DNA of 38,109 nt, from positions 1 to 38,109 of the IMG/VR virus record IMGVR_UViG_3300032053_000211; one strand, given 5' to 3'. The notes under the pieces were generated by a model. That model was not told the origin of the DNA and ran no database searches. It worked only from the letters and a program-made list of their open reading frames with translations. How positions within the stretch are numbered: position 1 is the first letter of the stretch; each line of letters starts with the position of its first letter. Positions 1-38,109 of the stretch are shown here, piece by piece. The stretch comes from a virus. The position numbers and the translations under genes were made by a program.

Positions 1-1
1 G

Positions 2-67
2 GGCGTCTTGCTCAGTCCTCTTCTGGCAGCCGACCGCGTGAACGTGATCGCCTGGGGTGCCGACTAG
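2..67 (+). CDS. C-terminal end of an upstream gene (partial)
   Basis: An open frame enters from the left edge and ends at TAG (65-67), giving 21 residues that end in IAWGAD. Nothing identifies the protein. Its position before virion genes suggests another structural gene. The frame is inferred only from being open and from the compact layout, so it is tentative. Confidence 0.4.
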   Translation, partial: GVLLSPLLAADRVNVIAWGAD

Positions 68-83
68 AACCGAATAACCATAC

Positions 84-128
84 GGGGCGGGGCAGACAAG
101 GCGAAAGCCCCAGCGACTCCCCCGCCCC
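84..128. promoter_or_regulatory. Perfect 9-bp inverted repeat with nested GAAA hairpin
   Basis: GGGGCGGGG (84-92) is perfectly complementary to CCCCGCCCC (120-128). Inside the loop a small hairpin GGC-GAAA-GCC (100-109) has a GNRA-type tetraloop. An alternative stem GGGGC (89-93) with GCCCC (107-111) would compete with the outer one. No T-run follows, so it is not a standard intrinsic terminator. It sits between a stop codon (67) and the start at 150, so it could stabilise a 3' end or control translation of the next gene. Function is unknown. Confidence 0.45.
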
Positions 129-149
129 AATAACCGAGTGAGGCCGGAT

Positions 150-524
150 ATGGCAAACGGCAACGAAACCTATACGGAAGTCCTGGCCGGTATTCGTGAC
201 CGTCTTAATGGGATTGATGACCGCCTGACCTCAGTAGAGGAGCGCATCACATCGGGGGCGTCGAGTGACCGCGCCGATGCGGTTGGCAGTCGTAAGGACT
301 TTGAGGCGCTCCGCAACGTTGTGAATCACCAGCAGACGGCGGCGGCTAGTAACTACAGCAAGCAGGTCGCGGTTTGCGACGGGCGGTTCATCGGGCTGGA
401 AGACTTCAAGAAGGGCGTTATGACTATTCGGGCTGCACTCCTCTGGTCAGTGGCGACTGCGATATCCGTGGCGGGCGTGTCGGCAAGCATCGCATCGATA
501 GTGGTGAAGGTGCTAGGGGGTTAA
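150..524 (+). CDS. Coiled-coil protein with C-terminal membrane segment
   Basis: A 124-residue protein starting at ATG 150 (GAGG at 140-143 gives good spacing; the in-frame GTG at 138 is less likely). Residues about 8-60 have heptad-like spacing typical of a coiled coil (IRDRLNGIDDRL...). The last 30 residues are a hydrophobic helix (ALLWSVATAISVAG... to KVLGG). Small phage proteins with a coiled coil followed by one membrane segment include XhlA/holin-like and other membrane-anchored factors. It lies far from the lysin gene at 11895, so a holin role is only a possibility. The next gene starts 3 nt after its stop. Confidence 0.75.
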   Translation: MANGNETYTEVLAGIRDRLNGIDDRLTSVEERITSGASSDRADAVGSRKDFEALRNVVNHQQTAAASNYSKQVAVCDGRFIGLEDFKKGVMTIRAALLWSVATAISVAGVSASIASIVVKVLGG

Positions 525-527
525 CCT

Positions 528-902
528 ATGGCGATTGTAACAAGACAAGACCGAGTTTCCAGAGTTGACACTCGGCTGGTGCGCTACACCGATCGCGCGG
601 TAGCGGCGATCCTAACGATGGCCTGCCCACACGGTGGCGCGGGTTTTCGCCTGGACAAGGTGACCGTCCACTACAGCGCCGCCGTAACACTCAATGTTAC
701 CGTGTCACTGGATTCCGGCGAGGGCGCGGCATGGGATTGCACCCTGCGGACGATAGCGCTTAACGTCAACCAGGACGGCGTATGGATTCCCGAAGAGGAA
801 CTCCTCTTCAGCGCGGACGACGCGATCACCGTTGTTGCCCCGTCCGGCGGAGTGGGCGTGACCGGCGCAGTTTCCGTCTACCTAGAAGAGATGGGGCGGT
901 AA
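528..902 (+). CDS. Hypothetical beta-rich virion-region protein
   Basis: A 124-residue protein with a good ribosome site (AGGGGG at 515-520) ahead of ATG 528. It is rich in V, T, S and G and looks like alternating beta strands, with no catalytic motif or membrane segment seen. The neighbours on both sides look structural and the spacing is only a few bases, so it is probably expressed with the virion genes. A head decoration or appendage role is a guess from position. Confidence 0.7.
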   Translation: MAIVTRQDRVSRVDTRLVRYTDRAVAAILTMACPHGGAGFRLDKVTVHYSAAVTLNVTVSLDSGEGAAWDCTLRTIALNVNQDGVWIPEEELLFSADDAITVVAPSGGVGVTGAVSVYLEEMGR

Positions 903-903
903 C

Positions 904-1710
904 GTGGCTGTTATAGTAGACGGTAAGACCAACGCGATCAAGGAGTCCTCTTATATCCCTGGCATTCAGGACTCCGGTGACCTATCCGGCGGAGCCCTTG
1001 TTATCGTGGCCGTGGCAGAACCTGCTGCTGCCGATTTCACGGTGCCTCTTACTATTGTTGCACCTACCGATGCTAGGTGGGCTGTGGCGTCCTTTGCTGC
1101 GGTAGTAGGCTACAACGTTACGGCTGCTGACGGCAACTTCCGTTGCCGCGTCTACGTGGACGTTCAAGACCCCGCTAATCTGATACTTGACCGAACAACA
1201 GCAGGAGCCGTCCCTGACTTCGACGCAGCGACTGTTTCGGGTGTATGGATTCCTGCCGTCTTCGCTTTGCTATCAGATGGCCTCCCGCACGATTTCCTCT
1301 TCTTCCTTTGGAAGGACGGCGCTGGCGTGGGCACAACACTAAATGCTCTGGAGCTGTTTGCAGGCGTAGGTTCGGGCGACGGCGTCGGCGCGTTCGAGAG
1401 CCTGGCTTTTGCGGGAGCACGTGGTCTAGCTACAATCAGCGGTCTCTTCGGTGTTCGTTTCGCTGGCTTCGGGGCTACTCAGACCAACATCATTTGCACG
1501 CCTGCGGGCGCTGGCCTAACTGCCGACGTCGCCGTGGTCGGCCCAACCGCAGGTGATCAGCCGCTTTCCCTGGTCGAGGGCGGGGGCAACTGGTTTAATA
1601 CCCGCCCTGTCCACTTGCTAGGTAGTCTAGGCGTCATCACTGAGGCCCTCGTACCAGACACTGCAACTTTCGTTAGCTACCTTCGCATTATCTGGAACGA
1701 TATCGAGTAG
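904..1710 (+). CDS. Hypothetical Ala/Val/Gly-rich structural-type protein
   Basis: A 268-residue protein starting at GTG 904, one base after the preceding stop. It is rich in A, V, G, T and F, low in Lys, and looks largely beta-stranded. No known domain was recognised. Composition and context, between virion-region genes and before a connector-like protein, fit a capsid- or neck-associated structural protein, but the sequence does not decide which. Confidence 0.65.
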   Translation: MAVIVDGKTNAIKESSYIPGIQDSGDLSGGALVIVAVAEPAAADFTVPLTIVAPTDARWAVASFAAVVGYNVTAADGNFRCRVYVDVQDPANLILDRTTAGAVPDFDAATVSGVWIPAVFALLSDGLPHDFLFFLWKDGAGVGTTLNALELFAGVGSGDGVGAFESLAFAGARGLATISGLFGVRFAGFGATQTNIICTPAGAGLTADVAVVGPTAGDQPLSLVEGGGNWFNTRPVHLLGSLGVITEALVPDTATFVSYLRIIWNDIE

Positions 1711-1713
1711 AGC

Positions 1714-1959
1714 ATGAACACACGTGATATGGCCTTGCTGGAGGAGGCCCAGCGGAGCCACCTGAACGCCCTTGCGGGCGTGTTCGGGCGCAACCTGATC
1801 ATGGAGGCTGGTGTCGCTACGCCGACGCGCAGCGCGCGCAGGCTTGGTCGACGTCCGGTGCAAACGCGGCGACCCACGACCAAGACGGTATCCGAGACTC
1901 AAGTAGTGATCAAGGTCGACGCCAAGGGCAGCGCCGAGGTAGCGGTAGACGAGGACTAG
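1714..1959 (+). CDS. Small basic hypothetical protein
   Basis: An 81-residue protein from ATG 1714, three bases after the previous stop. The middle (residues about 37-58) is strongly basic with many Arg (RSARRLGRRPVQTRRP), and the C-terminus is acidic (VAVDED). No family is recognised. The basic patch could bind nucleic acid or an acidic partner protein. It lies in the head/neck gene run. Confidence 0.6.
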   Translation: MNTRDMALLEEAQRSHLNALAGVFGRNLIMEAGVATPTRSARRLGRRPVQTRRPTTKTVSETQVVIKVDAKGSAEVAVDED

Positions 1960-1962
1960 GTC

Positions 1963-3063
1963 ATGAAACTTTTCGCGGCGGTGTGGCATTTTAGGCCAGG
2001 AGCGCCTGGCACCTGGACTGACAAGACCGCGCTGGCGGACTCGGATATGGCCCTAACGATCCAGACGGACGACGAGCTATACTTTGGCATGGACGACTGG
2101 ACTTCGGGTATCCTGTTCTTCTTGTCCGCTTACCCATCCGCCGTTGGCTACACCATCTCGCTGTGGGATGGAGACGATTGGCGGGCCGTGCACCTAGAGG
2201 ACGTTTACCAAACGATCATGACTGGCCACACGTTCGACCGCGCCTTCACGTTCAAAACCGACGGCGCGGCCTACTGGGGGCGGTCGCCCTACGCTTGGGG
2301 GCTCGACACGCCCTCAGCGGCGAGCAACTGGCCGAAGACCGAGAATCCGCCGAACGACGTTACGACGGAGTTCTGGATTCGCGTTACCTTCTCAGCGGTA
2401 GCGGGGACGATGACACTCAAGATCGCACGCCCGCTGATGTATAACACCTACACCTCCTACAACCACGTGGCGCAGTTCCTGAGCCTGTCTTCGTTTACGG
2501 ACGTGACGGCACCGGAGGTATCCGTTGTTCGGCACGCCATCCGTGACCAGGAGGACTGGCTCGATCAGTACTGCCGTCGGACGTGGCGCTACAAGATGGT
2601 GTGGGGGGAGACGCACGACTTCAACCCCTACGGTATGCGGCTACGCATTCAGCCGCCGCAGATGGTGATGAACGTCGGGCTCTGGCAGGGGACGGCATTC
2701 GAGGCCATGCGGGAGGGGCGCGGCAAGGACTGGTTCCTAGACCCCTACTCGGGGATGTTCTACTTCATGCTCCCGTCCTTCCGACTACGCTACTACAGCT
2801 TCCTGCTGAGCCGCTACCTGCGGCAGCCACGCAGCGTGAGCATCGACTACCTCGCAGGGCAGGACTTTGAAACTAGCCCTCAGATGGCCGAGGTGCAGCA
2901 CATCATCCTTCGGCTGGTGGGGGCCGACCTCGCGCGAAACAGCGACCAGACTGGCTGGCTGTCTAGCGGGCTGAACGAGCTGAGCAAGAGCGAAAAAGTG
3001 AGAGAGTGGTACGAGGTCGCCTTGGAGCGAGCAGACCACCTGCGGTATGTAGTGATTCTGTAG
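1963..3063 (+). CDS. Head-tail connector-like protein with extra N-terminal domain
   Basis: A 366-residue protein. The N-terminal half (about 1-180) looks like a beta-sandwich rich in Trp, Thr and aromatic residues. The C-terminal half (about 185-366) resembles phage gp6/Ad1-type head-tail connector proteins: a helix around VVRHAIRDQEDWLDQYCRR, a basic/aromatic middle, then a long helical tail (MAEVQHIILRLVGADLARN, and ALERADHLRYVVIL). Such proteins form the ring between portal and tail. Typical connectors are 90-200 residues, so the N-terminal domain is extra. The assignment rests on pattern and on position upstream of the terminator and tube genes. Confidence 0.5.
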   Translation: MKLFAAVWHFRPGAPGTWTDKTALADSDMALTIQTDDELYFGMDDWTSGILFFLSAYPSAVGYTISLWDGDDWRAVHLEDVYQTIMTGHTFDRAFTFKTDGAAYWGRSPYAWGLDTPSAASNWPKTENPPNDVTTEFWIRVTFSAVAGTMTLKIARPLMYNTYTSYNHVAQFLSLSSFTDVTAPEVSVVRHAIRDQEDWLDQYCRRTWRYKMVWGETHDFNPYGMRLRIQPPQMVMNVGLWQGTAFEAMREGRGKDWFLDPYSGMFYFMLPSFRLRYYSFLLSRYLRQPRSVSIDYLAGQDFETSPQMAEVQHIILRLVGADLARNSDQTGWLSSGLNELSKSEKVREWYEVALERADHLRYVVIL

Positions 3064-3064
3064 A

Positions 3065-4519
3065 ATGGCAATCGTTAGAGCGCGATACGCCGACACCGTC
3101 CTCGACCCGAACGGGAACGTCATCCCTACGGCGACCGTAACGGCGCGCCAGCCAGGAACCACGACCCCGATTACCGAGTCGATGTACGGGAGCACCACTA
3201 CGCCCACGGCGCTGCCGAATCCGTTTCCTGTAGATGGCTACGGGCGCTTCGCTTTCTATATGGACGAGCCTGCGCGCGTAGACCTCTACGTATATGCTCC
3301 AGGCCGAATCGCCTACACGCTCTCGAACGTCGACGTGACCCGCGCGGCTGACGCAGCCTACTTTATCGCTGCGGCCAACGCCTCGGCGCAGAGCAAGGCA
3401 CTCGCCTGGCGGGTATGCACGGGGGTCGCTGACAATGTGGATATCCAGGCGGGGATCGACGCGGTCTACGCCCTGGGCGGCGGGGAGATAGAACTGAGCG
3501 AAGGCCTGTTCTCCCTAGTTGCAACGGTCACACTCAAGGACGGCGTGACCCTTAAGGGCAAGGGGTCAGACGCCACCACACTGCGGTGGGCGGGATTGGC
3601 CGTTAACAACGTGGTGTCCTCCTCTGTCGTGTCTCCGCTTACGGGCGCACAGCTCAAGGGGATGACCGTTGACGCGAACAGCGTTGCTACAGTCACACCG
3701 CTGTTTCTGAACTCCTCTCGCTGGTGCGTCCTTGACGACGTGATCCTGGCCAACACCGGCGCGGGTGCCCCCGCGCTCCGTATCGAGGCGACGATCTTTA
3801 GCGAGAACGCAGCCTTCAACACCTTTATCAACGTGGAGATTCGTGTGGCGGGGACGGGACTGCAATTCAACGGAGTGGACGGGAGCCAGTGTGTTACGAA
3901 TAACTACTTCTACAACCTGCGCCTGCGGCAGATCACGATTGTTGGCATCCGCCTCGCGGACTGGACGGACAACAACTATTTCTACGGAACTCACATCGGT
4001 CTGACGGGTAACGGCGCGTATGGTCTTGTCTTCAACGACAGTACCACGCCTGGGGGCGATGTTGGGGTGTACGGGAATCAGTTCTACGGACTATCTGTAG
4101 ACTCCTTCGGCATCGCGGGGGCGACGGGCATCCTGTTCAACAAGAGCAAGCAGAACGCTGTCTGGGGGTTTTTCCATTCGCCGGAGGTGTTCAGCGGAAC
4201 CTTGATCAACGATAACGCGGGCAGGGCGGACAGCTACTACATCGTCAACCTGCAACAGAACCTGGCCGCAAACGGTATCGAAATCCTCACGAAGGGGGTC
4301 GTCAGCGAGCGCGGTGGGGCGGCTGCTGCTGTTGTGGATGGAGGGACGATCGCGCACGGCCTGTCGGCGACGCCGAACCATGCGGTCGCCACGGCGAGCG
4401 TCGCAGGCGAGTTCGTGAGCATCACCGCTAAGAGCGCGACCACCCTTACGGTTGCTATCAAGACACACACTGGTGGGGTAGGGACACAACAGACCATCTA
4501 CTGGAGGGCTTGGGTCTAG
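3065..4519 (+). CDS. Right-handed beta-helix spike or fibre protein
   Basis: A 484-residue protein. Residues about 5-95 resemble the beta-sandwich attachment domain common in tail fibres (DPNGNVIPTATVTA, then NPFPVDGYGRFAFYMDEP). Residues about 120-400 look like a right-handed beta-helix of the pectate-lyase/tailspike type: DNVDIQAGIDAVYALGGGEIEL, then GVTLKGKG and repeated short strands with stacked Asn/Phe. The C-terminus (about 420-484) has the IAHGLSATPNHA pattern seen at fibre ends. Such proteins bind or cleave surface glycans of the host. Its stop TAG overlaps the GTG start of the next gene. It lies between connector and terminator genes, not with the baseplate genes. Confidence 0.7.
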   Translation: MAIVRARYADTVLDPNGNVIPTATVTARQPGTTTPITESMYGSTTTPTALPNPFPVDGYGRFAFYMDEPARVDLYVYAPGRIAYTLSNVDVTRAADAAYFIAAANASAQSKALAWRVCTGVADNVDIQAGIDAVYALGGGEIELSEGLFSLVATVTLKDGVTLKGKGSDATTLRWAGLAVNNVVSSSVVSPLTGAQLKGMTVDANSVATVTPLFLNSSRWCVLDDVILANTGAGAPALRIEATIFSENAAFNTFINVEIRVAGTGLQFNGVDGSQCVTNNYFYNLRLRQITIVGIRLADWTDNNYFYGTHIGLTGNGAYGLVFNDSTTPGGDVGVYGNQFYGLSVDSFGIAGATGILFNKSKQNAVWGFFHSPEVFSGTLINDNAGRADSYYIVNLQQNLAANGIEILTKGVVSERGGAAAAVVDGGTIAHGLSATPNHAVATASVAGEFVSITAKSATTLTVAIKTHTGGVGTQQTIYWRAWV

Positions 4520-5208
4520 TGCCTATCATCCTACCGCCAGGGACTACGCCGGAAGCGGAGCAGCCTACCTATGGCCACACCGTGCAGGACGCGCTACTCA
4601 CGCTGCCGACGCCGTCCTTGGTTACGTTCGGTAATGAGCCTGTCCCTGCAGAAATCATGCGCGATCTGATAAGCTGGGCATGGGTTCAGGCGGGGACGCT
4701 ACCGCGTCCGGAGTTCCGCATCAAGGATGACGTTCAACAGGACGCCGAGCAGATGTGGCTCGGACGCGCGGACTGGGTGGTAATCGGAGAGACCCGCGTC
4801 GACGAGCGCCAGCATGGGTTCACCTACGAGTTCAAGGATATCGACATAACCGTCCCGATCGAGATTCATACGAAGAACAGTCGCCAGCGCCTCTACAACG
4901 TGATGGCTGAGGTTCGCCGAATCATCTATACCTATCAGCGAGTGCTCCGGCCTTATCAGCAGCTCTACTGGGATAGCTTTCAGGAGCAGTCCGAGGGGCT
5001 GCACAAGTACTGGCGGGGCACATGCACTGTCCGGCTGACGAGTCGCATCGTGCCGGTTGTGACAGGCATCGTGACGGGCTACGAAACCCCGTCTAGACCG
5101 TCGGCCTCTGAGCCGGTGCCACAGCGCCAGCCGAAGGACGAATTCGTGCACGAGGAGCCAGAGATTCCGGTGCCGCCACCGCGTGCGCCGAGACCAGACG
5201 CATTCTAG
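4519..5208 (+). CDS. Tail terminator / tail completion-like protein
   Basis: A 229-residue protein. The start is placed at GTG 4519 because GGAGGG (4503-4508) is correctly spaced there; the in-frame TTG at 4510 is too close. The centre reads IDITVPIEIHTKNSRQRLYNVMAEVRRII, a pattern typical of Ne1-type tail terminators, which cap the tail tube and join it to the head. The last 40 residues are Pro/Glu rich and probably flexible. The tail tube gene follows 12 nt later, the usual order. Assignment by pattern and synteny. Confidence 0.55.
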   Translation: MPIILPPGTTPEAEQPTYGHTVQDALLTLPTPSLVTFGNEPVPAEIMRDLISWAWVQAGTLPRPEFRIKDDVQQDAEQMWLGRADWVVIGETRVDERQHGFTYEFKDIDITVPIEIHTKNSRQRLYNVMAEVRRIIYTYQRVLRPYQQLYWDSFQEQSEGLHKYWRGTCTVRLTSRIVPVVTGIVTGYETPSRPSASEPVPQRQPKDEFVHEEPEIPVPPPRAPRPDAF

Positions 5209-5220
5209 GAGAGGTGAAGT

Positions 5221-6267
5221 ATGGCAATAATCAGAACGGAACGCGCTAGCGTCCTCTGGGCGGAGGAGTCCGCGTTTGGCTCTCTGCCTGGTAGTGGCTG
5301 GAAGCGGTTCGGTATTCATGAGGCCGTCAACGTGGCCGACCCTGAGTACGAGTGGGCTCCGTTCTTCGGTATCTTCTCGACGCGCGGACGGCAGACGATC
5401 CTGCGCGGGCGCGAATCCTTCAGGGGGACGGTGCCAGATATTCGCCTGCAGGGAAACAACACGTGGATCATGAAGATGATTCTGGGTCGTCGCTCCGGCA
5501 ACGACTACGTGGATGACTACCGGCAGGTGTCCATTCCCTTCCCCTCGTTCACTATGGCGGTTGGTCTGAAGGACTCGGACGGCAACTGGGCGCTGATCCG
5601 TGACTACCTTGGCGGGCGCGTCAATCGCGCTACGCTGTTCGCTAACGAGGGCGAAGATCTGCGTCTCAGTCTGGACGAGCTTCTGTTCAAGGACATGATC
5701 CACAACATCAGTGGCAAGGGGAAGTATAGCGCCAGCGCGACGGTGGGGAGTGATCCAGGGCCAATCTCCACAGGTCGGTTCATGTTCTCGGCGGCGGAGA
5801 TCAACATTAATGGCGTTGTCTTTGCTCACATCCGACGCTTCTCCCTGACGATAGACAACCAGCTTGAGACCAAGTACTACCTGTCCCGCGCCGACAGCGC
5901 GGACGGCTCCCAGCACCCGAAAGACCTGGTGCCAGGCAAGCAGGTCTACCGCCTGGAGACTGAGCTGGACATGGCTGACCCTGTGATCGACCGCGATATC
6001 TGGGAGTTCTTGGTCAACCAGGGTGCGAGCACGTGGCCTGGCAACACACTCGGTGCTCAGATTAGCATCTACTTCACCTCGATTAGCGAAACCGGCGGCA
6101 GCTATCGCTTCGAAATCCATTGTTCTGCCACTGGTGTGTCCGCAACCCACCCAGGTGCCGTGTTGCTTAGCGCCCCCGCGCACATACCTGCGCCTCCGAC
6201 GGGCCTGGTGCCCCAGATGGCGACGTGGGACGTGGGCGACGTGACCGTCTACGCGGAGCAGTATTAA
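5221..6267 (+). CDS. Probable major tail tube protein
   Basis: A 348-residue protein with a strong ribosome site (GGAGAGG) before ATG 5221. The N-terminus (RASVLWAEESAFGSLPGSGWKRFG) matches the opening of many tail tube proteins, which start by matching a target value to a construct. The rest is rich in beta strands, with a central region (INGVVFAHIRRFSLTIDNQLETKYYL) typical of tube folds. Many copies would stack to form the tail channel. The order terminator, tube, chaperone, tape measure supports this. It ends TAATG, coupled to the next small gene. Confidence 0.65.
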   Translation: MAIIRTERASVLWAEESAFGSLPGSGWKRFGIHEAVNVADPEYEWAPFFGIFSTRGRQTILRGRESFRGTVPDIRLQGNNTWIMKMILGRRSGNDYVDDYRQVSIPFPSFTMAVGLKDSDGNWALIRDYLGGRVNRATLFANEGEDLRLSLDELLFKDMIHNISGKGKYSASATVGSDPGPISTGRFMFSAAEININGVVFAHIRRFSLTIDNQLETKYYLSRADSADGSQHPKDLVPGKQVYRLETELDMADPVIDRDIWEFLVNQGASTWPGNTLGAQISIYFTSISETGGSYRFEIHCSATGVSATHPGAVLLSAPAHIPAPPTGLVPQMATWDVGDVTVYAEQY

Positions 6268-6416
6268 TGGCTGTGGATACTGACACTAAGACACGAACGC
6301 CAGTCAGACCAGGCCCATCGATCTTCCCTGGGCCGGAGAGGTTTGTGCAGCCGGACAGGGTGTGCCCTACGCAACGTAAATGGGTCGCGTGGCCATCCCG
6401 TCCGAATGCTCCCTAA
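6267..6416 (+). CDS. Small Pro-rich hypothetical protein
   Basis: A 49-residue frame starting at ATG 6267, overlapping the tube gene stop (TAATG). It is rich in Pro, Arg and Thr (TPVRPGPSIFPGPERF) and has no recognised domain. It overlaps the next gene by 37 nt, and the stop-start coupling is the main evidence that it is real. A TAA codon lies directly before 6380 in the next gene's frame, so the two are probably separate proteins, not a frameshift fusion. Confidence 0.4.
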   Translation: MAVDTDTKTRTPVRPGPSIFPGPERFVQPDRVCPTQRKWVAWPSRPNAP

Positions 6417-6916
6417 CTAACGTGTTCTATGTACTGGGCCAGGGCTTCCCTGACGACTTCAACCTAGACACCTACCAGGTCAGCACGGCAGCCGAGAACA
6501 GCGTTCCGCAGGAGGTTGCGGACGCCGTGTGTGACGAGCTAGTCAGGGCGCTCCGCTGGTTCCATAACTCGAACGATCAGTACTTGGGAGACCCGACAGT
6601 GCGGGCGATACCGGACGCCGAGGTTAGGGCACGCATCGCGGGTGCCCAGGAGGGTTACCACCGTGAGGCGAAGAACAGGCAAGGGCTGCTAGAGTATGAC
6701 ATCACGGCCCTGCCGTTTGACCGGCAGCGCGCGTGGTGCGAGCGAGTCGAGCGCATCTGGTCGGACTGGCTCGCGGCGCATCCTGAATGGAGATACGATA
6801 CCGAGCACGGGCTGGTTCATCGAGAGCGCGGTTTCGTGGGCGGCCCTGATGGGCTGCGAGCAATTGAGGACATGTTTGATTGGGTCAGCTACAGCGGCGA
6901 CCCAGGCATTGCGTAA
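6380..6916 (+). CDS. Hypothetical protein of the tail gene block
   Basis: A 178-residue acidic protein rich in Trp and Asp/Glu (for example ERVERIWSDWLAAHPEWRYD). It appears mostly helical. No family is recognised. The start at ATG 6380 has no clear ribosome site, so initiation may depend on translation of the overlapping small frame upstream. It lies between the tube and chaperone genes, so a tail assembly role is possible but not shown. Confidence 0.6.
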   Translation: MGRVAIPSECSLTNVFYVLGQGFPDDFNLDTYQVSTAAENSVPQEVADAVCDELVRALRWFHNSNDQYLGDPTVRAIPDAEVRARIAGAQEGYHREAKNRQGLLEYDITALPFDRQRAWCERVERIWSDWLAAHPEWRYDTEHGLVHRERGFVGGPDGLRAIEDMFDWVSYSGDPGIA

Positions 6917-6928
6917 GGGAGGTAAGCG

Positions 6929-7315
6929 ATGAGCGGACGACCAGCAAAGGTGACAAACGAGGGCGGCATTACCATGGCCGATGTCATGGTGGACAGCGCG
7001 GGCGTTAAGGAGTTGGAGATCACGGTCAACGGCAAGGTCGGTACCGTAGTCTATAGGGAGTTGTCCTACTGGGAGAAGAACCTAGCCCTCAGCGCGGCGA
7101 CTGAGTACTACCAGGACGAGACTGGCGGTCTGCGCAGCCGATTCCACCTCGAGACTTACGTGGAGGAGTGCCTCCTGAAGATGATTCAACAGGCTCCCTT
7201 CCCCGTCAATCATATGGTTCTACGCGGGATGCGTCGCGTGGTCGGCGAGCAACTGGCAACGATCATTCCGCCTGCTAACGACGGCGGCCCCTCGGACGCG
7301 GCAAAAAAAGAGTAG
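6929..7315 (+). CDS. Tail assembly chaperone, short (G-like) form
   Basis: A 128-residue protein with GGGAGGT (6917-6923) before ATG 6929. A beta-rich start (VKELEITVNGKVGTVVYRELSYWEKN) is followed by a helical region, like G-type tail assembly chaperones that bind the tape measure during tail building. It ends in AAKKE, and the two Lys codons lie in a run of seven A that allows -1 slippage into a second frame. The short form is made when the ribosome does not slip. Position directly before the tape measure gene is diagnostic. Confidence 0.7.
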   Translation: MSGRPAKVTNEGGITMADVMVDSAGVKELEITVNGKVGTVVYRELSYWEKNLALSAATEYYQDETGGLRSRFHLETYVEECLLKMIQQAPFPVNHMVLRGMRRVVGEQLATIIPPANDGGPSDAAKKE

Positions 7316-7518
7316 AGCGGGTAATCCAGGGCGGCAAGATCGGGATCACTGATGTTGTTGTTGCCCGCAAAGTGGTAGAATACGCCCTTTTGACAGCAGG
7401 CATCCCGTATCGGGATGTGAAAGTGCTGTCAGAAGAAGATGCGTGGGTATACTTTCACATTGGAAATGCATTCTCTGAGCGGCAGCAGGCCGCGCTAGAC
7501 ACGGCGAGGTCACGGTAA
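6929..7518 (+). CDS. Tail assembly chaperone, -1 frameshift (G-T-like) form
   Basis: The 127 residues up to the second Lys codon (7307-7309) are read in frame 0. After a -1 slip, base 7309 is reused and a further 69 codons are open (RVERVIQGGKIGITDVVVA..., ...LLTAGIPYRDVKVL...) to TAA at 7516-7518, giving about 196 residues. That stop overlaps the tape measure ATG (TAATG). The extension has no start of its own, yet fills the gap exactly, as in lambda G/GT. The T-like part usually binds tail tube protein. Only the sequence logic is seen; slippage rate is unknown. Confidence 0.75.
7303..7309 (+). other. -1 ribosomal frameshift slippery site (A7)
   Basis: Seven A residues followed by G, read in frame 0 as gcA AAA AAA GAG TAG. 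The run allows both tRNA-Lys to re-pair one base back. The zero-frame stop is only 4 nt downstream, which is typical of phage tail chaperone sites. Confidence 0.75.
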
Positions 7519-8624
7519 TGGCAGGAGATGGTACGGGCGGCGCGGGCGAGATCAATGTAAAGCTCGTCTTGTCCGCCGACGACTTCGCGCAGGTGCTAGG
7601 GCGGGTGGGCTTTACGCCTGACCAGGCGGCGGGCATGGTGGGAGGCGGGGGCGAAGACCGCATGCGCGGCAAGCCCGTCAACCTTGAGAAGAGTATTCGC
7701 ACGTCCCCTACGTTTATGTCCATATTCAAGCCGGTTGCCGCGCTTATGGGCGTCAACCTCGGCATCCAGGGTATCCTGAGCCAGAGCCGTGTTGCCAGCA
7801 CCTACTTGGGCGCAATGGGTAAGATGTTCGGGGCGGCGATTGACCTGTTGCTCATTCCGTTCATCCCTATTTTCAACCTCTTGATGGTCGGCATGGGTAT
7901 GCTGGTCAAGTGGCTGATTACGTCCGGCATCCTTGACAGGATTAGTGAGGGCGTTCTCAAGTTCATGGAGTTTGTCAAGAACGACATCTGGCCTCCGCTG
8001 CAGGAGCTGGTGGAGGGGATTAAGGAAATGAATCCTTTGAAGGTCGCGGGCGCGATATGGGACTTGGGCACCACTACGATTAAGGCATGGATGCAGAGCC
8101 TTATCAAAGACCCACTGGAGACTATCGCTGGTACCCTTGCGACGATGCTCATCCTGCAGAAGCTCACAGGCATCTTTGGCGGGGGGGGAGGCCCAGCAGT
8201 GGGCGGCGTTGCGGGAGCTACGATGCGCACCTCTAGTGCCATGAGCAAGATTCCGATACTAGGGACGCTCGCCGCCATTAGCGGCGCAGTTGGCTTCGAG
8301 ACTGAGAAGAGGTTCGGCTGGATGGACAAGGCCGGAGACCTTACCGAGTTCGGCGGGAACCAGTTCGGAAACGCGATGGAGCGTTGGCGGGGCGGCGGTC
8401 AGGAGCGTCCTCAAGGGGGGATGTCTATTACCTCCGCGACGGCGGCACCAGTCGGCCCGATGCCCCCTGAGTACTACAAGCAAAACCCGAACGCTTCCTA
8501 CGGCGGTTCACCAATAACCATGAACGTCACGATCAACGAGGCCAAAGACCCGATGGAGGTCAAGGCTGCGATGGAGGCTTATCGCAATACGCTGCTGGCA
8601 CAATCGGGGCGGGAGGGAAAGTAG
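7518..8624 (+). CDS. Tape measure protein (short)
   Basis: A 368-residue protein starting at ATG 7518, preceded by GAGGT (7506-7510). It follows the frameshifted chaperone, the defining position of the tape measure. Two hydrophobic stretches (about 70-92 and 100-135, GAAIDLLLIPFIPIFNLLMVGMGMLVKWL) fit the membrane-inserting part. Gly-rich linkers and a C-terminal region with ITMNVTINEAKDPMEVKAAM are typical ends of such proteins. Tape measures often exceed 700 residues, so this one is short and predicts a short tail. Confidence 0.75.
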   Translation: MAGDGTGGAGEINVKLVLSADDFAQVLGRVGFTPDQAAGMVGGGGEDRMRGKPVNLEKSIRTSPTFMSIFKPVAALMGVNLGIQGILSQSRVASTYLGAMGKMFGAAIDLLLIPFIPIFNLLMVGMGMLVKWLITSGILDRISEGVLKFMEFVKNDIWPPLQELVEGIKEMNPLKVAGAIWDLGTTTIKAWMQSLIKDPLETIAGTLATMLILQKLTGIFGGGGGPAVGGVAGATMRTSSAMSKIPILGTLAAISGAVGFETEKRFGWMDKAGDLTEFGGNQFGNAMERWRGGGQERPQGGMSITSATAAPVGPMPPEYYKQNPNASYGGSPITMNVTINEAKDPMEVKAAMEAYRNTLLAQSGREGK

Positions 8625-8627
8625 TGC

Positions 8628-9125
8628 ATGGCCGATGTGTCTGGCGTGGATGTCTACCTTCAGTATCCTAGCTCTTCTGGGACACAGACACGGCGTCTGC
8701 ACGTGGAGGACATCCGCATCGTCCCTGGTCGAAATCCTTCGGTGATTCCCCTTCCGATGATCAACAAGAACTCGTCCGGAGAGCCTGCGTCGTTCGTGCT
8801 GGACTTGGGGATGATGTCCGAGTCCGTCCTGCTGACGGGGGTCATCTACGACGAGGACGCCGAGCCAGGAGCGGACACGGACGCTATCGATACGGGCGGC
8901 ACGTGGATGGCCTGGCCAGAGGTCGAGCGCGTGTTCAGGACGTCGTGGAGGTACTATGAGATGGGCTCCCCTCCGTCGGGATACGCCATCTTGCGCCTGT
9001 GGATGGATCAGAGCCAGACCGCCTACGGAGTGCTCTTTAGCCAGTTGACTGTGCGCCGCGACGAGGCCAAACCATACTGGACGTTCGACATGAAGCTAGA
9101 CCTCGTGACCTGGGATTGGAGCTAG
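8628..9125 (+). CDS. Distal tail protein-like, copy 1
   Basis: A 165-residue protein with GGGAGGG before ATG 8628. It has a beta-rich pattern with FVLDLGMMSESVLLTGVIYDEDAEP in the middle and a C-terminal LTVRRDEAKPYWTFDMKLDLV. This is the layout of Dit-like proteins that form the ring at the tail tip: a tube-like N-terminal fold followed by short appended strands. It directly follows the tape measure gene, the usual Dit place. It is paralogous to the next gene (see 9130). Confidence 0.55.
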   Translation: MADVSGVDVYLQYPSSSGTQTRRLHVEDIRIVPGRNPSVIPLPMINKNSSGEPASFVLDLGMMSESVLLTGVIYDEDAEPGADTDAIDTGGTWMAWPEVERVFRTSWRYYEMGSPPSGYAILRLWMDQSQTAYGVLFSQLTVRRDEAKPYWTFDMKLDLVTWDWS

Positions 9126-9129
9126 CGCC

Positions 9130-9591
9130 GTGGCAACCGTCTTAATTGTGCCAGGCACCTACGGTCAGTTTTGGCTAGACGCAAGTCAGACGGTTCATCA
9201 ACTGAGCCGTCAAGTGGTGATCGCTGCGCTGCCAGGAAACATATCTACGGGCGCGCCGAGGGCGTTCGGGATCGACTTCGGAGAGATGACGCAGACGATC
9301 ACTATCAGGGGCATCGTCTACGATGCCGCACCTGCATCCTACTTCACTACCGTATGGAACTTGCTTCACACCCTGCGCTACGCGTGGAAGGACTTCACGG
9401 TCGCCTACAACGCCGTGCAGAGTCCGCAGAACACCGTGCTCGTGACCTACTGGCGGCGCAGCGGGGCCGTGTACACCTACAAGACGATCTATCAGGGCGG
9501 AGTCATGCAGAAACGAGCGGGCGATACCTACTGGGGTTACTCGCTGACGTTTCAGGTAATCGCATGGCCACCTAGCGGTTCGGGAGCATAG
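9130..9591 (+). CDS. Distal tail protein-like, copy 2
   Basis: A 153-residue protein from GTG 9130. The core FGIDFGEMTQTITIRGIVYDAAPA aligns with FVLDLGMMSESVLLTGVIYDEDAEP in the preceding protein. Both then have a helix and a strand ending in a Tyr/Trp-rich sheet (DTYWGYSLTFQVIAWPP here). The pair looks like a tandem duplication that has diverged. They may form a mixed ring or two stacked rings below the tube. Its stop is followed by the next ATG one base later. Confidence 0.55.
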   Translation: MATVLIVPGTYGQFWLDASQTVHQLSRQVVIAALPGNISTGAPRAFGIDFGEMTQTITIRGIVYDAAPASYFTTVWNLLHTLRYAWKDFTVAYNAVQSPQNTVLVTYWRRSGAVYTYKTIYQGGVMQKRAGDTYWGYSLTFQVIAWPPSGSGA

Positions 9592-9592
9592 C

Positions 9593-11329
9593 ATGGCGCG
9601 AATGCCCGCAGTTCAATACGGGGAGGGGGGTGCCGCCCCGTCAGGTTGGACTGATCTGCAACACGTTTACCGTACGCGCCTGGAGTACACGACCAATCAT
9701 CCTGGCCAGCTCGAAGTCGAGTGTGGGGCGACGGGCGGCGCTCCGCCTGCGCTGCTTTCGTGTATCCGCCTGCTCTCCTACGACGTGCCTGGCGCGGGCG
9801 GCAGGGCCTCTATCTTCACTGGCCGAATCGACGAAGTGCGACCGATCCATACTACTAACGTGGGTCATATCTGGCAGATTCGAGCACGAGATTACCTCGC
9901 CGCGTTAGCTGATAACACAGTAGGGCATCCCATGGAGTCAAGTTCCGCTGCCCCGATGCCCCAGGATACATGGGGCCGTCGCGTGCCCAACTGGAGACTC
10001 GGCTGCCTGGACGGGCAAGACCCTGGTGGGAACTGTGGGCGTCCGCGCTATGCGATCGTCGTAGCCTTGGCGCGAAGCCCGCGCCACGCCTTTACGGGTC
10101 ATAACTCCATTGGTATCGATACGGGGTCTGATTACATTACGCCGGACTACCTGCACACGCCGACGAAGAGCATCCTGCAGGTTATACAGGAGCTATGCGA
10201 TGCCGGAACTTGGACAGAACCGATATGGCCTGGCCGCCTTCGTCATGGATGGGACTTTGGGGCAGGGCCAGTTAGCCCTTCCTACTTCCATGTGTTCGCT
10301 CGCGGGCGAGACTGGTGGGATCAGAGTATTGATTGGACATGGCAAGAGCACGGCGCGAACCGTGTGACAATCACAGATTACAAGGTCTTCGATCACGGCT
10401 ATGACGTCTACACCAGGGCCTACTCGATGGGGACGGGAGACGTGTCTGGCTTGGAGGGCAACCCCACTATCGCTTCCGAGTCTTACGGCATGATCACACC
10501 TGGCGTCAATGATCCTTACAGCTTGAGCTACGACAAGGAGAATAAGTGGAATCCCGCTGTCGGTCAGTTTCGCATCCAGCGGGACACGAGCGAGGTGCGG
10601 ATCGGCGAGACGGACAGGGACGCGCTGACGCAGGGGGCACAAGCGAAGCTTGAGGCGGACGGTGATGACCTGTACTATAAGGGTCGTAAGATGCAGATAA
10701 CTACGATCGGCATCCCTCTTAGTACGTACGGGGAACCCCCGTTCCCAGGCAAGAAAATCTGGGTGCGGGGCATTCCTGGTATCGCGGCACAGGCCTTCGT
10801 GATTAGCAGATGGACGTACAACGCGCCAGACGGCCATTCTGTACTAGACCTCGGCCTGCCCGTTTACGAGGCTGGCCTTAAGATGGCTGAAGTGCAGAAG
10901 CTTGCGCACCAGGGCATCTCCGGTCAGCACTGGGTAGGGCCGTGGTGGAGTACCGTCGGCCCAGAGATTGCAGGCGGCTCTGATTACGGGTTTTATCACA
11001 ACCTTGGGGTCATGCCGCGAAACGTTTACGTCCAGATCGCCAAGATCGTAACGCATCGGTCTTACTATAACTGCGACCAAAAAGGCAAGGAGATCAGTGC
11101 GAAGTGCTTGTACGAACCCAGCATTAGCAGGGGAGAGATGATGCACCGCGAGGAGGACGGACGCTGGGTAGGCTACTCGATTATGGACGCGCACAAGGAC
11201 TATGTTAAGATTCGGTGGGCACACTTTATGGGCTACTCGGCGGGCGAGGCAGCGGGCGCGGGCGATCCCGCGCGCGGCTGGTTGGAGATGGGCTGGGACA
11301 CAGCGTTCAGGATCGTAGTGGAGGCGTGA
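9593..11329 (+). CDS. Baseplate hub / tail-tip protein
   Basis: A 578-residue protein. Residues about 25-110 have the hub signature: RLEYTTNHPGQLEVECG, IFTGRIDEVRPI, and IWQIRARDYLAALADN, as in gp27/Tal-type hub proteins that open the tail and contact the cell surface. Later, IWVRGIPGIAAQAFVISRWTYNAPDGHSVLDLGLP (two segments) closes the hub domain. The C-terminal 150 residues are different, with Trp, Tyr and Cys (YYNCDQKGKEISAKCLYEP), and could be an added receptor or structural domain. Follows the Dit-like genes, as expected. Confidence 0.65.
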   Translation: MARMPAVQYGEGGAAPSGWTDLQHVYRTRLEYTTNHPGQLEVECGATGGAPPALLSCIRLLSYDVPGAGGRASIFTGRIDEVRPIHTTNVGHIWQIRARDYLAALADNTVGHPMESSSAAPMPQDTWGRRVPNWRLGCLDGQDPGGNCGRPRYAIVVALARSPRHAFTGHNSIGIDTGSDYITPDYLHTPTKSILQVIQELCDAGTWTEPIWPGRLRHGWDFGAGPVSPSYFHVFARGRDWWDQSIDWTWQEHGANRVTITDYKVFDHGYDVYTRAYSMGTGDVSGLEGNPTIASESYGMITPGVNDPYSLSYDKENKWNPAVGQFRIQRDTSEVRIGETDRDALTQGAQAKLEADGDDLYYKGRKMQITTIGIPLSTYGEPPFPGKKIWVRGIPGIAAQAFVISRWTYNAPDGHSVLDLGLPVYEAGLKMAEVQKLAHQGISGQHWVGPWWSTVGPEIAGGSDYGFYHNLGVMPRNVYVQIAKIVTHRSYYNCDQKGKEISAKCLYEPSISRGEMMHREEDGRWVGYSIMDAHKDYVKIRWAHFMGYSAGEAAGAGDPARGWLEMGWDTAFRIVVEA

Positions 11330-11333
11330 TCGC

Positions 11334-11891
11334 ATGGCGGGACTGAGTACCATCAAGTTCGTTGTCACGGGGGTCGCAAAGGGCACCTGTCCGTGTTGCA
11401 TCGGTGGCGAGGTGGCACACGTGCTAGGCTGCACCAAGGACTGCCTCTGCGGGCAGTTCCTGAAGCAGCTAGAGAAGCATCAAAAGGGCCTGCCACGCTA
11501 CCACACCTGCCTGCGGGATTTGCCTGGTCGCGGGCGCTTGCATGTCTATATGCTACAGCCGGATGTCCTGCACGTCGAGCTAGCGACGTTCGGGTTTCTA
11601 TCCTATGTGGAAGCGACCGCTATCGGGGAACTTCTACGGGCGACGGGGGAGCACCTTACCGCCTCTTCAAGTGAGTATGGCTATACGGCGGAGGAACTAG
11701 GGCACCCGCCCGAAGACCCCTCCGATCCTTACAACAGTCTCCCGCCATATCAGCATGGGCTAGTTACTCCTGAACAGGATGAGCGGCTGGCGCGTGCGCT
11801 CGCAGAAGGCCCTCCGTGGGAGCGCGCGGAGGAACTGCGACCGGAGCGATCACCGCGACCCATCCCGCCACCCTTGCCAGGGCATCGGTAG
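11334..11891 (+). CDS. Cys-rich hypothetical protein before the lysin
   Basis: A 185-residue protein starting at ATG 11334. The N-terminal 55 residues hold eight Cys (GTCPCCIGGEVAHVLGC, CTKDCLCGQF, HTCLRD), which could bind metal or form disulfides. A middle helical domain follows, and the last 60 residues are Pro, Glu and Arg rich and likely disordered. It sits 3 nt before the Cys-rich lysin gene, so the two may work together at the tail tip. No family is recognised. Confidence 0.6.
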   Translation: MAGLSTIKFVVTGVAKGTCPCCIGGEVAHVLGCTKDCLCGQFLKQLEKHQKGLPRYHTCLRDLPGRGRLHVYMLQPDVLHVELATFGFLSYVEATAIGELLRATGEHLTASSSEYGYTAEELGHPPEDPSDPYNSLPPYQHGLVTPEQDERLARALAEGPPWERAEELRPERSPRPIPPPLPGHR

Positions 11892-11894
11892 GCT

Positions 11895-13199
11895 ATGGCT
11901 ACGGTTCCCGTGGTTTTCGGCTCCTACTCTGTACCTTGGGATTGGTGGATAACACTATACGACTTTGTACGGACGGCGGGCCACGTGACCGATCCGTTCG
12001 ATGGCAACTGCGACCGGATAACCGCCTACCTCGCCATTGGCGCGGCGGAGAGTGGGTGGCGCGTTGACGCTGATGGGGCCTACATCTGCGACTGTTGTGC
12101 GTGCGGAGAGTGCAGCTACTGCGATATGTGCTCACTGCTTTGCGATGATAATACCAAGTCGCCGTATCAGAAGGCGCAGGAGCACTACGGCGGGAACGCA
12201 TATACCTCGCACGGCCCCTATCAGGTAAGCGTCTGCGGAGGCCAGGCTAGCGCCTGGAAGTGTGCACCCGCCGAGCTGCATGACCCTGCCACCCACCTCT
12301 TGATCGCGTTGCCGCCGATCAGAGATGCGATCAATAACTACTGGGATGACAGCGCGCCAATAGAGACGAACGTCTGTAACGCGGCGCTGGGAAGCGGCCA
12401 TCCCTGCTACTTCTGTCTGGACTGCAGCGAGTACCGGATACAGAACATTATCGGGTGCTTCAATAACATGAGGCAGTCCGTTTGTGCTTGGCTAGCAGGA
12501 AACGCGCCGCCTCCGCCCGTTGATCCTAACTGCGAGCCTAGCCCGATGCCTGACCTTCCTTTCGGCACGGCGTCGGCACGTCCTATGCCCCCCCTGCCAC
12601 CAGACGTCGCCTCGCCCTGGCCAATGCCACCCTTGCCCAATCAAGGGAGCCCGTGTGCAAGCGGCGGAGGGGGAGACCCTGCGGGGTTACAGTGGCAATG
12701 CCCACTGACGGGAAGTTTCGCGGTATCCCAGCCCTACGGGGGCAGTTGCGCGGCGGGAACCTACTGGTGCGACGATGAGCTGCCCGATGCTCCTGGTAAT
12801 CAGTGCGGCCATTCGGGAGTTGACCTGGACACGTTCGGCGTAAACATCGACGTGCGTCCGGCGGCGGGATGGGGGGACGGCACCACGAAGGTCTGGGTCG
12901 CGATGGTCGGGTATGACGCCCAGGCCGGTAACTACGTGGTGCTGCGCCACGCGGATAACTACTACAATCAGATGATCGAGACCGCGTACTTCCACCTGGA
13001 CTCGGTCGCCGTGCAGCAGAATACCTGGATTGACTGGACGACCATCATCGGGCAGACGGGCACGACGGGATGGTCAAGCGGCATCCACTTGCACTTTGAG
13101 GTGCGCGTCGCAACCCTGCCGGACATGACGTGTGGCTGTGCCTACCCTGCTTGCGCGCAACGCATGAATCCGGCGAGATTCGTTCCATGTGTGGCATAG
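11895..13199 (+). CDS. Two-domain peptidoglycan hydrolase (lysozyme-like + M23 peptidase)
   Basis: A 434-residue protein. N-terminal domain: AAESGW with likely catalytic Glu52, then SHGPYQVS (about 106-113), as in lysozyme-like transglycosylases cutting glycan strands. A Pro-rich linker spans about 204-255. C-terminal domain: zinc peptidase M23 with HSGVD (His306, Asp310), YFHLD (His368) and HLHFEV (His398, His400), cutting peptide cross-bridges. It has 27 Cys, eight of them between residues 65 and 83, suggesting disulfides or metal binding in a protein acting outside the cell. No signal peptide is seen. Position at the end of the tail genes fits a virion-bound lysin or an endolysin. Confidence 0.85.
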   Translation: MATVPVVFGSYSVPWDWWITLYDFVRTAGHVTDPFDGNCDRITAYLAIGAAESGWRVDADGAYICDCCACGECSYCDMCSLLCDDNTKSPYQKAQEHYGGNAYTSHGPYQVSVCGGQASAWKCAPAELHDPATHLLIALPPIRDAINNYWDDSAPIETNVCNAALGSGHPCYFCLDCSEYRIQNIIGCFNNMRQSVCAWLAGNAPPPPVDPNCEPSPMPDLPFGTASARPMPPLPPDVASPWPMPPLPNQGSPCASGGGGDPAGLQWQCPLTGSFAVSQPYGGSCAAGTYWCDDELPDAPGNQCGHSGVDLDTFGVNIDVRPAAGWGDGTTKVWVAMVGYDAQAGNYVVLRHADNYYNQMIETAYFHLDSVAVQQNTWIDWTTIIGQTGTTGWSSGIHLHFEVRVATLPDMTCGCAYPACAQRMNPARFVPCVA

Positions 13200-13200
13200 G

Positions 13201-13275
13201 GGTATCCTTCTACCGTTTTCGGCGGAGACTGGCAAGGATTCGCCCCACAGCGCCGCAGGATCGGCGTGTGAGAGG
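13201..13275 (+). promoter_or_regulatory. Structured intergenic element, copy A
   Basis: The stretch after the lysin stop holds a dyad GGTA-N6-TACC (13201-13214), then 20 nt later AGGATT..CGCC, and then a hairpin GCCG-CAGGAT-CGGC within GCCGCAGGATCGGCGT (13252-13267), followed by TGAG. The same elements, in the same order and with the same 20-nt spacing, occur at 33239-33310. Both copies lie directly upstream of small genes with strong ribosome sites. A shared operator or RNA control element is likely; the mechanism is unknown. Confidence 0.5.
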
Positions 13276-13286
13276 GGGTCGCGCGA

Positions 13287-13337
13287 ATGGCTAGACTGAA
13301 GCGATCCTTCATACATTTGAGGGCGGAGGTAGCTTGA
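13287..13337 (+). CDS. Possible 16-residue leader peptide
   Basis: ATG 13287 opens a frame of 16 codons (MARLKRSFIHLRAEVA), preceded by AGAGGGGG at about 13271-13278. Its TGA (13335-13337) overlaps the ATG of the next gene (TGATG). The layout is that of a translationally coupled leader. It could equally be chance in a 137-bp gap. Confidence 0.3.
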   Translation: MARLKRSFIHLRAEVA

Positions 13338-13591
13338 TGGCACGTATTGAAGCTCCGGCTTACTTTCCGTACAGGTTACTCATCTTTGCTGCCAATGGAA
13401 CCTTTATCTTACGCAGCTTCAACGACCGTGTCGTGCGCGACCGCGAGGCGAGGATGCTGGCCGACGGGATACCAGCGCTGATGGTTGACGTGGTGGCGAC
13501 CGTCAATGGCGGCGACTATCCGAGCGGGCTGGCCGATCCCCCACCAGTTCGCCCAAAGTCCTGGCGCAAACCCCCCAGACGGCCACGGTAG
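13337..13591 (+). CDS. Small hypothetical protein, basic C-terminus
   Basis: An 84-residue protein. The start is set at ATG 13337 because GGAGGT (13325-13330) is correctly spaced; an in-frame TTG lies 3 nt upstream. A short beta-rich part (YRLLIFAANGTFILRSFND) is followed by a Pro/Arg/Lys-rich tail (KSWRKPPRRPR). No family is recognised. It is the first gene after the structured element, and its stop lies inside the dyad of the next promoter. Confidence 0.6.
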   Translation: MARIEAPAYFPYRLLIFAANGTFILRSFNDRVVRDREARMLADGIPALMVDVVATVNGGDYPSGLADPPPVRPKSWRKPPRRPR

Positions 13592-13603
13592 CCGTGGTAT
13601 ACT
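13583..13603 (+). promoter_or_regulatory. Extended -10 promoter with overlapping dyad operator
   Basis: CCACGG-TAG-CCGTGG (13583-13597) is a perfect 6-bp inverted repeat with a 3-nt centre. It runs into TGGTATACT, an extended -10 (TG at 13595-13596, TATACT at 13598-13603). No good -35 box is seen, as is common for extended -10 promoters. The AAGGAGG site and GTG start of the DUF932-like gene lie about 35-50 nt downstream. A protein bound to the dyad would block or assist this promoter. Confidence 0.55.
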
Positions 13604-13651
13604 AGCCTCACAAAAGTCGTATTTCATATTTTCTGGAAGGAGGCACCCTCT

Positions 13652-14689
13652 GTGAGGTTGGCTGTTGTTGAGCCCGCGAAGGGCACAACTCTGGAGGAGG
13701 CGCGGAGCGCCGCGCTTCATAACCAGCCCGACTACATCACCATCCCGCGCAGCGAGCTGCGCATGGACGCATCTAGTGGCCATATCCGTGCGGGCGGTTT
13801 CGACGGCCCTGCCACTGAGCTGGCCTTGTCCAAGCTCCTCCGGCCCACGGGCCTGCCTATCCGCTATATGGCACAGGCCCCGAACGACCTGGCTGCGCAC
13901 AACTTCAACTTCTGGTTTCCGCGCCAGCGAGGGAGCGTGAAGCTGGCCGTCGCGAACGGTATGATCATCGGCGCGATGAAGGACAACTACACCCCGATCC
14001 CGCACCTGCGGATCGTCGAGCGCGCCGAGGAGTACATCGGGCGCTACCCCCTGCGCGAGGAGCCCGTCCTCAAGGAGTTCATCCTTCGCAACGAAGACCT
14101 GCGCCTGCGGATCACCTCTCCGACAGCGACGGCGCGCGTGGCACCGAAGGTTGGAGACATCGTCGAATGCGGCGTTGACCTGATCAATCACGAGTCCATC
14201 AAGGGCTATCTCGACGTTCAGGCCCTGTTCTACCGACTGGTCTGCGCCAACGGCGCTGTCACCCACGACGTCGGGTTCTCGAAGCGGGCGCGTCAGATCG
14301 GATGGCAGGATCATGACGCCATTCTGGATCGGGCCTTCGAGTACGTCGAAGAGGCCTACGGCATCGTGGCAGCGAAGGCAGCCGTGCTGCCTGAGCTGGT
14401 GGACATGCCGCTGCCGGACTTCGTGCTGGCCGAGGGAGAAGACGCCGACGACAGTCGCAAGCCCTGGCTCCGCGACGTGCTCCGGCTGGGGCGCGTTCCG
14501 AGGAAGATGGGCAGCGACCTGGTCGAGGCCCTGCACAGCGAGGACGCCACGGTCTATGGACTCTACAACGGACTGTCCCGCCTGGGGCGGGATTCCGCTG
14601 ACCCTGCACTACGGCTGCGATGGGAAGTCGCGGCGGGTGCCCTCCTGTCCCCAGTCACGGCAGCGCGGTTCGCTGCCACCAGCAACTAG
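13652..14689 (+). CDS. DUF932-like phage/plasmid protein
   Basis: A 345-residue protein from GTG 13652 with AAGGAGG (13637-13643). Sequence style matches DUF932 (TIGR03299-type) proteins of phages and plasmids: GLPIRYMAQAPNDLAAHNFNFW, then VANGMIIGAMKDNYTPIPHLRIVE, and a central CGVDLINHESIKGYLDVQALFYRLVCANGAV. The exact function of the family is not established; they are found near replication and recombination genes, as here. It is the first gene of the replication block and has its own promoter. Confidence 0.65.
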   Translation: MRLAVVEPAKGTTLEEARSAALHNQPDYITIPRSELRMDASSGHIRAGGFDGPATELALSKLLRPTGLPIRYMAQAPNDLAAHNFNFWFPRQRGSVKLAVANGMIIGAMKDNYTPIPHLRIVERAEEYIGRYPLREEPVLKEFILRNEDLRLRITSPTATARVAPKVGDIVECGVDLINHESIKGYLDVQALFYRLVCANGAVTHDVGFSKRARQIGWQDHDAILDRAFEYVEEAYGIVAAKAAVLPELVDMPLPDFVLAEGEDADDSRKPWLRDVLRLGRVPRKMGSDLVEALHSEDATVYGLYNGLSRLGRDSADPALRLRWEVAAGALLSPVTAARFAATSN

Positions 14690-14692
14690 CGA

Positions 14693-14707
14693 GCAAGGGG
14701 GCCTTGC
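14693..14707. other. Short perfect inverted repeat after DUF932-like gene
   Basis: GCAAGG-GGG-CCTTGC, a 6-bp perfect dyad just after the stop at 14689. No T-run follows, so a standard intrinsic terminator is unlikely. It could be an operator or part of the polymerase leader, which also has no clear ribosome site. Confidence 0.35.
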
Positions 14708-14747
14708 CAGGTAGATAAGAGCGAAGCCGGTTTGCTGACCATACCTG

Positions 14748-17396
14748 GTGGACAGCTTCGCCGCCCAGTGCCGTCTCATGAGAAACGACGAATTCGCAGC
14801 CCCTGCCCTGTTCGATACCGACGCATTTCGGGTTAAGCAGCCACGCACGCTGCGCCCGCGTGCGCCGGTAGACCTGTCTGCGCTGGCGGTAACGATGGAT
14901 GGTAATCCTAACTGCCGCCGGTGCTCGCTATGGGAAGGCTGCAAGAGCGCTTGCATCATGGGCGAGGGGCCGGTGCCTTGTGACGTTGCCGTGTACGGCG
15001 AGTCCCCTGGGCCGGAAGAGGATGCGCTCCGGCGCTCCTGGATAGGGCCAGTAGGTAAGTTCCTGCGTAAGGCCTTGGATGAAGCGGGGCTGCCCTCAGA
15101 TCAGGTCTACCTGTCGAATGTCCTCAAGTGCAAGCTCAAGACCGCATCGGATGGGAAGCGCGTTCCCCCGACCCCCAAACAAGCCAAGGCGTGTGCTCCC
15201 TATCGAGAGGCCGAGCTACGGTATGTCAAGCCTCGCTTCATTATTCTGCTAGGTGATGAGGCGCTTAGGGCCTTCACCAGAAAAGGTAAAATCACAGCGG
15301 CGCGCGGCGGCGAAATCTACGATGCAGCGGAGAACTGTTACTACCTGCCGACCTACCACCCCTCCTACGTGATGCGGGATCGGCGCAGGCTGGATCGATT
15401 CTGGGCAGACCTAGAGAAGTTCGTTCAACTGATCAAGGGAGAGGCCCCTGCCCAGGACGTCATCATTCGGCACGTCCTTGATGCTGACACGGCCCTAGAG
15501 TGCCTTGACGCACTAGGGAAGGCCGATGTCATCGCAGCGGACATCGAGACGACGGGCCTGATAGACTACCGACCTGGAGCACGTGTTCTCAGCATCGCCT
15601 TGTGCGGGGACGGTAAGACTGGCTGGGCGATTCCGCTTGATCACCCGCAGTCCCCCTGGGGGGGAGACGCACTCGACGCTGTTTACGAGGAGATCTTCCG
15701 CCTGCTGTACGAGAAGCAGGTCACCAACCACGCGACGAAGTTCGACCTTCGCTGGCTGGCGCGGCTCAGAGGGTTTGACATCTGGAAGATGACCAAGCCT
15801 CCCCGCGACACCAAGGTGATGTCTCACTTGCTAGACGAGAACGAACCAAAGGGGCATCACTTGAAGCCGATCGTTCGTGATGAGCTGGGCGCACCCAACT
15901 ACGCGGCGGGTGTGGACTTCAAGGAGGGGATCGGCCCCTGCGCGTTACGAGGCGAGCCTCTTGCCCTGGGCGACCTGCTAGACTACAATGCCCAGGACGC
16001 CGTATGGACACATCGCCTGGATACGCTGCAGTACGGGCGCATTCTCCAGCAGCCTAAGATCGCGCGGCTGCATCGCATGGTGCTGCTGCCTGCCTATCGC
16101 GCGCTCATCGAGATGGAGCTGAACGGAGTCTACGTCGACCCTGAGCGACTACCGGAGCACGCCAGCGACCTGCGCAGGCTGCTTGCCGAACTGCACCAGC
16201 GGATGTTCGAGGAGTTCGGTGTCAAGCCGGAGAGCTTCCGCAAGCAGGCTTTCCTTATCAACTGGATTTACGGCCCGCCGCCTGGCGGGTTAGGCATTCC
16301 CATCACGGATCGGACGGAGAAGACAGGGCGGCCTGTCGTATCAGAGAAGAAACTAGCCTATCACCGCGACGAGTGTCCGGCCATTGACCTCTACTTGGAG
16401 ATCAAGGAAGTCCAGAAACTGCTGGATACGTACTTGGGGACGGAGACGGAGGGCACGACGACCAAGAAGGTGACGGGCTGGCCTAAGCTGATCTCCCCTG
16501 AGACGCACCGTCTTTACCCCTACTATAATCCGTGGGGCACAGTGACAGGCCGCGCGTCGGCAGAGAAGCCGAACGTCCAGCAGACGGCACGCGATCCTCG
16601 TGTCCGATCAGTGATCTGTGCGCCTCCTGGCTATAAGCTAGTGTCGCTTGACTACGCTCAGATCGAGCTTCGCGTTGCGGCGGCCATGTGGGACGACGGG
16701 CCGTTCCTGAAGACCTTTGCGGCGGGGCGCGACCCTCACCGCGAGGGCGCGGCATGGGTGACGGGCAAGGCCTTAGACGTGGTCACCTACGAGGAGCGCT
16801 CCCGCGCCAAGGGGCGGCACTTTGGCTACCTCTACGGCATGGGCGCGCCCAAGTACCAAGGGTACGCGTTCCGAAACTATGGCTTGAGGCTGACCCTGTC
16901 GGAGGCCGAGGAAGACCGGCGAGTGTTCTTCGAGCAGCACCCAGGCGTCGTCGCAGGGCACGAGCTGTATCGCGGGCTAGCGCACAATGATAAGCAAGTG
17001 GAGTCCTTGCTTGGACGTCTACGGCACCTGCCAGACATCGATTCGAGCGATAGGGGGCTGCAGAGTTATACGGAACGGCAGGCAGTCAACTCGCCCGTGC
17101 AGTCTACCGCGAGCGACTTCACGTATTGGAGTATGGGGCTGATCTACACGCCAGAAGTGATGATCGCGCTCGGCCTGTCTGGTATACTACCACGTGACGA
17201 GATTCGGCTGGTGGCCTGGATTCACGACGCGTTGCTGTTCGAGATTCGCGAGGACAAGGTGGATCACTACGTGCCCGTGCTAAAGCGGATCATGGAGACT
17301 CTCCCGCTGCTAGAGCTAGACCCCGATGTGTGGTTCCCTGTCCCTCTAGTGGTAGACGTTGAGATTACTCAATGCTGGGGCGATAAAGCATCATGA
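14748..17396 (+). CDS. Uracil-DNA glycosylase / 3'-5' exonuclease / family A DNA polymerase fusion
   Basis: An 882-residue replicative polymerase. N-terminal family 4 UDG-like domain (about 50-235): Cys pair NCRRC (56, 59), GESPGPEEDALRR, NVLKCK and TYHPSY, with Cys consistent with a 4Fe-4S site. Exonuclease: ADIETTG (Asp265, Glu267), NHATKFDLRWL, YNAQDAVW. Polymerase: motif A LDYAQIELR (Asp635), motif B RSRAKGRHFGYLYG (Lys688), motif C IHDALLFEI (Asp827), where the usual Glu after Asp is Ala. Polymerases with an N-terminal UDG-like domain are known from SPO1-type phages. No ribosome site precedes GTG 14748; ATG 14778 is an alternative. Confidence 0.9.
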   Translation: MDSFAAQCRLMRNDEFAAPALFDTDAFRVKQPRTLRPRAPVDLSALAVTMDGNPNCRRCSLWEGCKSACIMGEGPVPCDVAVYGESPGPEEDALRRSWIGPVGKFLRKALDEAGLPSDQVYLSNVLKCKLKTASDGKRVPPTPKQAKACAPYREAELRYVKPRFIILLGDEALRAFTRKGKITAARGGEIYDAAENCYYLPTYHPSYVMRDRRRLDRFWADLEKFVQLIKGEAPAQDVIIRHVLDADTALECLDALGKADVIAADIETTGLIDYRPGARVLSIALCGDGKTGWAIPLDHPQSPWGGDALDAVYEEIFRLLYEKQVTNHATKFDLRWLARLRGFDIWKMTKPPRDTKVMSHLLDENEPKGHHLKPIVRDELGAPNYAAGVDFKEGIGPCALRGEPLALGDLLDYNAQDAVWTHRLDTLQYGRILQQPKIARLHRMVLLPAYRALIEMELNGVYVDPERLPEHASDLRRLLAELHQRMFEEFGVKPESFRKQAFLINWIYGPPPGGLGIPITDRTEKTGRPVVSEKKLAYHRDECPAIDLYLEIKEVQKLLDTYLGTETEGTTTKKVTGWPKLISPETHRLYPYYNPWGTVTGRASAEKPNVQQTARDPRVRSVICAPPGYKLVSLDYAQIELRVAAAMWDDGPFLKTFAAGRDPHREGAAWVTGKALDVVTYEERSRAKGRHFGYLYGMGAPKYQGYAFRNYGLRLTLSEAEEDRRVFFEQHPGVVAGHELYRGLAHNDKQVESLLGRLRHLPDIDSSDRGLQSYTERQAVNSPVQSTASDFTYWSMGLIYTPEVMIALGLSGILPRDEIRLVAWIHDALLFEIREDKVDHYVPVLKRIMETLPLLELDPDVWFPVPLVVDVEITQCWGDKAS

Positions 17397-17794
17397 GCGA
17401 AGCGCTGGCGTGGGCTGCTGGGTTCGTTGACGGAGAGGGCTGTTTGGCGGCTCAGATGAGCCACTACTTTACACTCAGGCTCGATGTCGTTAATACTTAT
17501 CGGCCCGCGATAGAGAGGCTCCAGCAGCTATTCGGAGGAGTTGGCAGGGTGTATAGCCTGGGGCGGGGTCACAGCCTCGGGCGTAAACCTGTTTGGGGCT
17601 GGAGAGTTCATGGGCGCGAAGCCCAGGACGTTGTGAGCCGCGTTCGCCCGTGGTTGGTGGTTAAGGCCCGACACGCGGACGTGTTCTGTGCCGCCCCTGC
17701 GGGCCATCTACGTCGAACAGGGGAGGGGGGCGCGATCGGCGGCGCTTGCCGATCTGGATCAAGATCGCACAGGCGGTCGCCTTTATGGAGTTAA
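17393..17794 (+). CDS. LAGLIDADG homing endonuclease (single motif)
   Basis: A 133-residue protein overlapping the polymerase stop by ATGA. Residues 5-16 (LAWAAGFVDGEG) form the LAGLIDADG motif helix with the acidic metal-binding residue, followed by the typical beta pattern (CLAAQMSHYFTLRLDVVN) and a later WLVVKARHADVF helix. Single-motif proteins act as dimers to cut a long DNA site and spread their own gene. The last 35 residues are Arg, Ser and Gly rich and do not look like the fold; the DNA here has G-runs, so a frameshift near 17720-17730 is possible. Its stop overlaps the ribosome site of the next gene. Confidence 0.75.
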   Translation: MSEALAWAAGFVDGEGCLAAQMSHYFTLRLDVVNTYRPAIERLQQLFGGVGRVYSLGRGHSLGRKPVWGWRVHGREAQDVVSRVRPWLVVKARHADVFCAAPAGHLRRTGEGGAIGGACRSGSRSHRRSPLWS

Positions 17795-17807
17795 GGAGGC
17801 TGAACCA

Positions 17808-18143
17808 TTGACAGACGCAGACAATACCATAGAGGACACGGCGACGGAGCGCGAGGCCTTCCCCCAGGGCGGGGATCGCCCTGGCCCTGGTGAAGAGGGT
17901 TACGTGCGCTGCGATTACGGGCACCTTGGGCCAATAATGACTATCGACGAGGGCGTGCCCTTCGACGGCCCGAAGGGACAGTTCAACCCTTACTGCGTAA
18001 GCTGTATAAATCTGTGGGTGATTAAGCAGGCGGGCCTGACGCCGATGAGGTTCTTCATTCAGAAGCACTCCTATCGGGCCGTCCAGCCGAAGCTGATCGT
18101 GCCAGGGAGGGAGTTGTCGAATGAGTTTGAGCGACGAGGCTGA
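17808..18143 (+). CDS. Zinc-finger-like protein, paralog 1
   Basis: A 111-residue protein. The start is TTG 17808, chosen because AAGGAGG (17793-17799) is spaced 8 nt ahead; this keeps the gene outside the upstream reading frame. An acidic N-terminus of about 35 residues is followed by a domain with YVRCDYGHLGP, YCVSCINLWVIKQAGLTPM. The Cys/His pattern (C..GH then CxxC) suggests a zinc site. It aligns with the next protein. Function is unknown. Confidence 0.6.
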   Translation: MTDADNTIEDTATEREAFPQGGDRPGPGEEGYVRCDYGHLGPIMTIDEGVPFDGPKGQFNPYCVSCINLWVIKQAGLTPMRFFIQKHSYRAVQPKLIVPGRELSNEFERRG

Positions 18144-18402
18144 GACCACTATCTACAGCGTGCAGGTGTGTCGGTGCCAGGCTGGGCACGAGTTGCTGCC
18201 CCAGGGCGCGATCACCTTCGGCGAGAATATGCAGGCCGGTATTCCTACTGGCGTCGACAATCGCTACTGCCCTGTCTGCGTGTTCTCATGGGTGATTAAG
18301 GAACTCGGTCTGCGACCGATGGAGCTGATCAGCAAGCCCCTTGAGATTCCGAAGGAACTCTATGACCAGTTGATGAGGCAAGCGGGAGGGCCTGGCGAGT
18401 GA
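18121..18402 (+). CDS. Zinc-finger-like protein, paralog 2
   Basis: A 93-residue protein whose ATG lies inside the end of the previous gene (23-nt overlap), with GGGAGGGAG ahead of it. It has VCRCQAGHELLP, then NRYCPVCVFSWVIKELGLRPM, matching the preceding protein in order: Cys..GH, YCxxC, WVIKxxGLxPM. The two are a tandem duplication. They could bind DNA or RNA through a zinc ribbon, or be adaptors of the nearby polymerase and helicase. Confidence 0.65.
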   Translation: MSLSDEAETTIYSVQVCRCQAGHELLPQGAITFGENMQAGIPTGVDNRYCPVCVFSWVIKELGLRPMELISKPLEIPKELYDQLMRQAGGPGE

Positions 18403-18593
18403 AGAGCCTCTACTTCTATAGGGAGGGCTCTGTGCGGATTCCCCTCACTCCGGTCAGGCTGTTCGTGTCCGGCGAGGGCTTCTCTGCGGTGCGTATCGGC
18501 GGGCCAGTCTTCGCGTTCGGACGGCGCTACGGGATGGTGATCCTGGAGCTGGTATTCCTGAACCTGACGGTAGGGTGGGACACAGAAAGGTAG
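18399..18593 (+). CDS. Small hypothetical beta-rich protein
   Basis: A 64-residue protein from GTG 18399, overlapping the previous stop (GTGA). It looks like short beta strands (YFYREGSVRIPL, RLFVSGEGFSAVRIG) and ends WDTER. No family is recognised. Reality is supported by the coupled layout and by the next gene starting 5 nt after its stop. Confidence 0.5.
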   Translation: MKSLYFYREGSVRIPLTPVRLFVSGEGFSAVRIGGPVFAFGRRYGMVILELVFLNLTVGWDTER

Positions 18594-18598
18594 CCGAC

Positions 18599-19159
18599 GT
18601 GACAAAGAGCAAGGACGAGATGGCTCTGCTTACGGGGCGCGTCCTGGACGGCGAGATCGCGGCGGACGTGATTGTCGCCTTTGAGGAGCTGTCCCAGAAG
18701 CTGCTCGTGGCAGAGAAGGCGCGGGAGAGCGCGGAGACGGAGCGCGAAGACCTGCGTAAGGCCTTCTTCGCGCTGGCGACCGAGCTGGTCGGGGCGGACA
18801 CCCGCTACAGTTACGACGTGAAGGCCACAGGCCGCCGCCTGCAGCGCGTGGTCGTGTTCGGCGCACCGACCGTGCACTACGACCGCCTTGAGACCGTCCT
18901 GGCCCCTGAAGTGTTCACTCGTGTGGTCAAGAAGCAGGAAATCACGACGACCACTGTTACCTACGAGCTGGACTACGAGGCCATGCGGGAGGCCATCAAC
19001 AAGGAGGAGATTACACGGGCGCAGCTCGAGGCCTGCGTTGACGCGGGCAGGGTGACTTGCCGACTGATGCATACGCGGATCAAGAAGGGCGAGCCCGCGC
19101 CGGAGCCAGAGGAGATACCTGCGCCAGCACACCCCCTGGATGCAATCATCAAGTGGTAG
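18599..19159 (+). CDS. Hypothetical coiled-coil protein of the replication block
   Basis: A 186-residue protein. Start at GTG 18599 with AAAGG about 8 nt ahead; an earlier in-frame GTG at 18575 lies inside the previous gene. Residues about 20-60 are a Glu/Lys/Arg-rich helix likely to form a coiled coil. The rest mixes strands and helices (VVKKQEITTTTVTYELDY) and ends in a Pro/Glu-rich linker. No family is recognised. It sits between the zinc-finger pair and the helicase genes. Confidence 0.6.
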   Translation: MTKSKDEMALLTGRVLDGEIAADVIVAFEELSQKLLVAEKARESAETEREDLRKAFFALATELVGADTRYSYDVKATGRRLQRVVVFGAPTVHYDRLETVLAPEVFTRVVKKQEITTTTVTYELDYEAMREAINKEEITRAQLEACVDAGRVTCRLMHTRIKKGEPAPEPEEIPAPAHPLDAIIKW

Positions 19160-19620
19160 GCTATCCTGCTGAGCTTAAGACGGCCAAAGACATCGCCGGA
19201 GTGCTGCGCCGCGTCAACGACGATCTCGCGGACAAGTCCCCGTTTCGCTTTGCCACGGTCGAGAAGCTGCTCCGAGAAATCCTGACGGACTATCCCGACC
19301 CCTACGAGGTCGCTGTTGTCTTGTCACGGGCCGCCTATCGTGGGGAGCTAGACCTCGGCGGCGAGGTGTGGAATACTCTGGATGTGCGAGCCTACGCACG
19401 GCTGCGCACTTGGTACTGGATGCCAGAGGGGATGGGGCGGTATGCCTATCTCATGGACTTCGTCGCTGGGGCGTCTCTGTGGGCGCAATGCTATCCGTGG
19501 CTCGCGGCGTGGGAAGATGCGGCGGACGATAGTCGGGCGATCACCAAGGCGCAGGCGGAGCTAGACCGGCTGTTGGAGGGTATCGGTGGAAGATCTTCAG
19601 CCGACACAAGCCGCTCCTGA
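19153..19620 (+). CDS. Hypothetical helical protein before the helicase
   Basis: A 155-residue protein starting at GTG 19153 inside the last codons of the previous gene. It appears mostly helical and rich in Trp and Tyr (ARLRTWYWMPEGMGRYAYLMDF). The C-terminus overlaps the helicase start by 35 nt. A small helical protein next to a DnaB-type helicase could be a loader or a partner, but nothing in the sequence proves it. Confidence 0.5.
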   Translation: MVGYPAELKTAKDIAGVLRRVNDDLADKSPFRFATVEKLLREILTDYPDPYEVAVVLSRAAYRGELDLGGEVWNTLDVRAYARLRTWYWMPEGMGRYAYLMDFVAGASLWAQCYPWLAAWEDAADDSRAITKAQAELDRLLEGIGGRSSADTSRS

Positions 19621-20884
19621 AGTTGTTGAGAGACTGCTTTTGTCCGCTATGCGGACGCAGGAGGCTCTCACCAAGCTTCGGCGTGCGAGCATCACACTGG
19701 ACTCGTTTTCCCAGGCCGTCTATCACGATCTCTTTGTCTACATTGAGCGACGTATTATTGAGACGGGCCAGCCTCCTAGTGACTCTGAGTTGCTGGCGCT
19801 CTATCAGTTCACGCCGGACAGGACGGCCACCGACGTCGACTCGCTAGCACGAACGTTGCGAAAGCAGGAGCTGATCCGCAAGGGGCAGGACGCCATGCAG
19901 ACCCAGATGACCGAGCTATGGTATGGCGATCCAGAAGAGGCCATCCAGAACGTAATCACAGGGCTGTCCAATCTGCAGGCGGGCGCGTCCGAGCACCTCG
20001 GCTTCAGCGACGCAAGCGCGATGGATCGTCTTCTGAATGTCAAGGAGCGCAGTGAGATGCGTGCGCGGGGAGAGATCATCGGGATTCCTACGGGCCTGCC
20101 TCTGTTTGACGACACCGGCGTCGGCTGGCAGCCCGCCGAGCTAGTCACGATTCTGGGCCGGAGTACCATCGGCAAGTCGTGGCTGCTGCTCTTCTTCGGC
20201 TGCGTGGCATACTTCTGCGGCAAGCGCGTCCTCTACATCTCGCCGGAGATGAGCAAGCTGCATACCGAGTTCCGCATGGACGCCGTTCTGTCCCGTTTCT
20301 ACAATATGGTAATCAGCAACAGCGCACTGATAAACGGGTCGGTTGATCTCCAGCTCTACGAGAAGTGGCTGGGGGCACTGAGTGGCGAGCGCCGCTGGGT
20401 TACAGCCGACAGCACCGAGACCTCGACAGGCAAGTTCGCCCTCAAGGATATTGCTGCGCTGGTTGCTGCGCACCGTCCCGATATGCTGTTAATTGACGGC
20501 TTCCACCTCATCGGCGGCAGCAAGGATGAGCAGTGGAAAGTCATCGCCGAGGCTGGTCAGACGTTGAAGGCGCTGGCTCAGCGGAACGGGATGGTGGTTC
20601 TCGTAGCGATGCAGGTCGTGCGCGAGGCGATGAAGACAACGGGCGAGGCTCCTGACCTGCAGCACGGGGCCTACGGCAAGGCACTCCTTGAGGATAGCGA
20701 CCGCGTGTTCAGCCTCGCGATGCCCAAGGGCCAGCCGCGACTGCGCTACCTGAAAGTTCCTAAGACGCGAGACGGCGAGCCCGTTACGATTCGAGTGCAT
20801 CTTGCTTTCGACGTTGATGTAGGCGACATCCGGCAAATCTCGGCGGATGAGTTGCGCGAGGAGATGGCACGTGAAGCGGATTGA
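19586..20884 (+). CDS. DnaB-like replicative helicase
   Basis: A 432-residue protein. An N-terminal helical domain (about 1-110; VERLLLSAMRTQEALTKLR, ITLDSFSQAVYHDLFVYIERR) matches the DnaB N-domain. A RecA-type ATPase follows: Walker A GRSTIGKS (191-198), VLYISPEMSK, Walker B LLIDGFHLIG (about 301-310), and MQVVREAMKTTGEAPDLQHGAYGKALLEDSDRVFSL near the end, where the usual DnaB Ser/Gln-rich sensor sits. It would form a ring that unwinds DNA ahead of the polymerase. It overlaps the primase gene by 14 nt (GTG 20871 inside its end), so the two are coupled. Confidence 0.85.
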   Translation: MEDLQPTQAAPEVVERLLLSAMRTQEALTKLRRASITLDSFSQAVYHDLFVYIERRIIETGQPPSDSELLALYQFTPDRTATDVDSLARTLRKQELIRKGQDAMQTQMTELWYGDPEEAIQNVITGLSNLQAGASEHLGFSDASAMDRLLNVKERSEMRARGEIIGIPTGLPLFDDTGVGWQPAELVTILGRSTIGKSWLLLFFGCVAYFCGKRVLYISPEMSKLHTEFRMDAVLSRFYNMVISNSALINGSVDLQLYEKWLGALSGERRWVTADSTETSTGKFALKDIAALVAAHRPDMLLIDGFHLIGGSKDEQWKVIAEAGQTLKALAQRNGMVVLVAMQVVREAMKTTGEAPDLQHGAYGKALLEDSDRVFSLAMPKGQPRLRYLKVPKTRDGEPVTIRVHLAFDVDVGDIRQISADELREEMAREAD

Positions 20885-21764
20885 TGTGCGCGCCGCTGTC
20901 CGCGTGCTGGGAATCACGATCACTAGCGAGAGCGACACTGAGCTGATAGGGCTATGTCCGCTGCACGACGACCATCATCCCAGCTTCGCTATCAACCAGC
21001 AAACAGGCGCATGGGTGTGCTACACGGGCTGCGGGCAGGGCGGCATATTAACCCTAGCGCAGCGCGTCCTTGGCTGTAGTTATCAGACCGCGCAGTACTA
21101 CCTGGATAGCAAGGTGGTCTCCGCGATGCCGGAAGCGCCGACGCTAACCATCGGGGCGGAGAAGGAGGTCGTCGGCCCGCCCGAGTTCCACTACGTTGAG
21201 GGCAAGACGCACCGCTATATGATCGAGCGCGGCTTCACGCCGGACACGCTTAGGGACTGGCACGTGGGATGGGACTTCGCACGCCAGGCAATCGTCATCC
21301 CCGTGACGTGGCAGGGGGATACCGTGGGCCTGATCTACCGGCATGTGCCACCCATTCCGGAGGGATATCCTCGCTACGAATACACCCCTCACATGCCCAA
21401 GTCTCGCATCTTGTTCGGCTGGGATCACATCGACTGGGCGGCGGATGCCCCCTTGATTATGGTGGAAGGCCCCTTGGACGCCCTAATGATGCACCAGTAC
21501 GGGTTCCGTACGACGGCGGCGATCTTGGGCATGTCTATGAGCAAGGCCCAGGCGGAGCTACTCAATGCACGGAGCCTGCGGGTTACGTTGTGCTTTGATC
21601 AGGATGAGGCGGGGCGGGATGCCACGAAGCGCGGCATCAAGTTGCTACACGGCAGGGCAGGTGTGGTCAAGCTGCCCCATAAAGACCCCGCCGAATGCAC
21701 GCGCGAAGAGGTCGCCGAGGCCCTAGCCACAGTTTCAACTTTGTGGGTGCCACCACATGCTTGA
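20871..21764 (+). CDS. DnaG-like DNA primase
   Basis: A 297-residue protein from GTG 20871 (GAGGAG a few bases upstream; it overlaps the helicase stop). Zinc-binding part: LCPLHDDHHPSF and CYTGCGQGG (Cys29, His32, Cys50, Cys54), with a 3-residue gap in the last pair where most primases have 2. The Toprim domain has VEGPLDAL and LCFDQDEAGRDA, holding the acidic residues that bind metal. It would make RNA primers for the polymerase. It is shorter than cellular DnaG, as the helicase-binding C-terminal domain is absent. Confidence 0.85.
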   Translation: MKRIDVRAAVRVLGITITSESDTELIGLCPLHDDHHPSFAINQQTGAWVCYTGCGQGGILTLAQRVLGCSYQTAQYYLDSKVVSAMPEAPTLTIGAEKEVVGPPEFHYVEGKTHRYMIERGFTPDTLRDWHVGWDFARQAIVIPVTWQGDTVGLIYRHVPPIPEGYPRYEYTPHMPKSRILFGWDHIDWAADAPLIMVEGPLDALMMHQYGFRTTAAILGMSMSKAQAELLNARSLRVTLCFDQDEAGRDATKRGIKLLHGRAGVVKLPHKDPAECTREEVAEALATVSTLWVPPHA

Positions 21765-21801
21765 CAACGGGCGCGAGACCTGGTATTGTTCCTTCAGAAG
21801 G
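21761..21801 (+). promoter_or_regulatory. Sigma70 promoter with dyad at the start site
   Basis: TTGACA (21761-21766), a 17-nt spacer, and TATTGT (21784-21789) with TGG before it. This is close to consensus in both boxes and in spacing. CCTTC-A-GAAGG (21791-21801) straddles the predicted start site near 21796 and may be an operator. The -35 overlaps the primase stop. AAGGAGG and the ATG of the sigma-like gene follow within 40 nt. Confidence 0.7.
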
Positions 21802-21826
21802 CAAGTTGTAGAAGGAGGCGATACCC

Positions 21827-22327
21827 ATGACGTTTGACGAGAAGCTGGCAGCCTGCCAGCCGACTATCTCCTATTGGTGCAGTCAGGCCGACTCCATGGG
21901 CCTAGATCAGGATGATGTGGAGCAGGAGCTGACGATCAAACTCCACAAAATAACCACCCAAAACCCCGATTTGCGCTCCTCTGTTCCTGTATACTTTAGA
22001 GCAGTAGCTCACAACTGCGTGCTGGACATGCAGCGGGTGAGCCAGCGGGAGGCCCGCCGCACTGTCAACCTGGAGACGCAGGCCGAGGTGATCCATAGCA
22101 GCTCCTCGGCACGAACCCTGGCTGACGCGGAATTTCAGATCGATCTTGAGCACGCGGGCTTGAGCAAGGACGCGATTCGGTTTATCCGAGTCGTCCTGGA
22201 GACTGGCGGACGCGGTGCCCGCCCCGCGTTCGGCGACACCCAGGTCAGCCACCGGCGATTCTACCGCGCCAGAGACGAGATTCGGAGATTCCTAGAAGGC
22301 CGAAGGGAGGCAGCACTTGCCACTTAG
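21827..22327 (+). CDS. Phage sigma-factor-like protein
   Basis: A 166-residue protein of ECF sigma style. Region 2: LDQDDVEQELTIKLHKI (about 26-42), then VPVYFRAVAHNCVLDMQR, the place of -10 recognition. Region 4: a helix-turn-helix-like stretch from about 115 to 155 (SKDAIRFIRVVLETG..., VSHRRFYRARDEIRRFL). It would bind host RNA polymerase and redirect it to phage promoters. AAGGAGG precedes the ATG, and a strong host-type promoter lies upstream, so it is probably made from a host-dependent transcript. The promoter it reads is not identified. Confidence 0.65.
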   Translation: MTFDEKLAACQPTISYWCSQADSMGLDQDDVEQELTIKLHKITTQNPDLRSSVPVYFRAVAHNCVLDMQRVSQREARRTVNLETQAEVIHSSSSARTLADAEFQIDLEHAGLSKDAIRFIRVVLETGGRGARPAFGDTQVSHRRFYRARDEIRRFLEGRREAALAT

Positions 22328-23114
22328 CAGAGGGCGCGATGCCCTACAAGATTACCTGACCAAGCAATCACAGGAGGGGTTCGGCGGGAGCCGCTTCCTC
22401 GTCTTGCGCGCAAGCGGAGAGGCCGCTAAGATCAGAGTCCTGACCGAGCAGACGGAGTTTGTGCTGGGCAAGTTCCACCGACTGGCAGTCACCACATCAA
22501 CAGGGAAGCTCCGTGTCGGCGATCCAATCCTGTGCTCCGAGGACGACACCTGTGAGGTCTGCGCCAGCATCACAGAGGACTCTGCGCGGGCGCGCCTCCT
22601 CACCTTCTACTGGGTGTGGGTCTACTACGTCGACCACACCAGGCAAAACCCCTCCACGCGGGCCGGTACGAAGCCTTGGGAGCAGGTCGTCTACGGGAAC
22701 ATGGTTTGCTACCGCGAGCCAGTCGAGGCTCCTAGACTGCTCTTGGCAGGGTCGCGCCTAGCGGCGAAGATGGACACCTACTACGTTCGGATAGGCTCCA
22801 TTACGGATCGCGACTACACCCTGATTCGGACGGGCGAGAAGCTAGAAACCGAGTACAATCTCCTCGCGGACGTTCCCGCCCCGTTCCGCACCGACATCGC
22901 CAGCATCATTCCCACTCTGACATCATTGGAGGACATCGCATATGGACGAGCAGGCACCGACGACCTCCCCACGGGAGTCCCTACGGGAGCGACTCATGAA
23001 GAACGACCCACCGGACGGCCCGCCCCCCAGCCCGACGCAGGACTCATCAGTCTCGGCCTCGACGCCGAGCCCGAAGCCGCCGCCCAAGGTGAAAACCCCG
23101 ACATCTCCTGGTAG
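22317..23114 (+). CDS. Single-stranded DNA-binding-like protein
   Basis: A 265-residue protein from TTG 22317, overlapping the sigma-like gene by 11 nt (AAGGGAGG 7 nt ahead). The N-terminal part (VLRASGEAAKIRVLTEQTEF) and a Cys cluster (LCSEDDTCEVCA) resemble phage SSB-type proteins with a metal-binding knuckle. The C-terminus is Pro-rich and ends in acidic ENPDISW, similar in form to the DIPF tip through which SSB proteins recruit partners. Coupled to recombination genes. The family is inferred, not proven. Confidence 0.55.
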   Translation: MPLSRGRDALQDYLTKQSQEGFGGSRFLVLRASGEAAKIRVLTEQTEFVLGKFHRLAVTTSTGKLRVGDPILCSEDDTCEVCASITEDSARARLLTFYWVWVYYVDHTRQNPSTRAGTKPWEQVVYGNMVCYREPVEAPRLLLAGSRLAAKMDTYYVRIGSITDRDYTLIRTGEKLETEYNLLADVPAPFRTDIASIIPTLTSLEDIAYGRAGTDDLPTGVPTGATHEERPTGRPAPQPDAGLISLGLDAEPEAAAQGENPDISW

Positions 23115-23616
23115 CACGCAAGAGATCATTGCGGAGGCTGTCGCGGCGGAACTAGCAACACCAGCACCGCCCGAACAAGCTGCGCAGATAGCGTTGCCAC
23201 TAGGGGCGGACAAGCCTGCGAATCCGGAGAAGTACCCGTCTCACCGCCCGTCGGGTGCAACGCCAAGGGCGCACAACCCCGACCTGCGCGTCAATGTCAG
23301 TCTGAAGGGGGTGATCCCTGTCGGTCAGTTCGGAAACGTCCAGCCCGAACTCGGCGTCGTTAGTCTTGATCCCTATGGCGATGTCGAGGCGCAGATGCAG
23401 GTCTCGCTGGCCGCAGGACGCATCGCATTCGTGCGGATCGACGACGTTATCCGTGAGCTGGTGGACGACAAGCTAAATAGTGAGCAGGTGGCGGGCGCGC
23501 CCCTGTCGGAGCGGATGACCAAGGTCGAGGAGTTCCTAGAGAAGGCCAAGGTAAACATCAACACGCTCGCGGCGATGGTACGGAGGGCTGCCCCGCCGGA
23601 AACTTCCGAGGCATGA
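22942..23616 (+). CDS. Hypothetical protein starting inside the SSB-like gene
   Basis: A 224-residue protein with GGAGGA (22928-22933) before ATG 22942. Its first 173 nt overlap the end of the SSB-like gene in another frame. Residues 1-100 are rich in Pro, Ser, Thr and Ala, hence probably disordered. Residues about 110-224 look folded (LRVNVSLKGVIPVGQFGNVQPELGV, then a helical RIDDVIRELVDDKL). No known family. The RecA-like gene lies downstream, so a recombination or mediator role is possible. Confidence 0.6.
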   Translation: MDEQAPTTSPRESLRERLMKNDPPDGPPPSPTQDSSVSASTPSPKPPPKVKTPTSPGSTQEIIAEAVAAELATPAPPEQAAQIALPLGADKPANPEKYPSHRPSGATPRAHNPDLRVNVSLKGVIPVGQFGNVQPELGVVSLDPYGDVEAQMQVSLAAGRIAFVRIDDVIRELVDDKLNSEQVAGAPLSERMTKVEEFLEKAKVNINTLAAMVRRAAPPETSEA

Positions 23617-23825
23617 TCTCCGCCTACTGCTATGCCTGCGGGCACTCGCGAGCGATCACTGGCCTGCGAACGTGCAGTGCCTATGTCAAGCCTCCAGGGA
23701 TTGCCTTAGCTGGCACGTGCAGCGGCTGTCAGTTGAGCGTGAGCTTCGTGGTCTCCCCAAGCAAGTATGACGAGCTGGCACGGGCAAGAAAGGTGAGGGA
23801 CGAGCGTGGCAAAGCAAGCCGCTAA
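23613..23825 (+). CDS. Small zinc-ribbon-like protein
   Basis: A 70-residue protein from ATG 23613, overlapping the previous stop (ATGA). Cys pairs YCYACGHS (near residues 6-12) and TCSGCQ (about 35-40) fit a four-Cys zinc ribbon. The last 20 residues are Arg and Lys rich. Its end overlaps the RecA-like start. Function unknown. Confidence 0.6.
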   Translation: MISAYCYACGHSRAITGLRTCSAYVKPPGIALAGTCSGCQLSVSFVVSPSKYDELARARKVRDERGKASR

Positions 23826-24873
23826 AGCACAGCCAGTTGATCGGGTGCGCGAAGTTCGAGAAGAGGTCAACAAGAAGATGAAGGAGACCTCACTGCTGTT
23901 CGGTTCCGATCCCGTACTAAAGCTCAAGGCCATCCCGCTGGGCGTTACTCCACTAGACGATATGCTGGGCGGGGGCTTGGCCCGTGGCCGGTTCTATCTG
24001 GTCGTGGGTCGCCACGCCGTCGGCAAGACGTACTTCACTCAGCTTGCGATCAAGGCAGTGCAGCAGCAGGGTGGGGTGGCGGCCTACATCGACGCGGAGC
24101 GGTGCTACAACGAGGAGTGGTTCCGCAAGGTCGGCATCGATACCGACAATCTGCTGGTGTCACAGCCTGGGACGGGCGAGAAGGCGTTCGACGTCGTGCT
24201 GGCCTTGGCGCGAGCGAGAGTTGATCTCATCGTGGTCGACAGCTTGGCCGCGATGGTGCCCACCGCCGAGGCCGAAGAGGGGATGGACAAGATCGTGGTC
24301 GGCGGGCAGGCGCGCTTGATCAACGGAGGCTGCCGCCGCCTACTGGACGCCAACACCCACAGCGTGGTGCTGTTCACGAACCAGACCAGAGTAGCCATCG
24401 GCGGGCAGCGCCTCGGCGCAGGGGAGACCTTCCCTGGCGGCGTCGGGCAGTTGTTCTGGGCATGGGGCATCGTCCGCGTGACCCGCGAGGGCTGGATAAC
24501 CGAAAAGTCCCCGAAGAAGGGCCAGGATCAGCAACGGGTAGGGTTTAACATGGGGTTCCGCACCGACAAGAACAAGCAGGCTCCGCCCTTCCAGAGCTGT
24601 GTCATCCCGTTCTATTTCCGCACTGGACATCTAGAGCTGACGGCGGGGCTGGTCGACGTCGCCGTAGACCTGAGCTTGATAGGCGGGAAGCCTCCGCACT
24701 ACGAGTTCGAGGATCAAAAGTTCTTCGGCAGGGCCAGGTTGATTGCTTGGCTGGATGAGAATGAGAAAGTCAAAACCCGACTCTGGGCAGCCGTCCACGA
24801 CGCGCTCGAAGGCACCTCGGCTTCAGGGGCCGCCGCCGACGGAGTTGACCAGGCCACATCAGAAGATTCTTAG
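23806..24873 (+). CDS. RecA/UvsX-like recombinase
   Basis: A 355-residue protein from GTG 23806. The RecA fold is clear: Walker A GRHAVGKT (68-75), YIDAER with the conserved Glu (about 98), Walker B LIVVDSLAAM (about 141-150), and FTNQTRVAIGG as the loop near L1/L2. A basic helical N-terminal (about 1-40) and an acidic C-terminal region (ATSEDS) are typical. It forms ATP-bound filaments on single-stranded DNA for strand exchange and repair. It sits between an SSB-like gene and two nuclease genes. Confidence 0.85.
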   Translation: MAKQAAKAQPVDRVREVREEVNKKMKETSLLFGSDPVLKLKAIPLGVTPLDDMLGGGLARGRFYLVVGRHAVGKTYFTQLAIKAVQQQGGVAAYIDAERCYNEEWFRKVGIDTDNLLVSQPGTGEKAFDVVLALARARVDLIVVDSLAAMVPTAEAEEGMDKIVVGGQARLINGGCRRLLDANTHSVVLFTNQTRVAIGGQRLGAGETFPGGVGQLFWAWGIVRVTREGWITEKSPKKGQDQQRVGFNMGFRTDKNKQAPPFQSCVIPFYFRTGHLELTAGLVDVAVDLSLIGGKPPHYEFEDQKFFGRARLIAWLDENEKVKTRLWAAVHDALEGTSASGAAADGVDQATSEDS

Positions 24874-25165
24874 CCTTCTCCAACGGATGGGCTATACAGT
24901 CGTCGCTGAGAAACCGGCGGGGCCATATCGCCTGGATTGCTGGCTGTCGGAGGTTTGGGCCGCGATTGAATACGACGGGCCAGCTCACTGGCGGCGACAG
25001 GACGCAAAGCGCGATGCGTGGTTATGGGATACCTATCGGATTATGGTGTTGCGTGTCACAGATCTGGAGACGCTCGCGCAGGCCATCGCGCCCTTTTTCG
25101 ATGAGGCCCTGCTGACTGTTAGTGAGCGAAAGGTTTACGCGATTGAGCACGGATGGCATGGCTAA
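24755..25165 (+). CDS. DUF559-like PD-(D/E)XK endonuclease
   Basis: About 136 residues, with a nuclease core in the last 100: RPHQKILSLLQRMGY, YRLDCWLSEVWAAIEYDGPAHW and RDAWLWDTYRIMVLRV. The pattern D...(A/V)IEYDG.xHW is that of DUF559/Vsr-like nucleases, which use the acidic residues and a downstream basic one to cut DNA. It overlaps the RecA-like gene by 119 nt; no good ribosome site marks the start, so ATG 24755 is only one option (ATG 24761 and TTG 24845 also fit). A role in recombination, repair or host DNA breakdown is possible. Confidence 0.6.
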   Translation: MRMRKSKPDSGQPSTTRSKAPRLQGPPPTELTRPHQKILSLLQRMGYTVVAEKPAGPYRLDCWLSEVWAAIEYDGPAHWRRQDAKRDAWLWDTYRIMVLRVTDLETLAQAIAPFFDEALLTVSERKVYAIEHGWHG

Positions 25166-25964
25166 CACTGGCGGACTAATCGGGCTGATGCGCTCCTTGG
25201 CGGCGGATGACTGGATCACACCACTGATGGATGAGTATTTTGTGAAGCGGTCGGTCGAGGATTGGTGGTCGCCCAGTTGCTTTCTCCACCCATCCGGCGC
25301 TGTAGACCCCTGCCAGCGCAGCATCCAGCTCGGCCTGCTGGGGCACAAGTCCCCCGTCGAGGCTCGCCTGGGGCGCATCTTCGACACCGGCAAGAGTATG
25401 CACGTTCGCTGGACTGCCTACTTTGCGGAGCAGGGGATGCTGCGGGCGTGGGATATCAAGCTAACGCTGCGCGATCCTCTGATGGTCAGCGGGACGGCAG
25501 ACCTTATTCTCCGCCGCCCTGTTGCGACTCGGAACGAGCTGCTCCTGGGCGACCTGAAGAGTATCTCAAGCGGCGGCTTCAAGCGACTGCCGCCCCCACG
25601 CGACCCTCGCACGAATCTCTACGCGCTGGCCAAGCAGCATGCAAAGTACATCGGGCAGTTGCTGACCTACTTGCGGGCGTGTCCCATCAAGATGGATGGG
25701 TTCTTGCTGTTCGAGGACAAGGATACCCAGGAGTACAAAGTCTACCTGATCGCCTATGAGGAGGCTGTCTGGCGTACGCTGTTGAGTAACGCGGAGGTGG
25801 CTCAGGGGGCCTGCATCGAGAAGCGGCTGATCGCCCCTCCATTCCTGAAGGGCCACCCGCACTGCCGTACGTGCTGGCACCGAGACCCCTGCTTCCGGCT
25901 TCAGGACGGCGACGCGGCCTTGGCGCAGGACATCAAGCGGCGGCTGGGGAGAGCAAAGCGATGA
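25158..25964 (+). CDS. Cas4/RecB-like Fe-S nuclease
   Basis: About 268 residues from ATG 25158; GTG 25122 is an alternative start. Nuclease core: a His in SMHVRW (about 82), SGTADLIL (Asp115), GDLKS (Asp132, Lys134) and QLLTY (Gln157, Tyr161), the PD-(D/E)XK RecB-type set. Four Cys, one early (DPCQRS, about 52) and three late (CRTCWHRDPC, about 226-235), match the 4Fe-4S site of Cas4 and phage Cas4-like exonucleases. It would resect DNA ends for the RecA-like protein. It is not associated with a CRISPR array here. Confidence 0.75.
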   Translation: MANTGGLIGLMRSLAADDWITPLMDEYFVKRSVEDWWSPSCFLHPSGAVDPCQRSIQLGLLGHKSPVEARLGRIFDTGKSMHVRWTAYFAEQGMLRAWDIKLTLRDPLMVSGTADLILRRPVATRNELLLGDLKSISSGGFKRLPPPRDPRTNLYALAKQHAKYIGQLLTYLRACPIKMDGFLLFEDKDTQEYKVYLIAYEEAVWRTLLSNAEVAQGACIEKRLIAPPFLKGHPHCRTCWHRDPCFRLQDGDAALAQDIKRRLGRAKR

Positions 25965-26458
25965 GTGACGAGGCTTGGAGTTACCAAAGTGCCGTGCGGC
26001 ACGCGGAGGAGCTGCTCAAGAAGGGCGCGCTCCCGCTGCCTAAGCGCCCTGCCGGATACGCAGAAGAGTACGAGTGGCCCGAAGACGTCACAGCGCTGAC
26101 CTCGATTCAGCTAGGGCAACTTATGGGAAGGCTGTCGGGCTGGCAGGGCTACGGCTCCAGACTGCTGGGGATGGCCGCGCTAGACTTGCACGCGTTCGAG
26201 ACGATCTACGAGTTGCTGCTGGGGCGCGCGATGGCGAAGGTGGCAAGCGAGAAGCGCCAAGTCAAGGAAGTCCTCAAGGCCGTTGCGGTCGACAGCGATC
26301 CAGTGCTGACCAAGCTCACCCGCGCTCTGGTTACGAAGCGGGCGGTCGTGGAGGCGCTTCAATCACAGATAGAGATTTACAAGTCTCACTACTTCGCCCT
26401 GAGCCGAGAGCAGTCGCGCCGCACCGACGACATCAAGGAGAAGCACTTCGTTGGCTAA
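25961..26458 (+). CDS. Hypothetical helical protein
   Basis: A 165-residue protein starting at ATG 25961, coupled to the previous stop (ATGA), with GGGGAGAG ahead. It appears almost fully helical, with a Lys/Glu-rich C-terminal helix (ALVTKRAVVEALQSQIEIYKSHY). No family is recognised. It lies between the nuclease and a small membrane protein. Confidence 0.6.
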   Translation: MSDEAWSYQSAVRHAEELLKKGALPLPKRPAGYAEEYEWPEDVTALTSIQLGQLMGRLSGWQGYGSRLLGMAALDLHAFETIYELLLGRAMAKVASEKRQVKEVLKAVAVDSDPVLTKLTRALVTKRAVVEALQSQIEIYKSHYFALSREQSRRTDDIKEKHFVG

Positions 26459-26765
26459 CGTGTGGCTATTCGTGCTCCTCGCGTTGGCATGCGGGCAAGG
26501 AGCCGCCATTATCGCTGAGGGCGGCCTGTTCGCCCCTGTGCGGGCGCTGATCCGGAGATTCAGCCCCCTCCTTGGTGACGGGATCAGTTGTCGGACGTGC
26601 GTAGCAACATGGGCGGGCCTGACGCTGGCCCTGTCCGCACGGTTTGCCGACGTGCAGCCTGGAGTGGTCGCTTGGTTTATCGATGGCCTAGCTCTGGCCC
26701 TCGCGGGCCGGACGCTGAGCAGCCTGCCAGACGTCTTCCTGGCGATTCGGAACAGGTTAGAGTAG
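26451..26765 (+). CDS. Small membrane protein with CxxC motif (DUF1360-like)
   Basis: A 104-residue protein from TTG 26451 (AAGGAGAAG ahead; 8-nt overlap with the previous gene). Residues 1-22 and about 45-70 look like membrane segments. CRTCVATWAGLTLAL resembles the DUF1360 motif (Cys-x-x-Cys followed by Trp-Gly). The family function is unknown. TM segments with Cys near the border suggest a membrane-bound role late in infection. Confidence 0.5.
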   Translation: MANVWLFVLLALACGQGAAIIAEGGLFAPVRALIRRFSPLLGDGISCRTCVATWAGLTLALSARFADVQPGVVAWFIDGLALALAGRTLSSLPDVFLAIRNRLE

Positions 26766-26796
26766 AAAAGCCCCCTAGATGGGTCGAGCGGCGAGG

Positions 26797-26802
26797 TATA
26801 AT
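26797..26802 (+). promoter_or_regulatory. Candidate -10 element (TATAAT)
   Basis: A perfect TATAAT in the gap between 26765 and 26838, preceded by GAGG, about 36 nt before the ClpP-like start. No convincing -35 box lies at 15-19 nt upstream. It is a plausible promoter for the protease and following genes. Confidence 0.45.
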
Positions 26803-26837
26803 GAGGCTAATCGAGCTAGCAGAGGGAGAACAATACT

Positions 26838-27665
26838 ATGGCCGAGACTACACCCGAACCGGAACAGCGGCTGAAGGAAGAGCTGCTAGAGGCCAAGCGC
26901 GACCACGTGCGGGCTGAGGCAGAGAAGGCTAAGGCCGAAGCGAGGAAGGCTACCGCCGAGGCGCGGCGCGCGGACAAGGAGACCGAACGGCTCGGCAACG
27001 AAGTGCGCGAGGCCGTGGTTCGGGCCGAGCTGTCCGAGATGGGGCTGGAGCGCGAGCGCACCAAGCGTGAGAAGGAGCTAGCTGCCGACGAGTATCACTT
27101 CACCTACACGTTCAACGGCGTCGTCAGCGACCAGTCCGTGAAGCAGTGCATCGCACAGTTGGCGATCTGGGTACGGACGGTGCCTGAGTGCCCGATCGAG
27201 ATCATCTTCAACAGCCCTGGCGGGGAGATCATCTCCGGCATGACGCTGTTCGACTACATCCAGGTGCTTCGGCGCAAGGGGCACGAGATCACTACGGTTT
27301 CCCTGGGCATGGCCGCTAGCATGGCGGGGATTCTCCTGCAGGCTGGCAGCATGCGCATCATGGGGCGCGAGGCGTGGCTCCTGATCCACGAGGCCAGCTT
27401 CGGCTCAAGCGGCAAGATCGGGGAGATCGAGGACACGGTGAAGTGGGTCAATGCGATCCAGAAGCGCATCCTGCACATTTTCGCCTCCCGTTCCCATATG
27501 ACCGAGCGGCAGATCGCTACCAAGTGGAAGCGCACGGACTGGTGGATCAGCAGCGACGACGCACTCAGGCTCGGCTTCGTTGACGCGATTCTCACCGACG
27601 ACCCCGCCCTGCCCGACGCAGCGACGCCGAAGGCCACGAAGAAGTCCAAGGGATGCCTGAGCTAA
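26838..27665 (+). CDS. ClpP-like serine protease with coiled-coil N-terminus
   Basis: A 275-residue protein. Residues about 1-85 are Ala/Glu/Lys/Arg rich and form a long predicted coiled coil. The rest has the ClpP core: SPGGE (substrate-binding strand), LGMAASMAG with catalytic Ser161, LLIHEASFG with His184, and RTDWWISSDDALRLG with Asp234. Typical ClpP is about 200 residues, so the N-terminal extension is unusual. Phage ClpP-like proteins often act as head maturation proteases next to portal genes; this one lies far from any capsid gene seen. It overlaps the next gene by 13 nt. Confidence 0.8.
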   Translation: MAETTPEPEQRLKEELLEAKRDHVRAEAEKAKAEARKATAEARRADKETERLGNEVREAVVRAELSEMGLERERTKREKELAADEYHFTYTFNGVVSDQSVKQCIAQLAIWVRTVPECPIEIIFNSPGGEIISGMTLFDYIQVLRRKGHEITTVSLGMAASMAGILLQAGSMRIMGREAWLLIHEASFGSSGKIGEIEDTVKWVNAIQKRILHIFASRSHMTERQIATKWKRTDWWISSDDALRLGFVDAILTDDPALPDAATPKATKKSKGCLS

Positions 27666-27835
27666 TCTGGTTTGCCCGAGGCGCTGTCGCGATGGGGGCT
27701 ACTTGGCTGGTCGCGGCACTGCTTGCACCAAGCGCCCTGCTTGCGGGGGCACTACTAGACCGCCGGACGATTGCTGTGGCTGGAGGGCTGGCAGTAGTCG
27801 TCGGCGCTATCCTGGTCGCCGTCGCTGGCGCATAG
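27653..27835 (+). CDS. Small membrane protein, two segments
   Basis: A 60-residue protein that starts inside the end of the protease gene (27653) with AAGGG ahead. Two hydrophobic stretches (about 5-33 and 38-60) are separated by DRR, a holin-like hairpin shape. Membrane localisation is likely; a lysis role is possible but not shown, as the lysin gene is 14 kb away. Confidence 0.5.
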   Translation: MPELIWFARGAVAMGATWLVAALLAPSALLAGALLDRRTIAVAGGLAVVVGAILVAVAGA

Positions 27836-27854
27836 ATGTGGAGGAGTCTGGCCG

Positions 27855-28385
27855 ATGAGCAAACAGCATGATAAGCCTGAGCCTGCGCCGACCGCGCCAG
27901 CAGAACCAAAACCTGCGCCGACCCCGTCGCGCACTGTACTGCTAACCCGCTTTGCGAAGCTGCAGGAGAAGGTGACGAGGTTGACGGATGAGCTGGCGTT
28001 CACTAAGGACGCCATGCTGCTGACGGCGGCTGACCTGCGCGAGGCCTACGGCATCGTCGTCAGCGACGTGGTGCACACTACCCCCACACGGCTGGTTGCC
28101 TCGCCCGTTCCCAGCGTCGCTGCTCCAACGCGGATCGAGGATATCGCGGAGGTAGCGGACGAGCTTCCTACCGTGGCACCGGAGGACAACCCCATGCTCA
28201 GGGCAGCAGCGGTTCAGGGCATCCAGATCGGTAAGCCTAGAACCGCGCCCGCGAGCGAGGCCGAGGTAGAGGAGATTCGCCGAGGCGCAGTGGGCGACCC
28301 CAAGGGGGACGATGCGAAGGGGTTTTCCGCAAACATCAACAAGACCTTTGACAAGGCAGTCAGAGAGGGGCTGGGCAAGAGATGA
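27855..28385 (+). CDS. Hypothetical protein, Pro-rich N-terminus and helical core
   Basis: A 176-residue protein with GGAGG before ATG 27855. Residues 1-25 are rich in Pro, Lys and Glu. A coiled-coil-like helix follows (LLTRFAKLQEKVTRLTDELAF). The remainder is Pro/Ala/Thr rich with acidic patches and ends in a basic helix. No family is recognised. Its stop overlaps the next start. Confidence 0.5.
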   Translation: MSKQHDKPEPAPTAPAEPKPAPTPSRTVLLTRFAKLQEKVTRLTDELAFTKDAMLLTAADLREAYGIVVSDVVHTTPTRLVASPVPSVAAPTRIEDIAEVADELPTVAPEDNPMLRAAAVQGIQIGKPRTAPASEAEVEEIRRGAVGDPKGDDAKGFSANINKTFDKAVREGLGKR

Positions 28386-28969
28386 GCACCATCACCTATT
28401 CTGTTACGGCCAAGGATCGGATCGCCTATCTGGAGGCGCTCGGCGTTGCACGGTTCGAGCCACGCGGCTTTTACGTCGTCGGCGACCCCGTGCTGCGGCT
28501 GCGTGCCCTGAAGGATATCCCGCCTGTTTCCGCGATCTCCCACAGCGATCCGGCGGTCATCGACCTGGTGATGGAGGGCTACGCGGCCTACCTGCCAATG
28601 ATAGAATTCCGATGGTTCATTTGCGGCGCGGCAGCGGCAGCGACCTTCGTTGACCCGCGCGACAAGGAGCATGTTCGCACGATGCTCCTTCTCCTAACCG
28701 AGGCTCTTCTGGACGACTTCGCCAAGGATGGAGAGCCGCCCAAGTTCCCTGCGCTAGCCGCGCACCTGCGGCCCGCCGTTGAGAATTCCTTCTCGCGTGC
28801 GATTGAGAGCGTGGAGCCGTCTGTCTGGCATCAGGTGTTGGCCTACATCGACGGTTTCTGGTGGACTCTGACCCACACGCTTCCGACAACTAAGACTGGC
28901 ACCAAGGCCCTCGCAAAGGCCGAGGACTTTATGCGCCAGGTGACGGACTACGGGATTCTTCCCCAATGA
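28382..28969 (+). CDS. Hypothetical protein
   Basis: A 195-residue protein coupled to the previous gene (ATGA). A short beta part (residues about 1-60) is followed by mixed helices (VRTMLLLLTEALLDDF, WHQVLAYIDGFWWTLTHTL). No motif of known function was found. It is of normal length and codon use for this genome, so it is probably real. Confidence 0.55.
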   Translation: MSTITYSVTAKDRIAYLEALGVARFEPRGFYVVGDPVLRLRALKDIPPVSAISHSDPAVIDLVMEGYAAYLPMIEFRWFICGAAAAATFVDPRDKEHVRTMLLLLTEALLDDFAKDGEPPKFPALAAHLRPAVENSFSRAIESVEPSVWHQVLAYIDGFWWTLTHTLPTTKTGTKALAKAEDFMRQVTDYGILPQ

Positions 28970-28981
28970 AGGAGGAGCAGA

Positions 28982-29281
28982 ATGCCGCGCCACCTACCGG
29001 CGGACGTTGAGCAGCGTCTTATCTCACTCCTGGGGCCGGTTTGCGATGAGATCATAATAGGCCCCCAGGCGGCGCAGTGTATCCGTGACCGTGTGGCGGC
29101 GTGGCGCTCCAACCTGGGAAGCGGCGGACGCCCGCACACGGTAGATGAGTTGGCGACGATCATGGGCGAATGCCTGTGCCCGCCGTTCTCCATCACCCAA
29201 GCAATCATGGCGTATATGGAAAGCGTCGAAGGCTATAAGTGGGTGCCATCCGCGTTGCGGCGGCGAGAGAGGAACTCCTAG
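28982..29281 (+). CDS. Small hypothetical protein
   Basis: A 99-residue protein from ATG 28982 with AAGGAGGAGC ahead. It has two helical parts (VEQRLISLLGPVCDEIIIG, VDELATIMGEC...) and a basic end (RRRERNS). No family is recognised. It opens a run of very small genes. Confidence 0.5.
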   Translation: MPRHLPADVEQRLISLLGPVCDEIIIGPQAAQCIRDRVAAWRSNLGSGGRPHTVDELATIMGECLCPPFSITQAIMAYMESVEGYKWVPSALRRRERNS

Positions 29282-29282
29282 C

Positions 29283-29477
29283 ATGTGCAAAGTCTTTGCT
29301 GGCTTTGTCTTCAAGGGCGACCTTGATCTAGACGACGAGGGCTACGGCGAGATCATCATCTTCCCTACCCGTGAGGCCGCTGAGGAGGCCCTTGGAGCGA
29401 ACGAGCCGAGTGACGATATCACCGCTGCGCGGATTATGGTGGAGATGGAGAGTGAGGATGACCCCTGTTGTCAGTAA
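29283..29477 (+). CDS. Small acidic hypothetical protein
   Basis: A 64-residue protein from ATG 29283, 1 nt after the previous stop. It is acidic, with KGDLDLDDEGYGEIIIF in the middle and PCCQ at the end. A short alpha/beta domain is likely. No family is recognised. Confidence 0.45.
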   Translation: MCKVFAGFVFKGDLDLDDEGYGEIIIFPTREAAEEALGANEPSDDITAARIMVEMESEDDPCCQ

Positions 29478-29640
29478 CACTGTACCTCGCATTGTCGAGG
29501 GCTGGGTGTACCCTGACGCCTTGACCAACAGCCTGCGTCTGCCGGATACTGGCATAACCATATGGTACTCGCGGCGGCGCGGCATGGTACACGTGGTCGC
29601 CGAGATCAGAACGGAAGAGGAGCTGCGCGAGGATGCTTGA
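29458..29640 (+). CDS. Small hypothetical protein
   Basis: A 60-residue protein. Start at ATG 29458, inside the end of the previous gene, with GGAGATGGAGAG ahead. It looks like a beta-rich domain (WVYPDALTNSL, GITIWYSRRRGMVHVVAEI). It overlaps the following membrane protein gene. Confidence 0.45.
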   Translation: MTPVVSNTVPRIVEGWVYPDALTNSLRLPDTGITIWYSRRRGMVHVVAEIRTEEELREDA

Positions 29641-29914
29641 CCTTATCGCTCCGTGGGCAGACTGGCTCATCACCGGCAGCAACATCGGCCTTAGTGTAGG
29701 GGTCATCCCTATGCTTTGGCAGGGCAGGCATCAGCAGCACGTACCCTACGCAACGAGCATCACCTTTGTGGTGTTGCTGGCAGTCTTGGCCGTGGCATTG
29801 CTCTCTCGCGGCCTGGTGTTTAGTGCTGTGTCAGACGCGACCGCCCTGGGCCTGTGGGCTGGGGTAGCCGGAGAGCGCTGGTGGCAGGGGCGCGCCGCAA
29901 GGAAGACCTTGTGA
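29633..29914 (+). CDS. Small membrane protein
   Basis: A 93-residue protein with about three hydrophobic segments (residues about 4-28, 42-60 and 62-82) and a basic C-terminus (WWQGRAARKTL). Starts at ATG 29633, overlapping the previous gene. A holin-like or other membrane role is possible. No specific family recognised. Confidence 0.55.
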   Translation: MLDLIAPWADWLITGSNIGLSVGVIPMLWQGRHQQHVPYATSITFVVLLAVLAVALLSRGLVFSAVSDATALGLWAGVAGERWWQGRAARKTL

Positions 29915-30009
29915 CAGACCTGTTCTTTCAGGCCCTGCAGATCTGCTCTCTCTGGGCGATGTTTATGGCGCTGGCCGAGATCTGGAGAGTGGTAAACCGC
30001 GATGCCTAA
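29911..30009 (+). CDS. Tiny membrane-segment peptide
   Basis: A 32-residue frame starting at GTG 29911 (GTGA overlap with the previous stop) and ending at TAA 30007-30009, which overlaps the next gene's start region at 30002. It contains one hydrophobic helix (ALQICSLWAMFMALAEIW). The tight coupling on both sides suggests a real gene. Confidence 0.4.
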   Translation: MTDLFFQALQICSLWAMFMALAEIWRVVNRDA

Positions 30010-30295
30010 GTTCCCTGGCGACAAGTCCGAGTGCAACCATGACGTCGAGCGCGACGACGCCACCGCACACGCCTACACGCTAGGCTGCGAGTGGGGCACG
30101 GAGACAACCGTATTCTGCCATGTCTGCATGGAGCAGATCGGCCCCTCTATCCTAGAGTGCGGTATGTGCGGGGCGTCCTGGCAGGAGTGCCTATTCAACG
30201 GCTGCCCTTGGTGCAACGGGTTTATGGGAGCTGGCGAACGCGGTCAACTTCCCCCACAAGGAAAGGGGGTGACATCATGGCCTCTTACACCTTGA
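30002..30295 (+). CDS. Zinc-ribbon-like protein
   Basis: A 97-residue protein from ATG 30002. Many Cys/His pairs: ECNHD, VFCHVCMEQIG, CGMCGAS and CLFNGCPWC. At least two four-residue metal sites are possible. It overlaps the next gene at the 3' end. Function unknown. Confidence 0.6.
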   Translation: MPKFPGDKSECNHDVERDDATAHAYTLGCEWGTETTVFCHVCMEQIGPSILECGMCGASWQECLFNGCPWCNGFMGAGERGQLPPQGKGVTSWPLTP

Positions 30296-30456
30296 TCCCA
30301 GCATACGCTATCCCACGCGGGCGCAAGCACCGGATGCGGAAGGACAAGCTAGAAGACGAAGACGACGACGACCGCCTAGCACGGGCACCTCGTGGGCGGC
30401 GCGAGCGGCGGCAGGACGATAAGCAGCGGAGACAGCATGAACGCCTACCTCGTTGA
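30277..30456 (+). CDS. Small highly charged protein
   Basis: A 59-residue protein from ATG 30277 with AAAGGGGGTGAC ahead. The C-terminal two-thirds is extremely charged, Lys/Arg then Asp/Glu then Arg (RMRKDKLEDEDDDDRLARAPRGRRERR). Such mixed-charge peptides are often disordered and bind nucleic acid. No family is recognised. Confidence 0.45.
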   Translation: MASYTLIPAYAIPRGRKHRMRKDKLEDEDDDDRLARAPRGRRERRQDDKQRRQHERLPR

Positions 30457-30553
30457 TGCCGGTGAGGTTTACGTTTGCCAGGAATACCTGGGCGAGCTAG
30501 GCTCTATCTACGGCGTCTACTACCGCAGCGAGGGCGCGGAGAAGAAGACATGA
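30437..30553 (+). CDS. Tiny Tyr-rich peptide
   Basis: A 38-residue frame from ATG 30437 to TGA 30551-30553, overlapping genes on both sides (ATGA at the 3' end). It is rich in Tyr, Val and Glu (YLVDAGEVYVCQEYLGELG). No function is assigned. It fills a gap that would otherwise lack a gene. Confidence 0.4.
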   Translation: MNAYLVDAGEVYVCQEYLGELGSIYGVYYRSEGAEKKT

Positions 30554-30750
30554 CCGACCGCATGCAGACCCTACTCCGCGAGGCTTCGCGCGCATACCAA
30601 GAGATGAGAAATCCTTTCGACATAGACTTTCTCCACGAGCACACTGTGACTAGTGATGAGTGTGTTGACATAGCCCTGGCCATATCGGATGCCATCGACA
30701 TCTCCCTCCTACACCTGCTGGACGATCTACCCCTTCGCGAGGACGGTTAG
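30550..30750 (+). CDS. Small acidic helical protein
   Basis: A 66-residue protein from ATG 30550, coupled to the previous stop. It is helical and acidic, with VDIALAISDAIDISLLHLLDDLPL near its end. No family is recognised. It is the last gene before a 94-bp gap and the terminase region. Confidence 0.45.
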   Translation: MTDRMQTLLREASRAYQEMRNPFDIDFLHEHTVTSDECVDIALAISDAIDISLLHLLDDLPLREDG

Positions 30751-30753
30751 TGC

Positions 30754-30762
30754 TGGTAAGAT
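30754..30762 (+). promoter_or_regulatory. Candidate extended -10 element before the terminase genes
   Basis: TGGTAAGAT lies in the 94-bp gap between 30750 and 30845. It has the TGnTAnnnT form of an extended -10, and shares TGGTA with the better candidates at 13595 and 21782. No -35 was found. The rest of the gap shows no other clear signal. Confidence 0.3.
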
Positions 30763-30844
30763 ACTACTCGTAGCGGCAATAACTGTTTTACCTGTGGATG
30801 AGTTTTGCTTAGAGGGTCATTGGATGGGGAGATTGTGAGGCGAC

Positions 30845-31642
30845 GTGACCAGGAAAAAGTATCGGCTTAAGCAGCCCCGCAATTATCCACTAGACCCCCA
30901 GCGTGGGTCAGTCCCTAAGCTTAATCCGCGCCATCCGCTGTGGAGGCTTATACAAGATCGCCTGGCGACGGGCGTCTACACGTACCCGCAGCTCTCCGTT
31001 TGGGCGGAATCTATGGGGTTCCCTCTAACCGTCCCTCAGATACGGCGCGGGCTGGATCGGTATAAGCCCTCCTACCTACCGATGCGGGTCTTCCCATGGC
31101 TGGCGGATATGGTGCAGCACATCCTGGACAACTTCGTGGACTGGGACGCCCAGCTCGACGCGGCGGCGACACAGCAGGCCCAGCTCGTCGGTATGGTTAT
31201 GGAAAAGATGCGCGACCTACGGGAGCGACCGGAGATCATCAACGGGCCGGACGGCGTACCGCTGAAGATCACCAACGCGCACGGGCACGAAGAGTACGTG
31301 ATCCTTCCGGCGGCGAGCATAGACGACAAGATTCACATCCTCAACGCGGCGCAGAACGCCGTAGGGAAGCTGTTCAGGATGCTGGTTGAGCGCACGCGGC
31401 TGCACGCTGATATGCGCGTGCAAATGCCAGGAACAGGCGGCGAACAGACCGCAGAAGGCGGCCAGGGGGTCGGCCCGACGTTGTATACTATCAGTAACGT
31501 CGAGCTGCTCCGCAAGGAGATGGATGAGGTCGACCGCGAGATGCGCGCGACCTACAACATGCTGATCAAGGAGGCGGCGGAGGTCGGTGCAACGCTGCCG
31601 GAACCGAAACCGCTGGATGCACATCTGGAGGAGGCAGAGTGA
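30845..31642 (+). CDS. Putative terminase small subunit-like protein
   Basis: A 265-residue protein from GTG 30845. The N-terminus is basic, with a helix-turn-helix-like region (VYTYPQLSVWAESMGFPLTVPQIRRGLDR) followed by long helices (about 85-135) and a coiled-coil C-terminus (LLRKEMDEVDREMRATYNMLIKEA). This order fits a small terminase that recognises phage DNA. The large subunit gene at 34302 is 2.7 kb downstream instead of adjacent. The call rests on shape and rough synteny only. Confidence 0.4.
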   Translation: MTRKKYRLKQPRNYPLDPQRGSVPKLNPRHPLWRLIQDRLATGVYTYPQLSVWAESMGFPLTVPQIRRGLDRYKPSYLPMRVFPWLADMVQHILDNFVDWDAQLDAAATQQAQLVGMVMEKMRDLRERPEIINGPDGVPLKITNAHGHEEYVILPAASIDDKIHILNAAQNAVGKLFRMLVERTRLHADMRVQMPGTGGEQTAEGGQGVGPTLYTISNVELLRKEMDEVDREMRATYNMLIKEAAEVGATLPEPKPLDAHLEEAE

Positions 31643-31842
31643 AGACCGGCACCGCTCGCCCCACGTTTGTTACGCCAGGGATGTGCGTCGCTTGCGCGGC
31701 GGACGGCGAAGGCCCTGAGTGCCTCGCTACGTACACAGTGCAAGAGTATCTCTCCGAAGGGCCGCCCTGGATGCACGACAGGGACGAGGGTTACCCTGGG
31801 CGCAACACCATCATCGTTGCTGGCGTGGAGGTAGAGCTTTGA
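31639..31842 (+). CDS. Small Cys-containing protein
   Basis: A 67-residue protein from GTG 31639, coupled to the previous stop. It has MCVACAADGEGPEC near its N-terminus, a possible metal site, then Tyr/Trp residues and an acidic end. No family is recognised. Confidence 0.5.
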   Translation: MKTGTARPTFVTPGMCVACAADGEGPECLATYTVQEYLSEGPPWMHDRDEGYPGRNTIIVAGVEVEL

Positions 31843-32243
31843 GCCTGACGGCTGAGTCCGTGCGATGCATCTGCGGCCACCCGACGCCAGGCATCGCCTG
31901 GGAATGGGCACCTGGGCACCAGGGCCAGTCTAAGTGCATCTGCTGTATGCGCGCCATCTGGGAGGAGAGCCTGGAGACGATTCTGTCGTCCCTTCAGGCG
32001 GCCCTGGCCGCCTACCCCGCCGTCACCAGCGGCGAGTGTGCGAGCGGCGTCGGCCTAGAGCAGGAACAGGAACCCTGCCCCCACACTGTCTACGCTAATC
32101 GGTGGCAGGGCGACGCCAATGATTTCTTCTGCGTGAGGTGCGGCACACCCCAGGACAAGGACGCCTGCCCCCACACCTACTGCGGCGTCAGCGAGAATGG
32201 CGTCCGGTGCGACGACTGCGGGGAATACCTGTGGGAAAGCTAG
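31839..32243 (+). CDS. Multi-zinc-finger-like protein
   Basis: A 134-residue protein from TTG 31839 (GGAGGT ahead; overlaps the previous stop). CICGHPTPG and CICCMRAIW near the N-terminus may bind one metal. The C-terminal 55 residues hold two similar units, CPHTVYANRW...FFCVRCGTPQ and CPHTYCGVSENGVRCDDCG. The C-H...C-x-x-C pattern suggests repeated zinc fingers from an internal duplication. Confidence 0.6.
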   Translation: MSLTAESVRCICGHPTPGIAWEWAPGHQGQSKCICCMRAIWEESLETILSSLQAALAAYPAVTSGECASGVGLEQEQEPCPHTVYANRWQGDANDFFCVRCGTPQDKDACPHTYCGVSENGVRCDDCGEYLWES

Positions 32244-32431
32244 AAGCGCGCTTTATGTGCTCCGGCTGCCATATCGACGTCTACGCGGACAATGAGACCG
32301 TGAGCAAGATGCGCGACGCTCATATGGCGTACCACGCTGCCCGATACCGCACAGCGTGCGAGAGGCTGATCGCAAACGCACCGAATCCGGTGGGGGCGCG
32401 CAAGTTCCTGCTGGGGGAGAATTCAGCGTGA
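32231..32431 (+). CDS. Small zinc-finger-like protein
   Basis: A 66-residue protein from GTG 32231 with GGGGA ahead. MCSGCHIDVYADNETVSKMRDAHMAYH resembles a C2H2 finger (CxxC, then HxxxH), followed by a helix. It could bind DNA. It overlaps the previous and next genes. Confidence 0.55.
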   Translation: MGKLEARFMCSGCHIDVYADNETVSKMRDAHMAYHAARYRTACERLIANAPNPVGARKFLLGENSA

Positions 32432-32610
32432 CAAACACCTACGCCTACTGCTCGAGTTGTGACAAGATCGCGGAGGCGACCATCGAGGAGCCTACTTCTT
32501 GCATCACCCCCACGACCCCTGGGCGCTGGGCGGCGGGCGACATCGTTTGCCGAAGCTGCTACGCCATCATCGCTACCCTATTCAAGAACCTGGACGAGGA
32601 GGCATCGTGA
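32428..32610 (+). CDS. Small zinc-ribbon-like protein
   Basis: A 60-residue protein from GTG 32428 with GGGGGAG ahead. YCSSCDK and VCRSCYAI form two CxxC pairs that fit a zinc ribbon. The C-terminus is an acidic helix. It is coupled to the genes on both sides. Confidence 0.55.
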   Translation: MTNTYAYCSSCDKIAEATIEEPTSCITPTTPGRWAAGDIVCRSCYAIIATLFKNLDEEAS

Positions 32611-33005
32611 GCGGTTACAGGCATATGCCCCTGCTCGTCTGTCCAGCGGGGCACAGCGACACGTTCAAGGCGGAGGGCATCAGCAAGACGCTTATGAGCG
32701 GTGCCTACACCCGCGTGAACAACCAGGGTAAGGTCATCGAGACCCATGACCCCAACGTCGAAACCCATCACTACCGCTGCGACGTGTGCGGGGTGAGCTT
32801 CACGAGGCGCTGGCAGGACGGCAAGCTACTACTGCCTGAGCCCGTTGCGGTTGTGACAACGGCCCTGTCCCAGGAAGAGCTAGACGCCCTACGCCGCACC
32901 ACTACTGGCGGGCTACCTGAGACGGCCCGCCCCAAGACCACGCCGAAAATGGCAGTGCGAATGGAGCGCGCCGGATGGCGGCAGCGAGTACTGAAGGGAA
33001 GATGA
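32607..33005 (+). CDS. Zinc-finger-like protein with basic C-terminus
   Basis: A 132-residue protein from GTG 32607 (GAGGAGG ahead). LVCPAGHSD and YRCDVCGVSFTRRW form a likely zinc site. The C-terminal 30 residues are basic and Pro/Thr rich (RPKTTPKMAVRMERAGWRQR). It could bind nucleic acid. No family recognised. Confidence 0.55.
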   Translation: MSGYRHMPLLVCPAGHSDTFKAEGISKTLMSGAYTRVNNQGKVIETHDPNVETHHYRCDVCGVSFTRRWQDGKLLLPEPVAVVTTALSQEELDALRRTTTGGLPETARPKTTPKMAVRMERAGWRQRVLKGR

Positions 33006-33208
33006 CAATGCACCCTCCGCTTGAGCTAGAACACTGGCAGCTTGTGGACGCCATGCAGGATTACTGCGAGAGCTACATCCCTGGCTACGCGCGGATGACC
33101 TACAACGAGCGCCGAAGCGAAGCCAAGCGCCAGCTTGACCTATTCGTGATGCGGTGCTTGACTCCGCCACCTAGCAGGCCCCAGACCATCGAGAAGGGAA
33201 TGAAGTGA
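33002..33208 (+). CDS. Small hypothetical protein
   Basis: A 68-residue protein from ATG 33002, coupled to the previous stop (ATGA). It is helical with acidic and basic patches (LELEHWQLVDAMQDYCESYI). No family recognised. Its stop is followed directly by the terminator at 33210. Confidence 0.5.
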   Translation: MTMHPPLELEHWQLVDAMQDYCESYIPGYARMTYNERRSEAKRQLDLFVMRCLTPPPSRPQTIEKGMK

Positions 33209-33209
33209 G

Positions 33210-33228
33210 CGGGCTGACAGCCCGTTTT
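33210..33228 (+). terminator. Rho-independent terminator
   Basis: CGGGCT-GAC-AGCCCG is a 6-bp GC-rich hairpin (33210-33224) followed by TTTT. It lies just after the stop at 33208 and ends the run of small genes that precedes the second structured element. It is the clearest intrinsic terminator in the window. Confidence 0.65.
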
Positions 33229-33238
33229 GAGCAGAGAA

Positions 33239-33316
33239 GGTAGACGGATACCGATTCACGCCAGCAGGCCGCAGGATTTGCGCCGTGTGGCCGCAGGATC
33301 GGCGTCTGAGGAGAGG
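33239..33316 (+). promoter_or_regulatory. Structured intergenic element, copy B
   Basis: GGTA-N6-TACC (33239-33252), then AGGATT..CGCC 20 nt on, then GCCG-CAGGAT-CGGC inside GCCGCAGGATCGGCGT (33290-33305) and TGAGGAG. The same order and spacing as copy A at 13201. It starts 11 nt after the terminator and ends at the ribosome site of the next gene. No clear promoter was seen within it. Confidence 0.5.
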
Positions 33317-33323
33317 AGACACC

Positions 33324-33647
33324 ATGAAGCTGTTCGCGATCGAGAAGACTCGCTACTGCGATTACTACAACAAGACCGAGGTGAGCGTCCTGGGCTACAC
33401 CGTGGGCGACGTCGAGACGAGCGACCTCCCCGACGTCGAGACCACCCTGTACCTGGGGCCGGTCAGCATCACCCTCTACGTCAACAAGCCCTCCCTTGAG
33501 GCCGTGTCCGGCGCGGACGTGGCTGACGTCGAGCTGGGCGGCGGCATCCGGCTGATCGGGCCGGACAAGTTCCGATTCATCCCCTGCCCCTTCCTTCGCA
33601 TCGAGCTGAACACGCTCGTCGGTTATCTGACCCTGCGCCTGTTCTAA
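33324..33647 (+). CDS. Hypothetical beta-rich protein downstream of element B
   Basis: A 107-residue protein from ATG 33324 with GGAGAGGAGAC ahead. It looks like alternating strands (VSVLGYTVGDVETSDLPDVE, TTLYLGPVSITLYV) and is fairly acidic. The codon choice is regular and C/G-ending. No family recognised. It is the first gene after the terminator and copy B, so it may respond to that element. Confidence 0.6.
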   Translation: MKLFAIEKTRYCDYYNKTEVSVLGYTVGDVETSDLPDVETTLYLGPVSITLYVNKPSLEAVSGADVADVELGGGIRLIGPDKFRFIPCPFLRIELNTLVGYLTLRLF

Positions 33648-33651
33648 GACG

Positions 33652-33876
33652 ATGACCGATTGGCAGAAGATGAGCGTGTGGCGGGCGGGGGCGATCACGA
33701 ATGCCCTGGACGTCCTGGAGCACACCGCACCAACACCTGAGCTGTGGGCCTTGTGCGCGGTACTACTACAGGCCTTTATCCGTGCGCGGGAGGGCAAGTG
33801 CCCGACCTGCGGTTGCGGCTCCTACACTGGCCCCGACGAGGCCCCGACGTTTGATCCAGAAGGTTATCCAATCTAG
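33652..33876 (+). CDS. Small protein with CPTCGCG motif
   Basis: A 74-residue protein from ATG 33652. A helical first half is followed by KCPTCGCGSYTGP, a possible metal site, and an acidic Pro-rich end. The ribosome site is weak. No family recognised. Confidence 0.5.
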   Translation: MTDWQKMSVWRAGAITNALDVLEHTAPTPELWALCAVLLQAFIRAREGKCPTCGCGSYTGPDEAPTFDPEGYPI

Positions 33877-34085
33877 TGATCAAACACGAGACCGTCTATC
33901 TCCCCCGCGCTGACGCCGAGCGCCTGTTTGAGGCCACGCTGGAGGACAACCTGCGTGATCTAGCAATGGCCTTATTCGCGGGCATGGGGGATGTGGCGGG
34001 TGCTACGGCGCAGGCCAAGAAATGGCACCTGACCGGACGCTTCGGCGACGTCATCCCCGTACGCGTTACGATTGAGGCACTGTGA
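33876..34085 (+). CDS. Small hypothetical helical protein
   Basis: A 69-residue protein from GTG 33876, sharing a base with the previous stop. Helices (ADAERLFEATLEDNLRDLAMAL) dominate, ending in a short strand (VIPVRVTIEAL). No family recognised. Confidence 0.45.
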   Translation: MIKHETVYLPRADAERLFEATLEDNLRDLAMALFAGMGDVAGATAQAKKWHLTGRFGDVIPVRVTIEAL

Positions 34086-34261
34086 TGAAGCACTGGTCTG
34101 ATGCAGGCAACGGCGGTAAGCGGCGACGCGTCCCCTGGACGATGTGCCGTACAGTTTGCGGCCTGGAAGGGCTGCAGCGACGGGATCGCTTCGCGATGCG
34201 TAAGACCGACGTCACCTGCAAGACCTGCCTGATGATCCTGTACAAGCGGGCTGGGTGGTGA
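34085..34261 (+). CDS. Small basic zinc-finger-like protein
   Basis: A 58-residue frame from ATG 34085 to TGA 34259-34261, sharing a base with the previous stop. Arg/Lys rich, with MCRTVCGLEG and VTCKTCLMI as two Cys pairs that could bind zinc. It could bind DNA. Confidence 0.5.
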   Translation: MKHWSDAGNGGKRRRVPWTMCRTVCGLEGLQRRDRFAMRKTDVTCKTCLMILYKRAGW

Positions 34262-34301
34262 TGCGGGGCGGATAGAAAGCCCTTCACTTTCAAACAAGTG
34301 T

Positions 34302-35792
34302 ATGAGTATTGACACCGCGATCGATCCGCTCACCGACGAGGAGAAGGTCGTCATCAACGGCTCAGCGAAGCTCTTCTGGCACTTTCTCCTTAAGTTCTAT
34401 CCGCTGTCCTTCGCCGAAGAGAAGTACTTCATGGCGAACAAGCGCTGGAGCCCGTTCCGCCTTTCGGCGATGCACCAGGCGTGGGCGGGGGCGGCGCAGC
34501 AATATTCCCGCCTATGCGTCCTGGCCCCACGCGGACATCTAAAGTCAACCGTCCTGGGGCGAGGGTTCCTGTTCTGGCTGGGTATGCGGGAGACGAAGGA
34601 CTTCGACGCCGTTTACTTTAGCTACAAGGACAACCTGGCCCGCGACCATACGATGGCTCTTAAGAGCTACATCAAGGACAATCCCTACTGCCGGTGGTGG
34701 GTCGACAACAAGCCCACGAGTGACAGCCTGGTAGACTTCACCGCATCGTGGGGGCCGCCAGGGAACGAGACGTGGCACTTCGTGGTGGAGCCTGCGGGCA
34801 TCCTGGGAGCGTCGCGCGGGAGACATCCGAAGGCGGTGGTATGTGACGACATATTGTCGGACTTCGCAAATCCTATGGAATCTGAGGAGGTTGTGCGCAT
34901 CAACAACATCTTCCACCAGGTGGTGATGTCGATGCCGGAGCTACACCAATCCTTGCTCCTGGTCGGGACGCCGCAGGCCGAAAACGACGTCCTCCACAGC
35001 GTGCAGAAGGACAGGCGCTGGCACTGGCGGCGGTATCCGGCGATCAAGAACGAGGTGACGCAGGAGACCCAGTGGCCGGAGAAGTTTGATTACGGTCGCC
35101 TGATGGAGCTGTTGGCTGAGGTCAAGCCGCGCGCGTTCCAGGTGGAATACCTGCTCAAGCCTGTGGCTACTGCGGACGCCTACTTCCCCCGCTTCGCCAT
35201 TGATAACATCGTCGACGAGAATCTGCGGCGCTGGACGACGGATGAGCCTTGGCCTGGCCGAGGGCGCTACGCCACCTACGGCGGCATGGACGTGGGCAAG
35301 GAAGTCCACCCAAGCCACATCACCGTCCACGCCATGATGCCGGACGGCACGCTGATGCAGATCTTCGAGGAATGGCTGAACCACATGGACTTCAGGGCTC
35401 AGGCGATTCGCGTGAACCAGATCATCGAGCACTTCGACGTCGCCAGGTTCTTCTACGACAGCACGCGCGCCGAGCTGGATGACCGTGCCTTGTCCAAGCG
35501 CGCGCAAGGGAAGAAGTTCAAAAAGGGCATCAAGGTCACAATGGCGACTATGTTCGAGAAGCGCGTGTACTCCCAGCCTGGGGAGCCTGGGCTCATCTTG
35601 CTAGGCCCTGAGAACAGCCGCCAGGTGCGCCAGATATGCGCGGTCAAGAAAGACCTGAGCGCATACGAGAGCGAGGACGGACACGGCGACAGCTTCTGGA
35701 GCAACTCCCTGGCCATCTACGCGGCGGACACCGGCCCAAGCTTCGTTGATCTAGGTGATGTAAACGATATGTTCTCTCGTCGCCTACGGTGA
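34302..35792 (+). CDS. Terminase large subunit
   Basis: A 496-residue DNA packaging motor. ATPase: Walker A APRGHLKST (75-83), Walker B AVVCDDI (about 178-184), and a later VGTPQAEND (about 221-229), the usual coupling region. Nuclease: GGMDVGKE (Asp330), FFYDSTRAE (Asp386) and GHGDSFWSN (Asp463), the RNase H-like acidic set that cuts genome concatemers. It pumps DNA into the prohead at the portal. No clear ribosome site precedes ATG 34302, which is unusual here. Confidence 0.9.
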   Translation: MSIDTAIDPLTDEEKVVINGSAKLFWHFLLKFYPLSFAEEKYFMANKRWSPFRLSAMHQAWAGAAQQYSRLCVLAPRGHLKSTVLGRGFLFWLGMRETKDFDAVYFSYKDNLARDHTMALKSYIKDNPYCRWWVDNKPTSDSLVDFTASWGPPGNETWHFVVEPAGILGASRGRHPKAVVCDDILSDFANPMESEEVVRINNIFHQVVMSMPELHQSLLLVGTPQAENDVLHSVQKDRRWHWRRYPAIKNEVTQETQWPEKFDYGRLMELLAEVKPRAFQVEYLLKPVATADAYFPRFAIDNIVDENLRRWTTDEPWPGRGRYATYGGMDVGKEVHPSHITVHAMMPDGTLMQIFEEWLNHMDFRAQAIRVNQIIEHFDVARFFYDSTRAELDDRALSKRAQGKKFKKGIKVTMATMFEKRVYSQPGEPGLILLGPENSRQVRQICAVKKDLSAYESEDGHGDSFWSNSLAIYAADTGPSFVDLGDVNDMFSRRLR

Positions 35793-35808
35793 CCGTACCT
35801 CCGCCCGA

Positions 35809-35821
35809 ATCGTCATAGTAA
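35809..35821 (+). repeat. 13-bp direct repeat, copy 1
   Basis: ATCGTCATAGTAA occurs here, shortly before the ribosome site of the gene at 35838, and again at 36981-36993 before the gene at 37009. In copy 2 it also carries the previous stop codon. It may mark a shared regulatory signal or a short duplication; the length allows chance to be excluded only weakly. Confidence 0.35.
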
Positions 35822-35837
35822 GTGAGGAGGCGCACTT

Positions 35838-36422
35838 ATGGAAAACAGAAGCGCTGAGGGCTACGTCATCCGGATGTTCGTGGAGGACGCGCCTATCAAC
35901 GAGGACGGATCGATCGATTACAACTTCACGGTGCACGAGCGCATCGAGGACTTGCTGGAGGAGGCGTACTGGGGTGCCGAGGACATCGCGTATGTCCGTG
36001 TCACCATAGAGGAGATACCCACGCTTAAGCGAACAGGCATCTTCGCTACCCCATGGCGCTGGTGCTTGCTCTGCCGCAAGCGGAATCAAGAGGGCGACAC
36101 CTCGTGCTGCGTTTGCGGCGCATCCCAGGACTACCTGGTCAGCTATCCAGTAGGGGAGGGAGACCCTATGCCACATAGCGCCCAAGCCCGCGAGGGGCGA
36201 ATGCCGTTTGCCTCGTTTGCGAGAAGCGGCGCAACACACGACCCCGAAGGCGTCGACGCTTACTGCTTCTTCTGTGAGAAGCGGTTCGCCGACAGACACC
36301 TCGACCCCGACGACTACTACTGCTACGGCTGCCACGAGTACGTCTGCGACGATTGCAACCTGAACGCCGCCGTTTGCGGCCCCCACGCCGTGATGGATCA
36401 CGTCGCACCGGACGCGGAATGA
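35838..36422 (+). CDS. Protein with several zinc-finger-like motifs
   Basis: A 194-residue protein from ATG 35838 (GGAGG ahead). Residues 1-70 are acidic. A first Cys pair set is WCLLCRKRNQEGDTSCCVCG (about 75-95), like a RanBP2-type finger. A second region (about 140-185) has CFFCEK, CYGCHEYVCDDCN and CGPHAVMDH, resembling a cross-brace or B-box-like site. Likely zinc-binding, perhaps for protein or nucleic acid contacts. Function unknown. Confidence 0.6.
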   Translation: MENRSAEGYVIRMFVEDAPINEDGSIDYNFTVHERIEDLLEEAYWGAEDIAYVRVTIEEIPTLKRTGIFATPWRWCLLCRKRNQEGDTSCCVCGASQDYLVSYPVGEGDPMPHSAQAREGRMPFASFARSGATHDPEGVDAYCFFCEKRFADRHLDPDDYYCYGCHEYVCDDCNLNAAVCGPHAVMDHVAPDAE

Positions 36423-36679
36423 ACCTGATGCTGATGGGGCCACGCACCTGGGCAAGCGTGTCCTGTAAGACGCTGGTAGTGTGCGATGTCCCGCTTGGCG
36501 TACGGATGATATCTACTGGCGACAGTGGAACGCTCCTCTACCTTGCCTGTGACTTTGTGCTACGCGGATCGCCTTACGGTATTGTCCACGCCGAGCTAGA
36601 CGACGAGCGGGCACGCCGAACGAGCGTGATGATTGCGGAGCTGGAGGGCCTTGGCCTAACAGACATCGAGGAGATGTGA
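36419..36679 (+). CDS. Small hypothetical protein
   Basis: An 86-residue protein from ATG 36419, coupled to the previous stop (ATGA). Alternating strands and a C-terminal acidic helix (RRTSVMIAELEGLGLTDIEEM). No family recognised. Confidence 0.5.
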   Translation: MNLMLMGPRTWASVSCKTLVVCDVPLGVRMISTGDSGTLLYLACDFVLRGSPYGIVHAELDDERARRTSVMIAELEGLGLTDIEEM

Positions 36680-36990
36680 TGATCGCCCGCACGATCTATC
36701 TCGCGCCCTGCGCGCCTACTCAGTGCGAGGCCCTCTTCGTCGAGGGGGACAACGACGGATTCGACTTTGCGATGTGCAGCCAGGAGGCCCTCGTCTATGC
36801 GCAGGAATTCGCGCTCGATTATCCGATTCCGATGTGCGCGAAGTGCCTGGGCATACTGGTGCAGACGCCTGTCGTGCGAGGCCTGCTTACGTACGGGTTC
36901 TGCCCGACCGAGGAGGAGATGGACGAGGAGATGCGGTTAGCTGCCGAGGCGGGCCACCCCGTGACCGAGGCCCTGCCAGGATCGTCATAG
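36679..36990 (+). CDS. Small hypothetical Cys-containing protein
   Basis: About 103 residues. The start is ATG 36679, with GAGGAG ahead; GTG 36676 is next to it in frame. It is acidic with scattered Cys (LAPCAPTQCEAL, MCAKCLGILV). The Cys could form a metal site. No family recognised. Confidence 0.5.
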   Translation: MIARTIYLAPCAPTQCEALFVEGDNDGFDFAMCSQEALVYAQEFALDYPIPMCAKCLGILVQTPVVRGLLTYGFCPTEEEMDEEMRLAAEAGHPVTEALPGSS

Positions 36991-36993
36991 TAA
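36981..36993 (+). repeat. 13-bp direct repeat, copy 2
   Basis: ATCGTCATAGTAA, identical to 35809-35821. Here it overlaps the end of the gene at 36679 (Ser-Ser-stop) and precedes AAGGAG for the gene at 37009. Confidence 0.35.
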
Positions 36994-37008
36994 TAAGGAG
37001 AAAGGATT

Positions 37009-37278
37009 ATGCCAGGCGCGAAGTACATCAGAGCCTTTGGCTACCCACTAGCGTTCGTTTATGGCCCCGAGCAGGGGGTCGTCGTCGCTGGTGCGCTGGG
37101 GCTCTTTGCCATCGGCACCCTTGGCCACCACCAGCTCATCAGGATCGCATCGCAACTCGGCCTGCAGACCCTGCGATGCGGTTTCCTGCGCATCCCGACG
37201 CCGTTCCTGATCGTCACCGTTGAGCTGGGGGCAGTGGGCGTCACTGTCGGCTTCGGGCTCAAGACTGGCTACTACTAA
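37009..37278 (+). CDS. Small hydrophobic protein
   Basis: An 89-residue protein from ATG 37009 with AAGGAGAAAGG ahead. Rich in Gly, Val, Ile and Leu, with long hydrophobic stretches (about 21-45 and 60-80). Could be membrane-associated or a beta-rich domain. No family recognised. Confidence 0.5.
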   Translation: MPGAKYIRAFGYPLAFVYGPEQGVVVAGALGLFAIGTLGHHQLIRIASQLGLQTLRCGFLRIPTPFLIVTVELGAVGVTVGFGLKTGYY

Positions 37279-37281
37279 GCC

Positions 37282-37527
37282 ATGACCCTGGACGAGGCCA
37301 AGGCGCTGCGCTGCGGCGACCTGGTGCACGGCGCAGGAAGAGTGTGGCGGGTCGAGGACGAGCTGCACGAGGCGGGGGGAGACTCCGCGCCAGCACGCGC
37401 AGGATACGAACACCTGGGGATAACCCACCTCATGCGCCTGCAGGTCGTGGGCGAGGGTGCGCACGGGCTGAAGTGGTTGGTCAGCGACATCGATCTGTCC
37501 AGCCTGCACCTGCCGGAGAGACAATGA
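37282..37527 (+). CDS. Small hypothetical protein
   Basis: An 81-residue protein from ATG 37282. RCGDLVHGAGRVWRVEDELHE and LKWLVSDIDLSSLHL suggest a small beta barrel of SH3-like or KOW-like shape, but this is only a pattern. Overlaps the next gene (ATGA). Confidence 0.45.
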   Translation: MTLDEAKALRCGDLVHGAGRVWRVEDELHEAGGDSAPARAGYEHLGITHLMRLQVVGEGAHGLKWLVSDIDLSSLHLPERQ

Positions 37528-37703
37528 GGTCGAACAAGGCAACGCTGAACATCCGCATCCGCCGGTTGCGAAATGTGATACTAAGAGCGAAGCACAGCGT
37601 CCGACGCTATCAGCAAATCGAGCAACTTCAGCGGGTGATGGCCAAGGGCTACTTCGCTGCAGGCACCGTTCTATACCCAAAGCAAGGAGGCGACAATGGA
37701 TAG
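37524..37703 (+). CDS. Small basic helical protein
   Basis: A 59-residue protein from ATG 37524, coupled to the previous stop. Highly basic helix (IRRLRNVILRAKHSVRRYQQI), likely to bind nucleic acid. Overlaps the next gene by 8 nt. Confidence 0.45.
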   Translation: MRSNKATLNIRIRRLRNVILRAKHSVRRYQQIEQLQRVMAKGYFAAGTVLYPKQGGDNG

Positions 37704-37941
37704 GGCTATCTACTTCATGCTACGGGCGATCTTCTGCGAGCTGCAATCGCAGCGCATTGCGCTGGGCGAGGCAGAGCGGAGCGCGCTACAAGCAGAGGCA
37801 GAGGCATCGAGTGATGCTGCGAGGATAGTCTATAGCGCCTGGGACAAGCGCCTAGACAATATGAGATTTCGCACTAACGACTCGCTGATTGACCCCGACA
37901 CGGGGTTCCGCACAGACGAGCCCCCGCCCGCGAGCGAGTGA
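37696..37941 (+). CDS. Small hypothetical helical protein
   Basis: An 81-residue protein from ATG 37696 with AAGGAGG ahead. A hydrophobic start is followed by a charged helical region with coiled-coil character (GEAERSALQAEAEASSDAAR). No family recognised. Coupled to the next gene (TGATG). Confidence 0.45.
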   Translation: MDRAIYFMLRAIFCELQSQRIALGEAERSALQAEAEASSDAARIVYSAWDKRLDNMRFRTNDSLIDPDTGFRTDEPPPASE

Positions 37942-38109
37942 TGAGAGAGCTTCAGGGAGACCTATGGGACGCCGCAACAGCGCTGCAAGCCGACGCCGTG
38001 GCGATAACCACCAACGGATTCGTAAAGAAGAACGGCGAGGCGGTTATGGGGCGAGGCGTCGCGCTCGAAGCAAAACAGCGATGGGCCGATCTCCCTCGGT
38101 TGCTCGGCG
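37941..38109 (+). CDS. Macro domain protein (partial, N-terminus)
   Basis: The first 56 residues of a gene cut by the window end. DLWDAATALQADAVAITTNG, then KKNGEAVMGRGVALEAKQRW and DLPRLLG match the ADP-ribose-binding macro domain of bacterial and phage proteins (the ITTNG and GxAVMGRGVA loops hold the ligand). Such proteins bind or remove ADP-ribose from nucleotides, DNA or proteins. The exact substrate is not shown. Coupled by TGATG to the gene before. Confidence 0.7.
   Translation, partial: MRELQGDLWDAATALQADAVAITTNGFVKKNGEAVMGRGVALEAKQRWADLPRLLG

Follow-up and report, generated by a model that had tools for sequence, protein, structure and literature searches.

The lysin locus

The window, which is the whole stretch of 38,109 nucleotides of viral DNA that was analysed, carries a gene for a Cys-rich lysin that closes the tail operon, its start lying 3 bases past the end (11891) of the preceding tail-region ORF on the same strand. 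The following features are relevant here.

7518-8624, + strand: putative short tape-measure protein, with syntenic homologues in the relatives L003, L126, L144 and L145; role from position
9593-11329, + strand: putative tail-tip protein of 578 amino acids, syntenic in L003, L126 and L144; role from position
11334-11891, + strand: 185-amino-acid neighbour with a T-C-P-C-C motif (the CPCC protein), co-conserved just upstream of the lysin
11895-13199, + strand: Cys-rich two-domain lysin gene, with an ATG start, 434 amino acids and 27 Cys
11895-12509, + strand: N-terminal lysozyme-like domain, residues 1-205, with the presumed catalytic Glu52 (AAESGW) and the motif G107-P-Y-Q110
12087-12143, + strand: 8-Cys cluster, residues 65-83, C-x-C-C-x-C-x2-C-x2-C-x2-C-x3-C
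12507-12689, + strand: Pro-rich linker, residues about 205-265, carrying Cys213 and Cys254
12690-13196, + strand: M23 endopeptidase domain, residues 266-434, with His306, Asp310, His398 and His400

The C-terminal half of the lysin is firmly supported by its sequence as an intact M23 endopeptidase. The Peptidase_M23 profile (PF01551) matches residues 334-406 with an E value of 2.8e-13 and 50.3 bits, against a curated cut-off of 28.7, and the HxxxD (His306-x3-Asp310) and HxH (His398-x-His400) motifs are invariant in all four aligned lineages. No hydrophobic anchor is present, in that no 19-residue segment reaches a mean hydropathy of 1.7, and the N-terminal hydrophobic signal-anchor that defines SAR endolysins is likewise absent.

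Lysin orthologues share 99% (L002), 71% (L003), 73% (L126) and 40% (L144) identity with the window protein in a MAFFT alignment, the last being a full-length, syntenic orthologue with 34% identity by tblastn. L126 was reached by a scan with the tail-tip protein, and L144 and L145 by a scan with the tape-measure protein. The lysin-bearing comparison comprises only four independent lineages. No further lysin-bearing lineage emerged when viral contigs were scanned with the lysin, with alignments of it, with the N-terminal domain or with the tail-tube alignment. A scan of genome contigs gave one match that was M23-only, and the phage collection gave two M23-only matches to the full-length lysin, together with a chance match (E 3) to the N-terminal domain.

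Host and genomic setting

The window is a fragment of a larger genome, since the contig of a near relative measures 109,910 bp. Divergence from this relative is mosaic, with 97% identity over one gene (window positions 1963-3063) and 74% in the tail tube 2 kb away (5221-6267). The portal protein of the relative (L132:9492-11282, - strand) has its nearest counterparts in the haloarchaeal tailed viruses HCTV-5 and HVTV-1 (26% identity, E 1e-37), and matches to the window terminase are scattered. Despite the haloarchaeal-like portal, the relative carries peptidoglycan enzymes, and the presence of lysins implies a peptidoglycan-bearing host. The same relative encodes a 1,654-amino-acid protein with a DRAT-like ADP-ribosyltransferase match (L131:4320-9284, - strand; PF07357, E 3.1e-6) and a CAP-domain protein with 12 Cys that is putatively secreted (L133:7312-8412, - strand; PF00188, E 2.2e-9).

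The N-terminal domain

Residues 1-205 of the lysin have no sequence match in Pfam, NCBIfam, PHROGs or the PDB. The SLT/GH23 (PF01464) and SLT_3 (PF18896) families did not match the domain in the window, L003, L126 or L144, and Phage_lysozyme2 (PF18013) matched none of six records. An hhalign comparison with 16 cellular SLT domains, being those caught by a motif pattern among the 32 loci listed, was also negative (E 0.25-0.37). A short, weak hhalign match around Glu52 was obtained with P0002, at E 0.0061 for the whole domain and 0.0014 when the loop columns were removed. Glu52, Gly107 and Gln110 are invariant in all four aligned lineages.

A full-length AlphaFold model was discarded (pLDDT 33.9). 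In the case of the N-terminal domain, modelled from four sequences, the mean pLDDT is 61.6 and the pTM 0.65, with a fairly confident helix at residues 39-52 that ends at Glu52 and fairly confident later helices. Structure prediction of the cluster region, as proposed in the initial annotation, leaves residues 54-84 at a pLDDT below 50 within a surrounding fold that is modelled moderately. Foldseek found no match to the domain model at E <= 0.001 in the PDB or BFVD. With VIA-align 2, 14 of the best 15 rows (Z 7.2-4.3) are named endolysins, chitinases or lytic transglycosylases, the top rows including two endolysins, phage protein 7r6s, a Ralstonia chitinase, GH19-type chitinases, MltE and MltD. 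The score then drops from 4.3 for the last related row to 3.0 for the first unrelated one; Z scores under 8 are weak alone, though the rows for this domain agree.

The fold comparisons and the motif A-A-E52-S-G-W ... S-H-G-P-Y-Q suggest, with moderate confidence, that the N-terminal domain is a lysozyme-like glycosidase. A comparable pairing is found in a more distant relative, G004, where an open frame of 1,941 residues ends in an SLT_3 (E 4.5e-10) and an M23 (E 1.6e-16) domain. The M23 domain of G004 also contains Cys. Of the double action ascribed to the lysin from its sequence, the M23 half is upheld by PF01551, and the lysozyme-like half draws on model fold, motif and the SLT_3 and M23 relative, but finds no sequence family to which it can be assigned.

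The cysteine cluster

Translation of the ORF bears out the counts given in the initial annotation, with eight Cys in residues 65-83 (positions 65, 67, 68, 70, 73, 76, 79 and 83) and 27 in the whole protein. The cluster lies 13-31 residues past Glu52 and ahead of G107-P-Y-Q110. In the SLT_3 domain of G004, only about 20 residues, none of them Cys, separate Glu-Ser-Gly from G-I-L-Q, from which it follows that the loop bearing the Cys cluster is an insertion next to the presumed active site. Relative to P0002, the lysin has roughly 35 extra residues, including the cluster, between its Glu and G-x-x-Q motifs.

Phage lysins are usually Cys-poor. The density of Cys in the cluster is as unusual as first claimed: only 15 of 20,000 shuffles of the lysin's own residues gave eight Cys per 19-residue window, and not one of 562 mechanical ORFs of at least 200 amino acids, from 120 unrelated viral contigs, had even six. 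A motif search of those 120 contigs gave two M23-like ORFs, which fit the usual Cys-poverty of lysins in having at most two Cys per 19 residues. Within the available pieces of the phage clade, seven or eight Cys per 19 residues occur in four of 197 ORFs of at least 150 amino acids, three of which are the lysin gene and its orthologues. An assembly artefact can be dismissed, because the cluster recurs in contigs of other metagenome records. Cys enrichment extends beyond the loop to both lysin domains and the linker. The other ORFs of the tail operon are poor in Cys, with none in those starting at 7518, 8628 and 9130, seven in the 578 residues of ORF 9593, and seven in the 185 residues of ORF 11334.

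A 29-amino-acid cluster peptide gave no Pfam or PDB match up to E 10, a query so short having little power. The Cys spacing alone, used as a query on viral contigs (at least 120 stretches), was set aside as a means of finding relatives; among the stretches listed, the 44 open frames of at least 60 amino acids with the spacing in their protein were mostly low-complexity Cys runs, none being flagged with the M23 H-x-H motif or matching the lysin by phmmer.

All eight cluster Cys are invariant in the window, L002, L003 and L126. Between the window and L003, five of the eight Cys codons differ synonymously, whereas eight of the 24 codons for residues 63-86 differ by amino acid, none of them at a Cys. 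This synonymous turnover of Cys codons amid changing loop residues indicates purifying selection on the cysteines. In L144, with 17 Cys in the whole protein, the equivalent loop is retained with four of the eight Cys, a count that rests on a gapped alignment, with the identity of the matching four dependent on that alignment. L144 nevertheless retains Glu52 and all M23 ligands. Thus, to judge from full conservation in orthologues at 71-73% identity and a halved complement in L144, selection acts on the cluster within its clade, yet the family as a whole has not fixed it. Active homologues without the cluster had been named as the observation that would make it incidental; L144, apparently intact in its catalytic residues with half of the Cys, goes part of the way towards such a homologue.

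Tail lysin or endolysin

The gene order of tape-measure protein, two small tail genes, tip protein, CPCC protein and lysin is repeated in L003, L126 and L144, with the exception that in L003 two additional genes (L003:5737-6904) separate the lysin from the CPCC protein. The first encodes an Amidase_2-like protein of 144 amino acids without Cys (PF01510, E 0.0026, below cut-off), and the second a further M23 protein of 243 amino acids (E 2.6e-6, just below cut-off), which gives L003 three consecutive wall-cutting genes with the lysin last. In the case of G004, the 1,941-residue frame (in part L152:22-4023) lies in the tail region, downstream of a tail-tip homologue.

The interpretation favoured here, with a probability of roughly 0.55, is that the protein is a tail lysin carried in the virion, comparable in kind to gp13 of phi29, with a lysozyme lid braced by disulfides. 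The N-terminal glycosidase would cut glycan strands through Glu52 and the C-terminal M23 zinc endopeptidase would cut peptide stems, with both cuts allowing the tail to cross peptidoglycan at entry.

A different role, fairly unlikely but the foremost of the alternatives, is that of an endolysin with no part in the virion, released at the end of infection in a holin-dependent manner and stabilised by its Cys after release. Apart from the lysin, no M23 gene turned up in the 109,910-bp relative, where Amidase_2, SLT, SLT_3 and Phage_lysozyme2 gave no match, and the three adjacent lytic genes of L003 could equally be a lysis cassette. Because no other lytic match was found in the relative, an endolysin role, alone or in addition, is possible. 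Against it are the closing position of the gene in the tail operon, shared by four lineages, and the G004 arrangement, in which the lysozyme-like and M23 pair is fused to a long frame of the tail region; moreover, a separate endolysin may exist in a family other than the five searched (those four and M23). The report that no holin gene is adjacent agrees with an upstream neighbour devoid of a hydrophobic segment, but can speak only for a fragment of the genome. At window positions 138-524 there is a small protein with a coiled coil and one transmembrane segment, in a layout resembling that of L154:11116-11415; its sequence makes it a possible lysis-related or tail-chaperone protein.

The state of the cysteines

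Phage lysins are usually made in a reducing cytoplasm. In the favoured tail-lysin interpretation, the Cys of the loop that follows the catalytic-Glu helix and precedes the G-x-Y-Q motif would most likely form intramolecular disulfides, as would most other Cys of the protein, and these bonds would brace an otherwise floppy loop once the virion has left that compartment. The sequence, its conservation, the synteny, the M23 motifs and the joint loss of Cys pairs are observed, and lysozyme activity, a virion location, a disulfide state and a bracing role for the loop are predicted.

The pattern of Cys loss bears on this point. L003 lacks both Cys39 and Cys197, which the window, L126 and L144 all have, and L144 lacks both Cys213 and Cys254, and likewise both Cys269 and Cys292. 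Where the window has Cys285, L003 and L126 have Cys299 in its stead. Since Cys outside the loop vanish in pairs, as disulfide partners would, disulfides are favoured over one metal cluster. Two changes are single: Cys188 is absent in L126, and Cys313 is found only in L003. The totals over the four lineages (27, 26, 26 and 17, with 17, 15, 16 and 11 in the N-terminal domain) are not all even, and some Cys must therefore be free or change partners. The disulfide locking first suggested is favoured by the paired losses, with the single changes and uneven totals speaking against it; on balance disulfides are the likelier state, though not exclusively. No thioredoxin-family gene was found in the six phage records, and with it no phage-coded helper of the Trx type.

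Metal binding by the loop ranks next among the alternatives and is unlikely. Here, the eight Cys would take up zinc in the cytoplasm, or else copper or an Fe-S centre, and the loop would thereby fold in a metallothionein-like or zinc-knuckle-like manner before the lysin joins the tail. The C-x-C, C-C and C-x2-C spacings, with eight Cys in 19 residues, are suggestive of such a site, as is the manufacture of a protein without a hydrophobic secretion signal or anchor in a normally reducing compartment. The CPCC protein, which has no family match (the putative tip protein has no convincing one), adds an invariant set of four Cys and a His (Cys21, Cys37, Cys39, Cys59 and His57) in all four lineages, and its sequence makes it a possible metal-binding assembly partner of the lysin. 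The halving of the cluster in L144 fits the loss of two bonds, and also that of one four-Cys metal site, although retention of only four Cys counts against the metal reading. The lack of Pfam or PDB matches to the cluster peptide, and the spread of Cys over both domains and the linker, also speak against a metal site.

In the boldest reading, which appears improbable, the cysteines act as a redox switch. Inside the producing cell the lid would be in a reduced state, either open or misfolded, keeping the lysin harmless during assembly; on departure of the virion it would be oxidised to an active, locked form, or the other way round, which would make the protein a thiol-gated tail lysin. That the loop is simply drifting and happens to be Cys-rich in one clade is very improbable; the half-complement of L144 and the Cys-free SLT_3 spacing of G004 would fit, but the retention of all eight Cys through synonymous turnover in a changing loop, and the rarity of such clusters in shuffled sequences, would not.

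Comparison with known systems

The phi29 gp13 tail-tip lysin bears an M23 domain (PDB 3CSQ, as listed in PMC9662197) and a lysozyme half, which is indicated in PMC10194240, where Phage_lysozyme2 (PF18013) is named as structurally homologous to the tail enzyme of phi29. Like gp13, the lysin has a putative glycosidase-like domain followed by M23, in the same order, and would serve peptidoglycan entry from a tail location that is inferred in the present case. Unlike gp13, it has an N-terminal domain without detectable sequence kinship to PF18013, a Pro-rich linker and, among its 27 Cys, an 8-Cys lid loop; the likeness between the two is one of layout. Lytic transglycosylase domains of the GH23/SLT type also occur in phage tail proteins, according to a survey (PMC10194240). 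The lysin shares with them a Glu followed by a G-x-x-Q motif, and its model has MltE, MltD and the Ralstonia chitinase as neighbours, but it differs in lacking an SLT family match and in the extra Cys-cluster loop between the motifs.

A Cys cluster in a tail lysin was not described in the literature searched, a set largely without subscription papers that includes the accessible parts of PMC9662197, PMC10194240, PMC7650644 and PMC3556154. The two-domain layout of a tail lysin is already known; what is new here is that one clade has an 8-Cys lid under selection, of which a distant orthologue keeps half. Plain disulfide bracing of the lid would extend the known kind of tail lysin only modestly. 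Such a conserved, Cys-dense lid would nonetheless offer a natural test of how a virion enzyme is kept stable, or silent until release, and could supply a thiol-controlled lysin domain. A precedent for control through Cys is P1 Lyz, a disulfide-regulated phage lysozyme mentioned in PMC3556154. P1 Lyz belongs to the membrane-held SAR endolysins, whereas the lysin has no hydrophobic anchor and many more Cys; both have Cys near the catalytic site, a presumed one in the lysin, and the bonding state that matters in P1 Lyz could matter in the lysin as well.

Follow-up and report, generated by a model that had tools for sequence, protein, structure and literature searches.

A phage ECF-like sigma factor gene behind a host-type promoter, and a candidate promoter class of its own

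Few phage sigma factors have a promoter that has been defined by experiment. Examples are gp36 of phiEco32, which recognises the single element tAATGTAtA and is without region 4 homology, and gp47 of Salmonella phage 7-11, which recognises GTAAtg-(16)-aCTA upstream of late genes; early promoters are sigma70-dependent (PMC8948821). Phage ECF sigma factors have already been described as an outlier subgroup (PMC7881722). The ECF41 promoter reads TGTCACA-n16-CGTC, with CGTC as the ECF -10 element and a spacer of 16 +/- 1 nt (PMC3426412).

The locus considered here lies in a stretch of 38,109 nt, in the following called the window (IMG/VR virus record IMGVR_UViG_3300032053_000211). A sequence-only reading of it had proposed a cascade: Host polymerase makes a small sigma-like factor, which then retargets transcription to late genes, and a dyad at the start site suggests feedback.

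The sigma gene and its place in the replication module

The protein under study, P0001, is encoded between primase and SSB-like genes. The relevant features are:

19586-20884, plus strand: DnaB-like helicase gene of the same module (profile match)
20847-21764, plus strand: DNA primase gene with Toprim and CHC2 zinc finger, upstream of the sigma gene (profile match)
21827-22327, plus strand: ECF-like phage sigma factor gene, 166 aa, P0001 (family profiles; dN/dS 0.30)
21833-22066, plus strand: sigma region 2, residues 3-80, with core-binding LDQDDVEQEL and region 2.3/2.4-like YFRAVAHNCVLDMQR (profiles, family alignment, helix pattern in the model)
22154-22306, plus strand: divergent sigma region 4 helix-turn-helix, residues 110-160 (full-length alignment with relatives; Sigma70_r4_2 in 25 of 44; model pLDDT about 80 there)
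22317-23114, plus strand: SSB-like gene overlapping the sigma stop codon (PHROG SSB, E=5.5e-4)

An IMG/VR search with P0001 yielded L001 (same species), L002 (80% protein identity), L003 (69%) and L005 (about 25%). A subsequent profile scan brought the total to 125 loci, 80 of which were kept. No P0001 relatives were found in cultured phages by tblastn; another family member gave only weak matches there, in three short records. A scan of bacterial and archaeal genomes returned distant matches only (24-30% identity).

The region 2 and region 4 patterns that had been seen in P0001 are weak in the single sequence and strong at the family level. P0001 alone matches Pfam Sigma70_r2 with E=0.037 (14.3 bits; cut-off 24) and TIGR02937 with E=3.8e-5 (23.4 bits; curated cut-off 42.9), and its own region 4 matches no profile, so that this region is recognised at family level only. 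By comparison, TIGR02937 (sigma70-ECF) is matched by 44 of 44 aligned members (best 1e-18), Sigma70_r2 by 43 and Sigma70_r4_2 by 25 (best 6.3e-6). The curated TIGR02937 cut-off is exceeded by 16 of 16 long relatives, which have one sigma each. P0001 aligns full-length and collinearly with its relatives in the 44-member alignment, where P12, D27, D30, Q33, L35, F57, R70, F119, Y146 and R149 are invariant. D27xxD30xxQ33 fits the stretch of region 2 that normally contacts core polymerase. A PDB profile search returned sigma factors almost exclusively (best E=0.002). PHROG 1740 (phage RNA polymerase sigma factor) is matched by L005 with E=2.9e-9; P0001 itself has no match to it at E<=1.

Structure prediction, which had been proposed as a check on the sigma assignment, gave no clear answer. 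A first AlphaFold model built from 9 sequences had a pLDDT of 60, and its matches are meaningless. With 44 sequences, pLDDT rose to 71.5 and pTM was 0.42; Foldseek returned no significant match, and sigma region 4 chains appeared at Z 3.6-4.0 among unrelated helical rows. P0001 comprises regions 2 and 4 without regions 1.1 and 3, and its two helical halves are joined by some 15-30 linker residues. Its dN/dS against L002 is about 0.30 in the sigma frame only, indicating purifying selection on the ORF. Judged by profiles and alignment, the gene at 21827-22327 belongs to an ECF-like sigma family with regions 2 and 4.

All called genes of the window are located on the plus strand with tiny gaps. 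Their order is PolA (14748-17396), helicase, primase, sigma, SSB-like, RecA and Cas4-like, and the SSB-like gene is probably cotranscribed with the sigma gene. The PolA gene encodes a DNA polymerase I of 882 aa that unites N-terminal uracil-DNA glycosylase (UDG), exonuclease and PolA domains in a single protein. A DnaB-like helicase is encoded in the same locus as the sigma gene in 79 of 79 loci, in 78 of them within 3 kb (downstream) and on the same strand. The other module genes among these 79 loci are primase (78), SSB-like (74), HTH (72), PolA (65) and RecA (40), counts in which some genes are cut off by short contig ends. Since the association with helicase, primase and SSB runs across all 79 contigs, the sigma gene can be regarded as a stable part of the replication module.

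The host-type promoter and a second promoter class

Three elements precede the sigma gene:

21761-21789, plus strand: sigma70-type promoter TTGACA-N17-TATTGT, hexamers and spacing kept in relatives
21791-21801, plus strand: dyad CCTTCAGAAGG where transcription probably starts, likely due to chance
21812-21818, plus strand: strong Shine-Dalgarno sequence AAGGAGG, invariant in four aligned sequences

The hexamers TTGACA (21761-21766) and TATTGT (21784-21789) are separated by a 17-nt spacer with a TG extension at 21781-21782, and the -35 box overlaps the primase stop codon. This is the best sigma70-like plus-strand site of the window and the sole one on this strand with 10/12 matches in 38 kb; shuffling predicts 0.55 such sites, both strands summed. 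In the alignment, the counterpart in L002 is TTGACA-17-TATCGT and that in L003 a weaker form, TTGACT-17-TATGCT. Conservation of -35 and -10 at 17-nt spacing in three species marks the promoter sequence as real, and the claim that a host-type promoter leads into the sigma-like gene is supported. The dyad from which feedback had been derived is present, but at chance level: One as good is found in 14% of shuffles of the region. In addition, it is unconserved, being broken in L002 and located in a stretch that is absent from L003.

L002's contig, G001, is 109,910 bp long, carries a direct terminal repeat of 127 bp and looks complete; G001rc designates the reverse complement of the record. Intergenic regions of G001 have GTAAC-N16/17-CGTCT(A/C)TATCAG in common. 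GTAAC-N15-17-CGTCT occurs eight times on the plus (gene) strand and never on the minus strand, with 0.12 expected per strand, and the copies are mostly located 48-74 nt upstream of start codons. A ninth site belongs to the window's own species, which L001's contig continues for a further 2,248 bp; the site is found at extended position 39829, 1.7 kb beyond the end of the window. Leave-one-out matrix scores of the sites range from 20.7 to 34.5 bits, compared to about 12 for the best independent G001 site. With two blocks and a 16/17-nt spacer, GTAAC-CGTC looks like an ECF promoter. The phage genome indeed contains a shared non-sigma70 motif, for which a search had been advised.

Each of the nine sites is followed by small genes, most of them of unknown function and one weakly SprT-like. 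The sites head small-gene operons in two genome regions. Directly upstream of one site, G001rc 43027-47991 (L019:1923-6884, minus strand) encodes a protein of 1654 aa that contains a DRAT-like ADP-ribosyltransferase domain (E=3e-6). The portal (21129), major head (68404) and terminase (107639) genes of G001 have no GTAAC-CGTC motif. In the window, GTRAC-CGTC is absent from the 120 nt upstream of genes 150, 5221 and 34302, the late genes at which a shared motif had been expected, and a loose sigma70 pattern finds no site upstream of them either. Because the motif heads small genes and structural genes are without it, a regulon of small operons is supported and a 'late gene' switch is not.

A variant, class B, is represented in the window by two candidate ECF-type promoters:

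35789-35822, plus strand: GTGAC-N17-CGTCATAGTAAG before the gene at 35838; same element in G001
36961-36993, plus strand: GTGAC-N17-CGTCATAGTAA before the gene at 37009

Class B recurs in G001. Four G001 copies and one of the two window copies overlap the 3' end of the upstream ORF and end exactly with it, and class B is less certain because its copies mostly overlap ORF ends. The small genes overlapped (window 36961; G001rc 919, 2578, 2846 and 48434) encode a VTxxxxxSS-like peptide tail. A peptide tag was considered as an explanation, but the 35789 copy does not share the reading frame of the terminase gene that it overlaps. An element acting at the DNA level is preferred, with low confidence.

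Further elements are shared with G001. An intergenic hairpin-like repeat, GCCGCAGGATCGGCG, is located at 13235-13272 and 33273-33310 and occurs once in G001. A GC-rich inverted repeat at 75-130 before the gene at 150 resembles GGGGCGGGG ... CCCCGCCCC in G001. The extended -10-like sequences TGGTATACT and GGTATAAT (13592-13651 and 26766-26837), without a clear -35, precede genes 13652 and 26838, and similar ones are present in G001.

The proposed cascade and its alternatives

In the proposed mechanism, a tailed phage whose genome measures about 110 kb would produce a compact sigma factor of ECF-like type, limited to regions 2 and 4, from 21827-22327. As the conserved sequence suggests, host RNA polymerase with the housekeeping sigma would transcribe the gene from 21761-21789, possibly in addition to read-through from the replication operon. 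The phage sigma would bind the host core polymerase and direct it to GTAAC-N16/17-CGTCT(A/C)TATCAG, and perhaps also to GTGAC-N17-CGTCATAGTAAG. This second promoter class would serve the several small-gene operons that it precedes in two genome regions. The nine sites probably constitute the regulon of this phage sigma, a link that we infer because a single sigma is known in each genome, sigma and motif are both ECF-like in form, and there is precedent. The whole model, from the host-type promoter via the phage ECF-like sigma to its own GTAAC-CGTC promoter class, appears rather likely to us, with the pairing of sigma and motif and any timing as its presumptive parts. Of the cascade originally suggested, the path from host-type promoter via sigma-like gene to, by way of the presumed link, an own motif class is partly supported; late genes and feedback are not.

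It is unlikely that the phage sigma is real and uses other sites while GTAAC-CGTC is read by a host ECF sigma, e.g. of the ECF41 or SigX type. The motif closely resembles host ECF promoters such as TGTCACA-n16-CGTC (PMC3426412), and distant phages with the same sigma family have a different enriched element. There, TAGTATAATA is repeated before genes in G010, G011, G012, G014 and G015, strand-biased in most contigs, and TAGTATAAT is present in 5-10 copies per contig on the gene strand. In the more distant relatives with a sigma of this family, GTAAC-CGTC is not enriched; a scan of the collection found single matches in six other contigs unrelated to G001, few enough for chance. Either specificity changed, or sigma and motif are unconnected. 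Against a host reader, eight gene-strand sites with a common leader in one 110-kb genome are more regular than borrowing of a host ECF sigma needs. Furthermore, P0001's counterpart is the sole sigma-like protein known in G001; family searches gave no other, but they are too insensitive to detect even this sigma.

TAGTATAATA was found by an 8/10-mer search of upstream regions. The same search revealed, in the distant relative G013, terminator-like hairpins with a common TTGTGAA loop at 43404, 44148, 51098 and 55644. It missed the known motif in G001 and is therefore no proof of absence. A genome-wide dyad count and an EM motif finder also missed this motif in G001, their positive control, and their negatives on relatives were not used. 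The distant relatives are presumably marine, as read from contig sources. A broader picture, which we put forward tentatively and with more doubt than belief, is that a widespread, mostly uncultured lineage keeps an ECF-like sigma in its replisome operon (79 of 79 contigs) and thereby ties a private promoter class to replication. Within the lineage, specificity might have changed: the distant, probably marine relatives would use one TTAGTATAATA-type element, and this genus the bipartite, ECF-type GTAAC-CGTC.

Quite improbable is the view that the sigma gene is mainly transcribed by read-through from the replication operon and TTGACA-17-TATTGT is incidental. Genes in the same direction with tiny gaps favour read-through, and in the distant relative L005 the sigma gene directly follows an HTH gene with no room for a promoter of its own. 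However, the site is kept in three species. In L002, a 155-aa ORF with HNH-like residues (L002 9471-9938) is inserted between primase and sigma promoter; the promoter is intact although the adjoining upstream DNA differs from that of the window.

It is very doubtful whether GTAAC-CGTC is an operator bound by a repressor, or part of an RNA leader, instead of a promoter. Conservation does extend beyond the -10 into TATCAGTGAAAGG, i.e. leader and ribosome-binding site. Two blocks with a variable spacer of 16-17 nt, occurrence on a single strand and an ECF-like consensus argue for a promoter. In addition, the 18-nt leader TCAGTGAAAGGTGGTGAT is found both after the GTAAC-CGTC motif at G001rc 47995 and after a sigma70-type promoter, TTGACT-17-TATGGT, at G001rc 7702, which would place CGTC at about the -10 position.

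Least probable is a sigma-derived DNA-binding or RNA-polymerase-binding regulator that no longer initiates by itself: P0001 scores low as a single sequence, and its region 4 is divergent and contains additional residues, but its core-binding residues D27, D30 and Q33 are invariant in 44 sequences, and the gene is under purifying selection.

The preferred model, a phage sigma that reads GTAAC-CGTC, concerns a distinct sigma family that occurs in 125 or more contigs of uncultured viruses, has a fixed place in the replication module and comes with nine predicted promoters. Therefore, sigma-promoter pairing and its evolution are directly testable. If the pair works, it would provide a compact orthogonal sigma/promoter pair.

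Comparison with known systems

The mechanism would be of a known kind because 7-11 gp47, phiEco32 gp36 and the phage ECF subgroup are precedents. Like the factor proposed here, gp36 of the Kuravirus phiEco32 is a phage ECF-like sigma that uses host core polymerase after early transcription by the host sigma (PMC8948821, PMC7881722). It differs in its single-element promoter and in having no region 4 homology. The ECF41 promoter is close to (T/C)GTAAC(A/G)-n15/16-CGTC of this phage. However, ECF41 proteins continue at the C-terminus into a large regulatory extension (PMC3426412), and the 166-aa phage protein ends right after region 4.

The closest precedent is gp47 of Salmonella phage 7-11. A comparison of the family profile (A6) with gp47 gave 2.1 bits and an HHalign probability of 0.1, i.e. 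no detectable specific sequence relationship. Gene neighbourhoods are also different, and gp47 serves late-gene promoters instead of the small-gene operons found here. Both belong to the ECF-like sigma factors of phages that have regions 2 and 4, and the promoters, known for gp47 and presumed for the factor here, are bipartite: GTAA and CTA blocks are spaced by 16 nt in 7-11, GTAAC and CGTC by a similar distance in this phage.
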